Positions 1-64,000 of a stretch of 64,000 nucleotides of DNA are shown here, piece by piece. The stretch is from Portibacter lacus. Its GTDB lineage: Bacteria > Bacteroidota > Bacteroidia > Chitinophagales > Saprospiraceae. The DNA is taken from contig NZ_JAJNKA010000003.1 of the NCBI RefSeq assembly GCF_021533215.1, positions 186,001 to 250,000 on the forward strand, read 5' to 3'. The notes below the pieces were generated by a model. The model saw nothing but the letters and a program-made list of their open reading frames with translations, was not told where the DNA came from and made no database searches. The stretch's first letter is position 1, and the number at the start of each line of letters is the position of its first letter. The translations under genes and the position numbers were made by a program.

Positions 1-621
1 CGATATTTCTCCAAAATTATTTTTACTTACATCATAATCCTGAATTAAATGATCCCAGACATGCCATTCCCACACCACTGAATCCAGCGATGGATTATAC
101 TCTAGGATATAATCTGGCCAAAGTTTATCTTGAAATAATTTTTCAGGATCTCTTCCAGCCTCAATGCATTCTTCTAAGTTTTTCAATTCCCAAGAAATCA
201 TGAGTACATTTCCATTAGGCAATACTTCAATGTCATGATGCAACCTCCGAAGAGAATCATTCTGCTCAAACGACCACAACTTATTCCCTTCCCAGTCGTA
301 AGCTTCTACATGCGCTCCACCACCTCCAGCCCAAATACTCCCTACATTTACTTTATTATTAGAGCATTTAACTATTGATCCATCTTTTAAAAGATAAACT
401 GAATTACCTGGAACTTTGTCATCTTCTAATTGCCAACGATGAACGATTTCACCACAATTATTTAAAAGAAAAACATCTGACTGATGATGAGGATAAATGA
501 GATTATAACCATTAAAAGATCTTTCTTCATCTATTGATAACAATCCAACAGTGGGATCTTGGCCATATAATAGACTACATGTCAAGAATAAAAGCATTAA
601 TAAATGCGAAACTTTAATCAT
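1..621 (-). CDS. Arylsulfotransferase (ASST)-like secreted protein, 3' end outside the window
   Basis: An open frame of 207 codons begins with ATG at 621 and runs off the left edge, so the C-terminus is missing. The first 20 residues (MIKVSHLLMLLFLTCSLLYG) form a signal peptide. The rest has the repeated propeller pattern of arylsulfotransferase-family proteins: a HHDIEVLPNGNVLM blade near residue 135, EYNP and VVWEWHVWDHL near residue 190, and a Gly-rich GAHVEAYDWEGN blade. True ASST enzymes move sulfate between phenols, but many Bacteroidota members have no proven activity, and the catalytic His region cannot be judged from this fragment. The gene starts 23 bp beyond the terminator of the upstream SusCD operon, which leaves no obvious room for its own promoter. 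Family assignment is fairly secure; substrate and role are unknown. Confidence 0.75.
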   Translation of the reverse strand, partial: MIKVSHLLMLLFLTCSLLYGQDPTVGLLSIDEERSFNGYNLIYPHHQSDVFLLNNCGEIVHRWQLEDDKVPGNSVYLLKDGSIVKCSNNKVNVGSIWAGGGGAHVEAYDWEGNKLWSFEQNDSLRRLHHDIEVLPNGNVLMISWELKNLEECIEAGRDPEKLFQDKLWPDYILEYNPSLDSVVWEWHVWDHLIQDYDVSKNNFGEIS

Positions 622-643
622 GCTGCAAGATATATATTGAAAC

Positions 644-677
644 AAAAAAAGGCGACACATTCGTGTCACCTTTTATC
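644..677 (-). terminator. Intrinsic terminator of the first SusCD operon
   Basis: Read on the minus strand, an 8-bp stem (GGTGACAC with GTGTCGCC, one G-T wobble) closes a 4-nt loop and is followed by seven T. It lies about 30 bp after the stop codon of the last operon gene (702-1559). The next gene starts only 23 bp further on. Confidence 0.85.
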
Positions 678-701
678 AAAAACATTATAATTTTCTTATT
701 C

Positions 702-1559
702 TTACATAGGAGTTAATACAACAGTTGCTGTATCATCATAACCAGTAACCCATGAGAATGTTATCACACCTGAATCTGCATCAACTGATCCAGTTAAAGT
801 TGTTGCAGTACCAAATGGTTCAGTAAACTCAGCTGAAATCACATCACATACATCCTTTATTGTTGTACTTACACCACCTGCGGCAACATATGCAGCGTCT
901 ACTCCATATACTTCATACCACGCTTGATAAATACCACCTGACCAATCAGAAATAGTATAAACTCCACCGCCTGCATCTGTTAGTTCTACTGTGCTTGTAA
1001 CCGTTACTGTTCCAGGACAACAAGAATCTGTAGATTGTCCAGAAGTCGCTGCAGTATATGTACCACCTAAATCAGAAGGACAACTTACATTAACAACTAA
1101 ACTTTCTCCAGAAGGGAAAGAACCATCGGCTGTTGCTATATCAAATGTATAAACAAATTGATCTAAAAGTTTCACACTTCCTAAATCAATCAAACCATCA
1201 GCTGCTTCAGCTAAAGTTGTATTAATAGTAGATGGAAAAGAATTAAGTGTTTTAAACAACACCGGTGCTCCTCCATTAAGGCTTTTGTAAACATTAACAG
1301 CAGTTGCATTCCCCCCAAAATCATCAACGGTGAATCCTATAGCTGCATCTCCTCCGTCAGCAAAATTATAGAATCCATTTACAATATCTGAAATGATTAC
1401 TAGTGCACCTTTTTGCTCCCAATCTACATGATAGTTAGAAAACTTAATTTCCTTATCATCTAATTGAAAAACATCGTCATCGGTACAAGAAACAACAACT
1501 CCGAAGAGGATAATTCCCATCACGAAAAACAATCCTTTATTTATAAATTTAAAATTCAT
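702..1559 (-). CDS. SusCD-associated lipoprotein of unknown function
   Basis: A 285-residue protein with a lipoprotein signal peptide: a hydrophobic segment ends in VVVSC, so Cys25 would be lipidated. The residues after it are TDDD, an acidic patch resembling the Bacteroidota lipoprotein export signal, so it is probably displayed on the outer face of the outer membrane. The mature part is rich in Thr, Ser, Val and Gly and reads as beta-sandwich; a cluster of Cys near residues 158-180 (including DSCCPG) is unusual. It is the last gene of the operon after SusC, SusD and a secreted protein, the position of SusE/SusF-type glycan-binding lipoproteins, but I do not recognise its family. A binding role for the transported ligand is inference from position only. 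Confidence 0.8.
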   Translation of the reverse strand: MNFKFINKGLFFVMGIILFGVVVSCTDDDVFQLDDKEIKFSNYHVDWEQKGALVIISDIVNGFYNFADGGDAAIGFTVDDFGGNATAVNVYKSLNGGAPVLFKTLNSFPSTINTTLAEAADGLIDLGSVKLLDQFVYTFDIATADGSFPSGESLVVNVSCPSDLGGTYTAATSGQSTDSCCPGTVTVTSTVELTDAGGGVYTISDWSGGIYQAWYEVYGVDAAYVAAGGVSTTIKDVCDVISAEFTEPFGTATTLTGSVDADSGVITFSWVTGYDDTATVVLTPM

Positions 1560-1560
1560 T

Positions 1561-2271
1561 TTATTTAATTTTATTTAATTCAATTAAAGCATTCTGAACT
1601 TCATCAGTTTTCTTGAAGTTCACTTTATTTTGCTTGAAATATGAAACTATATCTTTAATTTTTTCTGTTTCACTATATTTATCTAGAAACTTCTTGCGTT
1701 TCTTAGGCACTTCGTATAAGTCTCCGTCTCTATATATGTAAAGACTTTCAACTAATGACATTCTGGGTTTTAGACTTCCAACATCAAGGGCTGTATTGTA
1801 AAATTGTTTACTTAATTCTACATCTTTCTTTCCTAAGAAGCTAAAATTATCAGAATCCAATATGATTTCGTACAAATCATAAACTCCAGTTTTATTTTGA
1901 AGCGTTACAAATTTTTGTTCGAATTCAAAATTTGAATTTAGTGAAAGTGTGTCCACCATTTTCAAATCCACATTATACTCAGTAGTACCTAATTTTAAAT
2001 AAAGTAACTTTCTATTTGCATCAAAGATTACCTGATAATCTTTGACAGTAAAATCATCATTACCTTTTAATTTAATTTTACCGTAAGTCCATTCATCCCA
2101 AAGAAGCGGTGAGCCTTCATATGTCTGATCTCTCTTATCAAAAGTTGCTAAGCCATAGGCCCTCGTGTTATTCACACTTAAATCCGCATCTATATCTACT
2201 CCTACATTAGACTGCCCAAGAGCACTCCACGGCAAAAGAAAAACACAAATAATTAAAAAGTAAAGTTTCAT
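1561..2271 (-). CDS. Secreted protein of unknown function in the SusCD operon
   Basis: The ATG at 2271 is preferred to a TTG two codons upstream because it starts a clean signal peptide (MKLYFLIICVFLLPWSALGQ). The mature protein of about 216 residues begins with beta-rich sequence (EGSPLLWDEWTYGKIKLKG, then short KxYxVxFD-type strands) and ends in a charged helical tail (DIVSYFKQNKVNFKKTDEVQ). The GSPLLWDEW...GxIxLK pattern recurs in small secreted Bacteroidota proteins without assigned function. It lies 15 bp after the SusD stop and 1 bp before the next gene, so it is surely part of the operon and its translation may be coupled to the following lipoprotein. Confidence 0.8.
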   Translation of the reverse strand: MKLYFLIICVFLLPWSALGQSNVGVDIDADLSVNNTRAYGLATFDKRDQTYEGSPLLWDEWTYGKIKLKGNDDFTVKDYQVIFDANRKLLYLKLGTTEYNVDLKMVDTLSLNSNFEFEQKFVTLQNKTGVYDLYEIILDSDNFSFLGKKDVELSKQFYNTALDVGSLKPRMSLVESLYIYRDGDLYEVPKKRKKFLDKYSETEKIKDIVSYFKQNKVNFKKTDEVQNALIELNKIK

Positions 2272-2286
2272 AGTCAAAATTGCTAT

Positions 2287-3642
2287 TTATTCAAAAGCCC
2301 ACACGTTTACATCTAACAAACCACCATTCTGGCTTGCTCTTGCAGCAGCTACATTATCAGAATTTGTTTGTGTTTCACCTTCTACGTATAAAAACCTTCT
2401 CGGTACAACTCCGCTTGGGTTAAATCCATTTACACCATCTGAAGATGGAGTAATGTTAGGAACTCCTGTTCTTCTATAGTTAGCCCAGGTAGTAGAGAAA
2501 TTATAGCCATAATAAGCTTTATAAGCTTCTGTTAAAATAGTTTCTGCATCAACACCACCCGCAATCACACCATCTGCATATGCTGCTCCTTCTGCAGGAT
2601 CAACACCCACTAGATTCATATTAGAAACGATTGCCGCTTTTAATGCTGCGGATGCATCTCCTCCTCCAGCAACTGTAGCTTCAGCTTCCATAAATTTCAC
2701 TTCTGCATATGATAACATTGGAACTGTAGCATCATTTCTAGAAAATGGGAAAGTTGGATCATAGTAAAACAAAGTTCCATCACTTTCTTTGAAATAAAGA
2801 GCAGCACGTGGATCACCATCAAGCATTGCAGCAAATTGAGGATGGAAACCTAAAGTACTTGGTCTTTCTATTCCAAATTTAGCTAAAGAATAATTCTGAG
2901 TCTCTGCTGTTCCAAAAGTGAATTTTGATTCTTCCTCACTAGAAGTATAAGATCCAGAAAGCTCTGATAAAGCTGCAGCAAAATTACCTGGGTTCTTTTT
3001 AGCTTGATGAATTAAAAATCTAGCTTTAAGTCCTTTTGCAGTCTTTATCCAAAGTGCAGCATCACCTCCGTAAATGATGTCTCCACCACCATATCCAGTC
3101 GCACCTCCAAGAGCTGCTATACCTTCATCTAACATTGTTAAAACTCCAGCATATACTGATTGTTGAGCATCATAAGCTGGCTTCAAACTTTCAGTTCCTT
3201 TTAAAGCGTCGCTGAAAGGAATATCCCCAAAGTAAGAGGTCGCGATTCCGAACTGATTCGCCATGATAATTTTTCCAACACCTTCGTAGAAAGAAGCACC
3301 TTCTTCAACAGCTTGCTTAATCATCACATCACAACTTCTTAAAACACCTGAGTAAAGTCCAGTGCTCCAATAGTTATTCATCAGATCTTCTCCTAAAATG
3401 TAATTATTATAATCGATTTGCTGTGCATCAATTCCAAGAAATTGCTGCATAATAATTCCGATAGCACGGCTTCCACCGTTACCTTCGTTGTACATTGCCT
3501 GTGATTGAATTTCAGGCAACATCAATCTTAGATCTACACTTGTTAATCGCGTAGGATTCAAGTTCAATTCTTCTAGCGATTTCTCACAAGATGAAGTGAA
3601 TAAAAGAATCATTGCAATAAATATATATATATTTCTTTTCAT
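2287..3642 (-). CDS. SusD/RagB-family surface lipoprotein (SusD-like_2 type)
   Basis: A 451-residue nutrient-binding lipoprotein, the lid of a SusC channel. The signal peptide ends at a lipobox (LLFTSSC, Cys19) followed by EKSLEELNLNPT, the usual start of a mature SusD. Family marks are the early tetratricopeptide-like helices, the block FGDIPFSDALKG near residue 120, and the C-terminal WANYRRTGVPNITPS followed by VPRRFLYVEGE. This form matches the SusD-like_2 subfamily, often linked to peptides or unknown ligands, not to a defined glycan. It follows its SusC partner by 18 bp. No glycoside hydrolase, sulfatase or sugar kinase is nearby, so the ligand cannot be deduced. Confidence 0.93.
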   Translation of the reverse strand: MKRNIYIFIAMILLFTSSCEKSLEELNLNPTRLTSVDLRLMLPEIQSQAMYNEGNGGSRAIGIIMQQFLGIDAQQIDYNNYILGEDLMNNYWSTGLYSGVLRSCDVMIKQAVEEGASFYEGVGKIIMANQFGIATSYFGDIPFSDALKGTESLKPAYDAQQSVYAGVLTMLDEGIAALGGATGYGGGDIIYGGDAALWIKTAKGLKARFLIHQAKKNPGNFAAALSELSGSYTSSEEESKFTFGTAETQNYSLAKFGIERPSTLGFHPQFAAMLDGDPRAALYFKESDGTLFYYDPTFPFSRNDATVPMLSYAEVKFMEAEATVAGGGDASAALKAAIVSNMNLVGVDPAEGAAYADGVIAGGVDAETILTEAYKAYYGYNFSTTWANYRRTGVPNITPSSDGVNGFNPSGVVPRRFLYVEGETQTNSDNVAAARASQNGGLLDVNVWAFE

Positions 3643-3660
3643 TTTATTTTAATCTTTTAT

Positions 3661-6600
3661 TTAGAAAGTAAGGTTAACAGTCGCAGAATAACCCTTCGTA
3701 TTAGGCATATTGAAATAGTCTAGACCATACCCATTAGACGCACCAGTAAGGTTCGTTTCTGGATCGATACCAGGGTACTTCGTACTTAACCAAAGGTTTC
3801 TACCTGAAAGCGCTACATTAATTCTTTCAATTGGAAGATTTTTCAATACGTCTTTAGTAATGTTAAACTTCACAGTTAATTCTCTTAATCTAATCCAAGA
3901 TGTATCATGGATATTCATTTCAGAAATACCACCGAATCCATATCTTCTTCTGTAAAACTGAGCTTCAGAAGCTGATGGACTTTGTGCAATAGCAACTGGA
4001 GTCGTATTTGGAGTTCCTTCAGCAGTAACACCATCAAAAATAATCACATCATTTCTCTCGTCTGCCGAAATCTTCGATGTTCCAAAATAATTGATAATTC
4101 CACAAGTTCCACACCACATGTCTCCACCTTTTCTAAAATCTAAAAGTCCAGAAAGTGTGACACCTTTATAAGTTAATGAGTTTCTAAGTCCTACAGTATA
4201 GTCAGGGTTTGGATCTCCTAATGCTTGCTTAGAAGTAGCTGCTATAGGCCATCCATCTGATCCAATAATTAATTGACCATCATCAGCTCTTTGGAAACCA
4301 TCACCGTAAATAACAGAATAAGGCAACCCAGGAACTAAATCTACAGATGTAGAAGTAAATCCTGCAAGTCCAATATCATCAACTCCTTCTGCTAATTCTT
4401 CAACAATGTTATCATATGTTGTAAAATTCGCAATAATGTCCCATCTGAAATTCTTTGTTCTAACTGGAACGGCATCTAATACAACTTCCCAACCAGTGTT
4501 AGTGATTACACCTGAATTCTGCACAGCAGTTGTAAAACCTGTTGAAGCAGGAAGTTGAACTGCAATGATAATATCTTCAGATCTTGTATCATACCATGTA
4601 ACATCAGCACCTAATCTTCCATTAAACAACTTAATTTCAGCACCCAACTCTATAGTTGTTGCCTTTTCAGGTCGTAATTCTTCATTCGCTAACTGAGTAC
4701 TTCTTTCGAAAGCATTCCCTCCAAACGCTGGGAACGTTATTCCTGTTATAAAGCCGTCTCCACCAGAAAATGCTTGAGCATAAGTGTTCGAAGTTGCATA
4801 AATCGGAGCATCATTTCCGATAACGCCATACGATGCTCTTAATTTACCATAATCTAGAAAATCACTCTGAATATTTAAAGCCTCAGTTATAGCTAAACCT
4901 AAACTAGCAGAGTATGATTGATAAGTATTGTTTTGTACAGGTAGTGCTGAAGACCAGTCATTTCTTCCTGTCAAATTCAAGAACGCCCAATCATTGTAAC
5001 CCAAATCAATCGTTCCATATACACCATGAATTCTTTTTTCCTGAATCGACTCACCTGTTGTAATATCTGCTGCGTTACTTATGTGATAGAAATTAGGAGC
5101 AGACAACGTTGTACCTGTTGTAGATTGTTGTGTATATCTAGTATCAAAAACATTATATCCAACAACTAATCCTAAAGAAAACTTATCAGCTACTTGCTTA
5201 TTCATTCCTAAGATTAAATCAGAGTTCAAATCTTTGTTACCTCCAAATCTTTGATTCACTAAACCAGCAAAGTTTCCTCCACCTCCTTGGTTTATATCAA
5301 ATGCAGATAAAAATCTTTCAGAATAAGTATCAACACCTAATTTATAAGATGCAAATAACCAATCTGTAAATTGGTATTTCAATCCTGCATAACCAATGAT
5401 TCTATTTACATCATCATTCGTCGGGTTTTTATTAACTGCCCAATATGGACTGTCATAAACTCCCCATCTGTATGATCTTTGAGAACCATCTGGATTCACG
5501 TAAGTACTTACATCATCAGCTGCAGCTTGACCTGCTAGACCATTTCCTATATCGAAAGTAGGAGTATTTCTAACTAATCCTAACATTACACCGTTGATGT
5601 TAGATCCTCTTTGAATCCTTGATCCACCAGAATTAACATAATTTGCAGAAACTGAAGCTTCCAACTTCTCTGTAATATCTACATTTAAAGTAGTTCTAAA
5701 TGATGTTCTACCGAAATCTGCATTCGGTACAATTCCTGTTTGTGATAATTTTCCACCTGAAATGTAATATCTGACTTTATCAGTACCACCTGCAACTGAT
5801 GCATTTAAATCAAGCGTTTGACCAGTGATAAAGAAATTATACGGATCATAACCTATAGCTGGCGTTCCATTTCCTTGACCTTTAGGAACTAATTTTCCTT
5901 TCTTGTCAAAAAAGTAATCGGTATCACCATCAAATTCCAAGTCAGAAATTAGCGGCCCCCAACTATCACCTTCAGCTGTTTCAGGACCTCTGTAGACAGC
6001 AACACCATTATTAAATGCACCTTGTGCATAGGTGTTCTGTAATTCAGGAAGTTTGTTGACTTGAGAAATTCCATAAGATGCAGAAATATTAACTACTGGC
6101 TTTCCAGCCTTACCTTTCTTAGTGGTAATAACAATAGCACCATTCGCTGCTCTTACACCGTAAAGTGCTGTTGCCGAAGCACCTTTAAGAACCGTCATAG
6201 AAGCAATGTCGTTAGGATTAATATCAATAGCTCTATTAGACTGATCCGATCCACCTACTCCGTTTCCTTCACCTCCTGTAGAGTTATCAATAGGAACACC
6301 ATCTACAACAAATAATGGCTGGTTGCTCTTATTAACGGAAACCGAACCTCTAATTTTAATACTAGAAGAAGCTCCCGGAGATCCAGCTGATGATGTCACT
6401 TGAACACCTGCAACTTTACCACTTAAAGCATTAACAATATTCGTTTCTTTAGAATCAAGTAATTCCGAAGCGTCCACGTTTTGGACAGAATAACCGATAG
6501 ATCTTCGATTCGCTTCTAATCCTACAGCTGTAACAACAACCTCTTCCAAAAATTGTCCTTCTGCAAGAATGACAGATACATTCTGTAAACCTTCGATGTT

Positions 6601-6843
6601 GATTTCCTGGGTTGTGTAACCAGTATAAGAGACAACAATACTAGTTGTTTCATCTGGAACTTCTAATGAGAAATTACCATCTAGATCTGTAATTGTCCCA
6701 ATAGAGGAACCTTTTGCTGTAATATTTGCACCTATAAGTGCTAAACCTTCAGCATCTGTAACAATCCCTGAAATGCTTTTTTGACCGATTGCGGCACAAA
6801 TTGTCATTAGGAATGCTACGAAAAAAAGTGAGAGTTTTTTCAT
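3661..6843 (-). CDS. SusC/RagA-family TonB-linked outer-membrane transporter
   Basis: A 1060-residue TonB-dependent channel. In order: signal peptide (residues 1-20), a CarboxypepD_reg-like domain (about 22-105, with GTITDLDGNFSLEVP and VVSYTGYTTQEI), a plug (about 115-245, with LFVVDGVPI and VLKGASATALYGVRAANGAI), then a 22-strand-type beta barrel ending in NLTF. The final Phe is the expected outer-membrane assembly signal. It is the first gene of its operon and pairs with SusD 18 bp downstream. Energy would come from the ExbBD-TonB system, a copy of which is at 47632-50008. It is one of two SusC proteins in tandem here; they differ clearly in the barrel, so they probably take different ligands. 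Confidence 0.95.
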   Translation of the reverse strand: MKKLSLFFVAFLMTICAAIGQKSISGIVTDAEGLALIGANITAKGSSIGTITDLDGNFSLEVPDETTSIVVSYTGYTTQEINIEGLQNVSVILAEGQFLEEVVVTAVGLEANRRSIGYSVQNVDASELLDSKETNIVNALSGKVAGVQVTSSAGSPGASSSIKIRGSVSVNKSNQPLFVVDGVPIDNSTGGEGNGVGGSDQSNRAIDINPNDIASMTVLKGASATALYGVRAANGAIVITTKKGKAGKPVVNISASYGISQVNKLPELQNTYAQGAFNNGVAVYRGPETAEGDSWGPLISDLEFDGDTDYFFDKKGKLVPKGQGNGTPAIGYDPYNFFITGQTLDLNASVAGGTDKVRYYISGGKLSQTGIVPNADFGRTSFRTTLNVDITEKLEASVSANYVNSGGSRIQRGSNINGVMLGLVRNTPTFDIGNGLAGQAAADDVSTYVNPDGSQRSYRWGVYDSPYWAVNKNPTNDDVNRIIGYAGLKYQFTDWLFASYKLGVDTYSERFLSAFDINQGGGGNFAGLVNQRFGGNKDLNSDLILGMNKQVADKFSLGLVVGYNVFDTRYTQQSTTGTTLSAPNFYHISNAADITTGESIQEKRIHGVYGTIDLGYNDWAFLNLTGRNDWSSALPVQNNTYQSYSASLGLAITEALNIQSDFLDYGKLRASYGVIGNDAPIYATSNTYAQAFSGGDGFITGITFPAFGGNAFERSTQLANEELRPEKATTIELGAEIKLFNGRLGADVTWYDTRSEDIIIAVQLPASTGFTTAVQNSGVITNTGWEVVLDAVPVRTKNFRWDIIANFTTYDNIVEELAEGVDDIGLAGFTSTSVDLVPGLPYSVIYGDGFQRADDGQLIIGSDGWPIAATSKQALGDPNPDYTVGLRNSLTYKGVTLSGLLDFRKGGDMWCGTCGIINYFGTSKISADERNDVIIFDGVTAEGTPNTTPVAIAQSPSASEAQFYRRRYGFGGISEMNIHDTSWIRLRELTVKFNITKDVLKNLPIERINVALSGRNLWLSTKYPGIDPETNLTGASNGYGLDYFNMPNTKGYSATVNLTF

Positions 6844-7293
6844 ATCAAAAAAAATATTTTAGTTAGATAAAAATTTAAAAATCAAAATTTCTATGGTGCA
6901 TAACTGTATATAATATCTTCTATATGTTAATATCCTCTTAACAATAAAATCACATGCAATAACTCCGTTAGTCGAGTTAAAAATATAATTAAACTACAAT
7001 ATAGTGAATCTAATAGATAGTGTGTGCATGTGGCTTTTATCTTCTTAAGGCAATATTAACATAATTTTTACAATTTATTAACAAAACACCTTGATAATTT
7101 AATCACAAGGTTATGCACTTAATTTATTCACAATTTGCTATTTATATAATTCTTGTTACGGCCAAAATGCAATCTTTACAAAATTCAAATCTCTAATGCC
7201 TCGTAAATTCAGTTATTACGTTATATCAAGTTTATAAAGATTGTGATTTCTAATTCGTCAATAAAATATGACTTTGCTAAGTTGATGTGTTTA
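6844..7293. other. 450-bp gene-free region upstream of the first SusCD operon
   Basis: Very AT-rich and without a credible ORF. It must hold the minus-strand promoter of the SusC gene at 6843 and the 3' end of the DUF3179 transcript. I find no TAnnTTTG element in the right orientation. TTAACA-type words occur at 6938-6943, 7056-7061 and 7078-7083, the last two as a direct repeat of ATTAACA with a 22-bp period. A 9-bp inverted repeat (CAATCTTTA at 7170-7178 with TAAAGATTG at 7235-7243) is too widely spaced to be a terminator. Function is not established for any of these. Confidence 0.5.
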
Positions 7294-8403
7294 TCAAAAG
7301 AATTGAAAGGCAAAGACTTCACCATTTTTCTCAATTCCATAAACTTCATCTTTGGAATCTAGACGGTCATCATCATTCGAAATGGGAAAGGGTAAGTAAT
7401 TTTGATTGGTACTATAATCCCCTAATGGATCGACAGAATAATCAAAGCCCATATTATCTTCACCTATCAAAATATAGTGTGTATTTGCAGTTTCTCGCCA
7501 AGTAGACCACGTTGTCCTTAAATAGGAAACGCGTTCAATTTTAGTTTTTTGAAAAGGGCCATTAACTGCTATTTCAAGCAGTTGATTCCAAAAACTTGTT
7601 GTTGTTCTATCAAACAACAATATATTATTATTGTAAATCCTTCCACTTACGCCAAATTCTAGCGTCAAGTTATTTATTGTTCTCTCCCAAACAGTAGCCG
7701 TATTCGTATATGGGGCATAACATACAGCATATGCAAACCCATTTATCGTATCGTTTACTATTTCATGATAATTTAGAATCTTAATAGGATAAACTTTAGT
7801 CGTTTCACCAATTTTCACAACAATTATTTCATCTCTATCATTTAAAAAAGATGAGGTAAATATGTCCTTATTTGTGAACGGCTTAAACTTCGGTGAATTA
7901 ATAGCTGGAATAGCATCTAATGAAGCTCCTTGATTAATATAGTTCGTATTAACTTCCCATTCAGAATCATTCAGTTCAAGTACTTCTCCATCACCAGCTT
8001 CATCATTAAATACTAGCTGCGGATAGATTGAACTCCAAACAAACCAGAAACCTACTCCTGCATGAATAGTCTCTAACCCTGAATCAAAATTAGGGTTGGC
8101 AGCCACTTCTCCAAAAACATCATAAAAAACGCCAAACTGGTCTTTCATAATAATGGGAAATGATTTCTGTACCGCCTCAAATTTTAACTCTACCTGATTT
8201 TCTGATCTTCTGCTAAATGATTGATAAAACGCTAAAGCCTCACTATAGATAAGGACTATAGGCTCCCCTCCAAGAACAAGATTTAATACATTTATACTTT
8301 TACTTTCGCACGGATTTTCATCAGTACAACTTAAAGGTAACTCTTCCTTAGAACAGGAAAAAGTTACAATTATAATAATTAGTATGGTTAGAAGTCTACA
8401 CAT
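7294..8403 (-). CDS. DUF3179-domain lipoprotein
   Basis: A 369-residue protein with a lipoprotein signal peptide (hydrophobic run to VTFSC, Cys17). The DUF3179 block spans about residues 190-340: KVYPIKILNYHEIVNDTI, then FGVSGRIYNNNILLFDRTT, SFWNQL, GPF and TWSTWRET, all in the usual order. In the family as I know it the central segment reads like CPLC followed by N or G; here it is CYAPYTNTATVW, so the second Cys and the Pro-Leu are gone. The biochemical function of DUF3179 is unknown. The ATG abuts the T-tract of the terminator of the upstream SusD gene with no gap, so the gene seems to depend on read-through of that terminator. No other plausible start keeps the signal peptide. Confidence 0.85.
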   Translation of the reverse strand: MCRLLTILIIIIVTFSCSKEELPLSCTDENPCESKSINVLNLVLGGEPIVLIYSEALAFYQSFSRRSENQVELKFEAVQKSFPIIMKDQFGVFYDVFGEVAANPNFDSGLETIHAGVGFWFVWSSIYPQLVFNDEAGDGEVLELNDSEWEVNTNYINQGASLDAIPAINSPKFKPFTNKDIFTSSFLNDRDEIIVVKIGETTKVYPIKILNYHEIVNDTINGFAYAVCYAPYTNTATVWERTINNLTLEFGVSGRIYNNNILLFDRTTTSFWNQLLEIAVNGPFQKTKIERVSYLRTTWSTWRETANTHYILIGEDNMGFDYSVDPLGDYSTNQNYLPFPISNDDDRLDSKDEVYGIEKNGEVFAFQFF

Positions 8404-8438
8404 AAAAAAAGCTCAAGGTGAAGTTAATCACCTTGAGC
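8404..8438 (-). terminator. Intrinsic terminator of the second SusCD operon, abutting the next start codon
   Basis: A perfect 10-bp stem (GCTCAAGGTG at 8411-8420 with its complement at 8429-8438) around an 8-nt loop is followed, on the minus strand, by seven T at 8410-8404. The next base on that strand is the A of the DUF3179 start codon. It lies about 30 bp after the SusD stop codon. Confidence 0.9.
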
Positions 8439-8467
8439 TAATATATTCGTTATCTTAAAGACATTAA

Positions 8468-9883
8468 TTAGTTAACATCCCAGTATAATCTGATTCCATC
8501 TGAGTCAGCACCACCAAATGTAGAAAGAATTGCTTTATAATTCTCCTCATTTACTGTAGCCTCACTTTCAGGATACATGTTTCTCAACGGAATTTGCTCA
8601 GAAACATTTAATGGATTTTCAGCAGGTTGTAAAACTGGGAAATCTAATTTTCTCCAGTTTACCCATGCATCATAACCTTGATTATAAAGTGCAACCCATT
8701 TTTGTAAACCAATAGACTCTTTCCAGTTAGCAGCATCGTATGCAACATTGTCTTGAGCTATGAATTTATCAATTGCATCTTGATCATCAATTCCCCATTG
8801 GTTCATTGATGCTGCAATAGCTGCATTATAGTGCGCTTCAGCATCATCAGAAATCCAACCTCTTGCAGCAGCTTCAGCTAACATGAACTCAATCTGAGCA
8901 AGTGAGAAAATAGGAATACCAACTCCTTGAGCTCTTACATATGTAGAATTAGGAAATGATACATCCGCAGGTGCAACATCTGAATTTTCTAAACCGTATG
9001 GCATTGCAACAATCTCTCCACTTGAATTTGCTGGATCAGCAAAATTTACTAGTCTATCATCATTTGTAGCGATCATAAAGTCATAAAGTGTATTACTTAT
9101 TGCAAAATCTTGTCTAGTTACAAATCTTCCGTACCAAGGATTCTGATTAGCAGTCTCCTCTAAATATTGATATACAACAGTTCTGTCAAATATACCAGCA
9201 TTAACTGCAGATGTAAATTGAGCTTTAGCTGTTCCTTCATCAACATCAGAAAGTCTTAAAGCTATTTTAGCTCTCAATGTATTCGCAAATAATTTCCACT
9301 CATCGGTATCACCTCCTAAGATAATATCTCCAGCAACAGCACCCGAACCTAATTGAGCAGCAGCTTCTTCTAATTCTTTGAATAAATCAGCATAAATAGA
9401 TGCCTCAGAATCATAAGCAGGTCCTAAGTTACTTCCCCCTTTTAATGCTTCAGAATAAGGAACAGGTCCCCATCTTTGTACTAAAATATCAAAGTAGTAA
9501 GCTTTCATAATTCTTGCAACTCCAATTTGATTTGCATTAGAACCTCCAGATAAAACTTCACCTGCAGTTTCTGGATTTTCATTTAAATCAATAATGTGCT
9601 GAAGATTTGCTAATGCACCAGTATACCAGCCATTAAAATCAGCAATAACATCTTGGTATCGTGATCCCTCCGTATAAGTAATTTCAGACATGTGCTGAAC
9701 AAATAACTCAGGAGAAACAGCACCCACAGCAGAACTAACCGTTCTTTGAGCACTTGTTAATAACGTTTCAGTACCTACTTTAGTTGGAGCATTTGGATTT
9801 ACATTAAGATCTCCAAAATCACCACACGATGCTAACACAGCTACCGCACAAAACAGATACAATGATTTTATATAAAATTTCAT
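8468..9883 (-). CDS. SusD/RagB-family surface lipoprotein (SusD-like_2 type)
   Basis: A 471-residue SusD homologue with lipoprotein signal (AVLASC, Cys20) and mature start GDFGDLNVNPNAPTKV. Typical marks are MSEITYTEG near residue 66, the block WGPVPYSEALKGG near residue 139, GDIILGGDTDEWKLFANTLRAK near residue 190, and the late block AWVNWRKLDFPVLQPAENP followed by IPLRNMYPESE. It follows its SusC by 27 bp and is the last gene before the operon terminator, so this locus has no accessory lipoprotein between SusD and the terminator, unlike the first locus. Ligand unknown. Confidence 0.93.
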   Translation of the reverse strand: MKFYIKSLYLFCAVAVLASCGDFGDLNVNPNAPTKVGTETLLTSAQRTVSSAVGAVSPELFVQHMSEITYTEGSRYQDVIADFNGWYTGALANLQHIIDLNENPETAGEVLSGGSNANQIGVARIMKAYYFDILVQRWGPVPYSEALKGGSNLGPAYDSEASIYADLFKELEEAAAQLGSGAVAGDIILGGDTDEWKLFANTLRAKIALRLSDVDEGTAKAQFTSAVNAGIFDRTVVYQYLEETANQNPWYGRFVTRQDFAISNTLYDFMIATNDDRLVNFADPANSSGEIVAMPYGLENSDVAPADVSFPNSTYVRAQGVGIPIFSLAQIEFMLAEAAARGWISDDAEAHYNAAIAASMNQWGIDDQDAIDKFIAQDNVAYDAANWKESIGLQKWVALYNQGYDAWVNWRKLDFPVLQPAENPLNVSEQIPLRNMYPESEATVNEENYKAILSTFGGADSDGIRLYWDVN

Positions 9884-9910
9884 ATTATTTTTTAATTTAT
9901 TATCAATTAA

Positions 9911-12900
9911 TTATAGTCCAATATCTAATTTGATTCCAAAAGATCTTGTTCCTGGAAGTCCTCCTCTTTCCTCGAATACTACATTATTAGAACCAGGTAA
10001 GATTTCAGATGGATCAATTCCATCAACTTTAGAATAAAGTAAAAGTGGATTTTTAACAATTGCAGATAATCTAAGTTTTGTGAATTTTCCACCTAAAACA
10101 TTTTTAGGCAAAGAATATCCAATACTCAATTCTCTCCATTTCAAGTAAGTTGCATCATAGATGTACTCTTCGTGGAAACCAAAAAATCTTCCGTAGTAAG
10201 TAGATGGAGCAACGTGAGTAGAATATGGAGATCCATCTTCAAGTACACCTTCTACAAGGATTCCACCTGAATCAGCACCTTCCGTTACTGGGTTTCTAAT
10301 AGGATTTCCAAGATCGTTGTTTCCAACAGTTGCAATTCCTAATCCAGAATAGTTGTTAAACATTTTCGAAACTGAGAAGAATTTCCCTCCAATCTGAAAG
10401 TCAAACATTGCATTGATATCAAAACCATAAACTCTAAAACCAGTTCTTAATCCACCTGTATAATCAGGTAAGATAGACCCCAAGTCTTTTCCACCAGTTC
10501 TTTTGAAAGCACCAGATTCTGAAATGATTTTTTGTCCATTTTCGTGTAAAGTATAACCTCCACCAATTAATGCTCCGTATTCTTCGCCTACTTTAGCATT
10601 CACTGAAAGTCCACCCCATCCTGTACCTCCAATTGCGTCAGCAATCTTATAGTTAGTAAGGTCTTCATACAACTCAACTACTTGAGATGTGTTGTTAGCA
10701 AAGTTGAAAGAGAAATTCCATCCGAAATTTTTCTTATCAAACGGTGTAGCATACAATGTTACTTCATAACCATTACTTCTAAATAAACCAGCATTTACTA
10801 GTGTAGAAGTATAACCTGTTGATCCTGGAATAGAAACAGTTAAGATTTCATCTTTTGAATCTTGGTTATAATATGTAAAGTCTAATCCTAATTTGTCATT
10901 CAAGAATCTTAAATCAACACCTGCTTCATATGAAGTAGAAAGTGCTGGTCTAATATTCGGATCAATCAGTGTGTTTCCTAAACCGAAAGAAGCAGTTGAT
11001 CCATAAGGAGTTCCTGTACTAAAAACATTGTTATTTTGGTAAACTCCTAAATCAGAACCCACTTGAGCATAAGAAGCTCTTAATTTTCCAAACGAAAATA
11101 TTGATGTAGGAAGATCTAATAACTCACTGAATACTAAACTACCCGATACAGATGGGTACAAGTAAGAGTTATCATCCGCAGCTAAAGCTGATGACCAGTC
11201 ATTTCTAATGGTAGCACCTACGTAAAGAAAATCATTATACCCAATGTTCGCAGCTGCGAATAACGAATTGATTTGCTTATTACTTGTGTATGAGGAAAGT
11301 GTCGGTCTATCGATCGATGCGTTTAAGTTAAATAAGTTCGGTGTATTCAATCCACCTACTGTCGCACCATTAAGAGAGTTATAATTATTAAATCTTATGT
11401 TTCCTCCTGCAGTAGCATCAAACGATAATGTACCGAAGTTCTTAGCATAATCCATGATTAACTCAAAGTTATCTTCTCTTGCTCTATAAACTGTTTCTTG
11501 GTAAGAATCAAGATCTAAACTCTGTGATCCATTTCTATATTCTATACTCTGTGAATAATCATCTCTGTGAACACTACCTCTAATATTTAAATCATCTGTA
11601 ATTGCATATGACAAGGTAAGATCTCCGTAATATCTTGATCTTGAATCAGTGTTAAAAGACTCATTCTGAATGTAGAAAGGATTATCCCAGTATAATGGAC
11701 CTGTTTCGGATGGAGACTTAATATTCCATGACTGCATAATGCCTTCAGGAGTTAAGTATTCTCTCATTTTATCAATATCCAATTGTCTCTGGAACCATTG
11801 GTTAAATGAGTTCGCAGGATTTTTTCCATTATATCCGAATTCTGGTCTTGCTCTACCTGAATTACTTACAATATTTAAACTTGTAGAAACTTTAAGCTTA
11901 TCTGTTAAATTATGACCAGCAGATAGTCCAACTGAATTCTTGTTAAATTTAGAATTTGGAAATACACCAGTTTGGTTAACATTAGAATAAGATAATCTGA
12001 AAGTAGTTTCTTCTCCACCTCCTGATATACTTACTGAATTCTGATTTGTTACACCTGTATCGAAGAAATCTCTAACGTTATCAGGATTTGCAGCTAATGG
12101 AATAGTAGTTCCATAGTCAGCTCCTGGGAACCATGACCAGTATGGTCTGTATTGTGTTCCGTCTAAAGCTGGTCCCCATGACTCATCCGCAGAATAATTA
12201 AGACCTTTATAAGTCTGTCCATCTACAGGATCTACATAATCAATAAGGTCTTGGTTATATCCACCAGCATATTCATCTTGGTATGAAGGAAGGATATAAA
12301 CTTTATCCATTGAAACTGAAGAAGAAGCTGTTACACCGATACCTTTCGATTTAGCTCCTTTTTTTAGTGTTATTAATACAACACCATTCTTCGCTCTGTT
12401 TCCGTATAATGCAGAAGCAGAAGGTCCTTTTAAAACTGAAATTTTATCAATATCATCAGGGTTAATATCTGATGCTAAGTTTCCGAAATCCGATCCTGAA
12501 GTAGATCCTGAGAAATTTGAATTCGAAATTGGCGTTCCATCTACAACAAATAGTGGATCACCACCTGTTAAACCGTTTACACCTCTAATTCTAATTTTAG
12601 CAGATCCTCCTAATGATGATCCCGCTCCAGAAATTACTTGTACACCTGCAACATTTCCTGCAAGGTTACTTACAATATTAGTGGATTGTGTCTGAACTAA
12701 GTCAGCTCCACCAATTTCCTGAACTGAATACCCAAGAGATTTTTCCTCACGCTTTATTCCTAAAGCCGTAACGACAACCTCATCTAGAGCTAATCCTTCC
12801 GTTAATATTACAGCAACAGTAGACTGCCCTGTGATATCAACTTCTTGTGTGGTAAAACCCGCATATGAAAATACAAGGGTGTTAATTGCTTCTGGTACTT

Positions 12901-13081
12901 CCAGTGAGAAATTACCGTCAAAGTCAGTAATTGTACCAGTTGTAGTTCCTTTAACGATGACATTAGCACCGATAAGTGCTTCTCCTGATTCATCTGTCAA
13001 AGTACCACTTACTGTTCGTTGCGCCATCATGGTACCTATACTACATAGGAGAGCGAACAACAATAGTGAAAATCTTTTCAT
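9911..13081 (-). CDS. SusC/RagA-family TonB-linked outer-membrane transporter
   Basis: A 1056-residue protein: signal peptide to Ala20, CarboxypepD_reg-like domain about 22-105 (TGTITDFDGNFSLEVP), the connector LDEVVVTALGIKREEKSLG, a plug with LFVVDGTPISN and VLKGPSASALYGNRAKNGVVL, and a long beta barrel. The C-terminus reads FGIKLDIGL, so the last residue is Leu and not the aromatic residue expected for barrel insertion; many SusC proteins tolerate this, but it differs from the sister gene at 3661. It heads a two-gene unit with SusD. The 5' region holds two dyads at 13108-13171. Confidence 0.95.
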   Translation of the reverse strand: MKRFSLLLFALLCSIGTMMAQRTVSGTLTDESGEALIGANVIVKGTTTGTITDFDGNFSLEVPEAINTLVFSYAGFTTQEVDITGQSTVAVILTEGLALDEVVVTALGIKREEKSLGYSVQEIGGADLVQTQSTNIVSNLAGNVAGVQVISGAGSSLGGSAKIRIRGVNGLTGGDPLFVVDGTPISNSNFSGSTSGSDFGNLASDINPDDIDKISVLKGPSASALYGNRAKNGVVLITLKKGAKSKGIGVTASSSVSMDKVYILPSYQDEYAGGYNQDLIDYVDPVDGQTYKGLNYSADESWGPALDGTQYRPYWSWFPGADYGTTIPLAANPDNVRDFFDTGVTNQNSVSISGGGEETTFRLSYSNVNQTGVFPNSKFNKNSVGLSAGHNLTDKLKVSTSLNIVSNSGRARPEFGYNGKNPANSFNQWFQRQLDIDKMREYLTPEGIMQSWNIKSPSETGPLYWDNPFYIQNESFNTDSRSRYYGDLTLSYAITDDLNIRGSVHRDDYSQSIEYRNGSQSLDLDSYQETVYRAREDNFELIMDYAKNFGTLSFDATAGGNIRFNNYNSLNGATVGGLNTPNLFNLNASIDRPTLSSYTSNKQINSLFAAANIGYNDFLYVGATIRNDWSSALAADDNSYLYPSVSGSLVFSELLDLPTSIFSFGKLRASYAQVGSDLGVYQNNNVFSTGTPYGSTASFGLGNTLIDPNIRPALSTSYEAGVDLRFLNDKLGLDFTYYNQDSKDEILTVSIPGSTGYTSTLVNAGLFRSNGYEVTLYATPFDKKNFGWNFSFNFANNTSQVVELYEDLTNYKIADAIGGTGWGGLSVNAKVGEEYGALIGGGYTLHENGQKIISESGAFKRTGGKDLGSILPDYTGGLRTGFRVYGFDINAMFDFQIGGKFFSVSKMFNNYSGLGIATVGNNDLGNPIRNPVTEGADSGGILVEGVLEDGSPYSTHVAPSTYYGRFFGFHEEYIYDATYLKWRELSIGYSLPKNVLGGKFTKLRLSAIVKNPLLLYSKVDGIDPSEILPGSNNVVFEERGGLPGTRSFGIKLDIGL

Positions 13082-13107
13082 ATTAAATTATTTTGGTTAG
13101 AATTTGT

Positions 13108-13171
13108 CACATATTAAGAAATATGTGGCTTGTGAATAAAAATGGTTTCTCTGTTAACATTTTATGTTAAC
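13108..13171. promoter_or_regulatory. Two dyads in the leader of the second SusC gene
   Basis: The first is CACATATT (13108-13115) facing AATATGTG (13120-13127). The second is GTTAACAT (13153-13160) facing ATGTTAAC (13164-13171) with a 3-bp centre, so it can be read as an operator or as a pair of GTTAACA direct repeats 13 bp apart. Both lie 27-90 bp upstream of the SusC start. No TAnnTTTG element is visible here, and no regulator gene is adjacent. A role in control of the operon is inference. Confidence 0.4.
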
Positions 13172-13319
13172 AAAAACTTAATTTTTCCCTACAATTAACT
13201 AAACGAATGAGAACACGATTTGTGATTTTGTCCTGCAAAAAGTTTATTTAATAGAAGAAAACCTCTTATAAATCAGGAACAAAAGAACAAAAAAAAATTA
13301 TTATATCAAAACACAAATT

Positions 13320-14033
13320 TTAACATAAATTATTACGATACATCTGTATTGTACTTTTCAACCCATAGTATAGAGAATCCGCAATAAATGCATGACCTAT
13401 CGATACTTCTTTCAAATTAGGAAGGCTTTCTTTGTAAAATTTTAAATTTTGCAGATTAAGATCATGACCAGCATTAATTCCGATTCCGAGCTGATGCACA
13501 GTTTTACTTATTTCCGCATGCGCTTTCACCGCATCTTCTTTGTCCTGCAAAAACGCTGTTGCGTAAGTTCCAGTGTACAATTCTATCCTATCTGTTCCTG
13601 TTGCAACAACTGATGAAACCATGTCCATATCGGCATTTAAGAAAAGGCTCACTCTAATACCTGCTTCTTGGAGTTCACTAACAATGTCAGTAAGAAAAAT
13701 TTGATGTGTCTTCGTGTCCCATCCTGTATTAGACGTCAAAACTCCTGGAGCGTCTGGAACCAGAGTACATTGATCAGGCTTCACTTTTATTACAAGCTCC
13801 ATAAATTCTTTAGAAGGATATCCTTCTATATTATATTCGGTCTTCACAATATTCTTTAATATAGGAATATCAGCATATCTTATATGCCTCTCATCTGGAC
13901 GGGGGTGAACAGTAATTCCCTGGGCTCCAAATTCTTCACAATCTTTGGCAAATTGATACAAATCAGGATAATTTCCTACTCTAGAATTTCTAAGTAATGC
14001 AACTTTATTAATATTCACGCTTAATCTTGTCAT
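13320..14033 (-). CDS. pdxJ: Pyridoxine 5'-phosphate synthase
   Basis: A 237-residue TIM-barrel enzyme that condenses 1-deoxy-D-xylulose 5-phosphate with 3-amino-2-oxopropyl phosphate to make pyridoxine 5'-phosphate, in the cytoplasm. Family marks are LSVNINKVALLRNSRG-like N-terminus, ITVHPRPDERHIR at residues 40-52, the ELYTGTYA segment, GINAGHDLNLQNL near residue 185 and EVSIGHAFIADSLYYGL near the end. Length matches the family. It stands alone on the minus strand between the SusC locus and the divergent CPBP gene; 83 bp separate the two start codons. Confidence 0.96.
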   Translation of the reverse strand: MTRLSVNINKVALLRNSRVGNYPDLYQFAKDCEEFGAQGITVHPRPDERHIRYADIPILKNIVKTEYNIEGYPSKEFMELVIKVKPDQCTLVPDAPGVLTSNTGWDTKTHQIFLTDIVSELQEAGIRVSLFLNADMDMVSSVVATGTDRIELYTGTYATAFLQDKEDAVKAHAEISKTVHQLGIGINAGHDLNLQNLKFYKESLPNLKEVSIGHAFIADSLYYGLKSTIQMYRNNLC

Positions 14034-14041
14034 ACTTCTTT

Positions 14042-14049
14042 TACATTTG
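14042..14049 (+). promoter_or_regulatory. TAnnTTTG promoter element upstream of the CPBP-cdsA run
   Basis: TACATTTG matches the Bacteroidota -7 consensus and points toward the gene starting at 14117. No clear TTTG -33 partner is visible. Single elements like this occur by chance in AT-rich DNA. Confidence 0.4.
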
Positions 14050-14116
14050 TCATGAAATTGAATAAAGACTATTTATTCAAATAAATTAATACGAAATTAA
14101 TTATTCTAAAACAATA

Positions 14117-14974
14117 ATGTTAAGCTCGATTCTTAAATTATTATTATTGATCGTCGGTGGGTTTATACTTGCTCAGCTTCTTACATTAGGTGTTATGATG
14201 TCAATGGGCCTTGAAATTTCTAATGACAGCTTAGGGAAAGCGAGCTCATTCACTGTTAAGTCCATTTTATTCATAAGCCACATCTGTACTTTTATTCTTC
14301 CTTGTCTCTTATTTGTTTACTTAAACTACAGAGAGAAAAAATGGAATCTGCTAAGGTTAGATAAGGTGCCAAATGCGAAGATATTAGTACTATTCTTGCT
14401 ATTCCTTATGGTTTCCTACCCAGCGGTAAGCTATAGTTTCACAGTGAATTCGTGGATTCCTCTGGCGGACTGGATGGTAAGTCAGGAACAATCCACAGCA
14501 GATACTTTGGAAAAAGTGCTGACCATGAATAACACCTTGGACTTTCTAAGTGTCATTATGATTATCGCAATCATTCCAGCAATCGGAGAAGAATTACTAT
14601 TTAGAGGACTCATTATGGACTTCATAGAGCAATCAACTCTTAATGGACATATAGCAGTATGGGGCTCTGCAATCATATTCAGCCTTTTTCATCTTCAATT
14701 TCAAGGCTTTTTACCTAGATTACTATTAGGGGCAGTGCTCGGATATGCCTTCTTATACAGTAGAAACTTATGGGTACCTATTATATTACATTTATTGAAT
14801 AATGCAGCGCCTGTCGTAAGTTTATATTTCTTCAAAACAGACCTCGCTGCGATAGACCCAAATGATACACCCGAAATCCCATGGTATGCTGGGTTGGCTT
14901 CACTGGTATTAGGTGTTGCAGTTTTATATTTTATTATTCAACTGATTAAAAACGACAAGAGTGCTGAAGCCTAG
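14117..14974 (+). CDS. CPBP-family intramembrane glutamic endopeptidase
   Basis: A 285-residue membrane protein with about eight hydrophobic segments. The CPBP (Abi/Rce1-like) catalytic motifs are complete: GEELLFRG with Glu158, Glu159 and Arg163, FSLFHLQFQG with His192, and IILHLLNNA with His225 and Asn228. Such proteases cut substrates inside the membrane; bacterial roles range from prenyl-protein processing to self-immunity, and nothing here points to a bacteriocin locus. Its 3' end overlaps cdsA by 14 bp, so it is probably co-transcribed with envelope genes. Substrate unknown. Confidence 0.9.
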   Translation: MLSSILKLLLLIVGGFILAQLLTLGVMMSMGLEISNDSLGKASSFTVKSILFISHICTFILPCLLFVYLNYREKKWNLLRLDKVPNAKILVLFLLFLMVSYPAVSYSFTVNSWIPLADWMVSQEQSTADTLEKVLTMNNTLDFLSVIMIIAIIPAIGEELLFRGLIMDFIEQSTLNGHIAVWGSAIIFSLFHLQFQGFLPRLLLGAVLGYAFLYSRNLWVPIILHLLNNAAPVVSLYFFKTDLAAIDPNDTPEIPWYAGLASLVLGVAVLYFIIQLIKNDKSAEA

Positions 14975-15767
14975 AATTATCACAGGAATTATATTTGGGG
15001 TTATCGTGCTTGCAGCTATTTATGGCGGAGAGATTAGCAGCATCCTGCTTTTTGGATTAGTGGTATTATTTTCTTCTTTCGAGTTAGCAAGAATGCTAAG
15101 AAGAAATGTTCAGACACCAATTATGATGTTCACAATGGTTATGGGATTTCTTCCATTTATACTATCTATGTTTTATCCTGCCAAAGGAACATTATTGATT
15201 GTTGCTATAATCGTTTCGTGCTGCATAATGATAGGTCTCGCATCTATGATGATCATGAATCGCGGGGCGAGTTTACTTGAAAAGCTTTCACCATTAACTT
15301 CATTATTATACTTAGGGATTCCGTTCTACTTACTTAGAGTTGTGTTGCTAAAGCCTCCGTTTCAATGGGAATTGATCTTATGTATGATCTTACTGATCTG
15401 GTCCAGTGATACATTTGCTTACATCGTAGGCTCCTTAATAGGAAAGAACAAATTATATTATAAAGTATCTCCAGGAAAGACATGGGAAGGATTTCTAGGT
15501 GCCGGTATATTAACTATTCTCGTTGCAGTGGGTTTAAAATTTATATTCGGTGAATTCCCACTGTTATTCTATATTTTCTTAGGATTCACGGTATGGTTAC
15601 TGGGTGGAATCGGAGACCTTTTTGAATCTTACCTTAAGCGACATTTTCAAATTAAAGATTCTGGGACTTTTCTACCTGGACATGGGGGCTTTCTAGATCG
15701 ATTTGATAGTTTTATATTCGTGCTTCCATTTGTATGTTTGCTAATGATATTTTTTGAGGTACTTTAA
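14961..15767 (+). CDS. cdsA: Phosphatidate cytidylyltransferase
   Basis: A 268-residue polytopic membrane enzyme that makes CDP-diacylglycerol from phosphatidate and CTP, the branch point of phospholipid synthesis. The CDS signature is intact near residues 222-248: SYLKRHFQIKDSG followed by LPGHGGFLDRFDS. The start is GTG (14961), inside the end of the CPBP gene; it gives the normal N-terminus MLKPRIITG and no in-frame ATG lies nearby. It is in line with surE and lpxB, making a small lipid and lipid A biosynthesis run. Confidence 0.96.
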   Translation: MLKPRIITGIIFGVIVLAAIYGGEISSILLFGLVVLFSSFELARMLRRNVQTPIMMFTMVMGFLPFILSMFYPAKGTLLIVAIIVSCCIMIGLASMMIMNRGASLLEKLSPLTSLLYLGIPFYLLRVVLLKPPFQWELILCMILLIWSSDTFAYIVGSLIGKNKLYYKVSPGKTWEGFLGAGILTILVAVGLKFIFGEFPLLFYIFLGFTVWLLGGIGDLFESYLKRHFQIKDSGTFLPGHGGFLDRFDSFIFVLPFVCLLMIFFEVL

Positions 15768-15839
15768 AATCTGTGGTCATTAGAAATCTGTTATTGCGTT
15801 CGATGAAAAACATTGACCTAAAAAATTGAAATAAAAAAA

Positions 15840-16610
15840 ATGAATAAAAAATTAATATTAGTTACAAATGATGATGGAATAACAGCGCCAGGAATAAGAG
15901 CATTGGTAACTGAAATGCAATTACTCGGAGAAGTTGTCGTTGTTGCTCCAGATAGTCCGCAATCTGGACAAGGGCACGCCATTACGCTGACTGAGCCTAT
16001 CAGATTGAAAAAAGTAGATATATTCAAAGGTATAGAAGCTTATGAATGTACTGGTACTCCTGTGGATTGTGTGAAACTGGCTAAGAACGTAATTCTAAAG
16101 GATAGAACCATCGACTTATGTGTTTCTGGTATCAATCACGGATCTAATGCATCCATCAATATCATTTATTCTGGTACGATGTCCGCAGCGATGGAGGCCA
16201 GCATAGAAGGAATTAATTCAATAGGCTATTCCTTACTAGACTTCTCTTATAACGCGGATTTTTCTGCTGCGGCTAGTTATGCTAGAAGAATCGCACATGA
16301 AGTATTGAGAAACGGAATGCCGGAAAGTAATTTATTAAATGTCAATATTCCAGCAGTCCCAATGAATGAGATCAAGGGCATCAAAGTATGTCGACAAGCT
16401 GAAGGTAACTGGAATGAGACTTTTCAAGAAGGAAAGGATCCAAGAGGTCAGAAGTATTATTGGTTGACAGGTGAATTCGATCATAAAGAGCACGAAGAGG
16501 ACACGGATTTATATGCACTTGAGCATAATTATGTTTCCATCGTTCCATCAGCACATGATCTTACGAATTACAAGGCCATTCCAGAATTAGGAAAATTTGA
16601 AAAATTATAA
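15840..16610 (+). CDS. surE: 5'/3'-nucleotidase SurE
   Basis: A 256-residue metal-dependent phosphatase acting on nucleoside monophosphates. The N-terminal VTNDDGITAPGIRAL (residues 8-22) holds the metal-binding Asp pair, DSPQSGQGHAITL supplies the conserved Ser, and SGINHGSNASINIIYSGT holds the conserved Asn. Length fits the family. It follows cdsA by 72 bp and precedes a small membrane gene and lpxB. The surE to lpxB order is one I know from other Bacteroidota. Confidence 0.96.
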   Translation: MNKKLILVTNDDGITAPGIRALVTEMQLLGEVVVVAPDSPQSGQGHAITLTEPIRLKKVDIFKGIEAYECTGTPVDCVKLAKNVILKDRTIDLCVSGINHGSNASINIIYSGTMSAAMEASIEGINSIGYSLLDFSYNADFSAAASYARRIAHEVLRNGMPESNLLNVNIPAVPMNEIKGIKVCRQAEGNWNETFQEGKDPRGQKYYWLTGEFDHKEHEEDTDLYALEHNYVSIVPSAHDLTNYKAIPELGKFEKL

Positions 16611-16615
16611 ATTCC

Positions 16616-16924
16616 ATGTTTAATAAGAATCATATTGTTCTAGGAATAATAATCGGCATATGCTTGCCTGTGGTTGGATATGCTCTAATTATGATGTTAT
16701 TCGAAACGTTAGAATCAGCTGGGATCATGGATGAAGTAACGAGTGGAAGTGCAGGTAGAAGAGTTCGAACTTTATCACTTCTCGGTATTTGTACGAATAT
16801 CATTCCATTCGAAATTTATAGAAAAAAGAGATTTGATAATACCATGAGAGGCCTTGTCTTTCCTACGGTAATATATATAGGAATATGGATTTTCATGTAT
16901 AAGGATATTTTATTCGGTGGATAA
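16616..16924 (+). CDS. Small membrane protein of unknown function between surE and lpxB
   Basis: A 102-residue protein with three likely membrane segments: about 8-29, 51-65 and 82-100. The middle loop has SGSAGRRVRTLSLLGICTN, a basic patch followed by a hydrophobic stretch. It begins 5 bp after the surE stop and its last 8 bp overlap the lpxB GTG start, so it is translated as part of the same message and may set lpxB translation. I recognise no family. A link to lipid A synthesis is suggested only by position. Confidence 0.8.
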   Translation: MFNKNHIVLGIIIGICLPVVGYALIMMLFETLESAGIMDEVTSGSAGRRVRTLSLLGICTNIIPFEIYRKKRFDNTMRGLVFPTVIYIGIWIFMYKDILFGG

Positions 16925-17999
16925 AATATTCATCATAGCAGGCGAAGCGTCAGGAGATCTGCATGGATCACACTTAGTAAAAGCACTGAAGCGATATCAG
17001 CCTTCACTTCAGATTCAAGCATATGGTGGTTCTAAGATGGAAGAGGAAGGTGCGACGATTGTAAGAGATTATCAGGAATTTGCATTCATGGGCTTCTATG
17101 AGGTAGCTAAGAATGCATCTAAAGTGCTAAGAAATCTAAAAGAAACAAAAAAGTTAATCGAAGACTTTAAGCCAGATGCCATTATTTTTATTGACTTTCC
17201 AAGTTTCAATATTAGAATAGCAAAGCACATTAAAGCCCAACTACCTTCAACAAAATTATACTATTATATCTCTCCTAAAGTATGGGCATGGAAAAGTGGA
17301 CGAGTTCATATTCTGAATAAGCTGATGGACGAAATCTTTGTGATTTTCCCATTCGAAGTAGACTTTTATGCTAAATATGGATATGATGTAACTTATGTAG
17401 GCAATCCATTATTAGATGAGATCCAACAAATCCCTGATCTTGAAAAAAAGAAAGATCTCATTGCAGTGCTTCCTGGTAGTCGTCGTCAAGAAATCCAGAA
17501 GATGCTCCCCGTATTTGCTGAATTAGCATCATATATGCCTGATTTCAAATTCGAAGTTTCAGTCATGCCACAATTTAGTATTGATTTTTATCATGCCCAT
17601 GCGGGAAGATTAGCTCCAAATTTGACTTTTTCTAAGCGATCTACCTATGAGATGCTTAATGAAGCGAGTCTTGCGGTAGTTACATCGGGAACGGCAACTC
17701 TTGAAACTGCATTATTCAATACGCCACAAGTTGTAGCTTATAAAACTTCATGGCTTTCCTATTTTATTGGGAAGAAAGTAATTAAGATCAATTATATTTC
17801 TCTTGTCAATATCATCTTGGATAAGATGGCCATTACAGAATTAATTCAGCATGAATTAACTGTGAACCACTTAAAAGCTGAACTGGAGGAAATGATTCGT
17901 AATCCCGAGCAAATCCTTAGTGATTATGCTGCACTTCAAAAACTTCTTGGAAAAGGTGGCGCTTCTGAAAATGTTGCTAGAAAGATTTTAGCAGGTTAA
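16917..17999 (+). CDS. lpxB: Lipid-A-disaccharide synthase
   Basis: A 360-residue peripheral membrane glycosyltransferase (GT19) that joins UDP-diacylglucosamine and lipid X into the lipid A disaccharide. Seen: GEASGDLHGSHLVKAL at residues 9-24, GGSKMEEEGA, YISPKVWAWKSGR near residue 120, VGNPLLDE near residue 160, LPGSRRQEI near residue 185 and SGTATLETAL near residue 260. The GTG start at 16917 sits within the end of the upstream gene. This is the last plus-strand gene before the convergent topA. Confidence 0.97.
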   Translation: MDKIFIIAGEASGDLHGSHLVKALKRYQPSLQIQAYGGSKMEEEGATIVRDYQEFAFMGFYEVAKNASKVLRNLKETKKLIEDFKPDAIIFIDFPSFNIRIAKHIKAQLPSTKLYYYISPKVWAWKSGRVHILNKLMDEIFVIFPFEVDFYAKYGYDVTYVGNPLLDEIQQIPDLEKKKDLIAVLPGSRRQEIQKMLPVFAELASYMPDFKFEVSVMPQFSIDFYHAHAGRLAPNLTFSKRSTYEMLNEASLAVVTSGTATLETALFNTPQVVAYKTSWLSYFIGKKVIKINYISLVNIILDKMAITELIQHELTVNHLKAELEEMIRNPEQILSDYAALQKLLGKGGASENVARKILAG

Positions 18000-18027
18000 T
18001 ATTAATGAAGTCTTTCTGAAATCAAAT

Positions 18028-18073
18028 CATGATCATTTGATAGCCTGACTGGAGGTCAGACCATCAGATCATG
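18028..18073. terminator. Hairpin between convergent lpxB and topA
   Basis: A nested dyad: CATGATC (18028-18034) with GATCATG (18067-18073), TGAT with ATCA inside it, and CTGAC (18045-18049) with GTCAG (18055-18059) around a 5-nt loop. It fills most of the 74-bp gap between the two stop codons and touches the topA stop. There is no T-tract on either side, so termination is plausible but not certain. Confidence 0.5.
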
Positions 18074-20764
18074 TTATTTATCTGCTGAAGATCTTTTTTT
18101 CTTAACTTTTTTCACCTTAGGCACCCATTTTTCTTTAGGTGGCTTTTCTGGTTCTGTTGCTTTGCTAGCCGTTTTCTTGCTAGTCGCTCCTTTTTTAGCA
18201 GGCGCTTTCTTTTTAGCTGGCGCTTTTTTCTTCGCTGGTGCCTTCTTTTTAAAAGTACCCGGCAACTCCTCTTCTATCCATATTTTAACCTGCTCATATG
18301 GAAGTTCTTTCAGTTCTTCTGCAGTATACTTCTCTTCACCGTTCTTAGGAATTTTCACAAACTTTCTACCCACTTTTATAACTGGGCCCCATCTCGCATT
18401 CTCTATAGACACCTTATCTTCTGGCCATTGCTGGATGTATCGGTTTGCTTCTTTTTCGATCTTTGCAGCAATTAATTCATGCATATCTTCAATAGATATA
18501 TTCTCGAAATCATATCTCTTAGGGACATTCACAAAATAGTTCTGATATTTCAAGAAAGGTCCGAAACGTCCTTTACCCTTTGTTATATCTTCTCCTTTAT
18601 ATGTACCGACGGGTGCATCTTCTTTCTCTTTCTGAGCTACTAGCTCTAATGCATCTTCTTTAGAAAATTCTAATGGATCTACTCCTTTAGGAAGCGAAAC
18701 AAATTTCTTCTCACCATATTTCACATATGGTCCAAAACGACCTGAATTAACAGAGAGTTCTTCTCCTTTATATTCTCCAAGCACCTTCGGTAACTTGAAC
18801 AACTCCATGGCTTCTTCATAATTGATGGTTTCCATAGACTGTCCAGGTTTCATATTAGCAAACCTTGGTTTCCCATCTTCTCCTACTTCTTCTCTTGTTC
18901 CGATCTGTACAACTGGACCATATCTGGTAATCTGCACCAAAACGGTATGCCCTGATGCCGGATCTTTCCCTAACTCTCTCTTCCCTTTTGCTCTTTCAGC
19001 ATTAGCAATTGTATTTTCCACTTTCTCATGAAACGGACCGTAGAAAGATTTCAACATCTCTTTCCATTCCTTCTTTCCCTCTGCAATGATATCAAATTGC
19101 GCTTCTATTTCCGCAGTGAACCCATATTCTAAAATGGAACCAAAATGCTCTTCTAAAAAGTCTGTCACGACCATTCCTATATCTGTAGAATATAATCGAT
19201 TAGATGTGGCTCCAGTGATTTCTGTTTTTTCTTCTTTAACGATCTCATCATTTACAAGAACCATATATTGGTAAGTTCTCTCTACTCCTTCCCTACTCTC
19301 TTTCGTTACATAACCTCTTTCCTTTTCCATGATCTTAGAAATGGTCGGTGCGTAAGTAGAAGGTCGTCCGATCCCTAATTCTTCTAACTTTTTCACTAAA
19401 CTCGCTTCCGTATATCTTGCCGCTGGCCTAGTAAATCTTTCAGTGGATTGCAATTCTTTTAATGTGAGATTTTGCCCTCTGTGCAATGGCGGTAACATTC
19501 CTTTTGCTTCGTTTTCCCCTTCATCTTCTTCATCACTTGATTCTAGGTAAACTTTCAGGAAACCATCAAATTTCAGCACCTCACCATTTGCTCTGAAGTC
19601 AGCATCTGAAACATTCGAACTTGCGATTTTCACTTCTGTCTTCTCTATTTTCGCATTAGACATCTGAGATGCGATGGTTCTTTTCCAGATAAGCTCATAT
19701 AATTTCTGCTGATCCCTGTCTGCACCAACACCTTGGTTTTCTATATATGTCGGTCTAATCGCTTCGTGAGCTTCTTGAGCATTTGAATCTTTAGACTTAA
19801 ACTTTCTAGGCGTGGAATATTCATCCCCGTATTCTTTCTTAATCTGTTCCTCGATGCCCTGCATAGCCGTCTCACTCAGATTATTCGAATCTGTTCTCAT
19901 ATAAGTAATCAAACCTTGTTCGTATAGTCTCTGAGCAGTGGACATTGTTCTATTCACACTGAATCCTAACTTTCTACTCGCTTCTTGTTGCAAGGTCGAA
20001 GTTGTAAACGGTGCGGCTGGTTTTCTTTGGGTAGGTTTTATTTCAATGTTAGAAATAATATAATTAGAACCTTTTGATTTGTTTAAAAAAGCTTCCGCTT
20101 CCTTAAGATCTGGGATTCTACTTTTCAGTTCCGCTTTAAGCTCAACCTTCGATCCGCTTCCATTATCCACTTCGAAAACAGCAACTACTCTATAGTAATT
20201 ATCGCCAACGAAATCTCTAATTTCTCTTTCTTTCTCTACGATTAATTTAACAGCTACTGATTGTACTCTTCCTGCAGAAAGCTTGCCTTTCACCTTTCTC
20301 CAAAGTGTTTCTGACAATTCGAAACCAACTAATCTATCTAGTATTCTTCTTGCTTGTTGTGCATTAACTAAGTTAATATCAACCTTTCTAGGTTTTTCTA
20401 TAGCCGAAATAATTGCCGGCTTAGTAATTTCTCGAAAGACAATTCTTTTTGTCTCATATTCATCTAACCCTAGTTCTTTGCACAAGTGCCAAGAAATAGC
20501 TTCTCCCTCTCGATCCTCATCCGTCGCTAACCAAACCTCATCAACTTTACTAACCCAATCTTTCAGATCTTTAACTACTTTTCTCTTTTCCGGAGAAACC
20601 ACATAGCTCGGTTCGAAATCATTTTCGATATCGACACCTTTCGTTCCTTTATCTAAGTCTCGTATGTGACCGAAACTAGATTTCACCTTAAAGTCCTTCC
20701 CTAGATACTTCTCTATCGTTTTCGCTTTCGCAGGGGACTCAACTATCAATAAATTCTTTGCCAT
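18074..20764 (-). CDS. topA: DNA topoisomerase I (type IA)
   Basis: An 896-residue enzyme that relaxes negative supercoils. The Toprim domain has VESPAKAKTIEKYLG (8-22) and ATDEDREGEA (80-89). The catalytic Tyr288 is in LITYMRTDSNN. In place of Cys4 zinc fingers, the C-terminal part has several Toprim_C-type repeats (RFGPYVKYG, RFGPFLKYQ, RWGPVIKVG). The last about 50 residues are a Lys/Ala/Pro tail with AKKKAP repeated several times (DNA at about 18150-18250), a histone-H1-like DNA-binding tail also known from other Bacteroidota topA. A TAnnTTTG element lies 39 bp upstream of the start. Confidence 0.97.
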   Translation of the reverse strand: MAKNLLIVESPAKAKTIEKYLGKDFKVKSSFGHIRDLDKGTKGVDIENDFEPSYVVSPEKRKVVKDLKDWVSKVDEVWLATDEDREGEAISWHLCKELGLDEYETKRIVFREITKPAIISAIEKPRKVDINLVNAQQARRILDRLVGFELSETLWRKVKGKLSAGRVQSVAVKLIVEKEREIRDFVGDNYYRVVAVFEVDNGSGSKVELKAELKSRIPDLKEAEAFLNKSKGSNYIISNIEIKPTQRKPAAPFTTSTLQQEASRKLGFSVNRTMSTAQRLYEQGLITYMRTDSNNLSETAMQGIEEQIKKEYGDEYSTPRKFKSKDSNAQEAHEAIRPTYIENQGVGADRDQQKLYELIWKRTIASQMSNAKIEKTEVKIASSNVSDADFRANGEVLKFDGFLKVYLESSDEEDEGENEAKGMLPPLHRGQNLTLKELQSTERFTRPAARYTEASLVKKLEELGIGRPSTYAPTISKIMEKERGYVTKESREGVERTYQYMVLVNDEIVKEEKTEITGATSNRLYSTDIGMVVTDFLEEHFGSILEYGFTAEIEAQFDIIAEGKKEWKEMLKSFYGPFHEKVENTIANAERAKGKRELGKDPASGHTVLVQITRYGPVVQIGTREEVGEDGKPRFANMKPGQSMETINYEEAMELFKLPKVLGEYKGEELSVNSGRFGPYVKYGEKKFVSLPKGVDPLEFSKEDALELVAQKEKEDAPVGTYKGEDITKGKGRFGPFLKYQNYFVNVPKRYDFENISIEDMHELIAAKIEKEANRYIQQWPEDKVSIENARWGPVIKVGRKFVKIPKNGEEKYTAEELKELPYEQVKIWIEEELPGTFKKKAPAKKKAPAKKKAPAKKGATSKKTASKATEPEKPPKEKWVPKVKKVKKKRSSADK

Positions 20765-20802
20765 GGGTAAATGTTTATATAGATAAAACTATAATTGGAT
20801 TG

Positions 20803-20810
20803 CAAAAGTA
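20803..20810 (-). promoter_or_regulatory. TAnnTTTG promoter element for topA
   Basis: The minus strand reads TACTTTTG, with transcription expected to start about 7 bp further on, about 30 bp before the topA ATG at 20764. A convincing -33 TTTG is missing. Confidence 0.45.
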
Positions 20811-20833
20811 AGAAAATAAGTAGATGTTCCAAC

Positions 20834-21343
20834 TTAAGGAACTTCATTCTGTCTTATCCGCTTTTCTTCCTTAATCACTTTGATTTTATCTAACCTTTCC
20901 TTTTCTCTTGCTTTTTGGAACTCTGAGATTTGCTGATCTATCTCTAATGGTAAGTTATTTAATTTTCTGTGGAGGGAGACTATGACGAACTTTGCTTGGT
21001 CATCCGGATGATTAATCCCAAGCTCTTTCAAGTAGTGTGAAAATCTAGAACCTTCATATAAATTCCAATTATAGATAATCCACCTACCTAGACCGAAATG
21101 TAATCGCTTAGCAACGATTTCTTCTTCACCTGATTTAAACTTAGCAAGTGCTTCTTCTGTAGAAAGTGCTTCTACCTCCATCATCGCTTCATCTAAGTTT
21201 TTCGGAATATATACACCGTTAATCCGCGATTTCTTTATGTTTCTTGCATACCTCTCCTCGAATGATTGCTCATCTGATACTGGATCTTGAGCAAAACATT
21301 GACCTACAATAAAAAATGCACTCAATATTAAAATTATCTTCAT
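20834..21343 (-). CDS. DUF6794-type secreted protein
   Basis: A 169-residue protein with a signal peptide (cleavage after CFAQ, residues 1-19). The central block has IPKNLDEAMMEVEAL, then FGLGRWIIYNWNLYEGSR and LGINHPDDQAKFVIVSLHRKLN, the pattern I associate with DUF6794; the family has no assigned activity. The tail is a charged helix (EFQKAREKERLDKIKVIKEE). It starts 3 bp after the stop of the upstream secreted gene, so the two are co-translated or at least co-transcribed and may act together in the periplasm. Confidence 0.75.
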   Translation of the reverse strand: MKIILILSAFFIVGQCFAQDPVSDEQSFEERYARNIKKSRINGVYIPKNLDEAMMEVEALSTEEALAKFKSGEEEIVAKRLHFGLGRWIIYNWNLYEGSRFSHYLKELGINHPDDQAKFVIVSLHRKLNNLPLEIDQQISEFQKAREKERLDKIKVIKEEKRIRQNEVP

Positions 21344-21346
21344 TAA

Positions 21347-22621
21347 CTACGTTTTTCTTTTCTTCTTCTTCGCTGCTGGAAATAAGATATTATTTAGAAT
21401 TAATCGATATCCTGGAGAATTTGGATGCAGATTAAGATCGGTTTCCGGGTCACCTACATAATGTCTGTAATCCTCAGGATCATGGCCACCATAGAATGTC
21501 CAAGTCCCAAAACCATATGTTCCATGAATGTATCTTGCTTCTTGATCTGCCTTATTATCTCCTAGTATAAGGACATCTGACTTAATATATACTTTACTAA
21601 ATGCTGTTGCTTGTCCCATGAAACCTTTCACAGTAGTGGTGTGATTCTGTGTAAGCATTGCTGGAATATGATCATATTTTGCAGAGAAATCAAATAAAGT
21701 AATATAATCTGTCTTAGGAGTCACCTTTCTTTTTTTATGGTCAATGCTAGAGTGCTCGTACTCCATAGGGTTCATTACTAATCGAAAATCTTTAAACGCT
21801 AAGGTCTTACTAAAATCCAACTTAGACTGCGCATTAGGATCTATTCCATCGCCATCATATACATTTCCTACAATGTCCGTACCTTCAGCTGCTAACGCGA
21901 TATCATAGGTATCTGTTGCTGAACACATGGCAAACATAAATCCACCACCTTCGATGTATTCTTTTATTTTCTTCGCAACCGCTAATTTTAACTGAGAAAC
22001 TTTCTTAAAACCAAGTGATCCAGCAAGGTCTTCCATCTTAGCTTGATTCTCACGGTACCATTTCTGCGTATGTTGCGAAGCATAAAACTTCCCATATTGA
22101 CCAGTGAAATCTTCGTGGTGCAAATGCAACCAATCGTATTCCGCTAGTTTATTTTCCATCACTTCTCTATCGTACACCGTTTCATATGGAATTTCTGCAT
22201 AGGTCAATACCAATGTTACTGCATCATCCCAGGGTTGAATTTTTTCACCTCTAGTATTAAAATCAGGCGTGTAGACTGCAATTTTAGGTACTTTTTCTAA
22301 TTTGATTACTTCTTGGTTCACCTCAGGATTACCGATTTCAGTTCTTATCCGATTGAATTCGCTGTCCGAAATAACTTTGTAGCTGACTCCTCTCGTGAGC
22401 AACTCTTTTTCAGCTCGGTCAGAATGCGCAAATGCGAAACTTCCGCCTTTATAATTAAGTAACCAATAGGCTTCTCCGCCTGCTTCCAGTATCCAATAAG
22501 TTATTCCATAAGCTTTCAAATGGTCTTTCTGTGTCTCCATTTCCATTGGAATAAAAATGTAAGATGCATGAACTTGAACGCATAGGAAAGCTAGAAAAAC
22601 AAAAAATATTAGTTTTTTCAT
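21347..22621 (-). CDS. Conserved secreted protein often mislabelled asparagine synthetase B
   Basis: The ATG at 22621 gives a 425-residue protein with signal peptide MKKLIFFVFLAFLCVQVHA; a TTG 48 bp upstream would only add a non-signal extension. Marks include LKAYGITYWILEAGGEAYWLLNYKGG, DDAVTLVLTYAEIPYETVYD, YDWLHLHHEDFTGQYGKFYA and, near the end, the block GTWTFYGGHDPEDYRHYVGD. Homologues in Bacteroidota carry the name asparagine synthetase B, but I see neither an N-terminal nucleophile Cys2 nor an ATP-pyrophosphatase SGGxDS motif; the sequence instead resembles a class I glutamine-amidotransferase-like fold (GGGFMFAMCSATDT). It is exported, so a role in asparagine synthesis is most unlikely. 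Real function unknown. The end is a basic KKKKRKT tail. Confidence 0.8.
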   Translation of the reverse strand: MKKLIFFVFLAFLCVQVHASYIFIPMEMETQKDHLKAYGITYWILEAGGEAYWLLNYKGGSFAFAHSDRAEKELLTRGVSYKVISDSEFNRIRTEIGNPEVNQEVIKLEKVPKIAVYTPDFNTRGEKIQPWDDAVTLVLTYAEIPYETVYDREVMENKLAEYDWLHLHHEDFTGQYGKFYASQHTQKWYRENQAKMEDLAGSLGFKKVSQLKLAVAKKIKEYIEGGGFMFAMCSATDTYDIALAAEGTDIVGNVYDGDGIDPNAQSKLDFSKTLAFKDFRLVMNPMEYEHSSIDHKKRKVTPKTDYITLFDFSAKYDHIPAMLTQNHTTTVKGFMGQATAFSKVYIKSDVLILGDNKADQEARYIHGTYGFGTWTFYGGHDPEDYRHYVGDPETDLNLHPNSPGYRLILNNILFPAAKKKKRKT

Positions 22622-22780
22622 AATTGTAAATATGACATATTTCTGTGACCAAAACGCAATAGAACTCAAATGAATTGCAGAAATTACGATTTTTCAAAAT
22701 ACTTAACATAATTAAATAGTTATTAAAGTCTACCTAGAAAATCTTTTTTACATATTTGTAATTAATAATAATTAAAGACA

Positions 22781-24871
22781 TTGTCGAATTTAACATTTCA
22801 ATATAATCCAGCTTACATTTTCTTATGCCTACTTGTAGGTCTTGTATTCGCATTTGCCTTATACTATAGAGAGAAAAAATTCTTAGAGCACGGTCGTTGG
22901 CTGCCTATTTTACTTGGTGCCCTTAGATTCTTAGCCGTTTCTGGATTTTGCTTTTTATTGATGGTTCCTCTTCTTAAGTCAATTTTCGAAGAAACTAAAA
23001 ATCCGGTGATTGTAATTGCGAAAGATGCTTCTTCTTCTGTAACAGACTTAAATGATACTGTATTAGATGAAGGTCTAGCCAATCTGAAAAATGAGTTAAG
23101 CAGTGATTTTCAAGTTGATGAATACTCATTCAGTAATGACCTATATACTGGGCTTCCCGATTCTAACAATGTTAAGAGCACCAATCTCGAGAAAGTTTTT
23201 ACAGAATTAGATGAATTGTATATTAATCAAAATGTCGGTGCTATTATCATTGCAACTGATGGAATATATAACGAGGGAAAAAATCCTTTATACATTGACA
23301 ATAATATTTCTGCTCCTATCTATCCAATTGCGCTGGGTGACACAATAGAACGAAAAGATCTTATTCTTAAAAGAACACTTAATAATGATATCGTTTTTCT
23401 AGGAGATAAATTTTCAGTTCAGTTAGATATAGAAGCCATCAATAGTGCGGGTGAAAATAGCAGGCTTACAATTTCTAAGTACGAAGAGAATGGAAGTCTG
23501 ACTTCTTTAGAAAGTAGAAATATTAACATTGACAATAATGATTTTTTCATTACGGAGGAAGTTGTTCTTGAGGCCAACCAAAGCGGTGTCGTGCGTTATG
23601 TAGCAAGCCTTAGCCCAGTTAGTGGAGAAGTAAGTCGAAGAAACAACAGAAAAGATATTTTCATAGAAGTCCTAGATTCTAGACAGAAAATCTTACTACT
23701 TGCTAACGCTCCACATCCAGATGTTTCTGCGTTCAAACATATTATCGAAAACAATAAAAATTACGAGCTTAACACATCGTATCTTAATAGCGAGGACATT
23801 CCTAATGACTTGTTTGACTTGGTGATCTTGCACAATTTGCCGAGTACAAAGAAAGATATAACTGCCATTCTGAATCGATCTAATATTAAAAATGCAGCAA
23901 GACTATATGTCTTAGGAAGCCAAACTTCACAATCTAAATTCAATCAGATTCAAAATGTATTCTCGATCGAAGGAAGTAGTAATTCACAAAATGAAGTCCA
24001 AGCTACCTTGAGTAACGCTTTTACTTTATTTAAGATATCTGAAGATTTAAATGCTGAAATTGTGAATTACCCGCCGATGGTTTCGCCATTTGGCAATTAT
24101 AAAGTATCTCCTAATGCAACGGTTCTATTAAAGCAAAAAATAGGAAAGGTAGATACCGAATACCCACTTCTCGCATTCAATGATCAAGGTGGGATTAAAA
24201 CGGGTGTAATTGCAGGTGAAGGCATATGGAAGTGGAGGTTGTTTAATTATCTACAGAAAAGCCACTATGATGAGATTTCTGAATTGGTTAACAAATCATT
24301 GCAATATTTGACCCTTAAGGAGGACAAAAGAAAATTCAGAGCGAGTCCAGCTCAAAACATATTTAAAGAGAATGAGCCTATTATTTTCTCAGCTGAATTA
24401 TACAATGATAGTTATGAGAAGATTAATACCTCAGACGTGAACTTAACCATCACGAATGCGGATAAGAACAGTTTCAATTTTGTATTTTCTAAACGAGCGG
24501 ATTATTATTTCTTAGACGCTGGGCAGTTTCCAGCAGGTAACTACAGATATACTGCCGAAGCTGAATATGAAGGCAAGAAAGTGGACCAATCGGGAAGGTT
24601 TAGTGTCGAAAGTATTCAGTTAGAATCCTTCGACCTTACGGCTAGGCATGATCTACTTAGATCATTGGCTAGTAAATCAGGCGGCCAACTCATACAGGCA
24701 GACAATACTGGTAGTATATTAGAGATAATAAAGACTAATAACCAAATTAAGCCTACAGTATATGCAAGTACGCGAACGAATAAATTAATGGATCACAAAT
24801 GGATCTTCTTTCTGCTTTTTGGCTTCCTTGCTGTTGAGTGGTTTCTAAGAAGATATTTTGGAAGTTATTAA
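22781..24871 (+). CDS. Membrane protein with an extracytoplasmic von Willebrand A-like domain
   Basis: A 696-residue protein starting at TTG (22781); no in-frame ATG exists upstream and the next lies after the membrane segments. Two N-terminal membrane helices (about 10-27 and 39-62) precede a VWA-like fold with a MIDAS-type DASSSV near residue 86 and IIATDGIYNEG near residue 150. A long beta-rich middle region and a C-terminal membrane helix (about 675-692, ending in basic RRY) follow. The plan resembles the large BatA/GATase-like VWA membrane proteins of Bacteroidota. CATATTTG at 22751-22758 is one mismatch from the -7 consensus. Role unknown; ligand or metal binding in the periplasm is likely. 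Confidence 0.82.
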   Translation: MSNLTFQYNPAYIFLCLLVGLVFAFALYYREKKFLEHGRWLPILLGALRFLAVSGFCFLLMVPLLKSIFEETKNPVIVIAKDASSSVTDLNDTVLDEGLANLKNELSSDFQVDEYSFSNDLYTGLPDSNNVKSTNLEKVFTELDELYINQNVGAIIIATDGIYNEGKNPLYIDNNISAPIYPIALGDTIERKDLILKRTLNNDIVFLGDKFSVQLDIEAINSAGENSRLTISKYEENGSLTSLESRNINIDNNDFFITEEVVLEANQSGVVRYVASLSPVSGEVSRRNNRKDIFIEVLDSRQKILLLANAPHPDVSAFKHIIENNKNYELNTSYLNSEDIPNDLFDLVILHNLPSTKKDITAILNRSNIKNAARLYVLGSQTSQSKFNQIQNVFSIEGSSNSQNEVQATLSNAFTLFKISEDLNAEIVNYPPMVSPFGNYKVSPNATVLLKQKIGKVDTEYPLLAFNDQGGIKTGVIAGEGIWKWRLFNYLQKSHYDEISELVNKSLQYLTLKEDKRKFRASPAQNIFKENEPIIFSAELYNDSYEKINTSDVNLTITNADKNSFNFVFSKRADYYFLDAGQFPAGNYRYTAEAEYEGKKVDQSGRFSVESIQLESFDLTARHDLLRSLASKSGGQLIQADNTGSILEIIKTNNQIKPTVYASTRTNKLMDHKWIFFLLFGFLAVEWFLRRYFGSY

Positions 24872-24914
24872 AGAAAAAAGGCTGCAAAATAGCAGTTGAT
24901 CCTAATTTTTAAGA

Positions 24915-24945
24915 TAAAAAAAGGCACTCTAGTGAGTGCCTTTTA
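24915..24945. terminator. Bidirectional intrinsic terminator
   Basis: GGCACTC (24923-24929) pairs with GAGTGCC (24934-24940) around a 4-nt loop. It has seven A before it and four T after it, so it can end both the plus-strand VWA gene (stop at 24871) and the minus-strand HhH gene (stop at 24952). Confidence 0.9.
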
Positions 24946-24951
24946 ATTCAT

Positions 24952-25887
24952 TTATACTTTTCTTCCTCCTTTGAGTTGCCCTTGCAGGATTGCCAGTTCA
25001 TCCCATTTTCCATCTCTCGCCAATGCTGCTTGTTCTGCCCAAGTATCAGGCTTAGATATTCTGTATCTAGGTCCTGCATCGTCTAATATTCTCTGCAGTC
25101 TGCTCATTTCAGAACCTGCCAACTCTGCGAACGTATTTATTCCGTCACTATTCAAAAGGCCTTCTATTTTCGGTCCGATGCCTTCTACTTTCTTAAGATC
25201 ATCTTTAGCAGCAGCTGCACCTGCAATAATTCCAGCTCCTGTAGGTCTAATTCCTCCAACTAGTATTTTTTGTAAATCTTCTAATTCGCCCCATTTCCCA
25301 TCTCTTGCTAGAGCAGCTTGTTCAGGCCAAGTATCAGGTTTAATAATCTGATACTTAGGACCGCCTGCGTCTAAGATTTTTCGCAATTTCGATTTTTTAG
25401 AATCCGCTAGATCATTATATGTTCTTATTTTATCCTCATTCAGTAATTTTTCAACTTTCGGTCCGATTCCTTCAATCTTTTTAAGGTCATCTTTCTTTTT
25501 GTCAGATTTACCAGAAGCGGCAAGGCCAGTAACGGCGCCTGCAACAACAGACGCTGAGGCGGCTTTAACAGATGCTTTTTTATTGGCTGCTTCTAAGCTA
25601 GCTTCGAGTGTTGATATCTTAAGATTCTTCTCTCGTAACTGTCCTTTAAGAAGGGAAACTTCACTGTCTAATTCGGTACCATGATGTCTGCAGTTAACCA
25701 GATCTTCTTCTAGTCCTTTAATTTTCTTTTTAAGACCTCTTATATCATCTTCTAATTGCTCTTTGATCTTCTTGTATTTTGCCCAAATTGCCCAACCTAA
25801 AAGTAAGCCCAATAAAAATGGTAGCAACCAAGAAAGTCCTACCTGCCACAATTCAAGATCGCAAAAACTAAATGCTAAGTATATCAT
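24952..25887 (-). CDS. Membrane-anchored coiled-coil protein with two helix-hairpin-helix-type repeats
   Basis: A 311-residue protein. A membrane helix (about 14-36) is followed by a coiled coil (about 38-105), an Ala-rich linker and two 80-residue repeats (133-212 and 229-308) sharing 53 of 80 residues by my count. Each repeat opens with DDLKKxEGIGPKxExLL, the helix-hairpin-helix form, and closes with KPDTWxEQAALARDGKWxEL. HhH units usually bind DNA non-specifically, but in this membrane setting a protein-protein role is equally likely. It sits 14 bp after an OmpA-domain gene and is likely co-expressed with it. Confidence 0.8.
   Translation of the reverse strand: MIYLAFSFCDLELWQVGLSWLLPFLLGLLLGWAIWAKYKKIKEQLEDDIRGLKKKIKGLEEDLVNCRHHGTELDSEVSLLKGQLREKNLKISTLEASLEAANKKASVKAASASVVAGAVTGLAASGKSDKKKDDLKKIEGIGPKVEKLLNEDKIRTYNDLADSKKSKLRKILDAGGPKYQIIKPDTWPEQAALARDGKWGELEDLQKILVGGIRPTGAGIIAGAAAAKDDLKKVEGIGPKIEGLLNSDGINTFAELAGSEMSRLQRILDDAGPRYRISKPDTWAEQAALARDGKWDELAILQGQLKGGRKV
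24964..25203 (-). repeat. Second 80-residue HhH-type repeat unit
   Basis: Encodes residues 229-308 of the protein at 24952-25887; it pairs with the unit at 25252-25491, about two thirds identical at the protein level. Confidence 0.8.
25252..25491 (-). repeat. First 80-residue HhH-type repeat unit
   Basis: Encodes residues 133-212; period to the second unit is 96 codons, the extra 16 being an Ala/Gly-rich linker. This is an internal tandem duplication, and the two copies have already diverged. Confidence 0.8.
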
Positions 25888-25901
25888 AATTTTCGTTTTG
25901 A

Positions 25902-26558
25902 TTAGTCAATAATAAGTTCCACCCTTCTGTTTTTCTGGCGTCCTGAGGAGGTTGCATTTGAAGCTACAGGTTGTTCTTCACCATAACTTCTAGTTACAAT
26001 TTGTGAGCTTTTCAGTCCTTTAGAAACCAATTTCTTTTTCACTTCCTCAGCTCTCCATTTTCCTAAGTTCTTATTAGACTCATCATTTCCACGATCATCC
26101 GTATGACCGCTTATAATTACTTTCTTTCCAGAACTCTTTATAGATTTCACGATATCATCTAGGTCAGCCTCTGTTTCACTGGAGTAAAGAGAATTCGAAG
26201 AATTATAAGGAAAGTAAAAGGTCAATTTATTCTTGCCAGCAGCATCTGTAGATTTTACAGAAGTAACCGCATTGGTCTTTGCTGCATCTTCTATCGCTTT
26301 AGTTGCTTTTTCATCAGCTTGGATCTTGTCAGCAGCCATTTTTTCTGCCTTAAGTCGCTCAGTTTCTTCATCGGCTTTATTTTTTGCTGCGATTTCAGCG
26401 GCACTGAGGACTTTATCATCTTGCGCTCCGATAGTAGATTCAATATTGTCTGTTGAAGAAATGCCCTTAGCACCACAACAGGAGGAGTTGCTGTTATTCC
26501 ATAACCAATAGTATAAGATTCCTAATATAATCCATGCAATTACAGCTAAATATCTCAT
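25902..26558 (-). CDS. OmpA-domain protein with an N-terminal membrane anchor
   Basis: A 218-residue protein with one membrane helix (about 3-21), an odd SSCCGAKG segment just after it, an Ala/Lys/Glu-rich helical stalk (about 45-100), and a C-terminal OmpA peptidoglycan-binding domain (about 110-217) with FYFPYNSS, ISGHTDDRGNDESNKNLG, WRAEEVKKKL and QKNRRVELIID. The Asp and Arg that hold diaminopimelate are present. The anchor looks uncleaved, so the protein probably bridges a membrane and the cell wall. It is the first gene of a pair with the HhH-repeat membrane protein. Confidence 0.88.
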   Translation of the reverse strand: MRYLAVIAWIILGILYYWLWNNSNSSCCGAKGISSTDNIESTIGAQDDKVLSAAEIAAKNKADEETERLKAEKMAADKIQADEKATKAIEDAAKTNAVTSVKSTDAAGKNKLTFYFPYNSSNSLYSSETEADLDDIVKSIKSSGKKVIISGHTDDRGNDESNKNLGKWRAEEVKKKLVSKGLKSSQIVTRSYGEEQPVASNATSSGRQKNRRVELIID

Positions 26559-26784
26559 GTTAGTTTCTTTATAAAATTTAAAAAATCTTTCTAAATATAA
26601 ATATTATTGGCACAAAGGCAGCGTTTTACCATATAAAATTGCTGTTAAATGTTTAATAATCAGTCGATTCTCTTCAGTTCGAGCAAAACAAGCATATAAA
26701 TTCATTGCTCACGACAAAAAATACCGAATTAATCGTAACGGAATTGAAATTATTTACACTAGTAGATAAACCAATTGATTTCAA

Positions 26785-28701
26785 ATGTCTAAATCTCACA
26801 TACCACTCTTGATTCCACTTGCCGCAATGGTGTGTGGCATCATCATAAGTAGATTTATTCATATTGAACTCGTTCATCTTTCTTTTGGACTGGCAGGGAT
26901 TTTTGCAATTTTCTTTATTATCCCCAAACTGCTGATCAAGTCTTTGCTAGTCCCTACCCTTTTCTTCTTCGTTGGAATATTTACTTCCCAGGTTAATGAT
27001 CACCTTAAAAATCCTAATCATTTTTCTAGAGTAAGCGGTCAGGCTTTAATTGTAAAAATTGATAAAAAAGAAAGGACGCAGAAAGGATTCAGGTATTTCG
27101 CAAAGGTGAAAACAGTAAAAAGCAAATCTGCTGAAATACTAACTATGGGAAAATTATTGATTTATTCCGATTCCCTTATAAATCTAAAGGAATATGAAAC
27201 TTATGTGATTCCCGCAAATTATTATCAAATAGAGCGCTTTAAGAATCCAGATGCTTTTGATTATGGAACTTACCTTTCGCACTTAAGTGTCTATCATCAG
27301 GCCTACATAAAAGAATCACCTCTTTTAATTTCTTCTACACCATCTTTTCTAAAGATACTTCGGGATAAAAGAGCGAAAATATCGGCTTTTTTTAATAGTC
27401 AATTTGAGCACACGATTACTGCAGAGATTGTGAACACCCTTTTAATAGGTGAAAAGAAAAACTTAGATCGAGATACAAAAGATGCTTTTATAAATAATGG
27501 ACTTGCTCACCTACTTGCCATTTCAGGAATGCATGTGGGCATCGTATTAATCATTCTTAAATTTATATTAGGAAAAATACCATCTCGTGTTCTTAAAAAC
27601 ATGCTCATCATTTTAGGAATTTGGTTTTATATACTTTTAAGTGGCATGCAAATTCCTGCGATCAGAGCTGGTTTCATGTTTTCACTAATGGTTATCGGGC
27701 AAATTAGTAATCGAAATATAAAAGTACTGAATAGTGTACTTTTTGCAGCATTAGTTATGCTTAGCATCGATCCACAAATTCTATTTCAGCTATCCTTTCA
27801 ATTAAGCTTCATGGCGATGGCCAGCATTCTATTATTTTATCAGAAAATCTATCAATTCATTGAATTCAAATCCACGATACTGATCAAGTTATGGCAGTTG
27901 GTGTCGCTTAACCTGTCTGTTCAGATATTTGTATTGCCATTATCTATTTATTACTTTAAACAACTACCGACCTATTCACTGTTCACAAGCATGATTTCAG
28001 TGCCTTTCATTATCATCATCATGTGGGGATCTATTATCATGTTGCTTTCTTCAACATTTAGCATTCTAATTCCTAAATGTGTCGGCTATGTATTAGAATA
28101 CTTAGTATCTGGATATATGCACTTACTTGATTGGTTCTCTAATCTACCTCATGCATTAGTCCAAGAAATTTCAATTCATGGTCTTCAAGTTATTTTCTGG
28201 ATGGTTGCAGTCGTAGGATTTCTATGCTTCTACTACCAGAGAAATAGAAAAACAACTTTAGCATGCGCTAGTTTCTTGCCGCTATTGCTAGCCAGTTCCG
28301 TACTAAATATTCATCAAGAAGTGATCAGTGAATTCACCATTTATGATGAACCGAAAAAATTAATTATTGATCTAAAAAACAAAGAAAATGTCATTAGAAT
28401 CCTAGAAGACATCCATTATAAATCATATCAAGTTCCAGAAAATAAAGATGCCCAAATCGTGCAATTAAATCAAGATGAAATAATTAGATGGAATGGGATG
28501 TCAATAACTATACTTAATCAAGTGCCAAGTGTTGAAGTTAATTTTGACATCTGCATCATAAATAACGCTTCACTAGTAGGAAAAACAACACTTCCTTGTA
28601 AGCAAGTTATACTTCCCAGAAAATTAAGGTATTCAGAGGACCACTCACTATACTATTCCATAAAAGAAAACGGATCATTCAACTTAAAACAATTCAAATG
28701 A
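26785..28701 (+). CDS. comEC: ComEC/Rec2-type DNA uptake channel
   Basis: A 638-residue polytopic inner-membrane protein that carries single-stranded DNA into the cytoplasm during natural transformation. It has the DUF4131-type N-terminal region (to about 190) and the Competence domain, with the diagnostic LAHLLAISGMHVGI near residue 240 and GMQIPAIRAGFM near residue 288. The C-terminal metallo-beta-lactamase domain of longer ComEC proteins is absent; about 110 residues of other sequence follow the last membrane helix, which is common in this phylum. The stop overlaps the next start (ATGA), an HhH-domain gene. Confidence 0.93.
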   Translation: MSKSHIPLLIPLAAMVCGIIISRFIHIELVHLSFGLAGIFAIFFIIPKLLIKSLLVPTLFFFVGIFTSQVNDHLKNPNHFSRVSGQALIVKIDKKERTQKGFRYFAKVKTVKSKSAEILTMGKLLIYSDSLINLKEYETYVIPANYYQIERFKNPDAFDYGTYLSHLSVYHQAYIKESPLLISSTPSFLKILRDKRAKISAFFNSQFEHTITAEIVNTLLIGEKKNLDRDTKDAFINNGLAHLLAISGMHVGIVLIILKFILGKIPSRVLKNMLIILGIWFYILLSGMQIPAIRAGFMFSLMVIGQISNRNIKVLNSVLFAALVMLSIDPQILFQLSFQLSFMAMASILLFYQKIYQFIEFKSTILIKLWQLVSLNLSVQIFVLPLSIYYFKQLPTYSLFTSMISVPFIIIIMWGSIIMLLSSTFSILIPKCVGYVLEYLVSGYMHLLDWFSNLPHALVQEISIHGLQVIFWMVAVVGFLCFYYQRNRKTTLACASFLPLLLASSVLNIHQEVISEFTIYDEPKKLIIDLKNKENVIRILEDIHYKSYQVPENKDAQIVQLNQDEIIRWNGMSITILNQVPSVEVNFDICIINNASLVGKTTLPCKQVILPRKLRYSEDHSLYYSIKENGSFNLKQFK

Positions 28702-29669
28702 AAAATCAGCTAACAAAACTTGTCCACATCAGAAAAAGAGAACGGAAATCACTCATTCTTATTCTTTTCATCTTACTATTTTCAAGCTTCTGTGATGAAT
28801 TATACCTTTCATTATTAGCTACATCGCAAAACGATGACCGAGAGTTAATCATCGAAAAAGTAGAAGTGATAAAACTGCCTGCCGATACAAGTAAAATGGT
28901 CATTGTAGATGAAAGTACGGAGAACCCTGAAGAATTTGTAGTTGAACAAAAATCATTTCAGGAGTCCGTTCCGATGGTAGAGAAGACAATTAAATTGCCT
29001 CCATCTGAAAAAGTAAAAATCAATCCTCATTCAACTGTACGAAAAGAAATTTCATCGGAACCTTTCGATCCGAATGATGTGAACCTTGATCTGTTGGTTC
29101 AAAATGGAATTCCAAAACGTGTTGCTCATACTTGGATTAATTTTGCCAATGCTGGAGGAAAATTTTATAAGCAGGATGACTTAAGAAAAATTTATGGAAT
29201 GACGGAAGAGCATATTGAGAAAATTGCACCTAATTTAAAATTTGAAAATAAATCAAATTTCCAAAAGCCTAAACTAACGACAATCTATATTAACCAAGCA
29301 ACGGCTTATGACTTTGCAAAGATTTCAGGGATAGGACCAGTCTTATCAGAAAGGATTGTCAAATTTAGAGACCGAATAGGAGGTTTTCATAGTTATGAAC
29401 AATTAAAGGAGGTTTATGGTGTTGAGGAAACAGTGATCAATGAAAATAAAGATTTCTTTGTTATTGAAAAAGGTGCTAAAAAAATAAATATAAACACCTG
29501 CAATGAACAACAATTAGGTGGTCATTCTTATTGTAGTTATCGGACAGCAAAAACCATTATCAATTATCGAAAGCAACATGGAAATTTCACTAAAGTGGAA
29601 GATTTACTAGAAATTAGAGTATTAGATAAAGAGTGGATCGATAAGATCGGTCCGTATTTAGAATTCTAG
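28698..29669 (+). CDS. ComEA-like membrane-anchored helix-hairpin-helix protein
   Basis: A 323-residue protein with one N-terminal membrane helix (about 17-36), a stretch of acidic and polar linker, and three to four HhH motifs in the second half: LLVQNGIPKRVAHTW near residue 130, INQATAYDFAKISGIGPVLSERIVKFR near residue 199, and ININTCNEQQLGG near residue 263. In one of these the glycine of the hairpin is replaced (GHSYCSYRTAKTI). It overlaps comEC by 4 bp, so translation is coupled; a DNA-binding role in uptake, as for ComEA, is the simplest reading. Longer than classic ComEA, and with several HhH units. Confidence 0.85.
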   Translation: MKNQLTKLVHIRKRERKSLILILFILLFSSFCDELYLSLLATSQNDDRELIIEKVEVIKLPADTSKMVIVDESTENPEEFVVEQKSFQESVPMVEKTIKLPPSEKVKINPHSTVRKEISSEPFDPNDVNLDLLVQNGIPKRVAHTWINFANAGGKFYKQDDLRKIYGMTEEHIEKIAPNLKFENKSNFQKPKLTTIYINQATAYDFAKISGIGPVLSERIVKFRDRIGGFHSYEQLKEVYGVEETVINENKDFFVIEKGAKKININTCNEQQLGGHSYCSYRTAKTIINYRKQHGNFTKVEDLLEIRVLDKEWIDKIGPYLEF

Positions 29670-29809
29670 CAAGATGGAAATGATTTCAATTCGGTAAATT
29701 GCGGTTTATTTGATCTTTTGATCAGTCTATGCTCATGATTATTTAACTATCCATATTTTAGTTGGAGATTTTTCTAATTCAGAATGAGCATGAAACGTGA
29801 TAAATATTT

Positions 29810-29817
29810 TACCTTTG
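29810..29817 (+). promoter_or_regulatory. TAnnTTTG promoter element for the ABC exporter
   Basis: TACCTTTG, 18 bp before the TTG start at 29835. No -33 TTTG is seen at the usual spacing. The untranslated leader would be only about 10 nt. Confidence 0.45.
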
Positions 29818-29834
29818 AACCTTAATTATTTCAA

Positions 29835-31619
29835 TTGAAAGAACTTCGTTTTCTAAATCAGTATTTTCTAAAATATAAGTGGAGATTTTTGCTGGGAATC
29901 GTTTTTGTGTCCTTGTCAAACTACTTTAGGGTGTTAATGCCTCAGACTATTCGGGAGGCATTAGATTTCGTGTTTGAAAATATACAACAATATAAACTCT
30001 TTTCAGGATTCGAAATCCAGACAGATTTCTATTCATTCATCACGCAGAATCTAATGCTATTCGGAGGATTAGTATTGATCTTTGCTGCAATTATGGGAGT
30101 GTTCATGTATTTCATGAGACAGACTATTATTGTGATGTCGCGACTTATAGAATATGATCTTAGGAAATTAATCTATAATCAATACCAGCGTCTCGATACT
30201 GCATTTTATAAGAAGAACAAGACGGGTGATTTGATGTCTAGAATTACGGAGGATGTTTCCAAAGTTCGAATGTATTTAGGACCTGCTGTGCTCTATGGCA
30301 TTAATCTAGTATCGCTTTTTGTTATTGTGATTGTATCTATGTTTCGAGTCAGCACAACCTTATCATTATACACGCTACTTCCCCTGCCTTTTTTATCGAT
30401 CTCTATTTATATAGTGAGTAGTATCATTCATGATAAAAGTGCCGTTATCCAGAAGCAATTAGGATTCTTAACGAGTATTTCTCAAGAGGTTTATTCCGGA
30501 ATAAGAATTATAAAATCTTATGTTCAAGAAAGTAAGTTTGGAAAATACTTCTTATATGAATCTAATGTTTATAAGGATAAGTCTCTGGAATTAGCTAAAG
30601 TTAATGCATTGTTTTTCCCATTAATGCTTTTATTAATCAGTATAAGTACCATCATAACCATCTATGTAGGTGGCTTAGAGGTTGTGAAAGGCAACATTAC
30701 ACCAGGAAATATTGCGGAATTCGTGATTTATGTGAATATGCTGACATGGCCAGTGACTTCTATCGGCTGGATCGCTTCGATCATACAACAAGCATCAGCA
30801 AGTCAACATCGAATCAATGAATTTTTAGATATAGAGCCCAGTATCACTAACAATTCGGATAAAATCGTGAATCTTCAAGATTCCATTGAGTTTGTAAATG
30901 TTGACTTTGTCTATCCAGATACAGGTATTAAGGCGCTGGAAAATATTGACCTAAAAATCAAGAAGGGTGAGAAGATTGCGATCATAGGAAAGACAGCTTC
31001 AGGAAAAACGACCATTGCCGAATTGATACTTAGAATGTATGATGCGACAAGTGGTAAAATACTAATCGATGGAGAAGACATAAAAACTTTAAATGTTGAT
31101 TCTCTTAGGCAAGAGATTGCTTATGTGCCTCAAGATCTGTTCTTATTTTCCGATACTATCGAAAACAATATAGGGTTCGGATTAGAATCGCATAACATCG
31201 AAGAGATTCAAAAATATGCGGAATATGCTTCGATTAACAAAGAGATATTAGAACTTCCAAATGGATACGATGCCCTAGTAGGTGAGCGAGGAGTAACCCT
31301 TTCTGGAGGACAAAAGCAACGAATATCTATCGCAAGGGCTTTGATAAAACAACCGAATATTGTTATATTAGATGATTGTTTATCTGCTGTGGATACAAAA
31401 ACAGAACAAAAAATACTTTCTTATCTAAATAATGAATTACAAGATAAGACAGCGATAATCATAACACACCGTATTCAAAACTTATTAGATTTTGATCAAA
31501 TCTTAGTTTTAGATAACGGCCGAATTGTAGAACGCGGCAAGCATAAGGAGCTAGTGGAATTAAAAGGATATTATTTCGATATTTTAGAGCAGCAGCAGCT
31601 TGAAGAAAACGAAGTTTAA
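29835..31619 (+). CDS. ABC exporter, fused membrane and ATPase domains
   Basis: A 594-residue half-transporter: six membrane helices (about 15-320) and an ATPase domain with Walker A GKTASGKTT (about 385-393), signature LSGGQKQR (about 488) and Walker B VILDDCLSAVD (about 510). The residue after the Walker B Asp is Asp instead of the catalytic Glu, as in the less active half of heterodimeric exporters such as the YheI/BmrC type; no second half is adjacent. The start is TTG; the protein begins normally (KELRFLNQYFLKYKWRF). Substrate, perhaps a lipid or drug, cannot be inferred. Confidence 0.92.
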   Translation: MKELRFLNQYFLKYKWRFLLGIVFVSLSNYFRVLMPQTIREALDFVFENIQQYKLFSGFEIQTDFYSFITQNLMLFGGLVLIFAAIMGVFMYFMRQTIIVMSRLIEYDLRKLIYNQYQRLDTAFYKKNKTGDLMSRITEDVSKVRMYLGPAVLYGINLVSLFVIVIVSMFRVSTTLSLYTLLPLPFLSISIYIVSSIIHDKSAVIQKQLGFLTSISQEVYSGIRIIKSYVQESKFGKYFLYESNVYKDKSLELAKVNALFFPLMLLLISISTIITIYVGGLEVVKGNITPGNIAEFVIYVNMLTWPVTSIGWIASIIQQASASQHRINEFLDIEPSITNNSDKIVNLQDSIEFVNVDFVYPDTGIKALENIDLKIKKGEKIAIIGKTASGKTTIAELILRMYDATSGKILIDGEDIKTLNVDSLRQEIAYVPQDLFLFSDTIENNIGFGLESHNIEEIQKYAEYASINKEILELPNGYDALVGERGVTLSGGQKQRISIARALIKQPNIVILDDCLSAVDTKTEQKILSYLNNELQDKTAIIITHRIQNLLDFDQILVLDNGRIVERGKHKELVELKGYYFDILEQQQLEENEV

Positions 31620-31655
31620 TAGAAAAGTTGGAAAAATTCATGTTTGAAAGAAATA

Positions 31656-31686
31656 TTTGAGTATTTTCAATTATTAATTACATTTG
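31656..31686 (+). promoter_or_regulatory. Complete Bacteroidota-type promoter for DUF3276
   Basis: TTTG at 31656-31659 and TACATTTG at 31679-31686 are separated by 19 bp, the textbook -33/-7 arrangement for the phylum's primary sigma factor. Transcription should begin near 31693, about 30 bp before the GTG start at 31722. It is the best promoter in the window. Confidence 0.7.
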
Positions 31687-31721
31687 TATTAATAAGATTA
31701 GTCAATTAAAATCGAAGAAAA

Positions 31722-32135
31722 GTGGACGAGAATAAGTTCGAAAGTGTATATTCATCAAAGGTGAAGGCCGGGAAAAGAAGGACCTATTTTTTTGATGTAA
31801 GGAAGACAAAAGGTGAGGATTACTACATCACATTAACAGAAAGTACAAAGCGGTATAATGGCGATGGATATGATAGACATAAGATTTTTCTTTACAAAGA
31901 AGATTTTGATAGGTTTCAGCAAAGTTTGAATGAAGTCATTGATCATATTAAGACAGATTTAATGCCTGATTATGATTATGAGGAATACACAAGAAGACAA
32001 GAAGAGTGGGAAGCTAAAATAGCAGAAGAAGACGCGGAAGGTGGATCTGAAGAAAGTGCTAAACCAGCTATCGACGAAAGTAGTGATAGTAGTAGTGACG
32101 AAACGCCAACAGCCGAAGACGATATGGCTTGGTAA
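31722..32135 (+). CDS. PUR-type nucleic-acid-binding protein (DUF3276)
   Basis: A 137-residue protein starting at GTG. The first 90 residues match the bacterial PUR-alpha-like DUF3276 domain (YSSKVKAGKRRTYFFDVRK, DYYITLTESTK, KIFLYKEDFDRFQQSL), which binds single-stranded nucleic acids in characterised relatives. The last 45 residues are acidic and Ser-rich, ending DDMAW, likely a disordered tail. It is a single-gene unit with its own promoter and terminator, as expected for a highly expressed housekeeping protein. Confidence 0.93.
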   Translation: MDENKFESVYSSKVKAGKRRTYFFDVRKTKGEDYYITLTESTKRYNGDGYDRHKIFLYKEDFDRFQQSLNEVIDHIKTDLMPDYDYEEYTRRQEEWEAKIAEEDAEGGSEESAKPAIDESSDSSSDETPTAEDDMAW

Positions 32136-32157
32136 AAGTCCATTAAAAAATATTTAT

Positions 32158-32191
32158 AAAGCCTAGTATAGTTGATCTGTACTAGGCTTTT
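32158..32191 (+). terminator. Intrinsic terminator of the DUF3276 gene
   Basis: GCCTAGTA (32161-32168) pairs with TACTAGGC (32180-32187); flanking A and T extend the stem to 11 bp. The loop is 11 nt and TTTT follows. Confidence 0.85.
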
Positions 32192-32725
32192 CTATTTCTA
32201 ATTGCGCTTTCAGAAGCAATATCTCAGAAGTTCCATTTACATATTTCCTTTAAATTGCTCCCTCCCCCATTGGCTAAAACAGGTCATGGAATTCCAAACC
32301 TGTATAGACAGATAAAAAGTAAAATGAATAGATTAAAATTTTTCCTTGCATTTGCCTATTCAACTTTTCGTGGTTATAGATCATTATTAAATATATCTTT
32401 CTAAACTAATTGAAATACATCGAAATCGAGACGACTTGGTTAAATAATCGAATCCACTCTGTCAAGCGTATCTAAATTGATATTAATTGTAACTATCGCT
32501 TGTACTGAAGTACTAACATACCCAATCAAATAATATTTCTAAAATAAAACACAATCCAGAATTAAACCTTTCATATTTTCTTTTGTCAAACGAAAAGCAT
32601 TGCCAAATCTATTTTTGACTGTAAATAATTTTACTAATATTTAAAATACAATTATTGTATAAAAGGTTAATTACAAAATAAATAAGGCTAGTTTAGTACT
32701 AAAGAAAAGTGAAATAAACACACAC
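32192..32725 (+). other. Gene-free 534 bp before the outer-membrane receptor
   Basis: No ORF worth reporting on either strand and no tRNA-like fold seen. TATTTTTG at 32610-32617 fits the -7 consensus, with a TTTG at 32582-32585 (24 bp away, longer than ideal). If used, the receptor mRNA has a leader of roughly 100 nt. Otherwise I see only AT-rich sequence. Confidence 0.5.
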
Positions 32726-35494
32726 ATGAAATACTTTTTCATTTTCCTAAGCTTATTATTTGTCCAAGTATCTATTGCTCAGAAAATTTCTATTTCTGGA
32801 AAAATACTTGAAGGAGAAAATAATGAACCTGTAATAGGAGCGTCCATATCGTTACTTCAAAGCATAGATTCCCTATTGATAAGAGGAGAAGTCTCTGATA
32901 TAGAAGGTAATTTCCTCATCAAAAATATAAAAAGCAATGATTTTCTGTTGCGTATCAATTATTTAGGATTCGAACCGATCTATCATCCATTTAATGCAGA
33001 AAAAGACATCGATCTAGGTACATTCAAGATGTATGAATCTGCTGAACTCTTGGACGAGATTGTTGTGGAAGCAGAAGTTGTAACTGGCACCCAACGAGGT
33101 GATACGATCTCATATAATGCAGCAGCTTTCACCACACTTGCTGATGCAGATACTAAAGATCTAATCGCGAAAATGCCAGGCATCGTTATTATAGATGGTC
33201 AAGTTCAGGCGGAAGGTGAAGCAGTTCAGAAAGTACTCGTCGACGGAAAGGAATTTTTCGGTGGCAATGTGAATACGGCATTGGAGAGTCTTCCAGCTGA
33301 AATTGTACAGAACATTGAAATTTACGACAAGAAAAGTGATAAAGCTGAATTAACAGGTTTTGATGATGGTAATGAATTAAAAACGATAAATATCGTTACT
33401 AAACCTAGTAAGAAGGTTGGGCAGTTTGGAAAGTTAAGTGCTGGAATCGGAACAAATGAAAATTACCGTTTAAATTCTAAGGTGAATTTTTTCAATGATG
33501 AGCAAAGATGGACGGTCAATGCAGATGCTAATAAAATTCACTTGTCAAATCTAACTGTAGATTCCGAAGCACAAAGTGGTAATTATAATCAAGATGGAGA
33601 AAATAATTCTAACAATATCGGTATTCAATACAGCAATACTTTCTTTAAAAAATTAGAGTTCAGCGGAAATTATAGGTACGGAAATTCGGACAATAGATCC
33701 GTGGGTAATGTTTATAGAGAATATTCTATTCCATCTAGATCTGATCAAATTTATAAAGAATTTAGCTCCACAGGCTCTAGCAATCTAGAGCACAATTTCA
33801 ATGTAAGACTTGAGTATCAGGTTAATGATCGTAATAAATTCATTTTCACTCCTCGTGTAACCCTTAAGAATAATTCATTCGACAAGAAATTTCAAGGTGC
33901 TACTTCCATTTTAGAAGATCCACTAAACTATACAACTAACGTTTCTGACGGAATCACTTTTGATAATGATTATAAGGCAGATTTACATTACAGTCATAAG
34001 TTTTCGAAAAAAGGCAGAACCATTAGTCTTAGGGCTGTTAGCGAGTACCACACTAACGATGATGATGGAAATAGAATTGCAGAAAACATTTTCTATACGG
34101 ACTCCACTCAAGTATCGGAAGATCTCAACCAAAATATAATCAAAGAAAGAAGTGGGTTTGATGTTGAATTTGGTGCATCATTTACCGAACCACTTGGAAA
34201 AAATAGTAGAATAGAAATTGAATATGAAATTCGAAATCGTAAAAATGATTCGGATCAACTAAATTATGATCTACAAGGAGAAAACCCAAATGGTGATCCT
34301 TTTAGATATCTAGATACCATGTTGAGTAATGTATTTAACACTGAGTACGTAACGAATGAAGCCAAATTCGGTTATTTATACCGATTGAAAAATATCAAGT
34401 TTCAAACTCATCTTGAATTTCAGCGAGCTGATTTAATGAATGCGCAGTACTTTCCTTATCAATCTGACTTAAATAGAAACTTCTTTAGTATACTTCCCAA
34501 TTTTAGATTTGACTACAAAATTGGCAAAAATTCAAATATTGAAGTAAATTATTACACATCTACAAGGGAGCCAGGAATCGGACAGTTGCAGGAAGTTATC
34601 AATAATTCTAATCCGCTTCGTTTATATGTAGGAAATACTAATCTTGATCAAGAATACAATAATCGGATCAGAGCTCGATACAAAGTAAGAAACTCTAAAA
34701 AAGAAAGGAACTTATATATAGGACTAGATGCTTCTATTGTGAATAACGACATTATCAATTCTACATTTATTGCAGAAGAAGAAGTAAGGCTAAGCGATGA
34801 AATTACCTTGCCTAAAGGTGGACAACTTAACAAACCTGTTAACGTAGATGGAAGCTGGAATGTAAGAACTTCTATCAACTATGGACAACCTATTAAATTG
34901 ATTAAGTCGAATGTAAATTTTAGAACTAGTATCCGACACAGCCAACTTCCAGGAATAATAAATGATGAAATCGCCTTAACTAACTCTACAAATTTCAATT
35001 TTGGAATCAGCCTATCCAGCAACATCAGTGATAGAATAGATTTCAATATTTCTTCGAGTCCCAATTATAATTTAGTGGATAACTCGCTGAAGCCAAATGA
35101 AAATAGAAATTATTTCAGTCACACTGGCCAAGTCGATTTCAAAGCTATAATGTGGCAGGGAATAACCTTCAAAACGAATATTAAACATCAGTATATCGAT
35201 GGTTTATCTGGCGGTACCACAAACACTTTCATTCTTATCGGAGGCAGTATTGGTAAAAAAATATTCAAGAATGAAAGGGGCGAAATCAGTATTAGTGTTT
35301 ACGATTTACTCAATCAAAACAACAATATCAACAGGAGAGTTACCGAAAGTTACATTCAGATTTCGGAGAGTACGGTCTTGCAACGATATTTTATGTTGAA
35401 TTTCACCTACAATTTACGGCGCTTTGCAGCTGGCTTATCTCAGAAGGATTTCAAATTAGATGATCAGGAGAATCGCCGTAGGAGAAGATATTGA
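32726..35494 (+). CDS. Outer-membrane receptor with CarboxypepD_reg domain and OMP_b-brl-type barrel
   Basis: A 922-residue protein with signal peptide (to IAQ, residue 19), a carboxypeptidase-regulatory-like domain (about 22-100), a plug-like region with DLIAKMPGIVIIDGQVQAEG and VQKVLVDGKEFFGG (about 145-190), and a long barrel. It lacks the SusC connector and any TonB box that I can point to, and it has no SusD partner. It belongs to the TonB-dependent-receptor-like group with an OMP_b-brl_3 barrel. The C-terminus is the basic ENRRRRRY, with an aromatic last residue. It is monocistronic with free space on both sides. Ligand unknown. Confidence 0.9.
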   Translation: MKYFFIFLSLLFVQVSIAQKISISGKILEGENNEPVIGASISLLQSIDSLLIRGEVSDIEGNFLIKNIKSNDFLLRINYLGFEPIYHPFNAEKDIDLGTFKMYESAELLDEIVVEAEVVTGTQRGDTISYNAAAFTTLADADTKDLIAKMPGIVIIDGQVQAEGEAVQKVLVDGKEFFGGNVNTALESLPAEIVQNIEIYDKKSDKAELTGFDDGNELKTINIVTKPSKKVGQFGKLSAGIGTNENYRLNSKVNFFNDEQRWTVNADANKIHLSNLTVDSEAQSGNYNQDGENNSNNIGIQYSNTFFKKLEFSGNYRYGNSDNRSVGNVYREYSIPSRSDQIYKEFSSTGSSNLEHNFNVRLEYQVNDRNKFIFTPRVTLKNNSFDKKFQGATSILEDPLNYTTNVSDGITFDNDYKADLHYSHKFSKKGRTISLRAVSEYHTNDDDGNRIAENIFYTDSTQVSEDLNQNIIKERSGFDVEFGASFTEPLGKNSRIEIEYEIRNRKNDSDQLNYDLQGENPNGDPFRYLDTMLSNVFNTEYVTNEAKFGYLYRLKNIKFQTHLEFQRADLMNAQYFPYQSDLNRNFFSILPNFRFDYKIGKNSNIEVNYYTSTREPGIGQLQEVINNSNPLRLYVGNTNLDQEYNNRIRARYKVRNSKKERNLYIGLDASIVNNDIINSTFIAEEEVRLSDEITLPKGGQLNKPVNVDGSWNVRTSINYGQPIKLIKSNVNFRTSIRHSQLPGIINDEIALTNSTNFNFGISLSSNISDRIDFNISSSPNYNLVDNSLKPNENRNYFSHTGQVDFKAIMWQGITFKTNIKHQYIDGLSGGTTNTFILIGGSIGKKIFKNERGEISISVYDLLNQNNNINRRVTESYIQISESTVLQRYFMLNFTYNLRRFAAGLSQKDFKLDDQENRRRRRY

Positions 35495-35762
35495 TCTAAG
35501 GATTGCTAGTATATCCGCATTTAAACTGGAAATAATACATCATCGAGTGAAAAAACTTCATCGTATTACCTCAAGTAAGCCTATGAATGCTTTTTTTTAT
35601 ACTTGATATCTCCAATCATTTCTTTTTCAGCGGTAATACAACTCCAATTAAATGTATAAAAAAACTCGAATCAATTAATGAAAACTTAGACCTTCAATTT
35701 AGTAAAAAATCAGGTACACTATTTAACAATGAAACTAAGATCAAGGGCCATTTGACTAGTTA
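35495..35762. other. Gene-free stretch after the receptor
   Basis: Together with the terminator that follows and the bases to 35872 this is a 378-bp gap between convergent genes. I see no ORF and no hairpin plus T-tract that would clearly end the plus-strand receptor transcript; an unpaired run of eight T at about 35590 is the only candidate. Confidence 0.4.
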
Positions 35763-35807
35763 GTAAAAAAATATCCCTAATTTGCTCATCTTGAGAAATT
35801 AGGGATA
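35763..35807 (-). terminator. Strong intrinsic terminator of the SulP-Usp unit
   Basis: TATCCCTAATTT (35772-35783) pairs perfectly with AAATTAGGGATA (35796-35807). Inside it CTCA (35785-35788) pairs with TGAG (35792-35795). On the minus strand seven T follow. It lies 65 bp past the stop of the universal stress gene. Confidence 0.88.
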
Positions 35808-35872
35808 AATCTTGCTTTTTCTTCTTCAATAAAATAAAAGGTAAGTAAGTTAAATTTACTCACCCTAATCAA

Positions 35873-36670
35873 TTAAGCAAATAAAATTGATACATCTGAT
35901 TTCGCTATCAACTTTTTGACTCTAGAGTTATCGTTAGACTTATTCTTTTCAGCATCATTTCTCTTCACAAATAGTAAGTTCACTTTACTTCTTGACAAAT
36001 AATTAGATATAGAATTTACAGCCTGATCATTTTGTTCAAATACGTATTCTATGGCTTTCTTTGTATTCAATGGGTTGCTTTCTCTCAGATCTTCTTCGTG
36101 CTGCAAGACTTTAAAAGATCTTAGTGGCATTTCTGTTTTCTCCATTAAATTTTCCACAAGCTCAGAGCTAAAAGATTCTTTACGACTATTTAAAAGACCT
36201 AAAGTAAGTTCATTACTATCTTTCAATGTGTTTTTCTGATCTGCTATCATTATTAAACCTGGATGCTTTTGCAAAACAAAATCGGTGATACTGTCACCTA
36301 TAAAATTTATGAGCTTAGGTCTTCTTTTACCTAATACTATAATATCAGGCTGATTCTGATCAATAAAGGATGCTAACTCCTTCTTTACATTGCCAAATGC
36401 AAAACTGAATTTCACATCAATATTACTTTCTTCATTAATAGGCTCAATAAGTTTAATCAACTTTTGCCTAGTCAATATATGCTGATCCTTTAATGATCTT
36501 ACAGCGGTTAATTGATTATCTCTTTTGATAATTTCCACTAGACTTTTTACATTAAACACTTCTATATCGCCATTAATTATTTTGGCTAATTTTAAAGTAC
36601 TCTTTATGGTTTCACTAGCAGACTTTTTCAAATCAGTAAATACTGCTATTTTATATTTTTTATTTTTCAT
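35873..36670 (-). CDS. Universal stress protein (UspA family)
   Basis: A 265-residue protein with one recognisable Usp domain (about 5-145) and a degenerate second half (150-265), the usual two-domain layout of Bacteroidota Usp proteins. The ATP-loop position reads IIVLGKRRPKLINFIGDS; the second Gly of the G-x2-G-x9-G pattern is Arg, so nucleotide binding may be weak. It starts 6 bp after the SulP stop, so it is the downstream partner of the transporter and may report or control its activity. Confidence 0.87.
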   Translation of the reverse strand: MKNKKYKIAVFTDLKKSASETIKSTLKLAKIINGDIEVFNVKSLVEIIKRDNQLTAVRSLKDQHILTRQKLIKLIEPINEESNIDVKFSFAFGNVKKELASFIDQNQPDIIVLGKRRPKLINFIGDSITDFVLQKHPGLIMIADQKNTLKDSNELTLGLLNSRKESFSSELVENLMEKTEMPLRSFKVLQHEEDLRESNPLNTKKAIEYVFEQNDQAVNSISNYLSRSKVNLLFVKRNDAEKNKSNDNSRVKKLIAKSDVSILFA

Positions 36671-36675
36671 AATTT

Positions 36676-38268
36676 TTAACTTAAGCTTAAACTAGATTTT
36701 GGTTTTTCATTAAAAAATCGAATAAAACTGGAAGGGTTTTCGACAATGCCTCTTTTAGAAATCAATTTAATATCAATGTCTCTTTCTTCAGCTTTATAAA
36801 GAAAGTCCTCTAAAATTTCAATAATATCATAATCCAGATACCTTGTTTTAATAAGATCAATCTCTAGAAAAGTGTTTCTTGGCAGACTATCTAATTCTTT
36901 TAGAATAGCACCTTTATTTATAAAAGTTACTTCCTCTGCTAAAGTCATCTTTATTTTATGCTTGCCATTACTTTTATCCTCAATATTAAGAAAATGTGAG
37001 TTTTGGTAGCTTTTTAGAAGTATAACAACAATTCCTACCATTAGACCTAATCCTATTCCTACAAGGAGATCTGTGAAAATAATACCAATTACAGTAACAA
37101 AAAATGGAATCGATTGCTTCCAGCCTAGATCATACATTTTCTTAAAAAGTGATGGTTTTGCTAATTTGTAACCAACCAGTAATAAAACTGCAGCCAAAAC
37201 AGATAACGGAATTTTATTCAATAAGCTAGGAATAAGAATGACAGAGATTAACAAAAGAAAACCATGTAAAATGGTGGATAATTTTGATTTACCTCCCGAT
37301 TGAACATTTGCAGAACTTCTTACAATTACTTGAGTTATTGGAAGCCCTCCTATCAATCCAGAAATAATATTACCTGTACCCTGTGCTAATAATTCTCTAT
37401 TTGTAGGAGTAACGTTTTTATCAGGATCAATTTTATCAGAAGCTTCCACACACAATAACGTTTCTAGACTGGCTACTAATGCTAATGTAAAAGCAACTAT
37501 CCAAACTTCATGGTTAGAAATCGCTGCAAAATTTGGAAAACTAAATTGACTAATAAAAGAATTAAAATCTTCAGGTACAGGAACACTTACCATATGATTG
37601 GATCCTATTGCAAAAACTTCATGATCCTGGGTCAAAATATAAAATATGATTCCAAGTACAACCACTACGAACGGCCCTTGAATCAATTTAAATATTTTAG
37701 ATTTATGTGACAATATCCTATCCCAAAGAATCAAAAGTAGCAAGCTGACAATGCCTATCAATGCTGCTCCAGGATGTATATTACTTAACATCGTAAAGAG
37801 CTCAGAGAAGGTATTTCCTCCATCAATCTCAAAAAATTCAAGATCCCAAGCCGATTCTTCATCGTAACCAAAAAAGTTAGGAATCTGCTTAAGAATAATG
37901 ATGATTCCAATCCCTGTAAGCATACCTTTAATTACAGAAGAAGGAAAATAGTATCCAATAACTCCAGCTCTTAAAAACCCAAATATCAATTGGATTACAC
38001 CACCTAGAACAACTGCAACTAGAAAATTCTCATAACCACCTAAACTTCCTATAGCAGTTAATACAATCGCAGCTAAACCAGCCGCTGGACCGCTGACTCC
38101 GACTTTAGAACCACTTAATCCTCCAACAACAATTCCGCCAATAATTCCAGCAATTAAACCAGAAAATAATGGTGCTCCACTTGCTAGTGCTATTCCTAAG
38201 CACAATGGCAGGGCAACGAAAAATACAACGATACTTGCGGGCAAGTCGCTTTTTAAATTTTTAAACAT
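36676..38268 (-). CDS. SulP-family anion transporter with STAS domain
   Basis: A 530-residue inner-membrane transporter. The ATG at 38268 (MFKNLKSDLPAS) is the family's normal start; a TTG nine codons upstream is less likely. About 12-14 membrane segments carry the family marks VALPLCLGIALASG, SGPAAGLAAIV and ETLLCVEASDKIDP with GLIGGLPITQVIVRSSAN. A STAS domain occupies about 430-520. Members carry sulfate, bicarbonate or other anions; Bacteroidota proteins of this type are often paired with carbonic anhydrase and thought to move bicarbonate, but none is present here. Operon with a small membrane protein upstream and a Usp downstream. Confidence 0.92.
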   Translation of the reverse strand: MFKNLKSDLPASIVVFFVALPLCLGIALASGAPLFSGLIAGIIGGIVVGGLSGSKVGVSGPAAGLAAIVLTAIGSLGGYENFLVAVVLGGVIQLIFGFLRAGVIGYYFPSSVIKGMLTGIGIIIILKQIPNFFGYDEESAWDLEFFEIDGGNTFSELFTMLSNIHPGAALIGIVSLLLLILWDRILSHKSKIFKLIQGPFVVVVLGIIFYILTQDHEVFAIGSNHMVSVPVPEDFNSFISQFSFPNFAAISNHEVWIVAFTLALVASLETLLCVEASDKIDPDKNVTPTNRELLAQGTGNIISGLIGGLPITQVIVRSSANVQSGGKSKLSTILHGFLLLISVILIPSLLNKIPLSVLAAVLLLVGYKLAKPSLFKKMYDLGWKQSIPFFVTVIGIIFTDLLVGIGLGLMVGIVVILLKSYQNSHFLNIEDKSNGKHKIKMTLAEEVTFINKGAILKELDSLPRNTFLEIDLIKTRYLDYDIIEILEDFLYKAEERDIDIKLISKRGIVENPSSFIRFFNEKPKSSLSLS

Positions 38269-38361
38269 ATCAAAATGAATATTAGGCTCTACCAAGTTCC
38301 AGATAGAGCAATTAATAATAATGTGTTGATTACGCTCTTTTTATAAGAAAGAACATTTAAA

Positions 38362-38661
38362 TTATGATATGGCTAAATCTGGCGGAGGAGAAAAAATAAT
38401 GAGAAAGGGTGTGCTGTATCTAATATTACAATAATTTAATCTATTCTTTGAACGAGAAGGATCCAAGTCAAAATTGTTTCCAAATGATGAGAAATATACT
38501 TTCAACTTTTTCCCATGACCATTTTCTTCTTCTTCAGGAAATGAAAAAATAATGGAAATGTCTGCAGAATTGCTAGCTATAACTACTATAGTAGGTGCAA
38601 CTAAAGCAAAAATAAAAAGCATCGAAAATACTATTGTGAATTGTTTCCTAGACACAAACAT
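38362..38661 (-). CDS. Small membrane-anchored protein of unknown function upstream of SulP
   Basis: A 99-residue protein with one N-terminal hydrophobic segment (about 9-30), an acidic stretch (FPEEEENGHGKK), and a C-terminal hydrophobic end with YSTPFLIIFSPPPDLAIS. The Pro-rich ending preceded by a hydrophobic run is a pattern I associate with small exported Bacteroidota proteins placed next to ion transporters, but I cannot name a family. It starts in front of SulP with a 93-bp gap; a minus-strand TACTTTTG at 38806-38813 could be the promoter of the unit. Confidence 0.6.
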   Translation of the reverse strand: MFVSRKQFTIVFSMLFIFALVAPTIVVIASNSADISIIFSFPEEEENGHGKKLKVYFSSFGNNFDLDPSRSKNRLNYCNIRYSTPFLIIFSPPPDLAIS

Positions 38662-39054
38662 TAATAGATTTGATTAATTAAAGATAAGAAAACTTACATT
38701 TAAGACAGCTTTACTGTCATAGTAATTTGTTAATGATATCTTAACAGCATAATATTTTTACACAAGGTACTAAAGAACAGCAACTTAGACAATCTGTTTA
38801 CTTTCCAAAAGTAAGTCAAACAATATAGAATTTGAAATGGATATGATTCAAACCATAAGGTTTTTCGTTGTTGGCAAACAAATTTATAAAAAGGAAAGGG
38901 CCGTTAACTCTTAATTTACTGATTCCGATTTACTCACTATTCTACCTTGTATAATAAACCTTAAGTTGTATATAAACTATAATGAAATTGTTGCATCTAA
39001 TAATTAAGTGCAAGAATCACCATCTAGAAAATGGTGGTTGGGCATACTGACAGC
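38662..39054 (-). other. 393-bp gene-free region between the SulP unit and the PspA-like pair
   Basis: It holds the minus-strand -7-like TACTTTTG (38806-38813), itself inside a dyad (TTACTTT at 38798-38804 with AAAGTAA at 38808-38814), a small dyad GACAG/CTGTC at about 38704-38718, and a weak hairpin CACCAT/ATGGTG (39018-39036) just after the stop of the gene at 39055, without T-tract. The rest is AT-rich and without an ORF. Confidence 0.4.
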
Positions 39055-40083
39055 CTATTCAAAGAAGTTATCGTATTGATTCTTTCTATTATCAGCTAAT
39101 TCCGGCTTAGCTTTAGAAATAGGCGCTCCTAGATCTAGTATATCTTCATCATTGTTCGCTTGAACCAATAACTTCGCTTTATCATCTCCTAGCAGAATAG
39201 ACATTCCGTCATTTTCCCATTTCTCCAACATCTTAAGTCCTTCCTCTTCGAAAATACCATTCTGAAGATCTAAGGATTGCATAAAATTTTGAGATACTTC
39301 CATAAACTGCTCCATCTCCCCTACTTTCTGGCTTACATCATCCGCAACGGCCTCTAGCGCTCTGTCAAACATTTCCTTCTTGTCCTTATTACCACTGATG
39401 ATATTCATTGCAGACTTCATCGCAGAATTACTGGCCAAAATTGCTTTTCGCTCTTGTTCTTTTACTTCGACTTGATCTTCTATATCTTCCTTCATGATTT
39501 CAGAATTCTCGTACATTTTCCCAAGAACTCTATACAGCACTTCCATTTTCTTATACAAGTCCTCAAGCCTCATCGTAGATTCTTTTAACCTACCAGCTTT
39601 CCTACTCTTAAGGACCATTACTGCATTGTTGTTATTATCTCGTGCCTCACTTGCCAAACTCAGATTATTGTCAATCTCCTTCTTGTTGTTGATGATCATT
39701 TCCTTCAACTTATGCATCTGGCCTCTCAATTGAGTCACTTGACGATTCATTTTCTTCAAGTTATCTTTCAAGTCATCAACATAATTCTTCAGGATGCCTA
39801 TCGGATCGATCTGAATAAACATTCCAGTAATCCACCTCATTACACTCTTATACATGTAACTAACCAGACCTCTCGCTTTAGGATCTATCGCTGTGAAAAT
39901 GATTGCTCCTAAAACCAGCAACGTCACTACTAAACCTACCGTACTTGAAACAAAAGCTATCAGAGCATTTAAAAAAGTGGTTGCTAAAATTCCACCTCCT
40001 ACTAATAATGCAATAAGAAAGAACATTCCTGTCTTTCCTTCTGGCCTTTTCCAAAATGATTTCTTTTTGTACTCTTCACTCAT
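39055..40083 (-). CDS. Membrane-anchored coiled-coil protein resembling PspA/Vipp1 (ESCRT-III-like)
   Basis: A 342-residue protein. Two hydrophobic segments (about 19-41 and 43-66) are followed by a basic amphipathic stretch (68-92) and a long helical region (95-295). The helical part follows the PspA order: a first hairpin (LKNYVDDLKDNLKKMNRQVTQL), a segment ASEARDNNNNAVMVLKSRKA that aligns in position with the PspA DLARxAL helix, then LEDLYKKMEVLYRVLGKM and SNSAMKSAMNIISGN. The tail (300-342) is acidic. A membrane-anchored PspA-like protein would be a membrane-repair or stress scaffold; this is inference from pattern, not a proven family match. It is translationally coupled (ATGA overlap) to the gene at 40080-40727. 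Confidence 0.75.
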   Translation of the reverse strand: MSEEYKKKSFWKRPEGKTGMFFLIALLVGGGILATTFLNALIAFVSSTVGLVVTLLVLGAIIFTAIDPKARGLVSYMYKSVMRWITGMFIQIDPIGILKNYVDDLKDNLKKMNRQVTQLRGQMHKLKEMIINNKKEIDNNLSLASEARDNNNNAVMVLKSRKAGRLKESTMRLEDLYKKMEVLYRVLGKMYENSEIMKEDIEDQVEVKEQERKAILASNSAMKSAMNIISGNKDKKEMFDRALEAVADDVSQKVGEMEQFMEVSQNFMQSLDLQNGIFEEEGLKMLEKWENDGMSILLGDDKAKLLVQANNDEDILDLGAPISKAKPELADNRKNQYDNFFE

Positions 40084-40727
40084 GTTGTCAAATATTTATT
40101 CATTCTTTCTATATCATTACTTATCTGATCAGAAACACTCTTATAAGATGCAATAAACTCATCTCTTGTCTGGGCAACTTTAGCAGAAGCCTCATTTATT
40201 TCATTTTTCTTAAGCTCAAACTCTTTTTTAGAATTCTTTATTTCTTCTTGAAGCTTTTTTATTTGTTCTTCTTTCTTCTTAATAGAAGATTCAATCGAAA
40301 TTAACTTTTCTTGGCGAATACCTACTTGTTTGTGCTGTTGTTTTTCATAAGCATCATTAAATTTAGACTCTTCCGTCTTAAGGATGCTTAAATAATGATT
40401 AGCAGAATCAATAAGGATCTTTTTATTCGCTCCCATAGTTTTAGCCATTGCAAATGCAGAATTAAACTTTGTTGCTTCATCCATATCCATCTGAGATAGT
40501 GATTTCAATGACTGCTTATATTCTAAGTAATCGAAACCTTCCAGGTTATTACTTTCGATGGCTTTAAGAAGATTAGTAATAAATTTATCAGATGATTTCG
40601 CATTCTTATTAATAGGGACATCGTTAATAATTGGTTTTTTCTTCGCTTCAACTTTCTTTGGGGCAGTTGGAGTGTTATTTTCCTCTTCAATGATGAATAA
40701 TGATTTTAACCTTTTGAGCATGGGCAT
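40080..40727 (-). CDS. Coiled-coil protein coupled to the PspA-like gene
   Basis: A 215-residue cytoplasmic protein. A short basic N-terminus and a disordered linker (to about 45) are followed by a compact helical domain (47-125) with GFDYLEYKQSLKSL and FNSAFAMAKTMGANKKIL, then an uninterrupted coiled coil (128-212) rich in Lys and Glu. I do not recognise a named family. The last four bases overlap the start of the PspA-like gene, so the two are made together and in fixed order. A second ATG at codon 3 is equally possible as start. Confidence 0.75.
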   Translation of the reverse strand: MPMLKRLKSLFIIEEENNTPTAPKKVEAKKKPIINDVPINKNAKSSDKFITNLLKAIESNNLEGFDYLEYKQSLKSLSQMDMDEATKFNSAFAMAKTMGANKKILIDSANHYLSILKTEESKFNDAYEKQQHKQVGIRQEKLISIESSIKKKEEQIKKLQEEIKNSKKEFELKKNEINEASAKVAQTRDEFIASYKSVSDQISNDIERMNKYLTT

Positions 40728-40784
40728 TTATAATGTTGTATTAAGATAGAACTTGATATAAGCTTTCTGTTTCAATTATATAAA

Positions 40785-40792
40785 TAACTTTG
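40785..40792 (+). promoter_or_regulatory. TAnnTTTG promoter element upstream of the arginine deiminase gene
   Basis: TAACTTTG, followed by GCAGG, points toward the deiminase gene at 40893. A TTTC at 40763-40766 could be a poor -33. The leader would be about 95 nt and contains a 21-codon ORF (40817-40882). Confidence 0.45.
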
Positions 40793-40892
40793 CAGGTGAG
40801 CTCATAGTTCACAAATATGAGTAAATATATAACAATTTGTTCAAGCCATATTTTGAATACATTTAAAATTGACAATTATTAAAACAAGAGAA

Positions 40893-42146
40893 ATGAGTAT
40901 TAATGTTTCATCAGAAATAGGATTTCTACAAAAGGTAATCGTTCATAGACCAGATTCAGGTATTTCTAGAGTAAGTCCTAAGCGTGCAGAAGAGCTATTA
41001 TTCGACGATATTGTCTTCTTGCCGAAAATGCAAGAAGAGCACGATGTCTTAACTTTGCTCCTCGATAAATTTCTAGGCACGAAAAACGTTTTGGAAATTA
41101 CGACACTTCTTGAAGAAACAATTAAAGATGAAGCAGAGAATAAAAAACTAATTATTTCCCGTGTAGAAGATTATGAAGAATTACCTAGAAAATTTGGTGA
41201 AAAACTAGAAAGCTTATCAGCTAAGGAACTTGCTAAAGTACTTATAACGGGTTACTTAGAGGAAGAGGACCATATACTGTTCGATCCTATTCCTAATTTC
41301 ATTTTCACTCGAGACATCGCAGTTGTGGTTAATGATCATGTAGTTATTACTAAAGCATTCAAAGCGGCAAGATACCGGGAAAATCTATTGACTCGATTTA
41401 TATTCTGGCGTCACCCAATATTCAAACCTTTAAGAGATAAAAACAAAATTATCAATCTAAATGACCTAGATCTGTTCCCTCCTTCTAAAACTGGAGAGCA
41501 AGTTTCATTAGAAGGCGGTGATGTGATGATTATTAATGAAGATTTCATCCTCATCGGCTGTTCTGAAAGGACTTCTATGCATGGAATCCAACTTTTAAAG
41601 CAATCACTCTTTGACAAAAAAGTAGTGAAAAATGTTGTTGTCATTAATATTCCAAATGATCGATCTTTTATGCACATCGATACTTTATTCACCATGATCA
41701 GTGAGGACGAAATAGTTGCCTATAAACCAATCATCTACGATGGAAATAGTTCTAATATCCTTGTTTATAGATCTAATGGTGGCATTTCAGAATATTCTTC
41801 CGTTAAGAAATTCTTTGAGTCGGAGATCAACAATGATATGAAATTCATCTTTGCTGGTGATGGAAGAAGTCCTTATCAAGAAAGAGAACAATGGACCGAC
41901 GGATGTAATCTAGTCGCATTAAAACCTGGTGTTGCAATTGCCTATGATAGAAATACGGTTACTGACCTCGCCTTCCAGAAAGCGGGTTATTCCATTGTAA
42001 AAGCTGAAACCTTGATAAAAGATATAGATGAAGGCAAAGTAGACCCTAACACCATAAAAAAGACAATTATCCACATTCCTTCGAATGAATTATCCAGAGC
42101 ACGTGGAGGCTCGCATTGTATGACCTGCCCTATCTCAAGAAAATAA
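40893..42146 (+). CDS. Arginine deiminase-family enzyme
   Basis: The ATG at 40893 gives 417 residues and the normal start SINVSSEIGFLQKVIVHRP; a TTG 24 bp upstream is not needed. Motifs of the guanidino-modifying fold are all present: PNFIFTRDIA, LEGGDVMII, FMHIDTLFTM with the catalytic His, and the C-terminal GGSHCMTCPI with the catalytic Cys409. The position of this Cys and the length match arginine deiminase (arginine to citrulline and ammonia). No ornithine transcarbamylase, carbamate kinase or antiporter gene is nearby, so it is not a classic ADI pathway operon; a different guanidino substrate is possible. It begins a four-gene tightly packed run. Confidence 0.88.
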   Translation: MSINVSSEIGFLQKVIVHRPDSGISRVSPKRAEELLFDDIVFLPKMQEEHDVLTLLLDKFLGTKNVLEITTLLEETIKDEAENKKLIISRVEDYEELPRKFGEKLESLSAKELAKVLITGYLEEEDHILFDPIPNFIFTRDIAVVVNDHVVITKAFKAARYRENLLTRFIFWRHPIFKPLRDKNKIINLNDLDLFPPSKTGEQVSLEGGDVMIINEDFILIGCSERTSMHGIQLLKQSLFDKKVVKNVVVINIPNDRSFMHIDTLFTMISEDEIVAYKPIIYDGNSSNILVYRSNGGISEYSSVKKFFESEINNDMKFIFAGDGRSPYQEREQWTDGCNLVALKPGVAIAYDRNTVTDLAFQKAGYSIVKAETLIKDIDEGKVDPNTIKKTIIHIPSNELSRARGGSHCMTCPISRK

Positions 42147-42151
42147 GCGAT

Positions 42152-42565
42152 ATGTATATTCATCATGCAACGGTAAGAGTTCTATATGCCGACACGGACC
42201 AAATGGGTTATGTCTATTATGGGAACTATGCACGATATTATGAAGTTGGTAGAGTGGAAGCGATGCGGAATTTAGGTTTGAAATATGCTGAGCTGGAAGA
42301 AAAGCATCATATTATGATGCCCGTGATCTCTATGGAATCTCGGTTTGTTAGACCAGCACTATACGACGAACTCCTAACTTTAGAGACCAGGATAAGTAAA
42401 TTACCTGAACAAAAAATAATATTTAGAACGGACATTTACAATGAAAAGAAGAAACTCGTGAACAGTGGAATCGTAAGATTGTTCTTTATGGATAAATTAA
42501 CTGGTAAAAGAATTTCTACACCTTCTATTATCGTAGATAAATTAAAACCATATTTTGAAATTTAA
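42152..42565 (+). CDS. Acyl-CoA thioesterase, YbgC/FadM type
   Basis: The ATG at 42152 gives 137 residues starting MYIHHATVRVLYADTDQMG; an earlier TTG inside the deiminase gene is unlikely. The hotdog-fold motif ADTDQMGYVYYGNYARYYEVGR holds the catalytic Asp. Such enzymes hydrolyse short or medium acyl-CoA. It starts 5 bp after the deiminase stop and overlaps yihY by 11 bp. In many bacteria ybgC belongs to the tol-pal cluster; here it does not. Confidence 0.93.
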   Translation: MYIHHATVRVLYADTDQMGYVYYGNYARYYEVGRVEAMRNLGLKYAELEEKHHIMMPVISMESRFVRPALYDELLTLETRISKLPEQKIIFRTDIYNEKKKLVNSGIVRLFFMDKLTGKRISTPSIIVDKLKPYFEI

Positions 42566-43523
42566 GGATTTTGATTTAAGAAAGTATTTAACGAAGTTGC
42601 CTATTATTAATAGGATTCTCAACTGGGCAAAGAACACAAGTTTCTACGGCTTCGAGGGAATACCTGTATATGACATCACACGGTTTGTATTAAAAGAAGC
42701 ACAGACTGATGATATTACTACTCGGGCTAATTCTATGGCTTTTAGTTTTTTCTTAGCACTATTCCCTTCGATTATATTCTTTTTCACTTTGCTTCCTCTT
42801 TTTCCGATTACTGCCGACTATATGGCAACGATTCAGAATTCAATTTCTGGAGTTTTACCTACTGAAGCGGCAACATACATTAATCACATCATTACTGACG
42901 TGGTTTCTATACCTAGAGGTGGACTTTTCACCTTAGGTTTTATCCTTGCCTTATTTTTCACATCTAATGGTGTAGCGGCGATGATGAAAGGATTCGAGAA
43001 AAGTTACCATGAAACATTTATAAAAAGAAGTTATTTCAAAAGACAATGGACAGCTATTAAGCTAACCATCCTTCTGGGCTTCTTCCTTATGATTTCACTG
43101 ACCACTGTAGTGTTAGGCAAAGTAATCCTTTCCTATGTTTTCGATTTATTACATATCGGCGGAGCTTCACGTATTTTCCTTAATATAGGACGATGGGTAT
43201 TAGTGCTTGTTGCCTTCCATGCTTCCGTTAGTTCCGTTTATAGATATGGAGCACCTACGATCAAAAGATTTAAATATTTTAGTCCTGGTGCAACAGCAGC
43301 AACTATCCTTGCCATTATTCTTTCTTTGGCTTTTGCAGGATTTGTTAATAATTTTGGAGCATACAATAAAATATACGGTACTATAGGTGGGCTGATCATT
43401 ATTTTGGTTTGGATTCAATTCAATTGCACCATCTTATTAATTGGCTATGAGATTAATGCTAGTATCGCTATTAATAAAACATTAATTAAAAAACGAAATG
43501 AAGAAGGCAATGGTAAAGAATAG
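42555..43523 (+). CDS. YihY/BrkB-family membrane protein
   Basis: A 322-residue inner-membrane protein starting at TTG within the end of the thioesterase gene. About six to seven membrane helices; family marks are TTRANSMAFSFFLALFPSIIF near residue 57, LFFTSNGVAAMMKGFEKSYH near 140, and YRYGAPTIKRFKYFSPGA with FNNFGAYNKIYGTIGG-like sequence near 265 (read here as FVNNFGAYNKIYGT). The family was once called ribonuclease BN in error; its function is unknown. The last 26 bp overlap the secreted dehydrogenase gene. Confidence 0.92.
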   Translation: MKFKDFDLRKYLTKLPIINRILNWAKNTSFYGFEGIPVYDITRFVLKEAQTDDITTRANSMAFSFFLALFPSIIFFFTLLPLFPITADYMATIQNSISGVLPTEAATYINHIITDVVSIPRGGLFTLGFILALFFTSNGVAAMMKGFEKSYHETFIKRSYFKRQWTAIKLTILLGFFLMISLTTVVLGKVILSYVFDLLHIGGASRIFLNIGRWVLVLVAFHASVSSVYRYGAPTIKRFKYFSPGATAATILAIILSLAFAGFVNNFGAYNKIYGTIGGLIIILVWIQFNCTILLIGYEINASIAINKTLIKKRNEEGNGKE

Positions 43524-46197
43524 CCTCTACATTTTAGGGTTCATATTATCACATTTTCTACTCATAGGCCAAAACACTATTGCCGAGGGTTTTTATGACG
43601 AGCAAGTTAGTGTGGGATTTATTAATCCTGTGGGAATAGAATTCGACGAAGATGGCATCGGATACCTCTGGGAAAAGGTTGGAAAAGTGTATGCTATTAA
43701 TGATGGCAATGAAAAATCAGTAATTCTTGATATCAGCGAGGAAGTTGGAAGTTGGGGCGACCATGGTTTAACAGGTTTCGGACTAGATCCTAGTTTTAAG
43801 GAAAACGGCTACATTTACCTCGCTTATACTGTAGATCCATACTATTTATACAATTATGGCACCGCCGAATATAATCCAGATTCTACTATCCTAAAGAATG
43901 CAACCATTGGAAGAGTTAGTCGATTCACGTTAGATCTTAGCAATTATCCTTATCAAGTAATATCAAACAGCAAGAAAATTCTAGTAGGTAAGGACAAAAC
44001 TGATGGTTTTCCAATCTTAGCAGATTTTCATGGTATAGGCTCTCTTACTTTTGGAAATGATGGTTCCTTATTTGTCGGTTGTGGTGACAGTGGATTAGAT
44101 AATGAACCTGGTGTAACTTATCATACAGAGCAAGCTATTCGAAAAGGTATTATTGATTCTACTATGCTAATCGGTTCTTATCGTGCACAATCTTTACATT
44201 CCTTGAACGGGAAGTTAATTAGAGTAGATAAATACACTGGAGATGGGTTGTCGAGCAATCCTTTCTACAATGCAGAAAATCCGAGGTCTCCACAATCTAG
44301 AATATGGGCACTTGGACTTAGAAATCCATTTAATTTCGTTCATATTCCAGGTACTGGTGGACACAATCAGGATCTCGGGGTTCCAGGGGTACTGTTGGTT
44401 GGAGATGTTGGATCTTCTTTTTGGGAGGAATTCAATCTCATAGATGAGAAAGGTTTGAATCTAGGATGGCCAGTGTATGAAGGACATCATAATTCTTGGC
44501 CTTACGGTTTTTATAAAACACAGAATCCGCACGCTCCTAATCTCAGTTTTGAGGAAGGAAATTGCGAAAGGCCATTTTATATGTTTGAAGAATTAATTAA
44601 ACAAGAAAATGCTTTAGACCAGTATGAATTTAAAAATCCATGTGTTGACTCTCTATCTATTCCGCTAGAAATCCCAACATTTGCGAATCATCGGCCAATT
44701 ATGTATTATAATAATATATCTTGGAATCAACCATTAAGAACCTTTATTCCAGGTTTTGATGAAACGGGAAAAGCTATAGAAATTGCGGTAGATAGTACAG
44801 GTATTAGTCCAGCAATAGAGGGATATTCAGCTATTCCAGGGGACTGGTATGATGAAGGTAACTTTCCGGATTCTTTAAATCATTCTTTAATTGCAAGCGA
44901 TTTTTCTGGATGGATCAAATTTATAAAATTAGATCAAGAATATAGCTTAGAAAAGATTATAGACTTAAGGTCTGATGTCAAAGGTATCGTTAATGTTACA
45001 TTGAATAAAAACGATGGCTGTATTTATTATGTCAATATTGCCACAGGTGAGTTACATCGTATTTGCTATGGAGGAAACCCACCTCCAGTTGCAATAGCAA
45101 AGGCTGATACGATTTATGGAAATGGTGAATTAACCGTTCAATTTAGCGCTGCTGAATCGTACGACCCGAATCAACTCCCGATAAAAGTACACTGGGATTT
45201 CAACGATGGAAGTGAAAGCAGTTTATTAGAGCCTACGCATACATATACCAGTAGTAGTGATCGACCATTGAAGTACATTGCACTGTTAACCGTCACGGAT
45301 TCCTTAGGAGCAAGCTCGACAGATTCCATTGCAATTTCGTTAAACAACTCCCCTCCAGAAGTAAAAATTGTTTCACCTGGTCACAATACTAAATATGCCG
45401 TGAATGGGTATAACAGATTGGATTTAAAAGCGATGGTTAATGACTTAGAAGAAGAAAACATTGACCTAAATTATACCTGGCAGATTCATCTTCACCATAA
45501 CTTACATTATCATTCTGAAGAACCCGTCAACTTGCATCAATACAGTTCAACTATAGAGCCTGTAGGTTGCGGAGAATTAGATAAATTCTGGTATAGAATT
45601 ACGCTCAATGTGAAGGATCAATATGGGCTAGAAGGACACGACGAAGTGATCATAGAACCGAATTGCAGTGAATATGTGGATGTAAATTGGAGGAGGTTTT
45701 ATAGTAACGGGAATGATATTTATCTTAATTGGGTTTTAAAGCAACCAGAGCAAATTTCGAAAATCATAGTTCAGAAAATTAACAACGCAGGACAAATTTC
45801 GGACATTGGGTCTACCGTAAATTCTACTTTTACTGACCTTTCTCCCCTGATAGGCGAAAATAGGTATCGATTAAAAATGTACACAGGCGAACATTCGTAT
45901 TTTTATTCTATTGAAAATACAATAGATTTCCCTCTGAATAAACCGCTTAATATATTCCCTAATCCCAATCCGGAATCAATCTTTAATTTGATATTAGACC
46001 AACATTTAGATGAAGAAGTAGATGTCTCTGTTTTTTCAATGGATGGAGTGAAGATTTTCAATAAAAAAATTACCGAATTACAGAATCGAAACTTAGAGAT
46101 GGAGCTAAATTTATTGGATATTCCAGCTGGAACTTACTTCTTATTTCTCCAAAATGGTGATCGATTAATCCAAGAAAAGATACAGATCTTACGGTAA
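43498..46197 (+). CDS. Secreted sugar dehydrogenase-type propeller protein with PKD and type IX sorting domain
   Basis: An 899-residue protein. Signal peptide to about residue 24, then a glucose/sorbosone dehydrogenase-type beta-propeller (about 30-520; GDHGLTGFGLDPSFKENGYIY, LGLRNPFNFV, NLGWPVYEGHH), a PKD domain (about 530-620; HWDFNDGSES, TYTSSSDRPLKYIALLTVTD), further Ig-like repeats, and a C-terminal type IX sorting domain (about 815-899; IFPNPNPES, VFSMDGVKIF, GTYFLFLQNGDR). It should be exported through the Por system and cell-attached or released. Enzyme activity and cofactor (PQQ) are family inference. Its stop overlaps folC by 9 bp in convergent orientation. Confidence 0.9.
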   Translation: MKKAMVKNSLYILGFILSHFLLIGQNTIAEGFYDEQVSVGFINPVGIEFDEDGIGYLWEKVGKVYAINDGNEKSVILDISEEVGSWGDHGLTGFGLDPSFKENGYIYLAYTVDPYYLYNYGTAEYNPDSTILKNATIGRVSRFTLDLSNYPYQVISNSKKILVGKDKTDGFPILADFHGIGSLTFGNDGSLFVGCGDSGLDNEPGVTYHTEQAIRKGIIDSTMLIGSYRAQSLHSLNGKLIRVDKYTGDGLSSNPFYNAENPRSPQSRIWALGLRNPFNFVHIPGTGGHNQDLGVPGVLLVGDVGSSFWEEFNLIDEKGLNLGWPVYEGHHNSWPYGFYKTQNPHAPNLSFEEGNCERPFYMFEELIKQENALDQYEFKNPCVDSLSIPLEIPTFANHRPIMYYNNISWNQPLRTFIPGFDETGKAIEIAVDSTGISPAIEGYSAIPGDWYDEGNFPDSLNHSLIASDFSGWIKFIKLDQEYSLEKIIDLRSDVKGIVNVTLNKNDGCIYYVNIATGELHRICYGGNPPPVAIAKADTIYGNGELTVQFSAAESYDPNQLPIKVHWDFNDGSESSLLEPTHTYTSSSDRPLKYIALLTVTDSLGASSTDSIAISLNNSPPEVKIVSPGHNTKYAVNGYNRLDLKAMVNDLEEENIDLNYTWQIHLHHNLHYHSEEPVNLHQYSSTIEPVGCGELDKFWYRITLNVKDQYGLEGHDEVIIEPNCSEYVDVNWRRFYSNGNDIYLNWVLKQPEQISKIIVQKINNAGQISDIGSTVNSTFTDLSPLIGENRYRLKMYTGEHSYFYSIENTIDFPLNKPLNIFPNPNPESIFNLILDQHLDEEVDVSVFSMDGVKIFNKKITELQNRNLEMELNLLDIPAGTYFLFLQNGDRLIQEKIQILR

Positions 46198-47433
46198 TAT
46201 CTCAGCCACCACAAAAATACTTCCTCCTACATATATAAGGTCGTTCGGAGACGCAGCTTCCTTTGCAGCGCTCAGCGCATTTTCTACAGATGAATAAGCA
46301 TTTCCAGACAAACCAGTCTGCGTCGCTTGCTCTAAAAGTAAATTAACTGCTAAGCCTCTCGGTATATCCGCTTTGGCAAAGTAGTAGGAAGCTTCCTTCG
46401 GAAACATTTTCAACACTTTACTAACCTCCTTATCATTTACAAATCCGAGAACAAAATGTAGGTTTTCAAATTTTAATTTCTTCAGTTCTTCTAATGCTAT
46501 TTTTAATCCACCCTCATTATGCGCACTATCTGCAATAATTATAGGATGTTCTCCAAGTTTTTCCCAACGACCAATAAAATAGGTGTTTTCTCTTAACTTG
46601 CTTAACGCCTTTCCTACCTTTTTGTCCTGCCATTTCACTATCTCCAGTTCTTCTAAAATGCGGAAGCCAGTTAAGGCAGTTCGCAAGTTTTCATTTTGAT
46701 AAGGGCCAGGATAAGTGAGTTTCTTGGCAAACTTATTTAATTCCGAATTGCTTAAGTAATCTTCTGCAAAAGATAAAGGTGCATTAGACGTTTCAGCTTT
46801 TCTTATAAAAACATCATCTGTCTCTGGGGCTCTTTTCCCAACAACTACAGGAACCTTCTCTTTAATGATTCCCGCTTTCTCGAATGCAATCTTAGGAAGT
46901 GTGTCACCTAACATTTGGACATGATCGATACTGATATTTGTAATTATAGAAATAAGAGGTGTGATGATATTTGTTGAATCTAGCCGTCCACCTACACCCG
47001 TCTCTATGATCGCAAAATCCACTTTTTGCTTAGCAAAGTAATCGAATGCCATGGCCACCGTAATTTCAAAAAAGGAAGGTTGTATTTCCTCTAAGTAGGG
47101 TTTGATCCGTTTTATAAAGCCAATAACATACAGTTTAGAGACCAGTTCACCATTGATCTTTATCCTTTCTCTGAAATCCTTATAGTGTGGAGAAGTATAT
47201 AGCCCAACTTTATAATTATATTCTTGCAGTAAGGATGCAATCATATGACTTACAGAGCCTTTGCCATTAGTTCCAGCAACATGAATGGTTCTAATGCTTA
47301 GCTCGGGATTCCCTAATTTATCACAAAGCGCAATTATATTCGAAAGGTCTTTCTTGTATGCTGCTTGCCCTTGCCTTTGATACATAGGCAATTGCTCATA
47401 CATGAATTCAATTGTTTCTAAAAAAGTGGACAT
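46189..47433 (-). CDS. folC: Folylpolyglutamate / dihydrofolate synthase
   Basis: A 414-residue Mur-ligase-type enzyme that adds glutamate to dihydropteroate and to folates. Seen: HVAGTNGKGSVSHMIAS (51-67), ETGVGGRLDSTNII near residue 140, SIDHVQMLGDTLPKIAFEKAGIIK near 170, and DSAHNEGG near 300. Length is normal. It follows the ExbB-ExbD-TonB genes on the same strand after a 198-bp gap that contains an opposite-strand RNA candidate. In many Bacteroidota folC is joined to that operon. Confidence 0.96.
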   Translation of the reverse strand: MSTFLETIEFMYEQLPMYQRQGQAAYKKDLSNIIALCDKLGNPELSIRTIHVAGTNGKGSVSHMIASLLQEYNYKVGLYTSPHYKDFRERIKINGELVSKLYVIGFIKRIKPYLEEIQPSFFEITVAMAFDYFAKQKVDFAIIETGVGGRLDSTNIITPLISIITNISIDHVQMLGDTLPKIAFEKAGIIKEKVPVVVGKRAPETDDVFIRKAETSNAPLSFAEDYLSNSELNKFAKKLTYPGPYQNENLRTALTGFRILEELEIVKWQDKKVGKALSKLRENTYFIGRWEKLGEHPIIIADSAHNEGGLKIALEELKKLKFENLHFVLGFVNDKEVSKVLKMFPKEASYYFAKADIPRGLAVNLLLEQATQTGLSGNAYSSVENALSAAKEAASPNDLIYVGGSIFVVAEILP

Positions 47434-47494
47434 AAAGAAGGTTAATGCTTAATAGTTGTCATAAACAAATAAAAATATATCAATAAAATAATTG

Positions 47495-47502
47495 TATCTT
47501 TG
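47495..47502 (+). promoter_or_regulatory. TAnnTTTG promoter element facing an orphan terminator
   Basis: TATCTTTG followed by TGCTCAG is a close match to the -7 element and points away from folC toward 47603. No TTTG stands at the -33 position. There is no plus-strand protein gene downstream before the terminator. Confidence 0.5.
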
Positions 47503-47508
47503 TGCTCA

Positions 47509-47633
47509 GAAATTAAATAATAAAAGATTATTATATAATATACAACCCTTTTTGAATTCTTTATAAGTAATGTGTGAGAACAATAGATTAAAGAATCAAT
47601 AGACGCCAGGCATACCCTCCTGGCGTTTTTTTT
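47509..47633 (+). ncRNA. Candidate small RNA of about 125 nt between folC and the TonB operon
   Basis: The start is assumed about 7 bp after the promoter element; the end is set by the terminator T-tract. The RNA would contain an internal stem ATTCTTTA (47556-47563) with TAAAGAAT (47589-47596), then the terminator hairpin. The only ORF is a 10-codon one (47570-47602, MCENNRLKNQ) whose stop touches the terminator. Its T-tract overlaps the stop codon of the opposite-strand tonB gene. It could be a trans-acting small RNA, an antisense regulator of the TonB operon's 3' end and folC leader, or just a short spurious transcript. Confidence 0.5.
47603..47633 (+). terminator. Intrinsic terminator on the plus strand with no protein gene upstream
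   Basis: ACGCCAGG (47603-47610) pairs perfectly with CCTGGCGT (47619-47626) around an 8-nt loop, followed on the plus strand by eight T. On the minus strand the hairpin is followed by CTATTG, not by T, so it does not suit the tonB transcript. Confidence 0.88.
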
Positions 47634-48480
47634 ATTTCAATTTAAACTCTATCGTAATGGTCCCACATTGTTTCTCGATGGGGCTTTTAGAAAATCTATA
47701 TCTTTTAGAGCCGTCTATTGCTGCCTTCACTAGTCCAGTATCTGTAGTCGTAGAACCTCGCTGAGTATAAGATGCTTCTATTACTTTTCCGCTTCTATCC
47801 ACGCATACTTTCACAACAACAACTCCAGCCTTTTGAGAATTCTCTTCTATTTCGGGCTCATACATTAACCCACGATCAGATAGGCCACCTTGGATATTCC
47901 CTTTACCTTTAGAAATTCCTTTTAGTGCATTCGTATTGGGATCACCATTAGGATCGCCTGCATTACCAGTTTCATTACCTTTGCCAGTTCCTTTGCCTAG
48001 TAAATCTCCGAATTGCTTTTTAGCTTTCTCGTAGTCTGCCTTTTTCTTAGCTTCAGCAGCTGCTTTCTGGGCTGCCAAGTCTTCTTTCGCTTTTTCCGCA
48101 TCGACACTCTTTTTACTCACTTCATCTTTAGCCACAACTTCGCTCACTTCTTGCTTAGCTGTCTTAGAAACAACTACAGGCGTTTCGGGCGCTGACTTCT
48201 TAGGTGTTTGTTTTTCTGTTTCTTGGAAAACTTCGGATTGTTTTTTTTCTTTTTCACCATCGTCCGGTGTTTCCACCTCTTCTTGCTGGGATTCTTTAAC
48301 ATCATCTCCACCCACCATCTCTATTTCACCAAAGGAAACAAGGATTCCTGCCTTTTCCGGAGGTGGAAAGGTGTACGACCAAAAAGGATATAAGATTAGA
48401 AAAAGCAAAATCAGTGCAAAAATAAATGCAGCAATCTTAGCCCTTCTATCATCTTTAGAATTAAGAACATGGTCCATCAT
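47632..48480 (-). CDS. tonB: Energy transducer TonB-type protein
   Basis: A 282-residue protein with one N-terminal membrane helix (about 16-35), a long charged linker rich in Lys, Glu and Ala (55-170), a Gly/Asn-rich section, and a C-terminal TonB-like domain (about 205-282; AGVVVVKVCVDRSGKVIEASYTQ, YRFSKSP, GTITIEF). It would couple the proton-driven ExbBD motor to outer-membrane receptors such as the SusC proteins here. Two adjacent ATG codons are possible starts. It is the last gene of the exbB-exbD-exbD-tonB set, 48 bp after the second exbD. Confidence 0.9.
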   Translation of the reverse strand: MMDHVLNSKDDRRAKIAAFIFALILLFLILYPFWSYTFPPPEKAGILVSFGEIEMVGGDDVKESQQEEVETPDDGEKEKKQSEVFQETEKQTPKKSAPETPVVVSKTAKQEVSEVVAKDEVSKKSVDAEKAKEDLAAQKAAAEAKKKADYEKAKKQFGDLLGKGTGKGNETGNAGDPNGDPNTNALKGISKGKGNIQGGLSDRGLMYEPEIEENSQKAGVVVVKVCVDRSGKVIEASYTQRGSTTTDTGLVKAAIDGSKRYRFSKSPIEKQCGTITIEFKLK

Positions 48481-48528
48481 TCAAGATTTTGGGTTCAAAA
48501 ATAAATTTTTAGTCGTCGGATTCCCGCG

Positions 48529-48921
48529 TTATAAGAGGACTGCAGTAACACCGTATCTGAAGGCGAGGTCCATTACTTGTACTACAAACTCATTAGATGT
48601 CATCGGATCTGGTGATATAGTCATACTAACTTCACCTCCTCTTCTGCTTCGTTTTAATTTTGCCACTGCACCTTCTAAGTTGAGTGCACTTATCCTTTTT
48701 CCATTCAAATAAAAATCACCATTCTTCTTAACGGTAACTTTAAATGGTTCAGTGGTTATTTGTGTCTTTGTGCTCGTTCTCCCAGGTAATTTTAAGTTCA
48801 AAGCATTAGGAACCACCAATGACGATGTTAGCATAAAGAATATCAATAGTAAAAAGATGATATCCGTTAATGATGACATATTGAACTCGGCACTTACCTT
48901 ACTTTTTTTCCTTAATCCCAT
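48529..48921 (-). CDS. exbD: ExbD/TolR-family protein, second copy
   Basis: A 130-residue protein with the ExbD layout: short cytoplasmic N-terminus, SSLTDIIFLLLIFFMLTSS membrane helix with the essential Asp, and a periplasmic domain ending in TAVLL. It differs from its neighbour in the periplasmic part (NALNLKLPGRTSTKTQ, GEVSMTISPDP). The pair probably forms a hetero-oligomeric stator part with ExbB. Gap to the first exbD is 2 bp. Confidence 0.94.
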   Translation of the reverse strand: MGLRKKSKVSAEFNMSSLTDIIFLLLIFFMLTSSLVVPNALNLKLPGRTSTKTQITTEPFKVTVKKNGDFYLNGKRISALNLEGAVAKLKRSRRGGEVSMTISPDPMTSNEFVVQVMDLAFRYGVTAVLL

Positions 48922-48923
48922 AA

Positions 48924-49313
48924 TTATTTTCTAGGTTGAGTGGATATAATCGCTCTCATTTTAAGCCCATTAGCAACTTCCATGATAGATTGTATTTCTT
49001 TCCACGGCACTCCTTTCTGAGCAATGATATTTACGGTAGCGTTCTCACTATTTTCTGATGTAGATTTAGCTTCAGCTATAAGACCTCTCAGTTTATTTTT
49101 CTGAGTGACTTTACCTTTGAATTTAACGACACCATCAGTCGTTAACATTACTGGAATATCCGTGGGGGCTACCGTTCTCGAAACTGATTCCGGCAACTCT
49201 ATATTAATCTGAATTGCTGAAGAAGTCAACATAAAAAATATGAGCAATAGAAAGATAATATCTGTCAATGAAGACATATTAAACTCCGCATTTACTTTGT
49301 TTCTCCTCTTCAT
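48924..49313 (-). CDS. exbD: ExbD/TolR-family protein, first copy
   Basis: A 129-residue ExbD with NAEFNMSSLTDIIFLLLIFF, essential Asp in the membrane helix, and a periplasmic domain (NIELPESVSR, ATVNIIAQKGVPW). The membrane-helix segment is identical to that of the second copy over about 17 residues (through FFMLTSS) while the periplasmic domains differ, consistent with an old duplication. It lies 8 bp after exbB. Confidence 0.94.
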   Translation of the reverse strand: MKRRNKVNAEFNMSSLTDIIFLLLIFFMLTSSAIQINIELPESVSRTVAPTDIPVMLTTDGVVKFKGKVTQKNKLRGLIAEAKSTSENSENATVNIIAQKGVPWKEIQSIMEVANGLKMRAIISTQPRK

Positions 49314-49321
49314 ATCATTTT

Positions 49322-50008
49322 TTAATTAGAAGGTTCTTGTAATAAATCCATAAACTCTACGGTAGATCTTTCCATTTTGAAAACTACCTTTTCCACAGAT
49401 GCTACTAAAAGGTTATAACCTACGAAAGCTAAGATTCCGATAAATAATCCACAAGCTGTTGTGATCAAGGCTTGATAGATACCTCCCGCTAATACATCTG
49501 GAGTAACATTCTGCTGTGTTGCCATTTCACGGAAAGCCATAATCATCCCCGTCACAGTACCAAAAAATCCGATCATCGGTGCAGCTCCCGCAATACTTGC
49601 AAGGGTCGATAGGTTTTTCTCTAATTTAAAAATTTCGAGATTTCCTACATTTTCTATCGCAGTATCAATATCATTCAGTGGCTTGCCTATTCTCACTAAT
49701 CCTTTCTCCACCATTCTTGCAACAGGTGTATCTGCAGTTGCACAAAGTGACTTAGCACCTTCTATATTCCCAGATGCAACAGCTGCTCTAATATTATTAA
49801 TAAAGTTCTCGTCTGTTTTTCCAGCTCTCTTAATCGTAAACCAACGTTCTACAAATATATATAGACCTACAATGGAAAGAAATAAAAGGATTACAACGAT
49901 CGCCACTCCCAACGGACCACCTTGCAATATCAGATCATAGAATCTTTCATACTCTACTTCTGGCTCTACGTCTGCATCTTGAAAAAGGAAAAACATTTTG
50001 TTAAACAT
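49322..50008 (-). CDS. exbB: MotA/TolQ/ExbB proton channel protein
   Basis: A 228-residue three-helix inner-membrane protein. The first helix is at about 33-52, the second and third at about 135-200, with ASIAGAAPMIGFFGTVTGMI and IYQALITTACGLFIGILAF, the proton-channel region. It is the first gene of the operon. On the minus strand TAAATTTG at 50087-50094 could be the promoter, giving a leader of about 70 nt. Confidence 0.95.
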   Translation of the reverse strand: MFNKMFFLFQDADVEPEVEYERFYDLILQGGPLGVAIVVILLFLSIVGLYIFVERWFTIKRAGKTDENFINNIRAAVASGNIEGAKSLCATADTPVARMVEKGLVRIGKPLNDIDTAIENVGNLEIFKLEKNLSTLASIAGAAPMIGFFGTVTGMIMAFREMATQQNVTPDVLAGGIYQALITTACGLFIGILAFVGYNLLVASVEKVVFKMERSTVEFMDLLQEPSN

Positions 50009-50086
50009 TGCTTATTTGTTTTGCTAGTAAATATTATAACACCCACACTTAACGATAATATTTTCGAAACAAGTATCAGTGAAGAA

Positions 50087-50094
50087 CAAATTTA
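50087..50094 (-). promoter_or_regulatory. TAnnTTTG promoter element for the ExbB operon
   Basis: Minus strand TAAATTTG, about 80 bp upstream of the exbB start at 50008. No -33 TTTG at the usual spacing. Chance match cannot be excluded. Confidence 0.35.
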
Positions 50095-50232
50095 TTGATT
50101 ATTTACAATATATTAAAGAAAATCGTAATTTGTTATTGCTTTATTTTTAGTGATCTAACGGAAGTTTAAATTTATTTCAAACTTAGTTCAAAAATATTGG
50201 TTTAGAAATCATACAATTCAAATTAGAAAGTG

Positions 50233-50616
50233 ATGAATGAACAGTACAAAACGATGGTGGTTGGTGCCTCATTAAAACCATATCGATATTCGCATCGAGC
50301 GGTAAGAATTCTGAAATTGAATGACTACGAGGTAATTCCTTTAGGTCTCTCTGAGGGGGAAATAGATGGGATAAAGATTCTAAATGGTGAACCTGAAATT
50401 TCTGACATTCACACGGTTAGTATGTATTTAAATGCTGACCATCAACCTCCACTTTACGATTATATCTTAGAATTAAATCCGAAAAGAATTATTTTCAATC
50501 CTGGTGCAGAGAATAGTGAATTGTATAAAATGGCTAGTGAAAAGGGAATACTTTGCGATAATGCTTGTACCCTTGTACTACTCTCAACTGGACAATATGA
50601 AGAAATGAAAGTTTAG
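50233..50616 (+). CDS. CoA-binding (CoA_binding_2) domain protein
   Basis: The ATG at 50233 (a GTG directly precedes it) gives 127 residues forming a single Rossmann domain: MVVGASLKPYRYSHRAVRIL, then DYEVIPLGLSEGEIDG, and NPKRIIFNPGAENSELY. The family binds CoA or a nucleotide; the role is not known. It is alone on the plus strand between the ExbB operon and the convergent proline dehydrogenase gene, with 28 bp between the two stop codons. Confidence 0.9.
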   Translation: MNEQYKTMVVGASLKPYRYSHRAVRILKLNDYEVIPLGLSEGEIDGIKILNGEPEISDIHTVSMYLNADHQPPLYDYILELNPKRIIFNPGAENSELYKMASEKGILCDNACTLVLLSTGQYEEMKV

Positions 50617-50644
50617 GTAATCATGAAAAGGAAATTACTTTAAA

Positions 50645-51835
50645 TTAGAGTCCCCTTCTTTTAACTTCTTCTTCTATATACTTTAATTCCCTACCGATGT
50701 CACCTGTAACAGATGAATTCTCCTCAGCTCTTCGAATTAAATACGGGAGCACCTCTTTCACTTTTCCATAAACCAAATACTTAGAAGCGTTATATCCAGA
50801 CGCTGCCAGGTTATAAGTAATGTTATCACTCATCCCATACAATTGACAGAAATTAAGGTGTGGATGATCATTAGGCATTTTTTTCTGCTCGATGTGCTCT
50901 GCTTGCAAGAAACATGATTTTGCGTTATGAGTTGCAGCGCAAGATGAAATCGTTTCATAATGGTCTAAGCAATATTTCAAAGCCAGATTATAATCCCTAT
51001 CCGTTGCTTCTTTGTTAGGCTGAATCGGAGATGGATATCCCATTTCGATAGCACGTTTTCTTTCTTTATCCATATAAGCTCCACGTACTAGCTTTGCGCC
51101 GATCAGATAATTTCCTTGCTGTGCTTTCTGATGACTCTTATAGAGAAACTCCAGTCTATCATGTCTGTACAGTTGGAAAGTATTATAGACAACCACCCTT
51201 TCTTTATTGTACATTTCCATCATTTCATCTGCTAGCTCATCGATTGCATCTTGCATCCAACTTTCTTCAGCGTCAATGAAAATTCCTACTCCTAACGACT
51301 TTGCTTTTTTACAGATTCGGTGTAAGCGATCTTTTAGTTGATGATAAGTTCTTTTCTCGGCGTCATTAAATTCTGCTTTTTCACTTCTCTTGGATAGAAT
51401 TTTATTTTCGCCAATAGCCGTAAGTTTAACAACTACAACAGGAACTGACTCGTTAGATGCTGCAAATTCTAATCCTTTCAGAAATTCTTGCGCAACTTTT
51501 TCTAACTCTTCTTCCCCACTCTTGCCTTCAGCTCCATAATCTAGAATCGTAAGGATGTGTGATTTGTGTAGGCGGTCAATGTTTGACTGACTATCTAACA
51601 AGCCTTCACCTCCACAAAATTGATTAAATATGGTACTTTTCACTATGGTCTTAGCGAACGGAAGTGAATACTTAACGGCGAAAAGCCCAAGTGATGAAGT
51701 TATCTTAACGAGTTTTTCTTTGTTCATCAATTTGAACAACCACTTCATTTTTTTTAACTCTCGGTTACTTTTATCTGAAAAAGCAATCTCCGTATTTGAA
51801 AAATCCAATTTTTCGGGCGCTATCAAGTGTTCCAT
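50645..51835 (-). CDS. Proline dehydrogenase
   Basis: A 396-residue flavoenzyme that oxidises proline to pyrroline-5-carboxylate. TIM-barrel marks: DYGAEGKSGEEE, VVVKLTAIG, IFIDAEESWMQ, VVYNTFQLYRHDRLEFL, YLIGAKLVRGAYMDKER, CAATHNAKS, FCQLYGMSDNITYNLA, and the late YLIRRAEENSSV that binds FAD and proline. It is the monofunctional Bacteroidota form, without a P5C dehydrogenase domain. Its start lies inside the end of aroE (13-bp overlap), the last gene of the run from 55104. Confidence 0.95.
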   Translation of the reverse strand: MEHLIAPEKLDFSNTEIAFSDKSNRELKKMKWLFKLMNKEKLVKITSSLGLFAVKYSLPFAKTIVKSTIFNQFCGGEGLLDSQSNIDRLHKSHILTILDYGAEGKSGEEELEKVAQEFLKGLEFAASNESVPVVVVKLTAIGENKILSKRSEKAEFNDAEKRTYHQLKDRLHRICKKAKSLGVGIFIDAEESWMQDAIDELADEMMEMYNKERVVVYNTFQLYRHDRLEFLYKSHQKAQQGNYLIGAKLVRGAYMDKERKRAIEMGYPSPIQPNKEATDRDYNLALKYCLDHYETISSCAATHNAKSCFLQAEHIEQKKMPNDHPHLNFCQLYGMSDNITYNLAASGYNASKYLVYGKVKEVLPYLIRRAEENSSVTGDIGRELKYIEEEVKRRGL

Positions 51836-52554
51836 ATTTCCCAGGATTTCTCTGCTTGCAACTTTAACATATCGTGACCATTTTTAATAGAGGCTCCTTG
51901 TTTCTCTCCTCGAGATAAAAATAATGTTTTTTCAGGATTGTAAACTAAGTCGTATAAGAAATCTTTTTCGTCAAGAAAGTTATATGGAATATTGGGTGCA
52001 GAACTCACATCTGGCCAAGTTCCTAATGGTGTTGTATTCACTATTAATACACTACCTTTGAAATGTGATTCTTCTAGATCTTTATAATTGAGATACTTGG
52101 ACTGTCTGCTCACTACAGTAGAATCTATTCCCAGCCGTTGTAATGTAAATCGTACAGCCTTGCTTGCACCTCCGCTACCTAGGACTAATGCATGATCAGG
52201 TTTTGTATCACCATAAAATGATATTAAAGATTTTTCGAATCCATAACTATCAGTATTATAGCCAATTAGCCTGCCATTTTCAAACTTTATCGTATTAACC
52301 GCACCTATAATTCTAGCTTCCTCACTGACTTCCTGCAAGTATGGAATAACTTTTTCTTTATATGGAATTGTTACATTAATCCCTTTAAATGACTTCCGCG
52401 ATAATTCTTGAAATTCTGCGATATCTTCTAATTCATACAAAGAATATTCTGCATCATCGATCCCCTCAGTTTCAAACTTTTGTTTAAAATATCCTGGTGA
52501 AAATGAATGCTTTAACGGATATCCTATTAATCCGAATTGACGTTTTTCTTCCAT
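51823..52554 (-). CDS. aroE: Shikimate dehydrogenase
   Basis: A 243-residue NADP enzyme of the aromatic amino acid pathway. Seen: LIGYPLKHSFSPGYF with the Ser that binds shikimate, INVTIPYKEKVIPYL with the catalytic Lys, NTIKFENGRLIGYNTDSYGF, VLGSGGASKAVRFTL (nucleotide loop) and VNTTPLGTWP. It overlaps the sugar transferase gene by 1 bp and proline dehydrogenase by 13 bp. Slightly shorter than the E. coli protein, as usual for the phylum. Confidence 0.96.
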   Translation of the reverse strand: MEEKRQFGLIGYPLKHSFSPGYFKQKFETEGIDDAEYSLYELEDIAEFQELSRKSFKGINVTIPYKEKVIPYLQEVSEEARIIGAVNTIKFENGRLIGYNTDSYGFEKSLISFYGDTKPDHALVLGSGGASKAVRFTLQRLGIDSTVVSRQSKYLNYKDLEESHFKGSVLIVNTTPLGTWPDVSSAPNIPYNFLDEKDFLYDLVYNPEKTLFLSRGEKQGASIKNGHDMLKLQAEKSWEIWNT

Positions 52555-53975
52555 TACTTGCCTTTACCTTTTAAGATAACTAGAATGGTGTAAAATAAGA
52601 TTTTTATATCTAATGCTAAGGACATATTTTCTAAATATAACATATCGAATTTCATTCGTTGCAGCATCTGAGGTACTGTAGATGCATACCCGAATTTCAC
52701 CTGTCCCCAAGAAGTAACTCCTGGTCTTACTTTCAATAATTGTTTGTAATACGGAGCTTCTTTAGCGATAAGGTCTATAAAATATTTCCTTTCAGGTCTA
52801 GGACCAACTAAAGACATATCTCCCTTCAGTATATTCCAAAATTGTGGAATTTCATCTAACCTCCACTTCCGCATAATACTTCCCCATGGCGTCTGCCGAT
52901 TATCATTCTCTTGAGCCAACTGTGGGCCATTAGGTTCAGAATTCAAATACATGGACCTAAATTTATAAATCTTGAACGGTTTCCCATTCAGACCTATTCG
53001 TTCTTGTACAAAGAAAATCGGTCCTTTCGATGAGCGTTTCACACGGAAAATAATATACAAAACCAATGGTAGTAGAATTATTCCCGCAATAATACTAGCT
53101 ACAATGTCAATCATTCGCTTAATAAAAAATTGCCAATTCGGCATTAACTCTCTTTCTATCTCTATTAATACCGCACCATAAACATGGTTCATTTTTACGG
53201 TTCCTAAGAGAATATCGTACATATCTGGAATGATCTTCACCAGAACACTTTCATCAAAATCAGATAAAATATCAAGAATTTCACTTAGCCGATTATGTTC
53301 TGAAGTTTCGATGGCAATTATCACTTCCTCGACACTATTATCATGCACCACTTGTGCAAGATTCTTAATTTTCCCCAGCTTAGGTAAGTACTTTTTAATT
53401 AGATTAGAACTATTGCCATTGCTATCAATAAATCCAACAAAGTTATGGCCTAATTTATAAGGCCGACTTGTAATTTCTTCATAGAGTTCTACCGCATTCT
53501 GATCTCCACCTATAATAATTGTATTGTAAGCAACTTTACCACTTTTAAGTCTCTTACTTGCCATCGTTAAAAGCACCATTCTCACTACTGCTGTGAAACC
53601 AAATTGGAACAAAAACAAGGTCCCAAATACTTTATAATTACTGATGAGTTTCAGCGCGAGGTCATCCTGAAGAACAGTGAAAAACAATGCAAGAACACCC
53701 ATGAAATTCAGGAAGAAAGTTCTGGTAAGTGTAGCAAGTCTGGAGAACCGATAAATATCTTTGTATTTATCAAAAATGGAATAGAAAAGCAACCAAAAGA
53801 TAGGGATAAAAATCATTCCATACCACAGCTTTTCATCTTGAAATATAGATACCCAGTCCGAAGCTTTTCCCTCTATGGATTTTCTATAGGAAAAAAAGAA
53901 TATCCAAGCTGTAAGAGCTGTAAGATAGTCTCCAGTACGATAAATTAACAGTTCTTTCCCTCTTTGACGCTTCAT
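52554..53975 (-). CDS. Undecaprenyl-phosphate sugar phosphotransferase (exopolysaccharide initiation)
   Basis: A 473-residue inner-membrane enzyme that puts the first sugar phosphate on the lipid carrier. Four to five N-terminal membrane helices (about 10-135), a Rossmann-like middle domain (NTIIIGGDQNAVELYEEI, NFVGFIDSNG), then one membrane helix (about 285-310) and the catalytic domain with KRMIDIVASI, YKFRSMYLNSEPNG, RKWRLDEIPQFWNILKGDMS and LVGPRPERKYF. It has no other capsule or exopolysaccharide gene beside it. One base separates it from the lipoprotein gene upstream, and it overlaps aroE by one base. Confidence 0.94.
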   Translation of the reverse strand: MKRQRGKELLIYRTGDYLTALTAWIFFFSYRKSIEGKASDWVSIFQDEKLWYGMIFIPIFWLLFYSIFDKYKDIYRFSRLATLTRTFFLNFMGVLALFFTVLQDDLALKLISNYKVFGTLFLFQFGFTAVVRMVLLTMASKRLKSGKVAYNTIIIGGDQNAVELYEEITSRPYKLGHNFVGFIDSNGNSSNLIKKYLPKLGKIKNLAQVVHDNSVEEVIIAIETSEHNRLSEILDILSDFDESVLVKIIPDMYDILLGTVKMNHVYGAVLIEIERELMPNWQFFIKRMIDIVASIIAGIILLPLVLYIIFRVKRSSKGPIFFVQERIGLNGKPFKIYKFRSMYLNSEPNGPQLAQENDNRQTPWGSIMRKWRLDEIPQFWNILKGDMSLVGPRPERKYFIDLIAKEAPYYKQLLKVRPGVTSWGQVKFGYASTVPQMLQRMKFDMLYLENMSLALDIKILFYTILVILKGKGK

Positions 53976-53976
53976 A

Positions 53977-54801
53977 TTAAAAATGCAAAAGCTTTATATT
54001 ATCTATGTAAATTTTTGCCTCTGTTGTATTTATTGAATTATCTGCTCCGATTACAATTTGATAACCATCAAAACCTGAGGCGATTATTAAATCTGTAAAA
54101 TTAATATAGGCTTTTTTCCAAGTATTCTCGGACCTTAATGATACAAAATAATCTTTAAATACACTTTCACCTGTTATTCCGATAAGCCCCAGATCCAAAT
54201 CCAAATTTCCTTTATAATCTATTTCTAAATATACTGGGCTGCCATCTTGTGGTATCTCATTAAATACTAATGCCGTTGCTTCTTGAATTAGTTCCCCTGG
54301 CTGGAGCTTAATCAAACCTTCTCCCTCATCCGTAATTTCGATCCTAATTGAATCTACACCATCTTCATCAAATCCAAACTGATGGGCGCCGTTAAAGTCA
54401 TCAACTAATCGAAAATTTGTAGTTTCCAAATACTTAAATATAGGAAGCAATGGAATTACTTCGCCTTCGTCGGGAGTAAGATTAAAATTATATGTATCGA
54501 CAAATGGGTATATTCTAGGAGAAGAATTAATGCCATTATCTCTAATACCTGCTTGGATACTGCCACTTACCGAACCATTGTTAACAACCGGAATCTTCCT
54601 AGGTAATTCATAGACACCACTCGACCTTCCATCTTGAAACATCCAGACATCCGTAAATGCAGAAGTGTTAGCGCCTTGGTTTTCAGTAGGCATCAATTCC
54701 ATGTGATCAATTTCCAAAAAGGAGAACACAGCCGTATCCGTGCTAGGTATGTCACAACCTGCAAAGCAAATTAAAATAAAAAAGAACAATATCTTCCTCA
54801 T
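53977..54801 (-). CDS. Lipoprotein of unknown function
   Basis: A 274-residue protein; the signal peptide ends in ICFAGC (Cys16). The mature part is beta-rich and full of acidic residues. The C-terminal half (about 180-274; PVYLEIDYKGNLDLDLGLIG, WKKAYINFTDLI, EAKIYIDNIKLLHF) reads like a jelly-roll or carbohydrate-binding-type sandwich. I do not recognise a family. Packed 3 bp after the small membrane gene and 1 bp before the sugar transferase gene, so probably linked to envelope polysaccharide. Confidence 0.75.
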   Translation of the reverse strand: MRKILFFFILICFAGCDIPSTDTAVFSFLEIDHMELMPTENQGANTSAFTDVWMFQDGRSSGVYELPRKIPVVNNGSVSGSIQAGIRDNGINSSPRIYPFVDTYNFNLTPDEGEVIPLLPIFKYLETTNFRLVDDFNGAHQFGFDEDGVDSIRIEITDEGEGLIKLQPGELIQEATALVFNEIPQDGSPVYLEIDYKGNLDLDLGLIGITGESVFKDYFVSLRSENTWKKAYINFTDLIIASGFDGYQIVIGADNSINTTEAKIYIDNIKLLHF

Positions 54802-54804
54802 AGA

Positions 54805-55104
54805 TTATCGATAATGCATCAATACCCAACCAAAAAGAGAAATTAGAACAAACAAAATCATTCCTATACGAAAAGAAAGTTTTAAATGGTGTATAAATTG
54901 ATTTATATCTTGTTCTGACTGAGGGTACCTCGGTATTACTTCAGCTTCTAACTTTTTTTTATTCAATACATGAGATAGGTCAAATTCAACATCAGCCTGA
55001 ACTAAGCTTTTGTAGTATTTGAATACCCTAACCCGAAAGTAAATGTTAACAATTAATAGCGAAATAACTAAGCTAATAATAACAACAACAAATGTAATAT
55101 ACAT
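54805..55104 (-). CDS. Small two-helix membrane protein of unknown function
   Basis: A 99-residue protein with membrane helices at about 3-24 and 74-95 and a charged loop between (YKSLVQADVEFDLSHVLNKK, RYPQSEQDINQFIHHLKLS). No family recognised. It is the first gene of the five-gene run and has a good promoter element in front. Confidence 0.7.
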   Translation of the reverse strand: MYITFVVVIISLVISLLIVNIYFRVRVFKYYKSLVQADVEFDLSHVLNKKKLEAEVIPRYPQSEQDINQFIHHLKLSFRIGMILFVLISLFGWVLMHYR

Positions 55105-55123
55105 TCTCTATTTAATTAGGGTG

Positions 55124-55157
55124 CAAAAGTAAATAAACATTTCTATTTTAGGGCAAA
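55124..55157 (-). promoter_or_regulatory. Promoter of the sugar transferase-aroE run
   Basis: On the minus strand TTTG (55157-55154) and TACTTTTG (55131-55124) are separated by 22 bp, slightly longer than the usual 19-21. Transcription would start about 13 bp before the ATG at 55104. Confidence 0.5.
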
Positions 55158-55173
55158 TCTTTAATCATACCTT

Positions 55174-57696
55174 ATGAAACATATATCCATATTACTATTC
55201 ATCATCCATTTTCTTGTTTTATATGTCAATGGACAAAAAGTTGACCTGAACTACTATCTACCAGATATTACTTATGATAGTTCTATTCCCACACCGGAAG
55301 AATTTCTCGGCTATCAGGTGGGAGAATGGCACGTGAGCCATGATCAGTTAGTGTACTATATGAAGGAACTGGCTAGTCATTCGGATAGAATTACTATAGA
55401 AACTTATGCTCGAACGCATGAAAATCGTCCACTTGTCTTACTGACGATTACTTCTCCTAAAAATCAAAGTAACATCGACGAAATCCGAAAAACGCATGTT
55501 TCTTTAAGTGATCCTAAAGAAAGTGGTCAACCTATAGTAAATATGCCTGCCGTGATCTATCAAGGATTTTCGATTCATGGTAATGAACCAAGTGGATCGA
55601 ATGCTGCCTTAATGGTAGCCTATTATCTAGCTGCAGGGCAAGGCGACTATATCAATGATTTATTAGATAATGTGGTCATTTTATTTGATCCATGTTACAA
55701 TCCAGATGGCTTGAATAGGTTTGCGTCTTGGGTGAACACTCATAAAGCAAAGAACTTAATTGCAGATCCAAGTGACCGGGAATACTCGGAAGCATGGCCT
55801 AGAGGCCGAACCAATCACTACTGGTTTGACCTTAATAGAGATTGGTTGCTACTAGCTCATCCTGAAAGTAAAGGTCGAATTGCTAATTTCCATAAGTGGA
55901 AGCCGAATATCTTAACCGATCATCACGAAATGGGTACCAATTCCACATTTTTCTTCCAGCCAGGAATAGAAACAAGAGTGAATCCGAATACGCCACAGAA
56001 GAACCAAGACTTAACGGAGTCGATAGCTGAATTCCATGCCGAAGCACTAGACGAAATTGGATCCCTTTACTATTCTAGAGAGTCTTTCGATGACTACTTT
56101 TACGGAAAAGGATCCACATATCCAGATGCCAATGGTGGAATTGGGATTTTATTCGAACAAGGAAGCTCCAGAGGCCATGTTCAAGAAAGTATTAATGGTT
56201 TAGTGACTTTCCCATTTACCATTAGAAACCAAGTAACTACTGCTCTTTCTACCCAGAAGGCCGCGTTGAATCTAAGAGCAGACCTGCTTTCTTACCAGCA
56301 AGAGTTCTATAAAGGTGTTAAAGAATTAGTAAAGAAAAATCCAGTTAAAGGTTATGAATTTTCTTCGGGGAAGGATAAAGCAAAGGCGAAGCATTTCATA
56401 GATATACTTCTTGCACATCAGATCAAGGTATACGAACAAGGCCCTGACTCTTATTTAGTTCCATTAGACCAGACCCAATATCGATTAGCTAAAACCATCT
56501 TTGAGAAAGTAACCACATTTGAAGACAGCTTATTTTATGACGTTTCCGCTTGGACCATGCCTGAGGCATTTGACTTAGATTATCAAGAAATTCAAGGGAA
56601 TCTAAAATTGGGTAATCTAGTTTCTGAACCTATAGAAATCGATGGCCGAATTATAGGAGATGTGGCCAAGTATGCCTATGTTTTCGAGTGGAATGAATAC
56701 TATGCTCCTAAACTTCTAAACAAAATTTTAAATGCAGGATTAAGGGCTAAAGTTAGCAGCGAAGCATCCACTTATAATATTTCTAACGGAACGAAATCAT
56801 TCGGTCTTGGAACAATAGTCGTCCCTATCCAAAACCAAGAACTGACTGCAAGTGAAATGCATAATAAAATGAAAGAATGGGCAGCAGAAACATATATAAA
56901 TATATATAGTGTGAATTCTGGAAAACCATCAAAAGGATTCGACCTAGGAAGTCCTAGCAATAATAACTTGATCAAGGCAAATGTGATGATGTTTGTGGGA
57001 GATGGTGTTAGCAGTTATGATGCTGGCGAAATATGGCATTTACTTGATACGCGTTACGACATGACTCTAACCAAATTAGATGTGAACGATGCACGTTCCG
57101 CTGATTATTCTAGATATTCAGTCATCATCATGCCTGCAGGAAATTACAGAGATTTGTCTGTAGATGCCTTAGAGCGATGGGTTGCTAATGGAGGAACACT
57201 GATCTGCTATAAGAGCGCAATCGACTGGGCGAAACGAAATAAGCTCGTTAATATTGAAACTGTTTCTTCAGAAAAAGATACCTCTGAAGAACGCCAGCCT
57301 TATCATATGATTTCAGAGAATAATGGCCGTAACGTAATAGGTGGAGCGATTTTCAATACCAAACTAGATCTGAGTAATCCATTAATGTATGGAATAGAAA
57401 ATGATGAAATGGCAAGTTTTAAAAGAGGAACCACTTTTTATGAACTAACTAAAAACGTATATGCTAGTCCAGCTATTTATACTGAAGATCCACTTATTTC
57501 AGGATACATTACGAAGGAAAATTTGAAAGCATTATCTGGTACAGCAGCTGTATTTGTGGGTGGTAAAGGTTCAGGAAAAGTAGTTTGCTTTGCAGACAAT
57601 ACTAATTTTAGAGGATATTGGTACGGAACAAATAAATTACTCGCAAACGCAATCTTCTTTGGTCACACGATAAGTAGGAGCGCTACGAGTAGGTAA
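55174..57696 (+). CDS. M14-family zinc carboxypeptidase-like protein
   Basis: An 840-residue secreted protein with signal peptide to about Gly20. The peptidase domain has YQGFSIHGNEPSGSNAA with His135 and Glu138 as zinc ligands, LFDPCYNPDGLNRFASW, and NHYWFDLNRDWLLLAHPES, DHHEMGTNSTFFFQPG; this is the M14 group with an extra C-terminal domain. Residues about 600-700 form a glutamine-amidotransferase-like segment (IWHLLDTRYDMTLTKLD, MPAGNYRDLSVDALERWV). It is monocistronic, closed by a strong bidirectional terminator. Substrate peptides unknown. Confidence 0.9.
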   Translation: MKHISILLFIIHFLVLYVNGQKVDLNYYLPDITYDSSIPTPEEFLGYQVGEWHVSHDQLVYYMKELASHSDRITIETYARTHENRPLVLLTITSPKNQSNIDEIRKTHVSLSDPKESGQPIVNMPAVIYQGFSIHGNEPSGSNAALMVAYYLAAGQGDYINDLLDNVVILFDPCYNPDGLNRFASWVNTHKAKNLIADPSDREYSEAWPRGRTNHYWFDLNRDWLLLAHPESKGRIANFHKWKPNILTDHHEMGTNSTFFFQPGIETRVNPNTPQKNQDLTESIAEFHAEALDEIGSLYYSRESFDDYFYGKGSTYPDANGGIGILFEQGSSRGHVQESINGLVTFPFTIRNQVTTALSTQKAALNLRADLLSYQQEFYKGVKELVKKNPVKGYEFSSGKDKAKAKHFIDILLAHQIKVYEQGPDSYLVPLDQTQYRLAKTIFEKVTTFEDSLFYDVSAWTMPEAFDLDYQEIQGNLKLGNLVSEPIEIDGRIIGDVAKYAYVFEWNEYYAPKLLNKILNAGLRAKVSSEASTYNISNGTKSFGLGTIVVPIQNQELTASEMHNKMKEWAAETYINIYSVNSGKPSKGFDLGSPSNNNLIKANVMMFVGDGVSSYDAGEIWHLLDTRYDMTLTKLDVNDARSADYSRYSVIIMPAGNYRDLSVDALERWVANGGTLICYKSAIDWAKRNKLVNIETVSSEKDTSEERQPYHMISENNGRNVIGGAIFNTKLDLSNPLMYGIENDEMASFKRGTTFYELTKNVYASPAIYTEDPLISGYITKENLKALSGTAAVFVGGKGSGKVVCFADNTNFRGYWYGTNKLLANAIFFGHTISRSATSR

Positions 57697-57710
57697 TCCG
57701 ATATTTAAAT

Positions 57711-57752
57711 AAAAAAAAGCCCTCAACATGAAAATGCTGAGGGCTTTTTTAT
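57711..57752. terminator. Bidirectional intrinsic terminator
   Basis: AGCCCTCA (57718-57725) pairs with TGAGGGCT (57738-57745), with an inner CAT/ATG. Eight A precede and six or more T follow, so it serves both the plus-strand M14 gene and the minus-strand barrel gene. Confidence 0.9.
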
Positions 57753-57776
57753 TTTTTCTAGCCTTTTCTATTAAGC

Positions 57777-58361
57777 TTAATCTCGGTCAATGGTGTATCT
57801 TAATCCAATTGCAAAATTCTGAGTAGTCACTGGGAGATCTGCAATTCCTGTAAAGAAAACAGGTTCTTTAGGTGATCTCGCACCGCCGTGAATTCTATAG
57901 GCTAAGTAGAAATATCCAATCTTTAATCCAACTTCTCCACTTGCATCGAATCCAAATCGAGTTGCGCCCTCGATGTCATTAACATCTGGCTCACCCACTT
58001 GAGAAAGTCCTAGACCAGCACTTACGTAAGGAGACACTTTTTTATCAAAAAATGTATACCATACTTTTGCTGAATAATTAGAAACTCCCCAAAGAGAGAC
58101 GCTTAGTGAATTATTGCTCCCATCATCTAATGCGACTAGGAAACTTGCATTGTATTCCCCTCCGACTTGTAACTTATCCGAAAGTCCATATTTAATGTGT
58201 CCACTAATATTAAGTCCTCCAGAACCAGAGTTAGCAAATTCTCCTAATGCATTTGCCCAACCGAAATCACCACCGAAAGCGATAGCGTTTTTCTGAGCAG
58301 ATAGCGAAGAGAATGAAAAAGCGCAGATTATTGCGACTAGAGTAAAGATTGATTTTTTCAT
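57777..58361 (-). CDS. Small outer-membrane beta-barrel protein
   Basis: A 194-residue protein with signal peptide (to SAQ, residue 22) and alternating amphipathic strands typical of an 8-strand opacity-type barrel: AIAFGGDFGWANALGEF, GHIKYGLSDKLQVGGEY, VSPYVSAGLGLSQVG, and the last strand QNFAIGLRYTIDRD. Function unknown; porin-like or adhesin-like roles are common for the group. A single gene in front of alaS on the same strand, but with its own terminator region upstream (alaS terminator). Confidence 0.85.
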   Translation of the reverse strand: MKKSIFTLVAIICAFSFSSLSAQKNAIAFGGDFGWANALGEFANSGSGGLNISGHIKYGLSDKLQVGGEYNASFLVALDDGSNNSLSVSLWGVSNYSAKVWYTFFDKKVSPYVSAGLGLSQVGEPDVNDIEGATRFGFDASGEVGLKIGYFYLAYRIHGGARSPKEPVFFTGIADLPVTTQNFAIGLRYTIDRD

Positions 58362-58487
58362 TGCGTTTTTTTTGATTAAGTATTTATTGATTTCTAATAC
58401 TTGAAACGCATATATCTAACTACCCTTAGATTAAAACAAATCTTAACATATAGCACAAAACATCAAACCTAAGGGTAAATCGTCCAA

Positions 58488-58537
58488 TAAAAAAAGCTCA
58501 TGACTAATCTTATGGATCAATCATGAGCTTGTTTTTT
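58488..58537 (-). terminator. Intrinsic terminator of alaS
   Basis: AAGCTCATGA (58494-58503) pairs perfectly with TCATGAGCTT (58521-58530) around a 17-nt loop. On the minus strand seven or more T follow (58488-58494 as A on the plus strand). T's also follow on the plus strand, but no plus-strand gene needs them. Confidence 0.85.
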
Positions 58538-58555
58538 TAGATTAAACCTAGATGA

Positions 58556-61174
58556 TTAGATCATCGTCTTTGCTTGCTCTATTGCCGCATCGATTCCTTC
58601 AGGATCTTTGCCACCAGCTGTTGCAAAAAACGCTTGACCTCCGCCGCCACCTTTGATGTTTTTCGCAAGTTCCCTCACCATATTACCTGCATGAAGGTTT
58701 TTCTCTTTAGTCAATTCTTCACTGATCGTTACCATTAATTGAGCTTTATCTTCCGTCTGAATACCGAAAATGATAACAACATTCCCTACTTCCTTTTCTA
58801 GGTTATAGGCCAATGTTTTAGCCGCTTTTGTATCTGAAATCGGCAACTTCGATCCGATAAAATTAATTCCATTGATCACTTCTACCGTGTTCTTTAAATC
58901 ACCTTGAAGATCGCCAGCTTTCTCTGACATCAATGACTCGATCTTTTTCTGCAAAGCCTTATTATCTGCAAGAACTCCTTCGACTTGCTTAACTGCACTA
59001 CCTGAACCTTTGAATAAATTCTTTATTTCAGTAAGTTCTTTGATCTGCTCATTAACATAATCTTGTGCTGCTACCGATGTAATGGCTTCTATTCTACGAA
59101 CACCTGCTGCTACTCCTGTTTCTGAAACGATCTTGAATAGACCAAGATTTCCAGTGGCTGGAACGTGGCACCCACCGCAAAGCTCTACAGAATAATCTTT
59201 CCCGAAAGTGATCATACGAACAAATTCACCGTACTTTTCACCAAACAACATCATTGCTCCTGAAGCTTTCGCATCTTCAATAGGGGTATGTCTTGATTCG
59301 TCTAAAGGTATATTCTCTCTAATTTTTGCATTCACAATATCTTCTACTTCTTGCAATTGCTCATCAGTCAATTTCGCAAAGTGAGAAAAATCAAATCTAA
59401 GATTTTCAGCTCGAACTAAAGATCCTTTCTGAGCAACATGATCACCAAGCACTCTTCTTAATGCAGCATGCAATAAGTGAGTTGCAGAGTGATTGTTCTC
59501 GGTTAACTTTCTATCAGTTTCATTAACTTTAGCTACAACTTTCGCATTGATATCTAATGGAAGCCGCTCTATATAATGTAAGATTAAGTCATTCTCTTTT
59601 TTCGTATCTACTACTTTAATCACTTCCTCTCCAAAAACTAGTACTCCTTGATCACCTACTTGTCCCCCACCCTCTGCATAAAATGGCGTTCTATCTAGGA
59701 CCAGTTGAATATGTTCCCCGTTTTTATCTTCGACCGTCCTATACTTTAAAACTTTAGCATCCTTCACTTCCAGCGTATCATATCCTACGAATCGAACATT
59801 ACCATCATTGCTTTCTGTCCAATCACTAGTAGATCTCCTCGCATCATTTCTAGCTCTATTTCTCTGCACATTCAGTGCCATTTCAAATCCTTTTTCATCA
59901 ATATTCCATCCGCGTTCACTTGCTATTAATTTTGTCAAGTCAATAGGAAATCCGTAAGTATCATATAATAAAAAAGCTTCTGCTCCACTGATGCAATTAT
60001 CAGAAAGATTCAGTTGTTCTATTCTCTTCAAGCCATCAGATAGTGTATTCAGAAATGATTTCTCTTCCTCTCTAACTACTTGAGTTACAAAATCCTGCTG
60101 AGCTTTTAATTCTGGAAAAACATTTTCAAAATCATTAGATAATCTATTTACCAACTTGTACATCAGGGGCTCCTTAATATCTAGGAAAGAGTAATAGTAT
60201 CTTACTGCTCTTCTTAATATTCTTCTTATGACATAACCCGCTCCAGTGTTAGAAGGCATTTCACCATCCGCAATAGCAAAGCACACTGCACGAATATGAT
60301 CAACGATCACCCGCATAGCGATGTCAGACTTAGAACTTCCATCATACTTCCCTGTATACTTTAGGCCAGAAGCCGCTTCTAAATCCTTAATATATTCACT
60401 AAAAACATCCGTATCATAATTAGACGTCTTGCCCTGTAAAGCCATACATAGACGTTCAAAACCCATTCCTGTATCAATATGCTTTTCTGGTAAGTCCTCT
60501 AATTTTCCATCGGCTTTCCTATTAAATTGAATAAAAACCAAGTTCCAGATTTCTATTACTTGAGGATGATCCATATTGACTAATTCGCCACCTGAAACGG
60601 CCTTCCTTTCTTCATCACTTCTTAGGTCAATATGAATTTCCGAACATGGACCACAAGGACCTTGTTCACCCATCTCCCAAAAGTTGTCCTTCCTATCAAA
60701 AAACAAAATTCTTTCCTCAGGCAAATACGCTTTCCACATTTCATAAGCTTCTGAATCTGCTTTCAAGAAATCTTCCGCATCACCTACAAATACTGTGGCA
60801 TATATTCGATCCTTGTCAATTCCATAGACTTCTGTGAGTAACTCCCACGCCCAATCGATAGCTTCTTGCTTGAAATAATCTCCAAAAGACCAATTCCCCA
60901 ACATTTCAAACATAGTATGATGATAAGAATCAATTCCAACATCTTCTAAGTCATTATGCTTTCCTGTAACTCGGAGACACTTTTGTGTATCAGCAACTCT
61001 TTTATTAGGACTAATTGCGTTGTTTAAGAAAAAATCTTTGAATTGATTCATTCCCGCATTCGTAAACATAAGAGTGGGATCATTTTTCAGGACGATGGGA
61101 GCCGATGAAACAATTTTATGTTGCTTTTGTTCGAAAAACTTTAAGAACTTCTCCCTGACGACTTTTGCCTTCAT
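58556..61174 (-). CDS. alaS: Alanyl-tRNA synthetase
   Basis: An 872-residue class II synthetase. N-terminal catalytic domain with PTLMFTNAGMNQFKDFF, FEMLGNWSFGDYFK and GPCGPCSEIH; IDTGMGFERLCM motif 3; editing domain with NHSATHLLHAALR (about 565) and ELCGGCHVPATG (about 665), the zinc ligands for clearing Ser-tRNA; C-Ala oligomerisation domain ending in GGGGGQAFFATAGGKDP. Length fits bacterial AlaRS. No T-box or other leader is seen upstream. Confidence 0.98.
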   Translation of the reverse strand: MKAKVVREKFLKFFEQKQHKIVSSAPIVLKNDPTLMFTNAGMNQFKDFFLNNAISPNKRVADTQKCLRVTGKHNDLEDVGIDSYHHTMFEMLGNWSFGDYFKQEAIDWAWELLTEVYGIDKDRIYATVFVGDAEDFLKADSEAYEMWKAYLPEERILFFDRKDNFWEMGEQGPCGPCSEIHIDLRSDEERKAVSGGELVNMDHPQVIEIWNLVFIQFNRKADGKLEDLPEKHIDTGMGFERLCMALQGKTSNYDTDVFSEYIKDLEAASGLKYTGKYDGSSKSDIAMRVIVDHIRAVCFAIADGEMPSNTGAGYVIRRILRRAVRYYYSFLDIKEPLMYKLVNRLSNDFENVFPELKAQQDFVTQVVREEEKSFLNTLSDGLKRIEQLNLSDNCISGAEAFLLYDTYGFPIDLTKLIASERGWNIDEKGFEMALNVQRNRARNDARRSTSDWTESNDGNVRFVGYDTLEVKDAKVLKYRTVEDKNGEHIQLVLDRTPFYAEGGGQVGDQGVLVFGEEVIKVVDTKKENDLILHYIERLPLDINAKVVAKVNETDRKLTENNHSATHLLHAALRRVLGDHVAQKGSLVRAENLRFDFSHFAKLTDEQLQEVEDIVNAKIRENIPLDESRHTPIEDAKASGAMMLFGEKYGEFVRMITFGKDYSVELCGGCHVPATGNLGLFKIVSETGVAAGVRRIEAITSVAAQDYVNEQIKELTEIKNLFKGSGSAVKQVEGVLADNKALQKKIESLMSEKAGDLQGDLKNTVEVINGINFIGSKLPISDTKAAKTLAYNLEKEVGNVVIIFGIQTEDKAQLMVTISEELTKEKNLHAGNMVRELAKNIKGGGGGQAFFATAGGKDPEGIDAAIEQAKTMI

Positions 61175-61516
61175 AACTAATATACAATTGTTTAAATATT
61201 ACATAATACTAACATGTGATAATAATTTAACATTTTTCCTTAATGTAACAATATAGTTATCAACAGGTTATGCAGCTTTCAAAAATAAGACCAAAATATG
61301 TTAAAATTATCTTTGAAAATTGGATTCCAAAGCTTATTTTTACGCCAATCCTATTTACATATTCTACAGTAGCAGCAAATGTAGTAAACAATATGTTTTT
61401 TTAAGTTCTATTTAGTCAACGATAAATAGTTTTTATAAAAACATAGGGTCAATGATTGTTTTGACCATCTAATATATTAGATCGCAAAATGAATCAATGG
61501 TAAACAAAAATAATGG
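61175..61516. other. 342-bp divergent region between alaS and the M23 gene
   Basis: It contains a plus-strand -7-like TATCTTTG (61308-61315), which would give the M23 mRNA a leader of about 195 nt. Two dyads lie just upstream of the M23 gene: GGTCAA (61447-61452) with TTGACC (61461-61466), and a perfect 16-bp palindrome ATCTAATATATTAGAT (61467-61482). No ORF of note. Confidence 0.45.
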
Positions 61517-62500
61517 ATGAAACGAGAGAAGTACGTTTATAACCCGCAGACACTTAAATACGAAAAACATAAATTAGGCGCTAAAGAGATTGTTAAGCGA
61601 GGAATCGGTATCACTTCTGGTATCATTTTCTCATCAGTACTCTTATTTGTTTTCGCTTATTATTATTTACCCTCACCGAAAGAAAGAGCTCAAAAAAGGG
61701 AAATAGAACAACTTGCAATGCAATATGATCTATTGACTAACGAGATGAATGGCTTGTCTAATATTCTGGAAAAAGTTCAAGAGAAAGATGCTAATATCCA
61801 CAGAGTTATCTTAGGCATGGATCCGATAGATGAAAATGTATGGAATGGCGGTGTCGGGGGATCTAAGAAATATGACTTCATTACAAACTATAGCAATACC
61901 GGAAAGATTATTAAAGAGTCATTATCTAAAATTGATAAATTGAAGTTACAATTCGAACTTCAGAAAAGCTCTTTAGATACACTTGAAATGCTTGCATTAG
62001 CACGTAAAGAAAAATTATCTTCTATTCCTAGTATCAAGCCAGTAAGGGAAGATAAATTGAAAAGAAACATCTTAAAACTTTCTGGTTTCGGATACCGATT
62101 ACACCCAGTTCATGGTGTAAAGAAGTTTCATAAAGGAATTGACTTTACAGCTCCTAGAGGAACAGCTATTATCTCTTCAGGTGACGGAAAAGTTACTAGA
62201 GTCGAGAATAAAACTAGAGGCTACGGTAAGAATATCATTGTAGATCATGGATATGGCTACACCACTTTATACGGTCACTTAAGTGAAATCGATGTGAAAG
62301 TTGGCGATAAAGTAACTAGAGGTCAAGTAATCGGAAAAATCGGAAGTACTGGAACATCTACAGCACCACACTTACATTATGAAGTGAGAATTAATGGTCA
62401 GGCTGTTAATCCTATCGATTTCTGCATGGATGGTTTGAGTCCTGAAGAATACCAACAACTGGTTCACAAAGCAGCTGAAGAAAATCAATCTTTTGATTAA
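61517..62500 (+). CDS. M23-family (LytM) peptidase, membrane-anchored
   Basis: A 327-residue protein. A cytoplasmic N-terminus, one membrane helix (about 30-52), a coiled coil (55-85 and 130-170) and a C-terminal peptidase domain: LSGFGYRLHPVHGVKKFHKG, then KGIDFTAPRGTAI with the zinc-binding His and Asp, DHGYGYTTLYGHLSEIDV and the HLHYEVRING end. The motif set looks catalytically complete. It would cut peptidoglycan cross-links during growth or division. The ATG at 61517 is preferred to an out-of-frame ATG 4 bp upstream. Confidence 0.95.
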   Translation: MKREKYVYNPQTLKYEKHKLGAKEIVKRGIGITSGIIFSSVLLFVFAYYYLPSPKERAQKREIEQLAMQYDLLTNEMNGLSNILEKVQEKDANIHRVILGMDPIDENVWNGGVGGSKKYDFITNYSNTGKIIKESLSKIDKLKLQFELQKSSLDTLEMLALARKEKLSSIPSIKPVREDKLKRNILKLSGFGYRLHPVHGVKKFHKGIDFTAPRGTAIISSGDGKVTRVENKTRGYGKNIIVDHGYGYTTLYGHLSEIDVKVGDKVTRGQVIGKIGSTGTSTAPHLHYEVRINGQAVNPIDFCMDGLSPEEYQQLVHKAAEENQSFD

Positions 62501-62836
62501 TCGTACTTTCTAAGCAGAATTTCATTTCTCTTATTTCAATGTATGGTCTTTAACAATTCGTTTTAGACCTCAAGCTTAATAGTCATATACTATATGGTTT
62601 TTCGAACGGTAATGTACATTCGCTGTTTTTCATATTACAATTACTAATTACAGCATTACTCATCTGCTTAAGCAATATTACTACTTGATAAGTCTCCATT
62701 TCAATACACGCTATAAAATTGACATAAGTTGTAACATTTCCTAAAATGAATCCGTCTAACAACAAACGACGGAAGCAACTTAGTAAACTCATATTTGGCA
62801 TAATCTAAATTCATGCTGAGTCCCAAATCAATTTTT
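62501..62836. other. 336-bp gene-free region before the last gene
   Basis: A minus-strand ORF of 72 codons (62583-62801) covers much of it but has no recognisable features and I do not accept it as a gene. CATATTTG at 62790-62797, one mismatch from the -7 consensus, may serve the plus-strand gene at 62837. No terminator for the M23 gene is visible. Confidence 0.4.
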
Positions 62837-64000
62837 ATGAAGACCGTATTACCCTTTCTACTCTTAATATTTTCAGGACTTAGCTTATCAGCGCAAAACT
62901 ATCAAGTGATCAGTGGCCAACTCCTTGATCAAAAAACGGGCAAAGGCATTCCATATGCTAACATTGGTATACCTGAAAAGGGAATAGGCACTACCTCTAA
63001 TGATGATGGAAAATTCACATTTAAAGTTCCTAAATTCTATGCGAATTCGAATTTGATTGTGTCCGTCATTGGATACAAAACATATAACAAGCCTCTTAAT
63101 CAAATAATAAGCCCAGTACTCATCACCTTAGAACCAACAAGCTATGCGCTCTCAGAAATCCAAATCGTGGATGAAAGTGGAGTAGAAAACATCATAAGAA
63201 AAGCAGTAAAAAAGATCCCTGAGAACTACCCTATCCAATCGACCACTGTGCTAGGATTCTATAGAGAATCTCGGACAGATTCCCTCGATGAACATGTATA
63301 TCTAGCAGAAGGTGTACTCAACATTCATAAAACTTCTTATAAAAACACAAAAGAAGGTATGGTCAGCTTGGTTCAAGGAAGAAAAATTAACTTAAAGAAT
63401 CCACTTGACACAGTGATAATAGGAGGATTCAGTTCAGGACATATGGCTGCACATCGTTTTGATTTTGTGAAAAATCGAGAAGATTTTATTGATGAAGACT
63501 TCTTTCCTGCATACAAATATTGGATTGAAAATATTACAACCTATAACGGCAGACAAGTTTATGTCATTGGTTTTGACAAAGATCCAAATGCTAAGAATTT
63601 AAAACGCAGAAAAAACAGTGCCTCATCCATTATCGGAAAGTTACTGGGAAGATCAACTTCAACAACCTTGGATGCGAGATTAAAAGGAAAGCTGTATATA
63701 GAAAAAGAATCTTATGCTTTTATCAAAGCAGAATTTGAAGTAACGGAAGATGGATTAAGAAAATACAATGACTATCCTTTATATTCAGGTAGATGGACTT
63801 TTAATAAGTATGTGGTTAATTACCAACAAGTAGAAGGCAAGTGGTACTTCAGCGACGCACTTAGAGAAGGAGGAAGAAGAAGTGGCGGAGTGTATTCGAA
63901 TGAGATTAAAATAACTGAAATTGACACCGATAAAGGCAAACCTATACCGTATCTGGATCGCTTAGATCGTGGTGAAGAGTTTGTAGACATGACAGGAACT
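62837..64000 (+). CDS. CarboxypepD_reg-like protein of the cell envelope, 3' end outside the window
   Basis: 388 codons to the window edge. The ATG at 62837 starts a signal peptide (MKTVLPFLLLIFSGLSLSAQ); an in-frame ATG at 62813 is less likely. A carboxypeptidase-regulatory-like domain follows (about 25-105; GKGIPYANIGIPEKGIGTTSNDDG, LIVSVIGYKTYNK), then SEIQIVDESGVENIIRKAVKKIPENYP and a long beta-rich part with ARLKGKLYIEKESYAFIKAEFE and WYFSDALREGG. This matches a Bacteroidota group of secreted or outer-membrane proteins with an N-terminal CarboxypepD_reg domain and no assigned function. No stop codon in the window. Confidence 0.8.
   Translation, partial: MKTVLPFLLLIFSGLSLSAQNYQVISGQLLDQKTGKGIPYANIGIPEKGIGTTSNDDGKFTFKVPKFYANSNLIVSVIGYKTYNKPLNQIISPVLITLEPTSYALSEIQIVDESGVENIIRKAVKKIPENYPIQSTTVLGFYRESRTDSLDEHVYLAEGVLNIHKTSYKNTKEGMVSLVQGRKINLKNPLDTVIIGGFSSGHMAAHRFDFVKNREDFIDEDFFPAYKYWIENITTYNGRQVYVIGFDKDPNAKNLKRRKNSASSIIGKLLGRSTSTTLDARLKGKLYIEKESYAFIKAEFEVTEDGLRKYNDYPLYSGRWTFNKYVVNYQQVEGKWYFSDALREGGRRSGGVYSNEIKITEIDTDKGKPIPYLDRLDRGEEFVDMTGT

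Follow-up and report, generated by a model that had tools for sequence, protein, structure and literature searches.

Two overlapping genes and their predicted architecture

Within the window (the whole 64,000-nt stretch of Portibacter lacus DNA analysed here), two genes on the reverse strand overlap by the four bases ATGA. As the sequence-only reading had claimed, one of them encodes a 215-residue coiled-coil protein and the other a 342-residue protein with two membrane helices; lengths, positions and overlap were all reproduced. We refer to the longer protein as mPspA and to the shorter one as the partner. The features of the two genes are listed below.

39055..40083, − strand: mPspA gene, encoding a 342-aa membrane-anchored PspA/ESCRT-III-like protein (ORF, 45 related loci, AlphaFold2, Foldseek, PF04012 matches on relatives)
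39886..40029, − strand: mPspA membrane hairpin, residues 19–66 (hydropathy, flanking sequence, helices 14–46 and 48–66)
39814..39882, − strand: mPspA amphipathic helix at the place of PspA alpha-0, residues 68–90 (predicted helix; helical moment ~0.45)
39802..39807, − strand: mPspA DP motif, residues 93–94 ([DN]P in the family), at the start of the first long helix (alignment A2; PF04012 matches begin at profile position 22 or 23)
39637..39804, − strand: mPspA alpha-1-like helix, residues 94–149 (AlphaFold2)
39400..39627, − strand: mPspA alpha-2/3-like helix, residues 153–228 (AlphaFold2)
39274..39384, − strand: mPspA alpha-4-like helix, residues 234–270 (AlphaFold2; 17 invariant columns in A2)
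39190..39246, − strand: mPspA alpha-5-like helix, residues 280–298 (AlphaFold2)
39061..39075, − strand: mPspA C-terminal motif YDNFF, residues 337–341 (pattern [YF]xx[LIF][LIF] near the end of a predicted disordered tail)
40080..40083, − strand: ATGA overlap of the mPspA and partner genes (four bases, coding strand)
40080..40727, − strand: partner gene ('coil'), encoding a 215-aa coiled-coil protein (ORF, family alignment of 38, co-occurrence)
40695..40724, − strand: partner short N-terminal helix, residues 2–11, family consensus MLKKLKSLFIVEDE (A3 alignment, AlphaFold2)
40437..40589, − strand: partner small three-helix domain, residues 47–97 (AlphaFold2; 10 of the 19 invariant A3 columns)
40089..40424, − strand: partner long helix, residues 102–213 (AlphaFold2)

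Hydropathy placed two adjacent membrane segments in mPspA (at about residues 19–41 and 46–66) and none in the partner, and the AlphaFold2 model of mPspA (mean pLDDT 64) comprised helices at residues 14–46, 48–66, 68–90, 94–149, 153–228, 234–270 and 280–298. Because several lysine or arginine residues lie in the flanks of the membrane hairpin, both of its ends would be expected to face the cytoplasm. The sequence-only reading had also pointed to a central DLARxAL-like segment; this amounts to a loose likeness by eye (residues 153–166), and the [DN]P motif, in which P94 is the only residue invariant in alignment A2, makes the better PspA-like mark. The short N-terminal helix of the partner, whose amphipathicity is not outstanding (helical moment rank 56 of 205), may contact the membrane. 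Neither the 342-aa nor the 215-aa protein scored above any cut-off in Pfam or NCBIfam, and routine annotation would thus miss both genes.

Both genes are conserved far beyond chance. Relatives of mPspA at 55–91% identity were recovered from 45 loci of other genomes (counts over these loci exclude the window, L046, which is the window again, and L047), mostly of Saprospiraceae, the remainder stemming from other Chitinophagales/Chitinophagia, Flavobacteriaceae and unplaced Bacteroidota; the closest relative is that of Portibacter marinus (L001). The mPspA alignment (A2) omits L026 and L027 (ambiguous start site), L037 (a near-copy) and L039 (gene cut by the contig end), and the partner alignment (A3) omits L037 together with the seven loci whose fetched DNA contains no partner, L003, L005, L006, L016, L024, L028 and L039.

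Likeness of mPspA to PspA and ESCRT-III proteins

PspA follows a helix plan running from alpha-0 to alpha-5, and the helices predicted by AlphaFold2 downstream of the mPspA hairpin come in the same order. A Foldseek search, which the sequence-only reading had proposed as a check, indicated the Vipp1/PspA/ESCRT-III group, with Vipp1 in the lead: Vipp1, PspA, CHMP1B/IST1 or Asgard ESCRT-III structures accounted for 13 of the first 14 and 23 of the best 50 of 379 matches, at weak E-values (best 0.06; 0 of 379 at 0.001), with large rmsd and from a model with a mean pLDDT of 64. For the partner, Foldseek returned no match below E 1.3.

Applied to 248 whole genomes from the order, the PF04012 profile yielded 40 matches at E ≤1e-3, comprising 10 ordinary PspA proteins above the curated cut-off (33.9 bits) and 30 matches below it. 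Of these sub-threshold matches, 27 lay in mPspA genes, all beginning at profile position 22 or 23, which in the alignments is the place of the [DN]P motif; the other three fell in other genes. We regard this as the strongest line of evidence for homology because whole genomes were on offer and 27 of the 30 sub-threshold matches picked mPspA in one register. The copies reaching the profile at 1e-3 are a minority of the family (27 of 143), and the best-scoring mPspA relative stays under the cut-off either way, with 30.5 bits when scanned as an ORF and 33.1 bits in the scan of its genome. Within A2, 9 of 42 members matched PF04012 at 0.05, the best of them at 4.7e-6, the lowest E-value among the families listed; AATF-Che1 matched more members (12 vs. 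9), at weaker E-values. The 342-aa protein of the window had no PF04012 match in the Pfam scan and is thus not counted in that Pfam family. Among nine distant members scanned, six had no match at 0.05 and three did, two at 3.5e-7 and 9.8e-7 and the second mPspA copy of the source genome at 0.0037, with one of the three scoring slightly higher for another family.

Profile–profile comparison of A2 with seven ordinary Bacteroidia PspA sequences (a set that leaves out L094, for which an antisense ORF had been picked) gave E 5.8e-4, or 6.4e-5 once distant members had been added; the register agrees across alpha-0 and alpha-1, and reversed-profile controls gave E 0.03–0.19. This line is weak because the partner family scores alike against the same PspA set (E 6.7e-4), and the likeness obtained with A2 only was dropped as evidence, the coiled-coil partner scoring equally. 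Searches of PDB sequences with the single protein and with profiles returned only coiled-coil-like or other weak matches, and with the mPspA-family profiles no PspA or Vipp1 appeared at E 1. The partner's Pfam matches to coiled-coil families (CCDC93, ATG14, TolA_bind_tri and others; 68 families, each in at most 11 of 38 members) were put down to coiled-coil likeness.

On balance, the PspA reading of the 342-aa protein holds. With its two membrane helices, the window's mPspA is not a peripheral protein as PspA/IM30 is; this is no bar to membership in the ESCRT-III superfamily, since TM-bearing relatives are mentioned in PMC11237479.

At its C-terminus, after an unconserved tail, mPspA carries the pattern [YF]xx[LIF][LIF] within the last 15 residues. 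The pattern was present in 55 of 55 mPspA sequences, being kept even in members at ~20% identity, and in none of the seven ordinary Bacteroidia PspA proteins; the background frequency was 19 in 181 genes of at least 150 aa from thirteen loci, mPspA genes included. Its appearance suggests a docking motif. ESCRT-III proteins engage the MIT domain of Vps4 through their C-terminal tails, and by analogy the mPspA tail may be comparable to these.

Pairing with the partner and genomic context

The partner was found in the fetched DNA at 38 of the 45 loci, in nine of them more than 2 kb upstream of mPspA with other genes between; each of the seven genomes whose locus has no nearby partner carries a copy elsewhere (7/7). 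Across 248 genomes of the order, mPspA occurred in 83 and the partner in 86, with 81 genomes harboring both (Fisher p 2e-56). Co-occurrence, the second check proposed beforehand, is thus nearly without exception. The two mPspA-only genomes were G586, whose copy contains an internal stop, and G557, with a match at E 8.5e-6, and the five partner-only genomes gave weak partner matches (9.4e-12 to 7.9e-20). As to position, 105 of 125 partner copies lay upstream of mPspA, on its strand and at most 1 kb away, the match ends being a median of 67 bases apart; for 38 of 143 mPspA copies, no partner was this close. A phylum-wide set of 296 genomes yielded mPspA in nine and the partner in nine, seven of which were shared; a closer look revealed the partner to adjoin mPspA in G162 and G072 and a diverged mPspA to adjoin the partner in G198, and in G186 the partner was present with no mPspA seen beside it. 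The partner of L082 and the mPspA of L119 are known by local comparison only and stand outside the 296-genome counts. Within the source family, mPspA was found in 62 sampled genomes, and none of that family was among the 20 no-match genomes listed. A plasmid search with two mPspA queries gave no match. With the fold search and this near-exceptionless co-occurrence, a membrane-anchored PspA relative with a dedicated partner, as the sequence-only reading had suggested, stands as the best reading.

That reading had described a two-gene module, and in the window no AAA+ ATPase gene lies beside the pair. What it had missed is that many relatives carry the pair as part of an ABC-transporter operon with a binding protein–OmpA fusion, usually accompanied by an ABC permease and an ATPase. 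An NMT1/SsuA/urea-type binding protein fused to OmpA was located downstream of the pair in 39 of the 45 loci, among them L016 with a binding protein fragment only; of the six loci without it, L003 and L028 had DNA too short to judge. The permease was present in 36 loci, and 10 of the 45 have an AAA protein resembling SpoVK/CbbX. At 1e-20, the binding protein–OmpA fusion was detected in 45 of the 248 genomes, all 45 of which have the pair, and 42 of 49 binding protein copies follow an mPspA gene at a distance of at most 1.5 kb; the fusion was missing from 38 of the 83 genomes with mPspA. Divergent mPspA members also come with the transporter (L071, L072, L082 and L119, the last with an AAA+ gene too), though L070 has none. 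The source genome carries the pair twice and had no binding protein–OmpA match at 1e-20, its only matches being to the OmpA part.

On the upstream side of the window's pair lie three genes that, from their sequences, we take to encode an arginine-deiminase-like protein, a thioesterase and YihY; of the 45 loci, 10, 16 and 12, respectively, carry an upstream relative, and the transporter-bearing loci L008 and L010 carry relatives of all three. Because these upstream neighbours are shared with transporter-bearing loci, the window copy of the pair seems to occupy the ancestral place. In a phylogenetic tree, the window copy groups with Saprospiraceae copies, most of them transporter-bearing (support 94/95), and the second copy of the source genome with transporter-free copies (88/79), both supports lying just under the tool's mark for firm support. 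The transporter label requires eight changes on this tree, and loss of the transporter in the Portibacter lineage is probably the simpler reading.

Downstream of the window's pair, at the place taken by the ABC transporter in many relatives, lie two genes (35873–38295, − strand) that presumably encode a SulP-like transporter and a universal-stress-like protein, as judged by sequence; at E 1e-10, the related loci contained no match to either of them. A putative 99-aa ORF (38362–38661, − strand) with one hydrophobic stretch by eye is situated between the pair and the SulP-like gene. The second copy of the pair (L081 8172–11999, G000:C5) is found between genes for glycerol-3-phosphate dehydrogenase and a chromate transporter, and its partner, 183 aa in length, is without the family's N-terminal part; many source-family genomes have partner matches that begin near model position 50.

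Related loci showed further variants. The binding protein–OmpA fusion is replaced by a Ppx/GppA-like protein in L070 (8329–9396), where Pfam gave no match, and in L120 (10311–11336), where the Pfam match had E 0.0074. The N-terminal membrane anchor of the Ppx/GppA-like protein resembles, by eye, that of the fusions, and this common anchor may be what the scaffold recognises. Ten of the 45 loci (L025, L031–L038 and L040), and L070 as well, encode near the operon a membrane protein of ~167 aa from a family with no Pfam match (e.g. L031 4696–5199 and L070 7736–8239).

A probable membrane-anchored scaffold, its rivals and known systems

From the genes and their conservation, the predicted helix order and fold likeness, the PspA-profile register, the pairing, the operon context and the tail motif, we consider it probable that the pair encodes an anchored PspA/ESCRT-III scaffold with an obligate partner, which would hold or gate an importer where one is present and which stands alone in the source lineage. 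Under this model, mPspA would be a PspA/ESCRT-III-family protein with a membrane hairpin ahead of alpha-0 to alpha-5. The hairpin would fix it in the inner membrane with the helical domain on the cytoplasmic face, and that domain could polymerise as PspA and Vipp1 do. The 215-aa partner, in which a long helix carries a small helical domain, might join or cap the polymer, and the aromatic motif of the mPspA tail could dock a further protein, much like the C-terminal tails of ESCRT-III. In the operon-bearing relatives, the scaffold would hold or gate the ABC importer, whose binding protein would be tied to peptidoglycan by its OmpA domain, with the AAA ATPase helping in some. In the source lineage, the transporter is absent, probably through loss, and the two-gene scaffold would remain, in two copies. 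The complete picture, namely an integral scaffold of the ESCRT-III family that holds or gates a peptidoglycan-anchored ABC importer, with an obligate partner, a tail that docks other parts like a MIT-interacting motif and, since the scaffold could be retained alone after transporter loss, a function of its own, is offered tentatively, as a possibility.

The main rival holds that the pair is the Bacteroidota counterpart, not homologous, of the TelA module, protecting the envelope against toxic anions or peptides with an ABC export/uptake arm. Such a TelA-like role in envelope defence is conceivable, if doubtful. On Vibrio plasmids, an OmpA-domain binding protein, a permease and an ATPase cluster with TelA (PF05816, 4.3e-50) and with a 257-aa protein that, by eye, has two N-terminal membrane segments, and an xpaC/telA-like operon of Listeria is described as induced along with phage-shock genes (PMC12791056). 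However, even at E 10 neither of the two proteins has a TelA match, TelA is absent among the 25 families listed for A3 and for A2, and a non-PspA identity would leave the PF04012 register of mPspA unexplained.

Alternatively, in keeping with the sequence-only reading, the pair could be a plain two-gene envelope-stress module in which the anchored PspA replaces ordinary PspA and the link to the transporter is incidental. In line with such replacement, none of the 62 source-family genomes with mPspA is among the 10 that have ordinary PspA above the cut-off, and only one of the 10 has mPspA too; the pair also often occurs without the transporter, given the 38 of 83 mPspA genomes lacking the binding protein. 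Yet the near-exclusion of ordinary PspA may only reflect lineage, the transporter link recurs in the very divergent members L071, L072, L082 and L119, and the binding protein was never found without the pair (45 of 45 genomes), so we judge this module unlikely. A generic membrane-anchored long coiled-coil protein with a convergent likeness to PspA would fit the weak mPspA model, the absence of a PDB sequence match and profile–profile scores near those of the coiled-coil partner. What makes it quite improbable is that proteins other than mPspA supplied only three of the 30 sub-threshold PF04012 matches, that the mPspA matches fall in one register, and that the reversed-profile controls reached no lower than E 0.03.

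Most work on PspA, Vipp1 and ESCRT-III treats them as peripheral proteins recruited to membranes. In Bacillus, an SPFH protein is described as needed to bring PspA to the membrane (PMC8581546). The anchored scaffold favored here, as a membrane-fixed version of PspA that occurs near one-to-one with a partner and often with an importer, would connect transport with the remodelling of membranes, and the transporter-free two-gene system would offer a simple setting for the scaffold's own role. mPspA resembles PspA/Vipp1 (IM30) in the predicted alpha-0 to alpha-5 order, the [DN]P before the first long helix and the in-register profile matches, but differs from them by its N-terminal membrane hairpin, its C-terminal aromatic motif, its scores below the cut-off and its near-obligate second gene. 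PspB, PspC and PspF did not turn up among the neighbour genes scanned.

The TelA clusters (PF05816) likewise feature a two-TM helical protein and a helical cytoplasmic protein beside a binding protein–OmpA fusion and ABC genes, but no sequence relation to mPspA or the partner was seen in Pfam scans. In Bacillus, an XpaC-like two-TM protein occurs together with TelA. The Vibrio plasmids L100 and L101 bring together TelA, a vWA protein, a urea-type binding protein, a permease and an ATPase (by annotation, and by Pfam for L100), and their clusters contain two binding proteins, one or both with OmpA domains.

A literature search, judged by titles and abstract openings, found no paper describing this pair of mPspA and partner, and the sequence-only reading had been unable to place it in a named system. 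It is not wholly unplaced, though, as a 2024 survey (PMC11237479) mentions similar operons, in which PspA/Snf7 homologues with TM segments (e.g. OGG56892.1) are encoded with an ABC ATPase, a permease, a PBPB+OmpA protein and an AAA+ ATPase. In a Bacteroidetes genome (CBH24266.1), the same survey notes, PspA and Snf7 have a third coiled-coil gene next to them, possibly a related one. Compared with these operons, the window copy is without an adjoining transporter, and the excerpts of the survey make no mention of the partner with its small helical domain, of the second paralogue or of the tail motif; the TM-PspA/Snf7 operon is nevertheless of the same kind as the one to which the pair belongs in many relatives of the window's pair.
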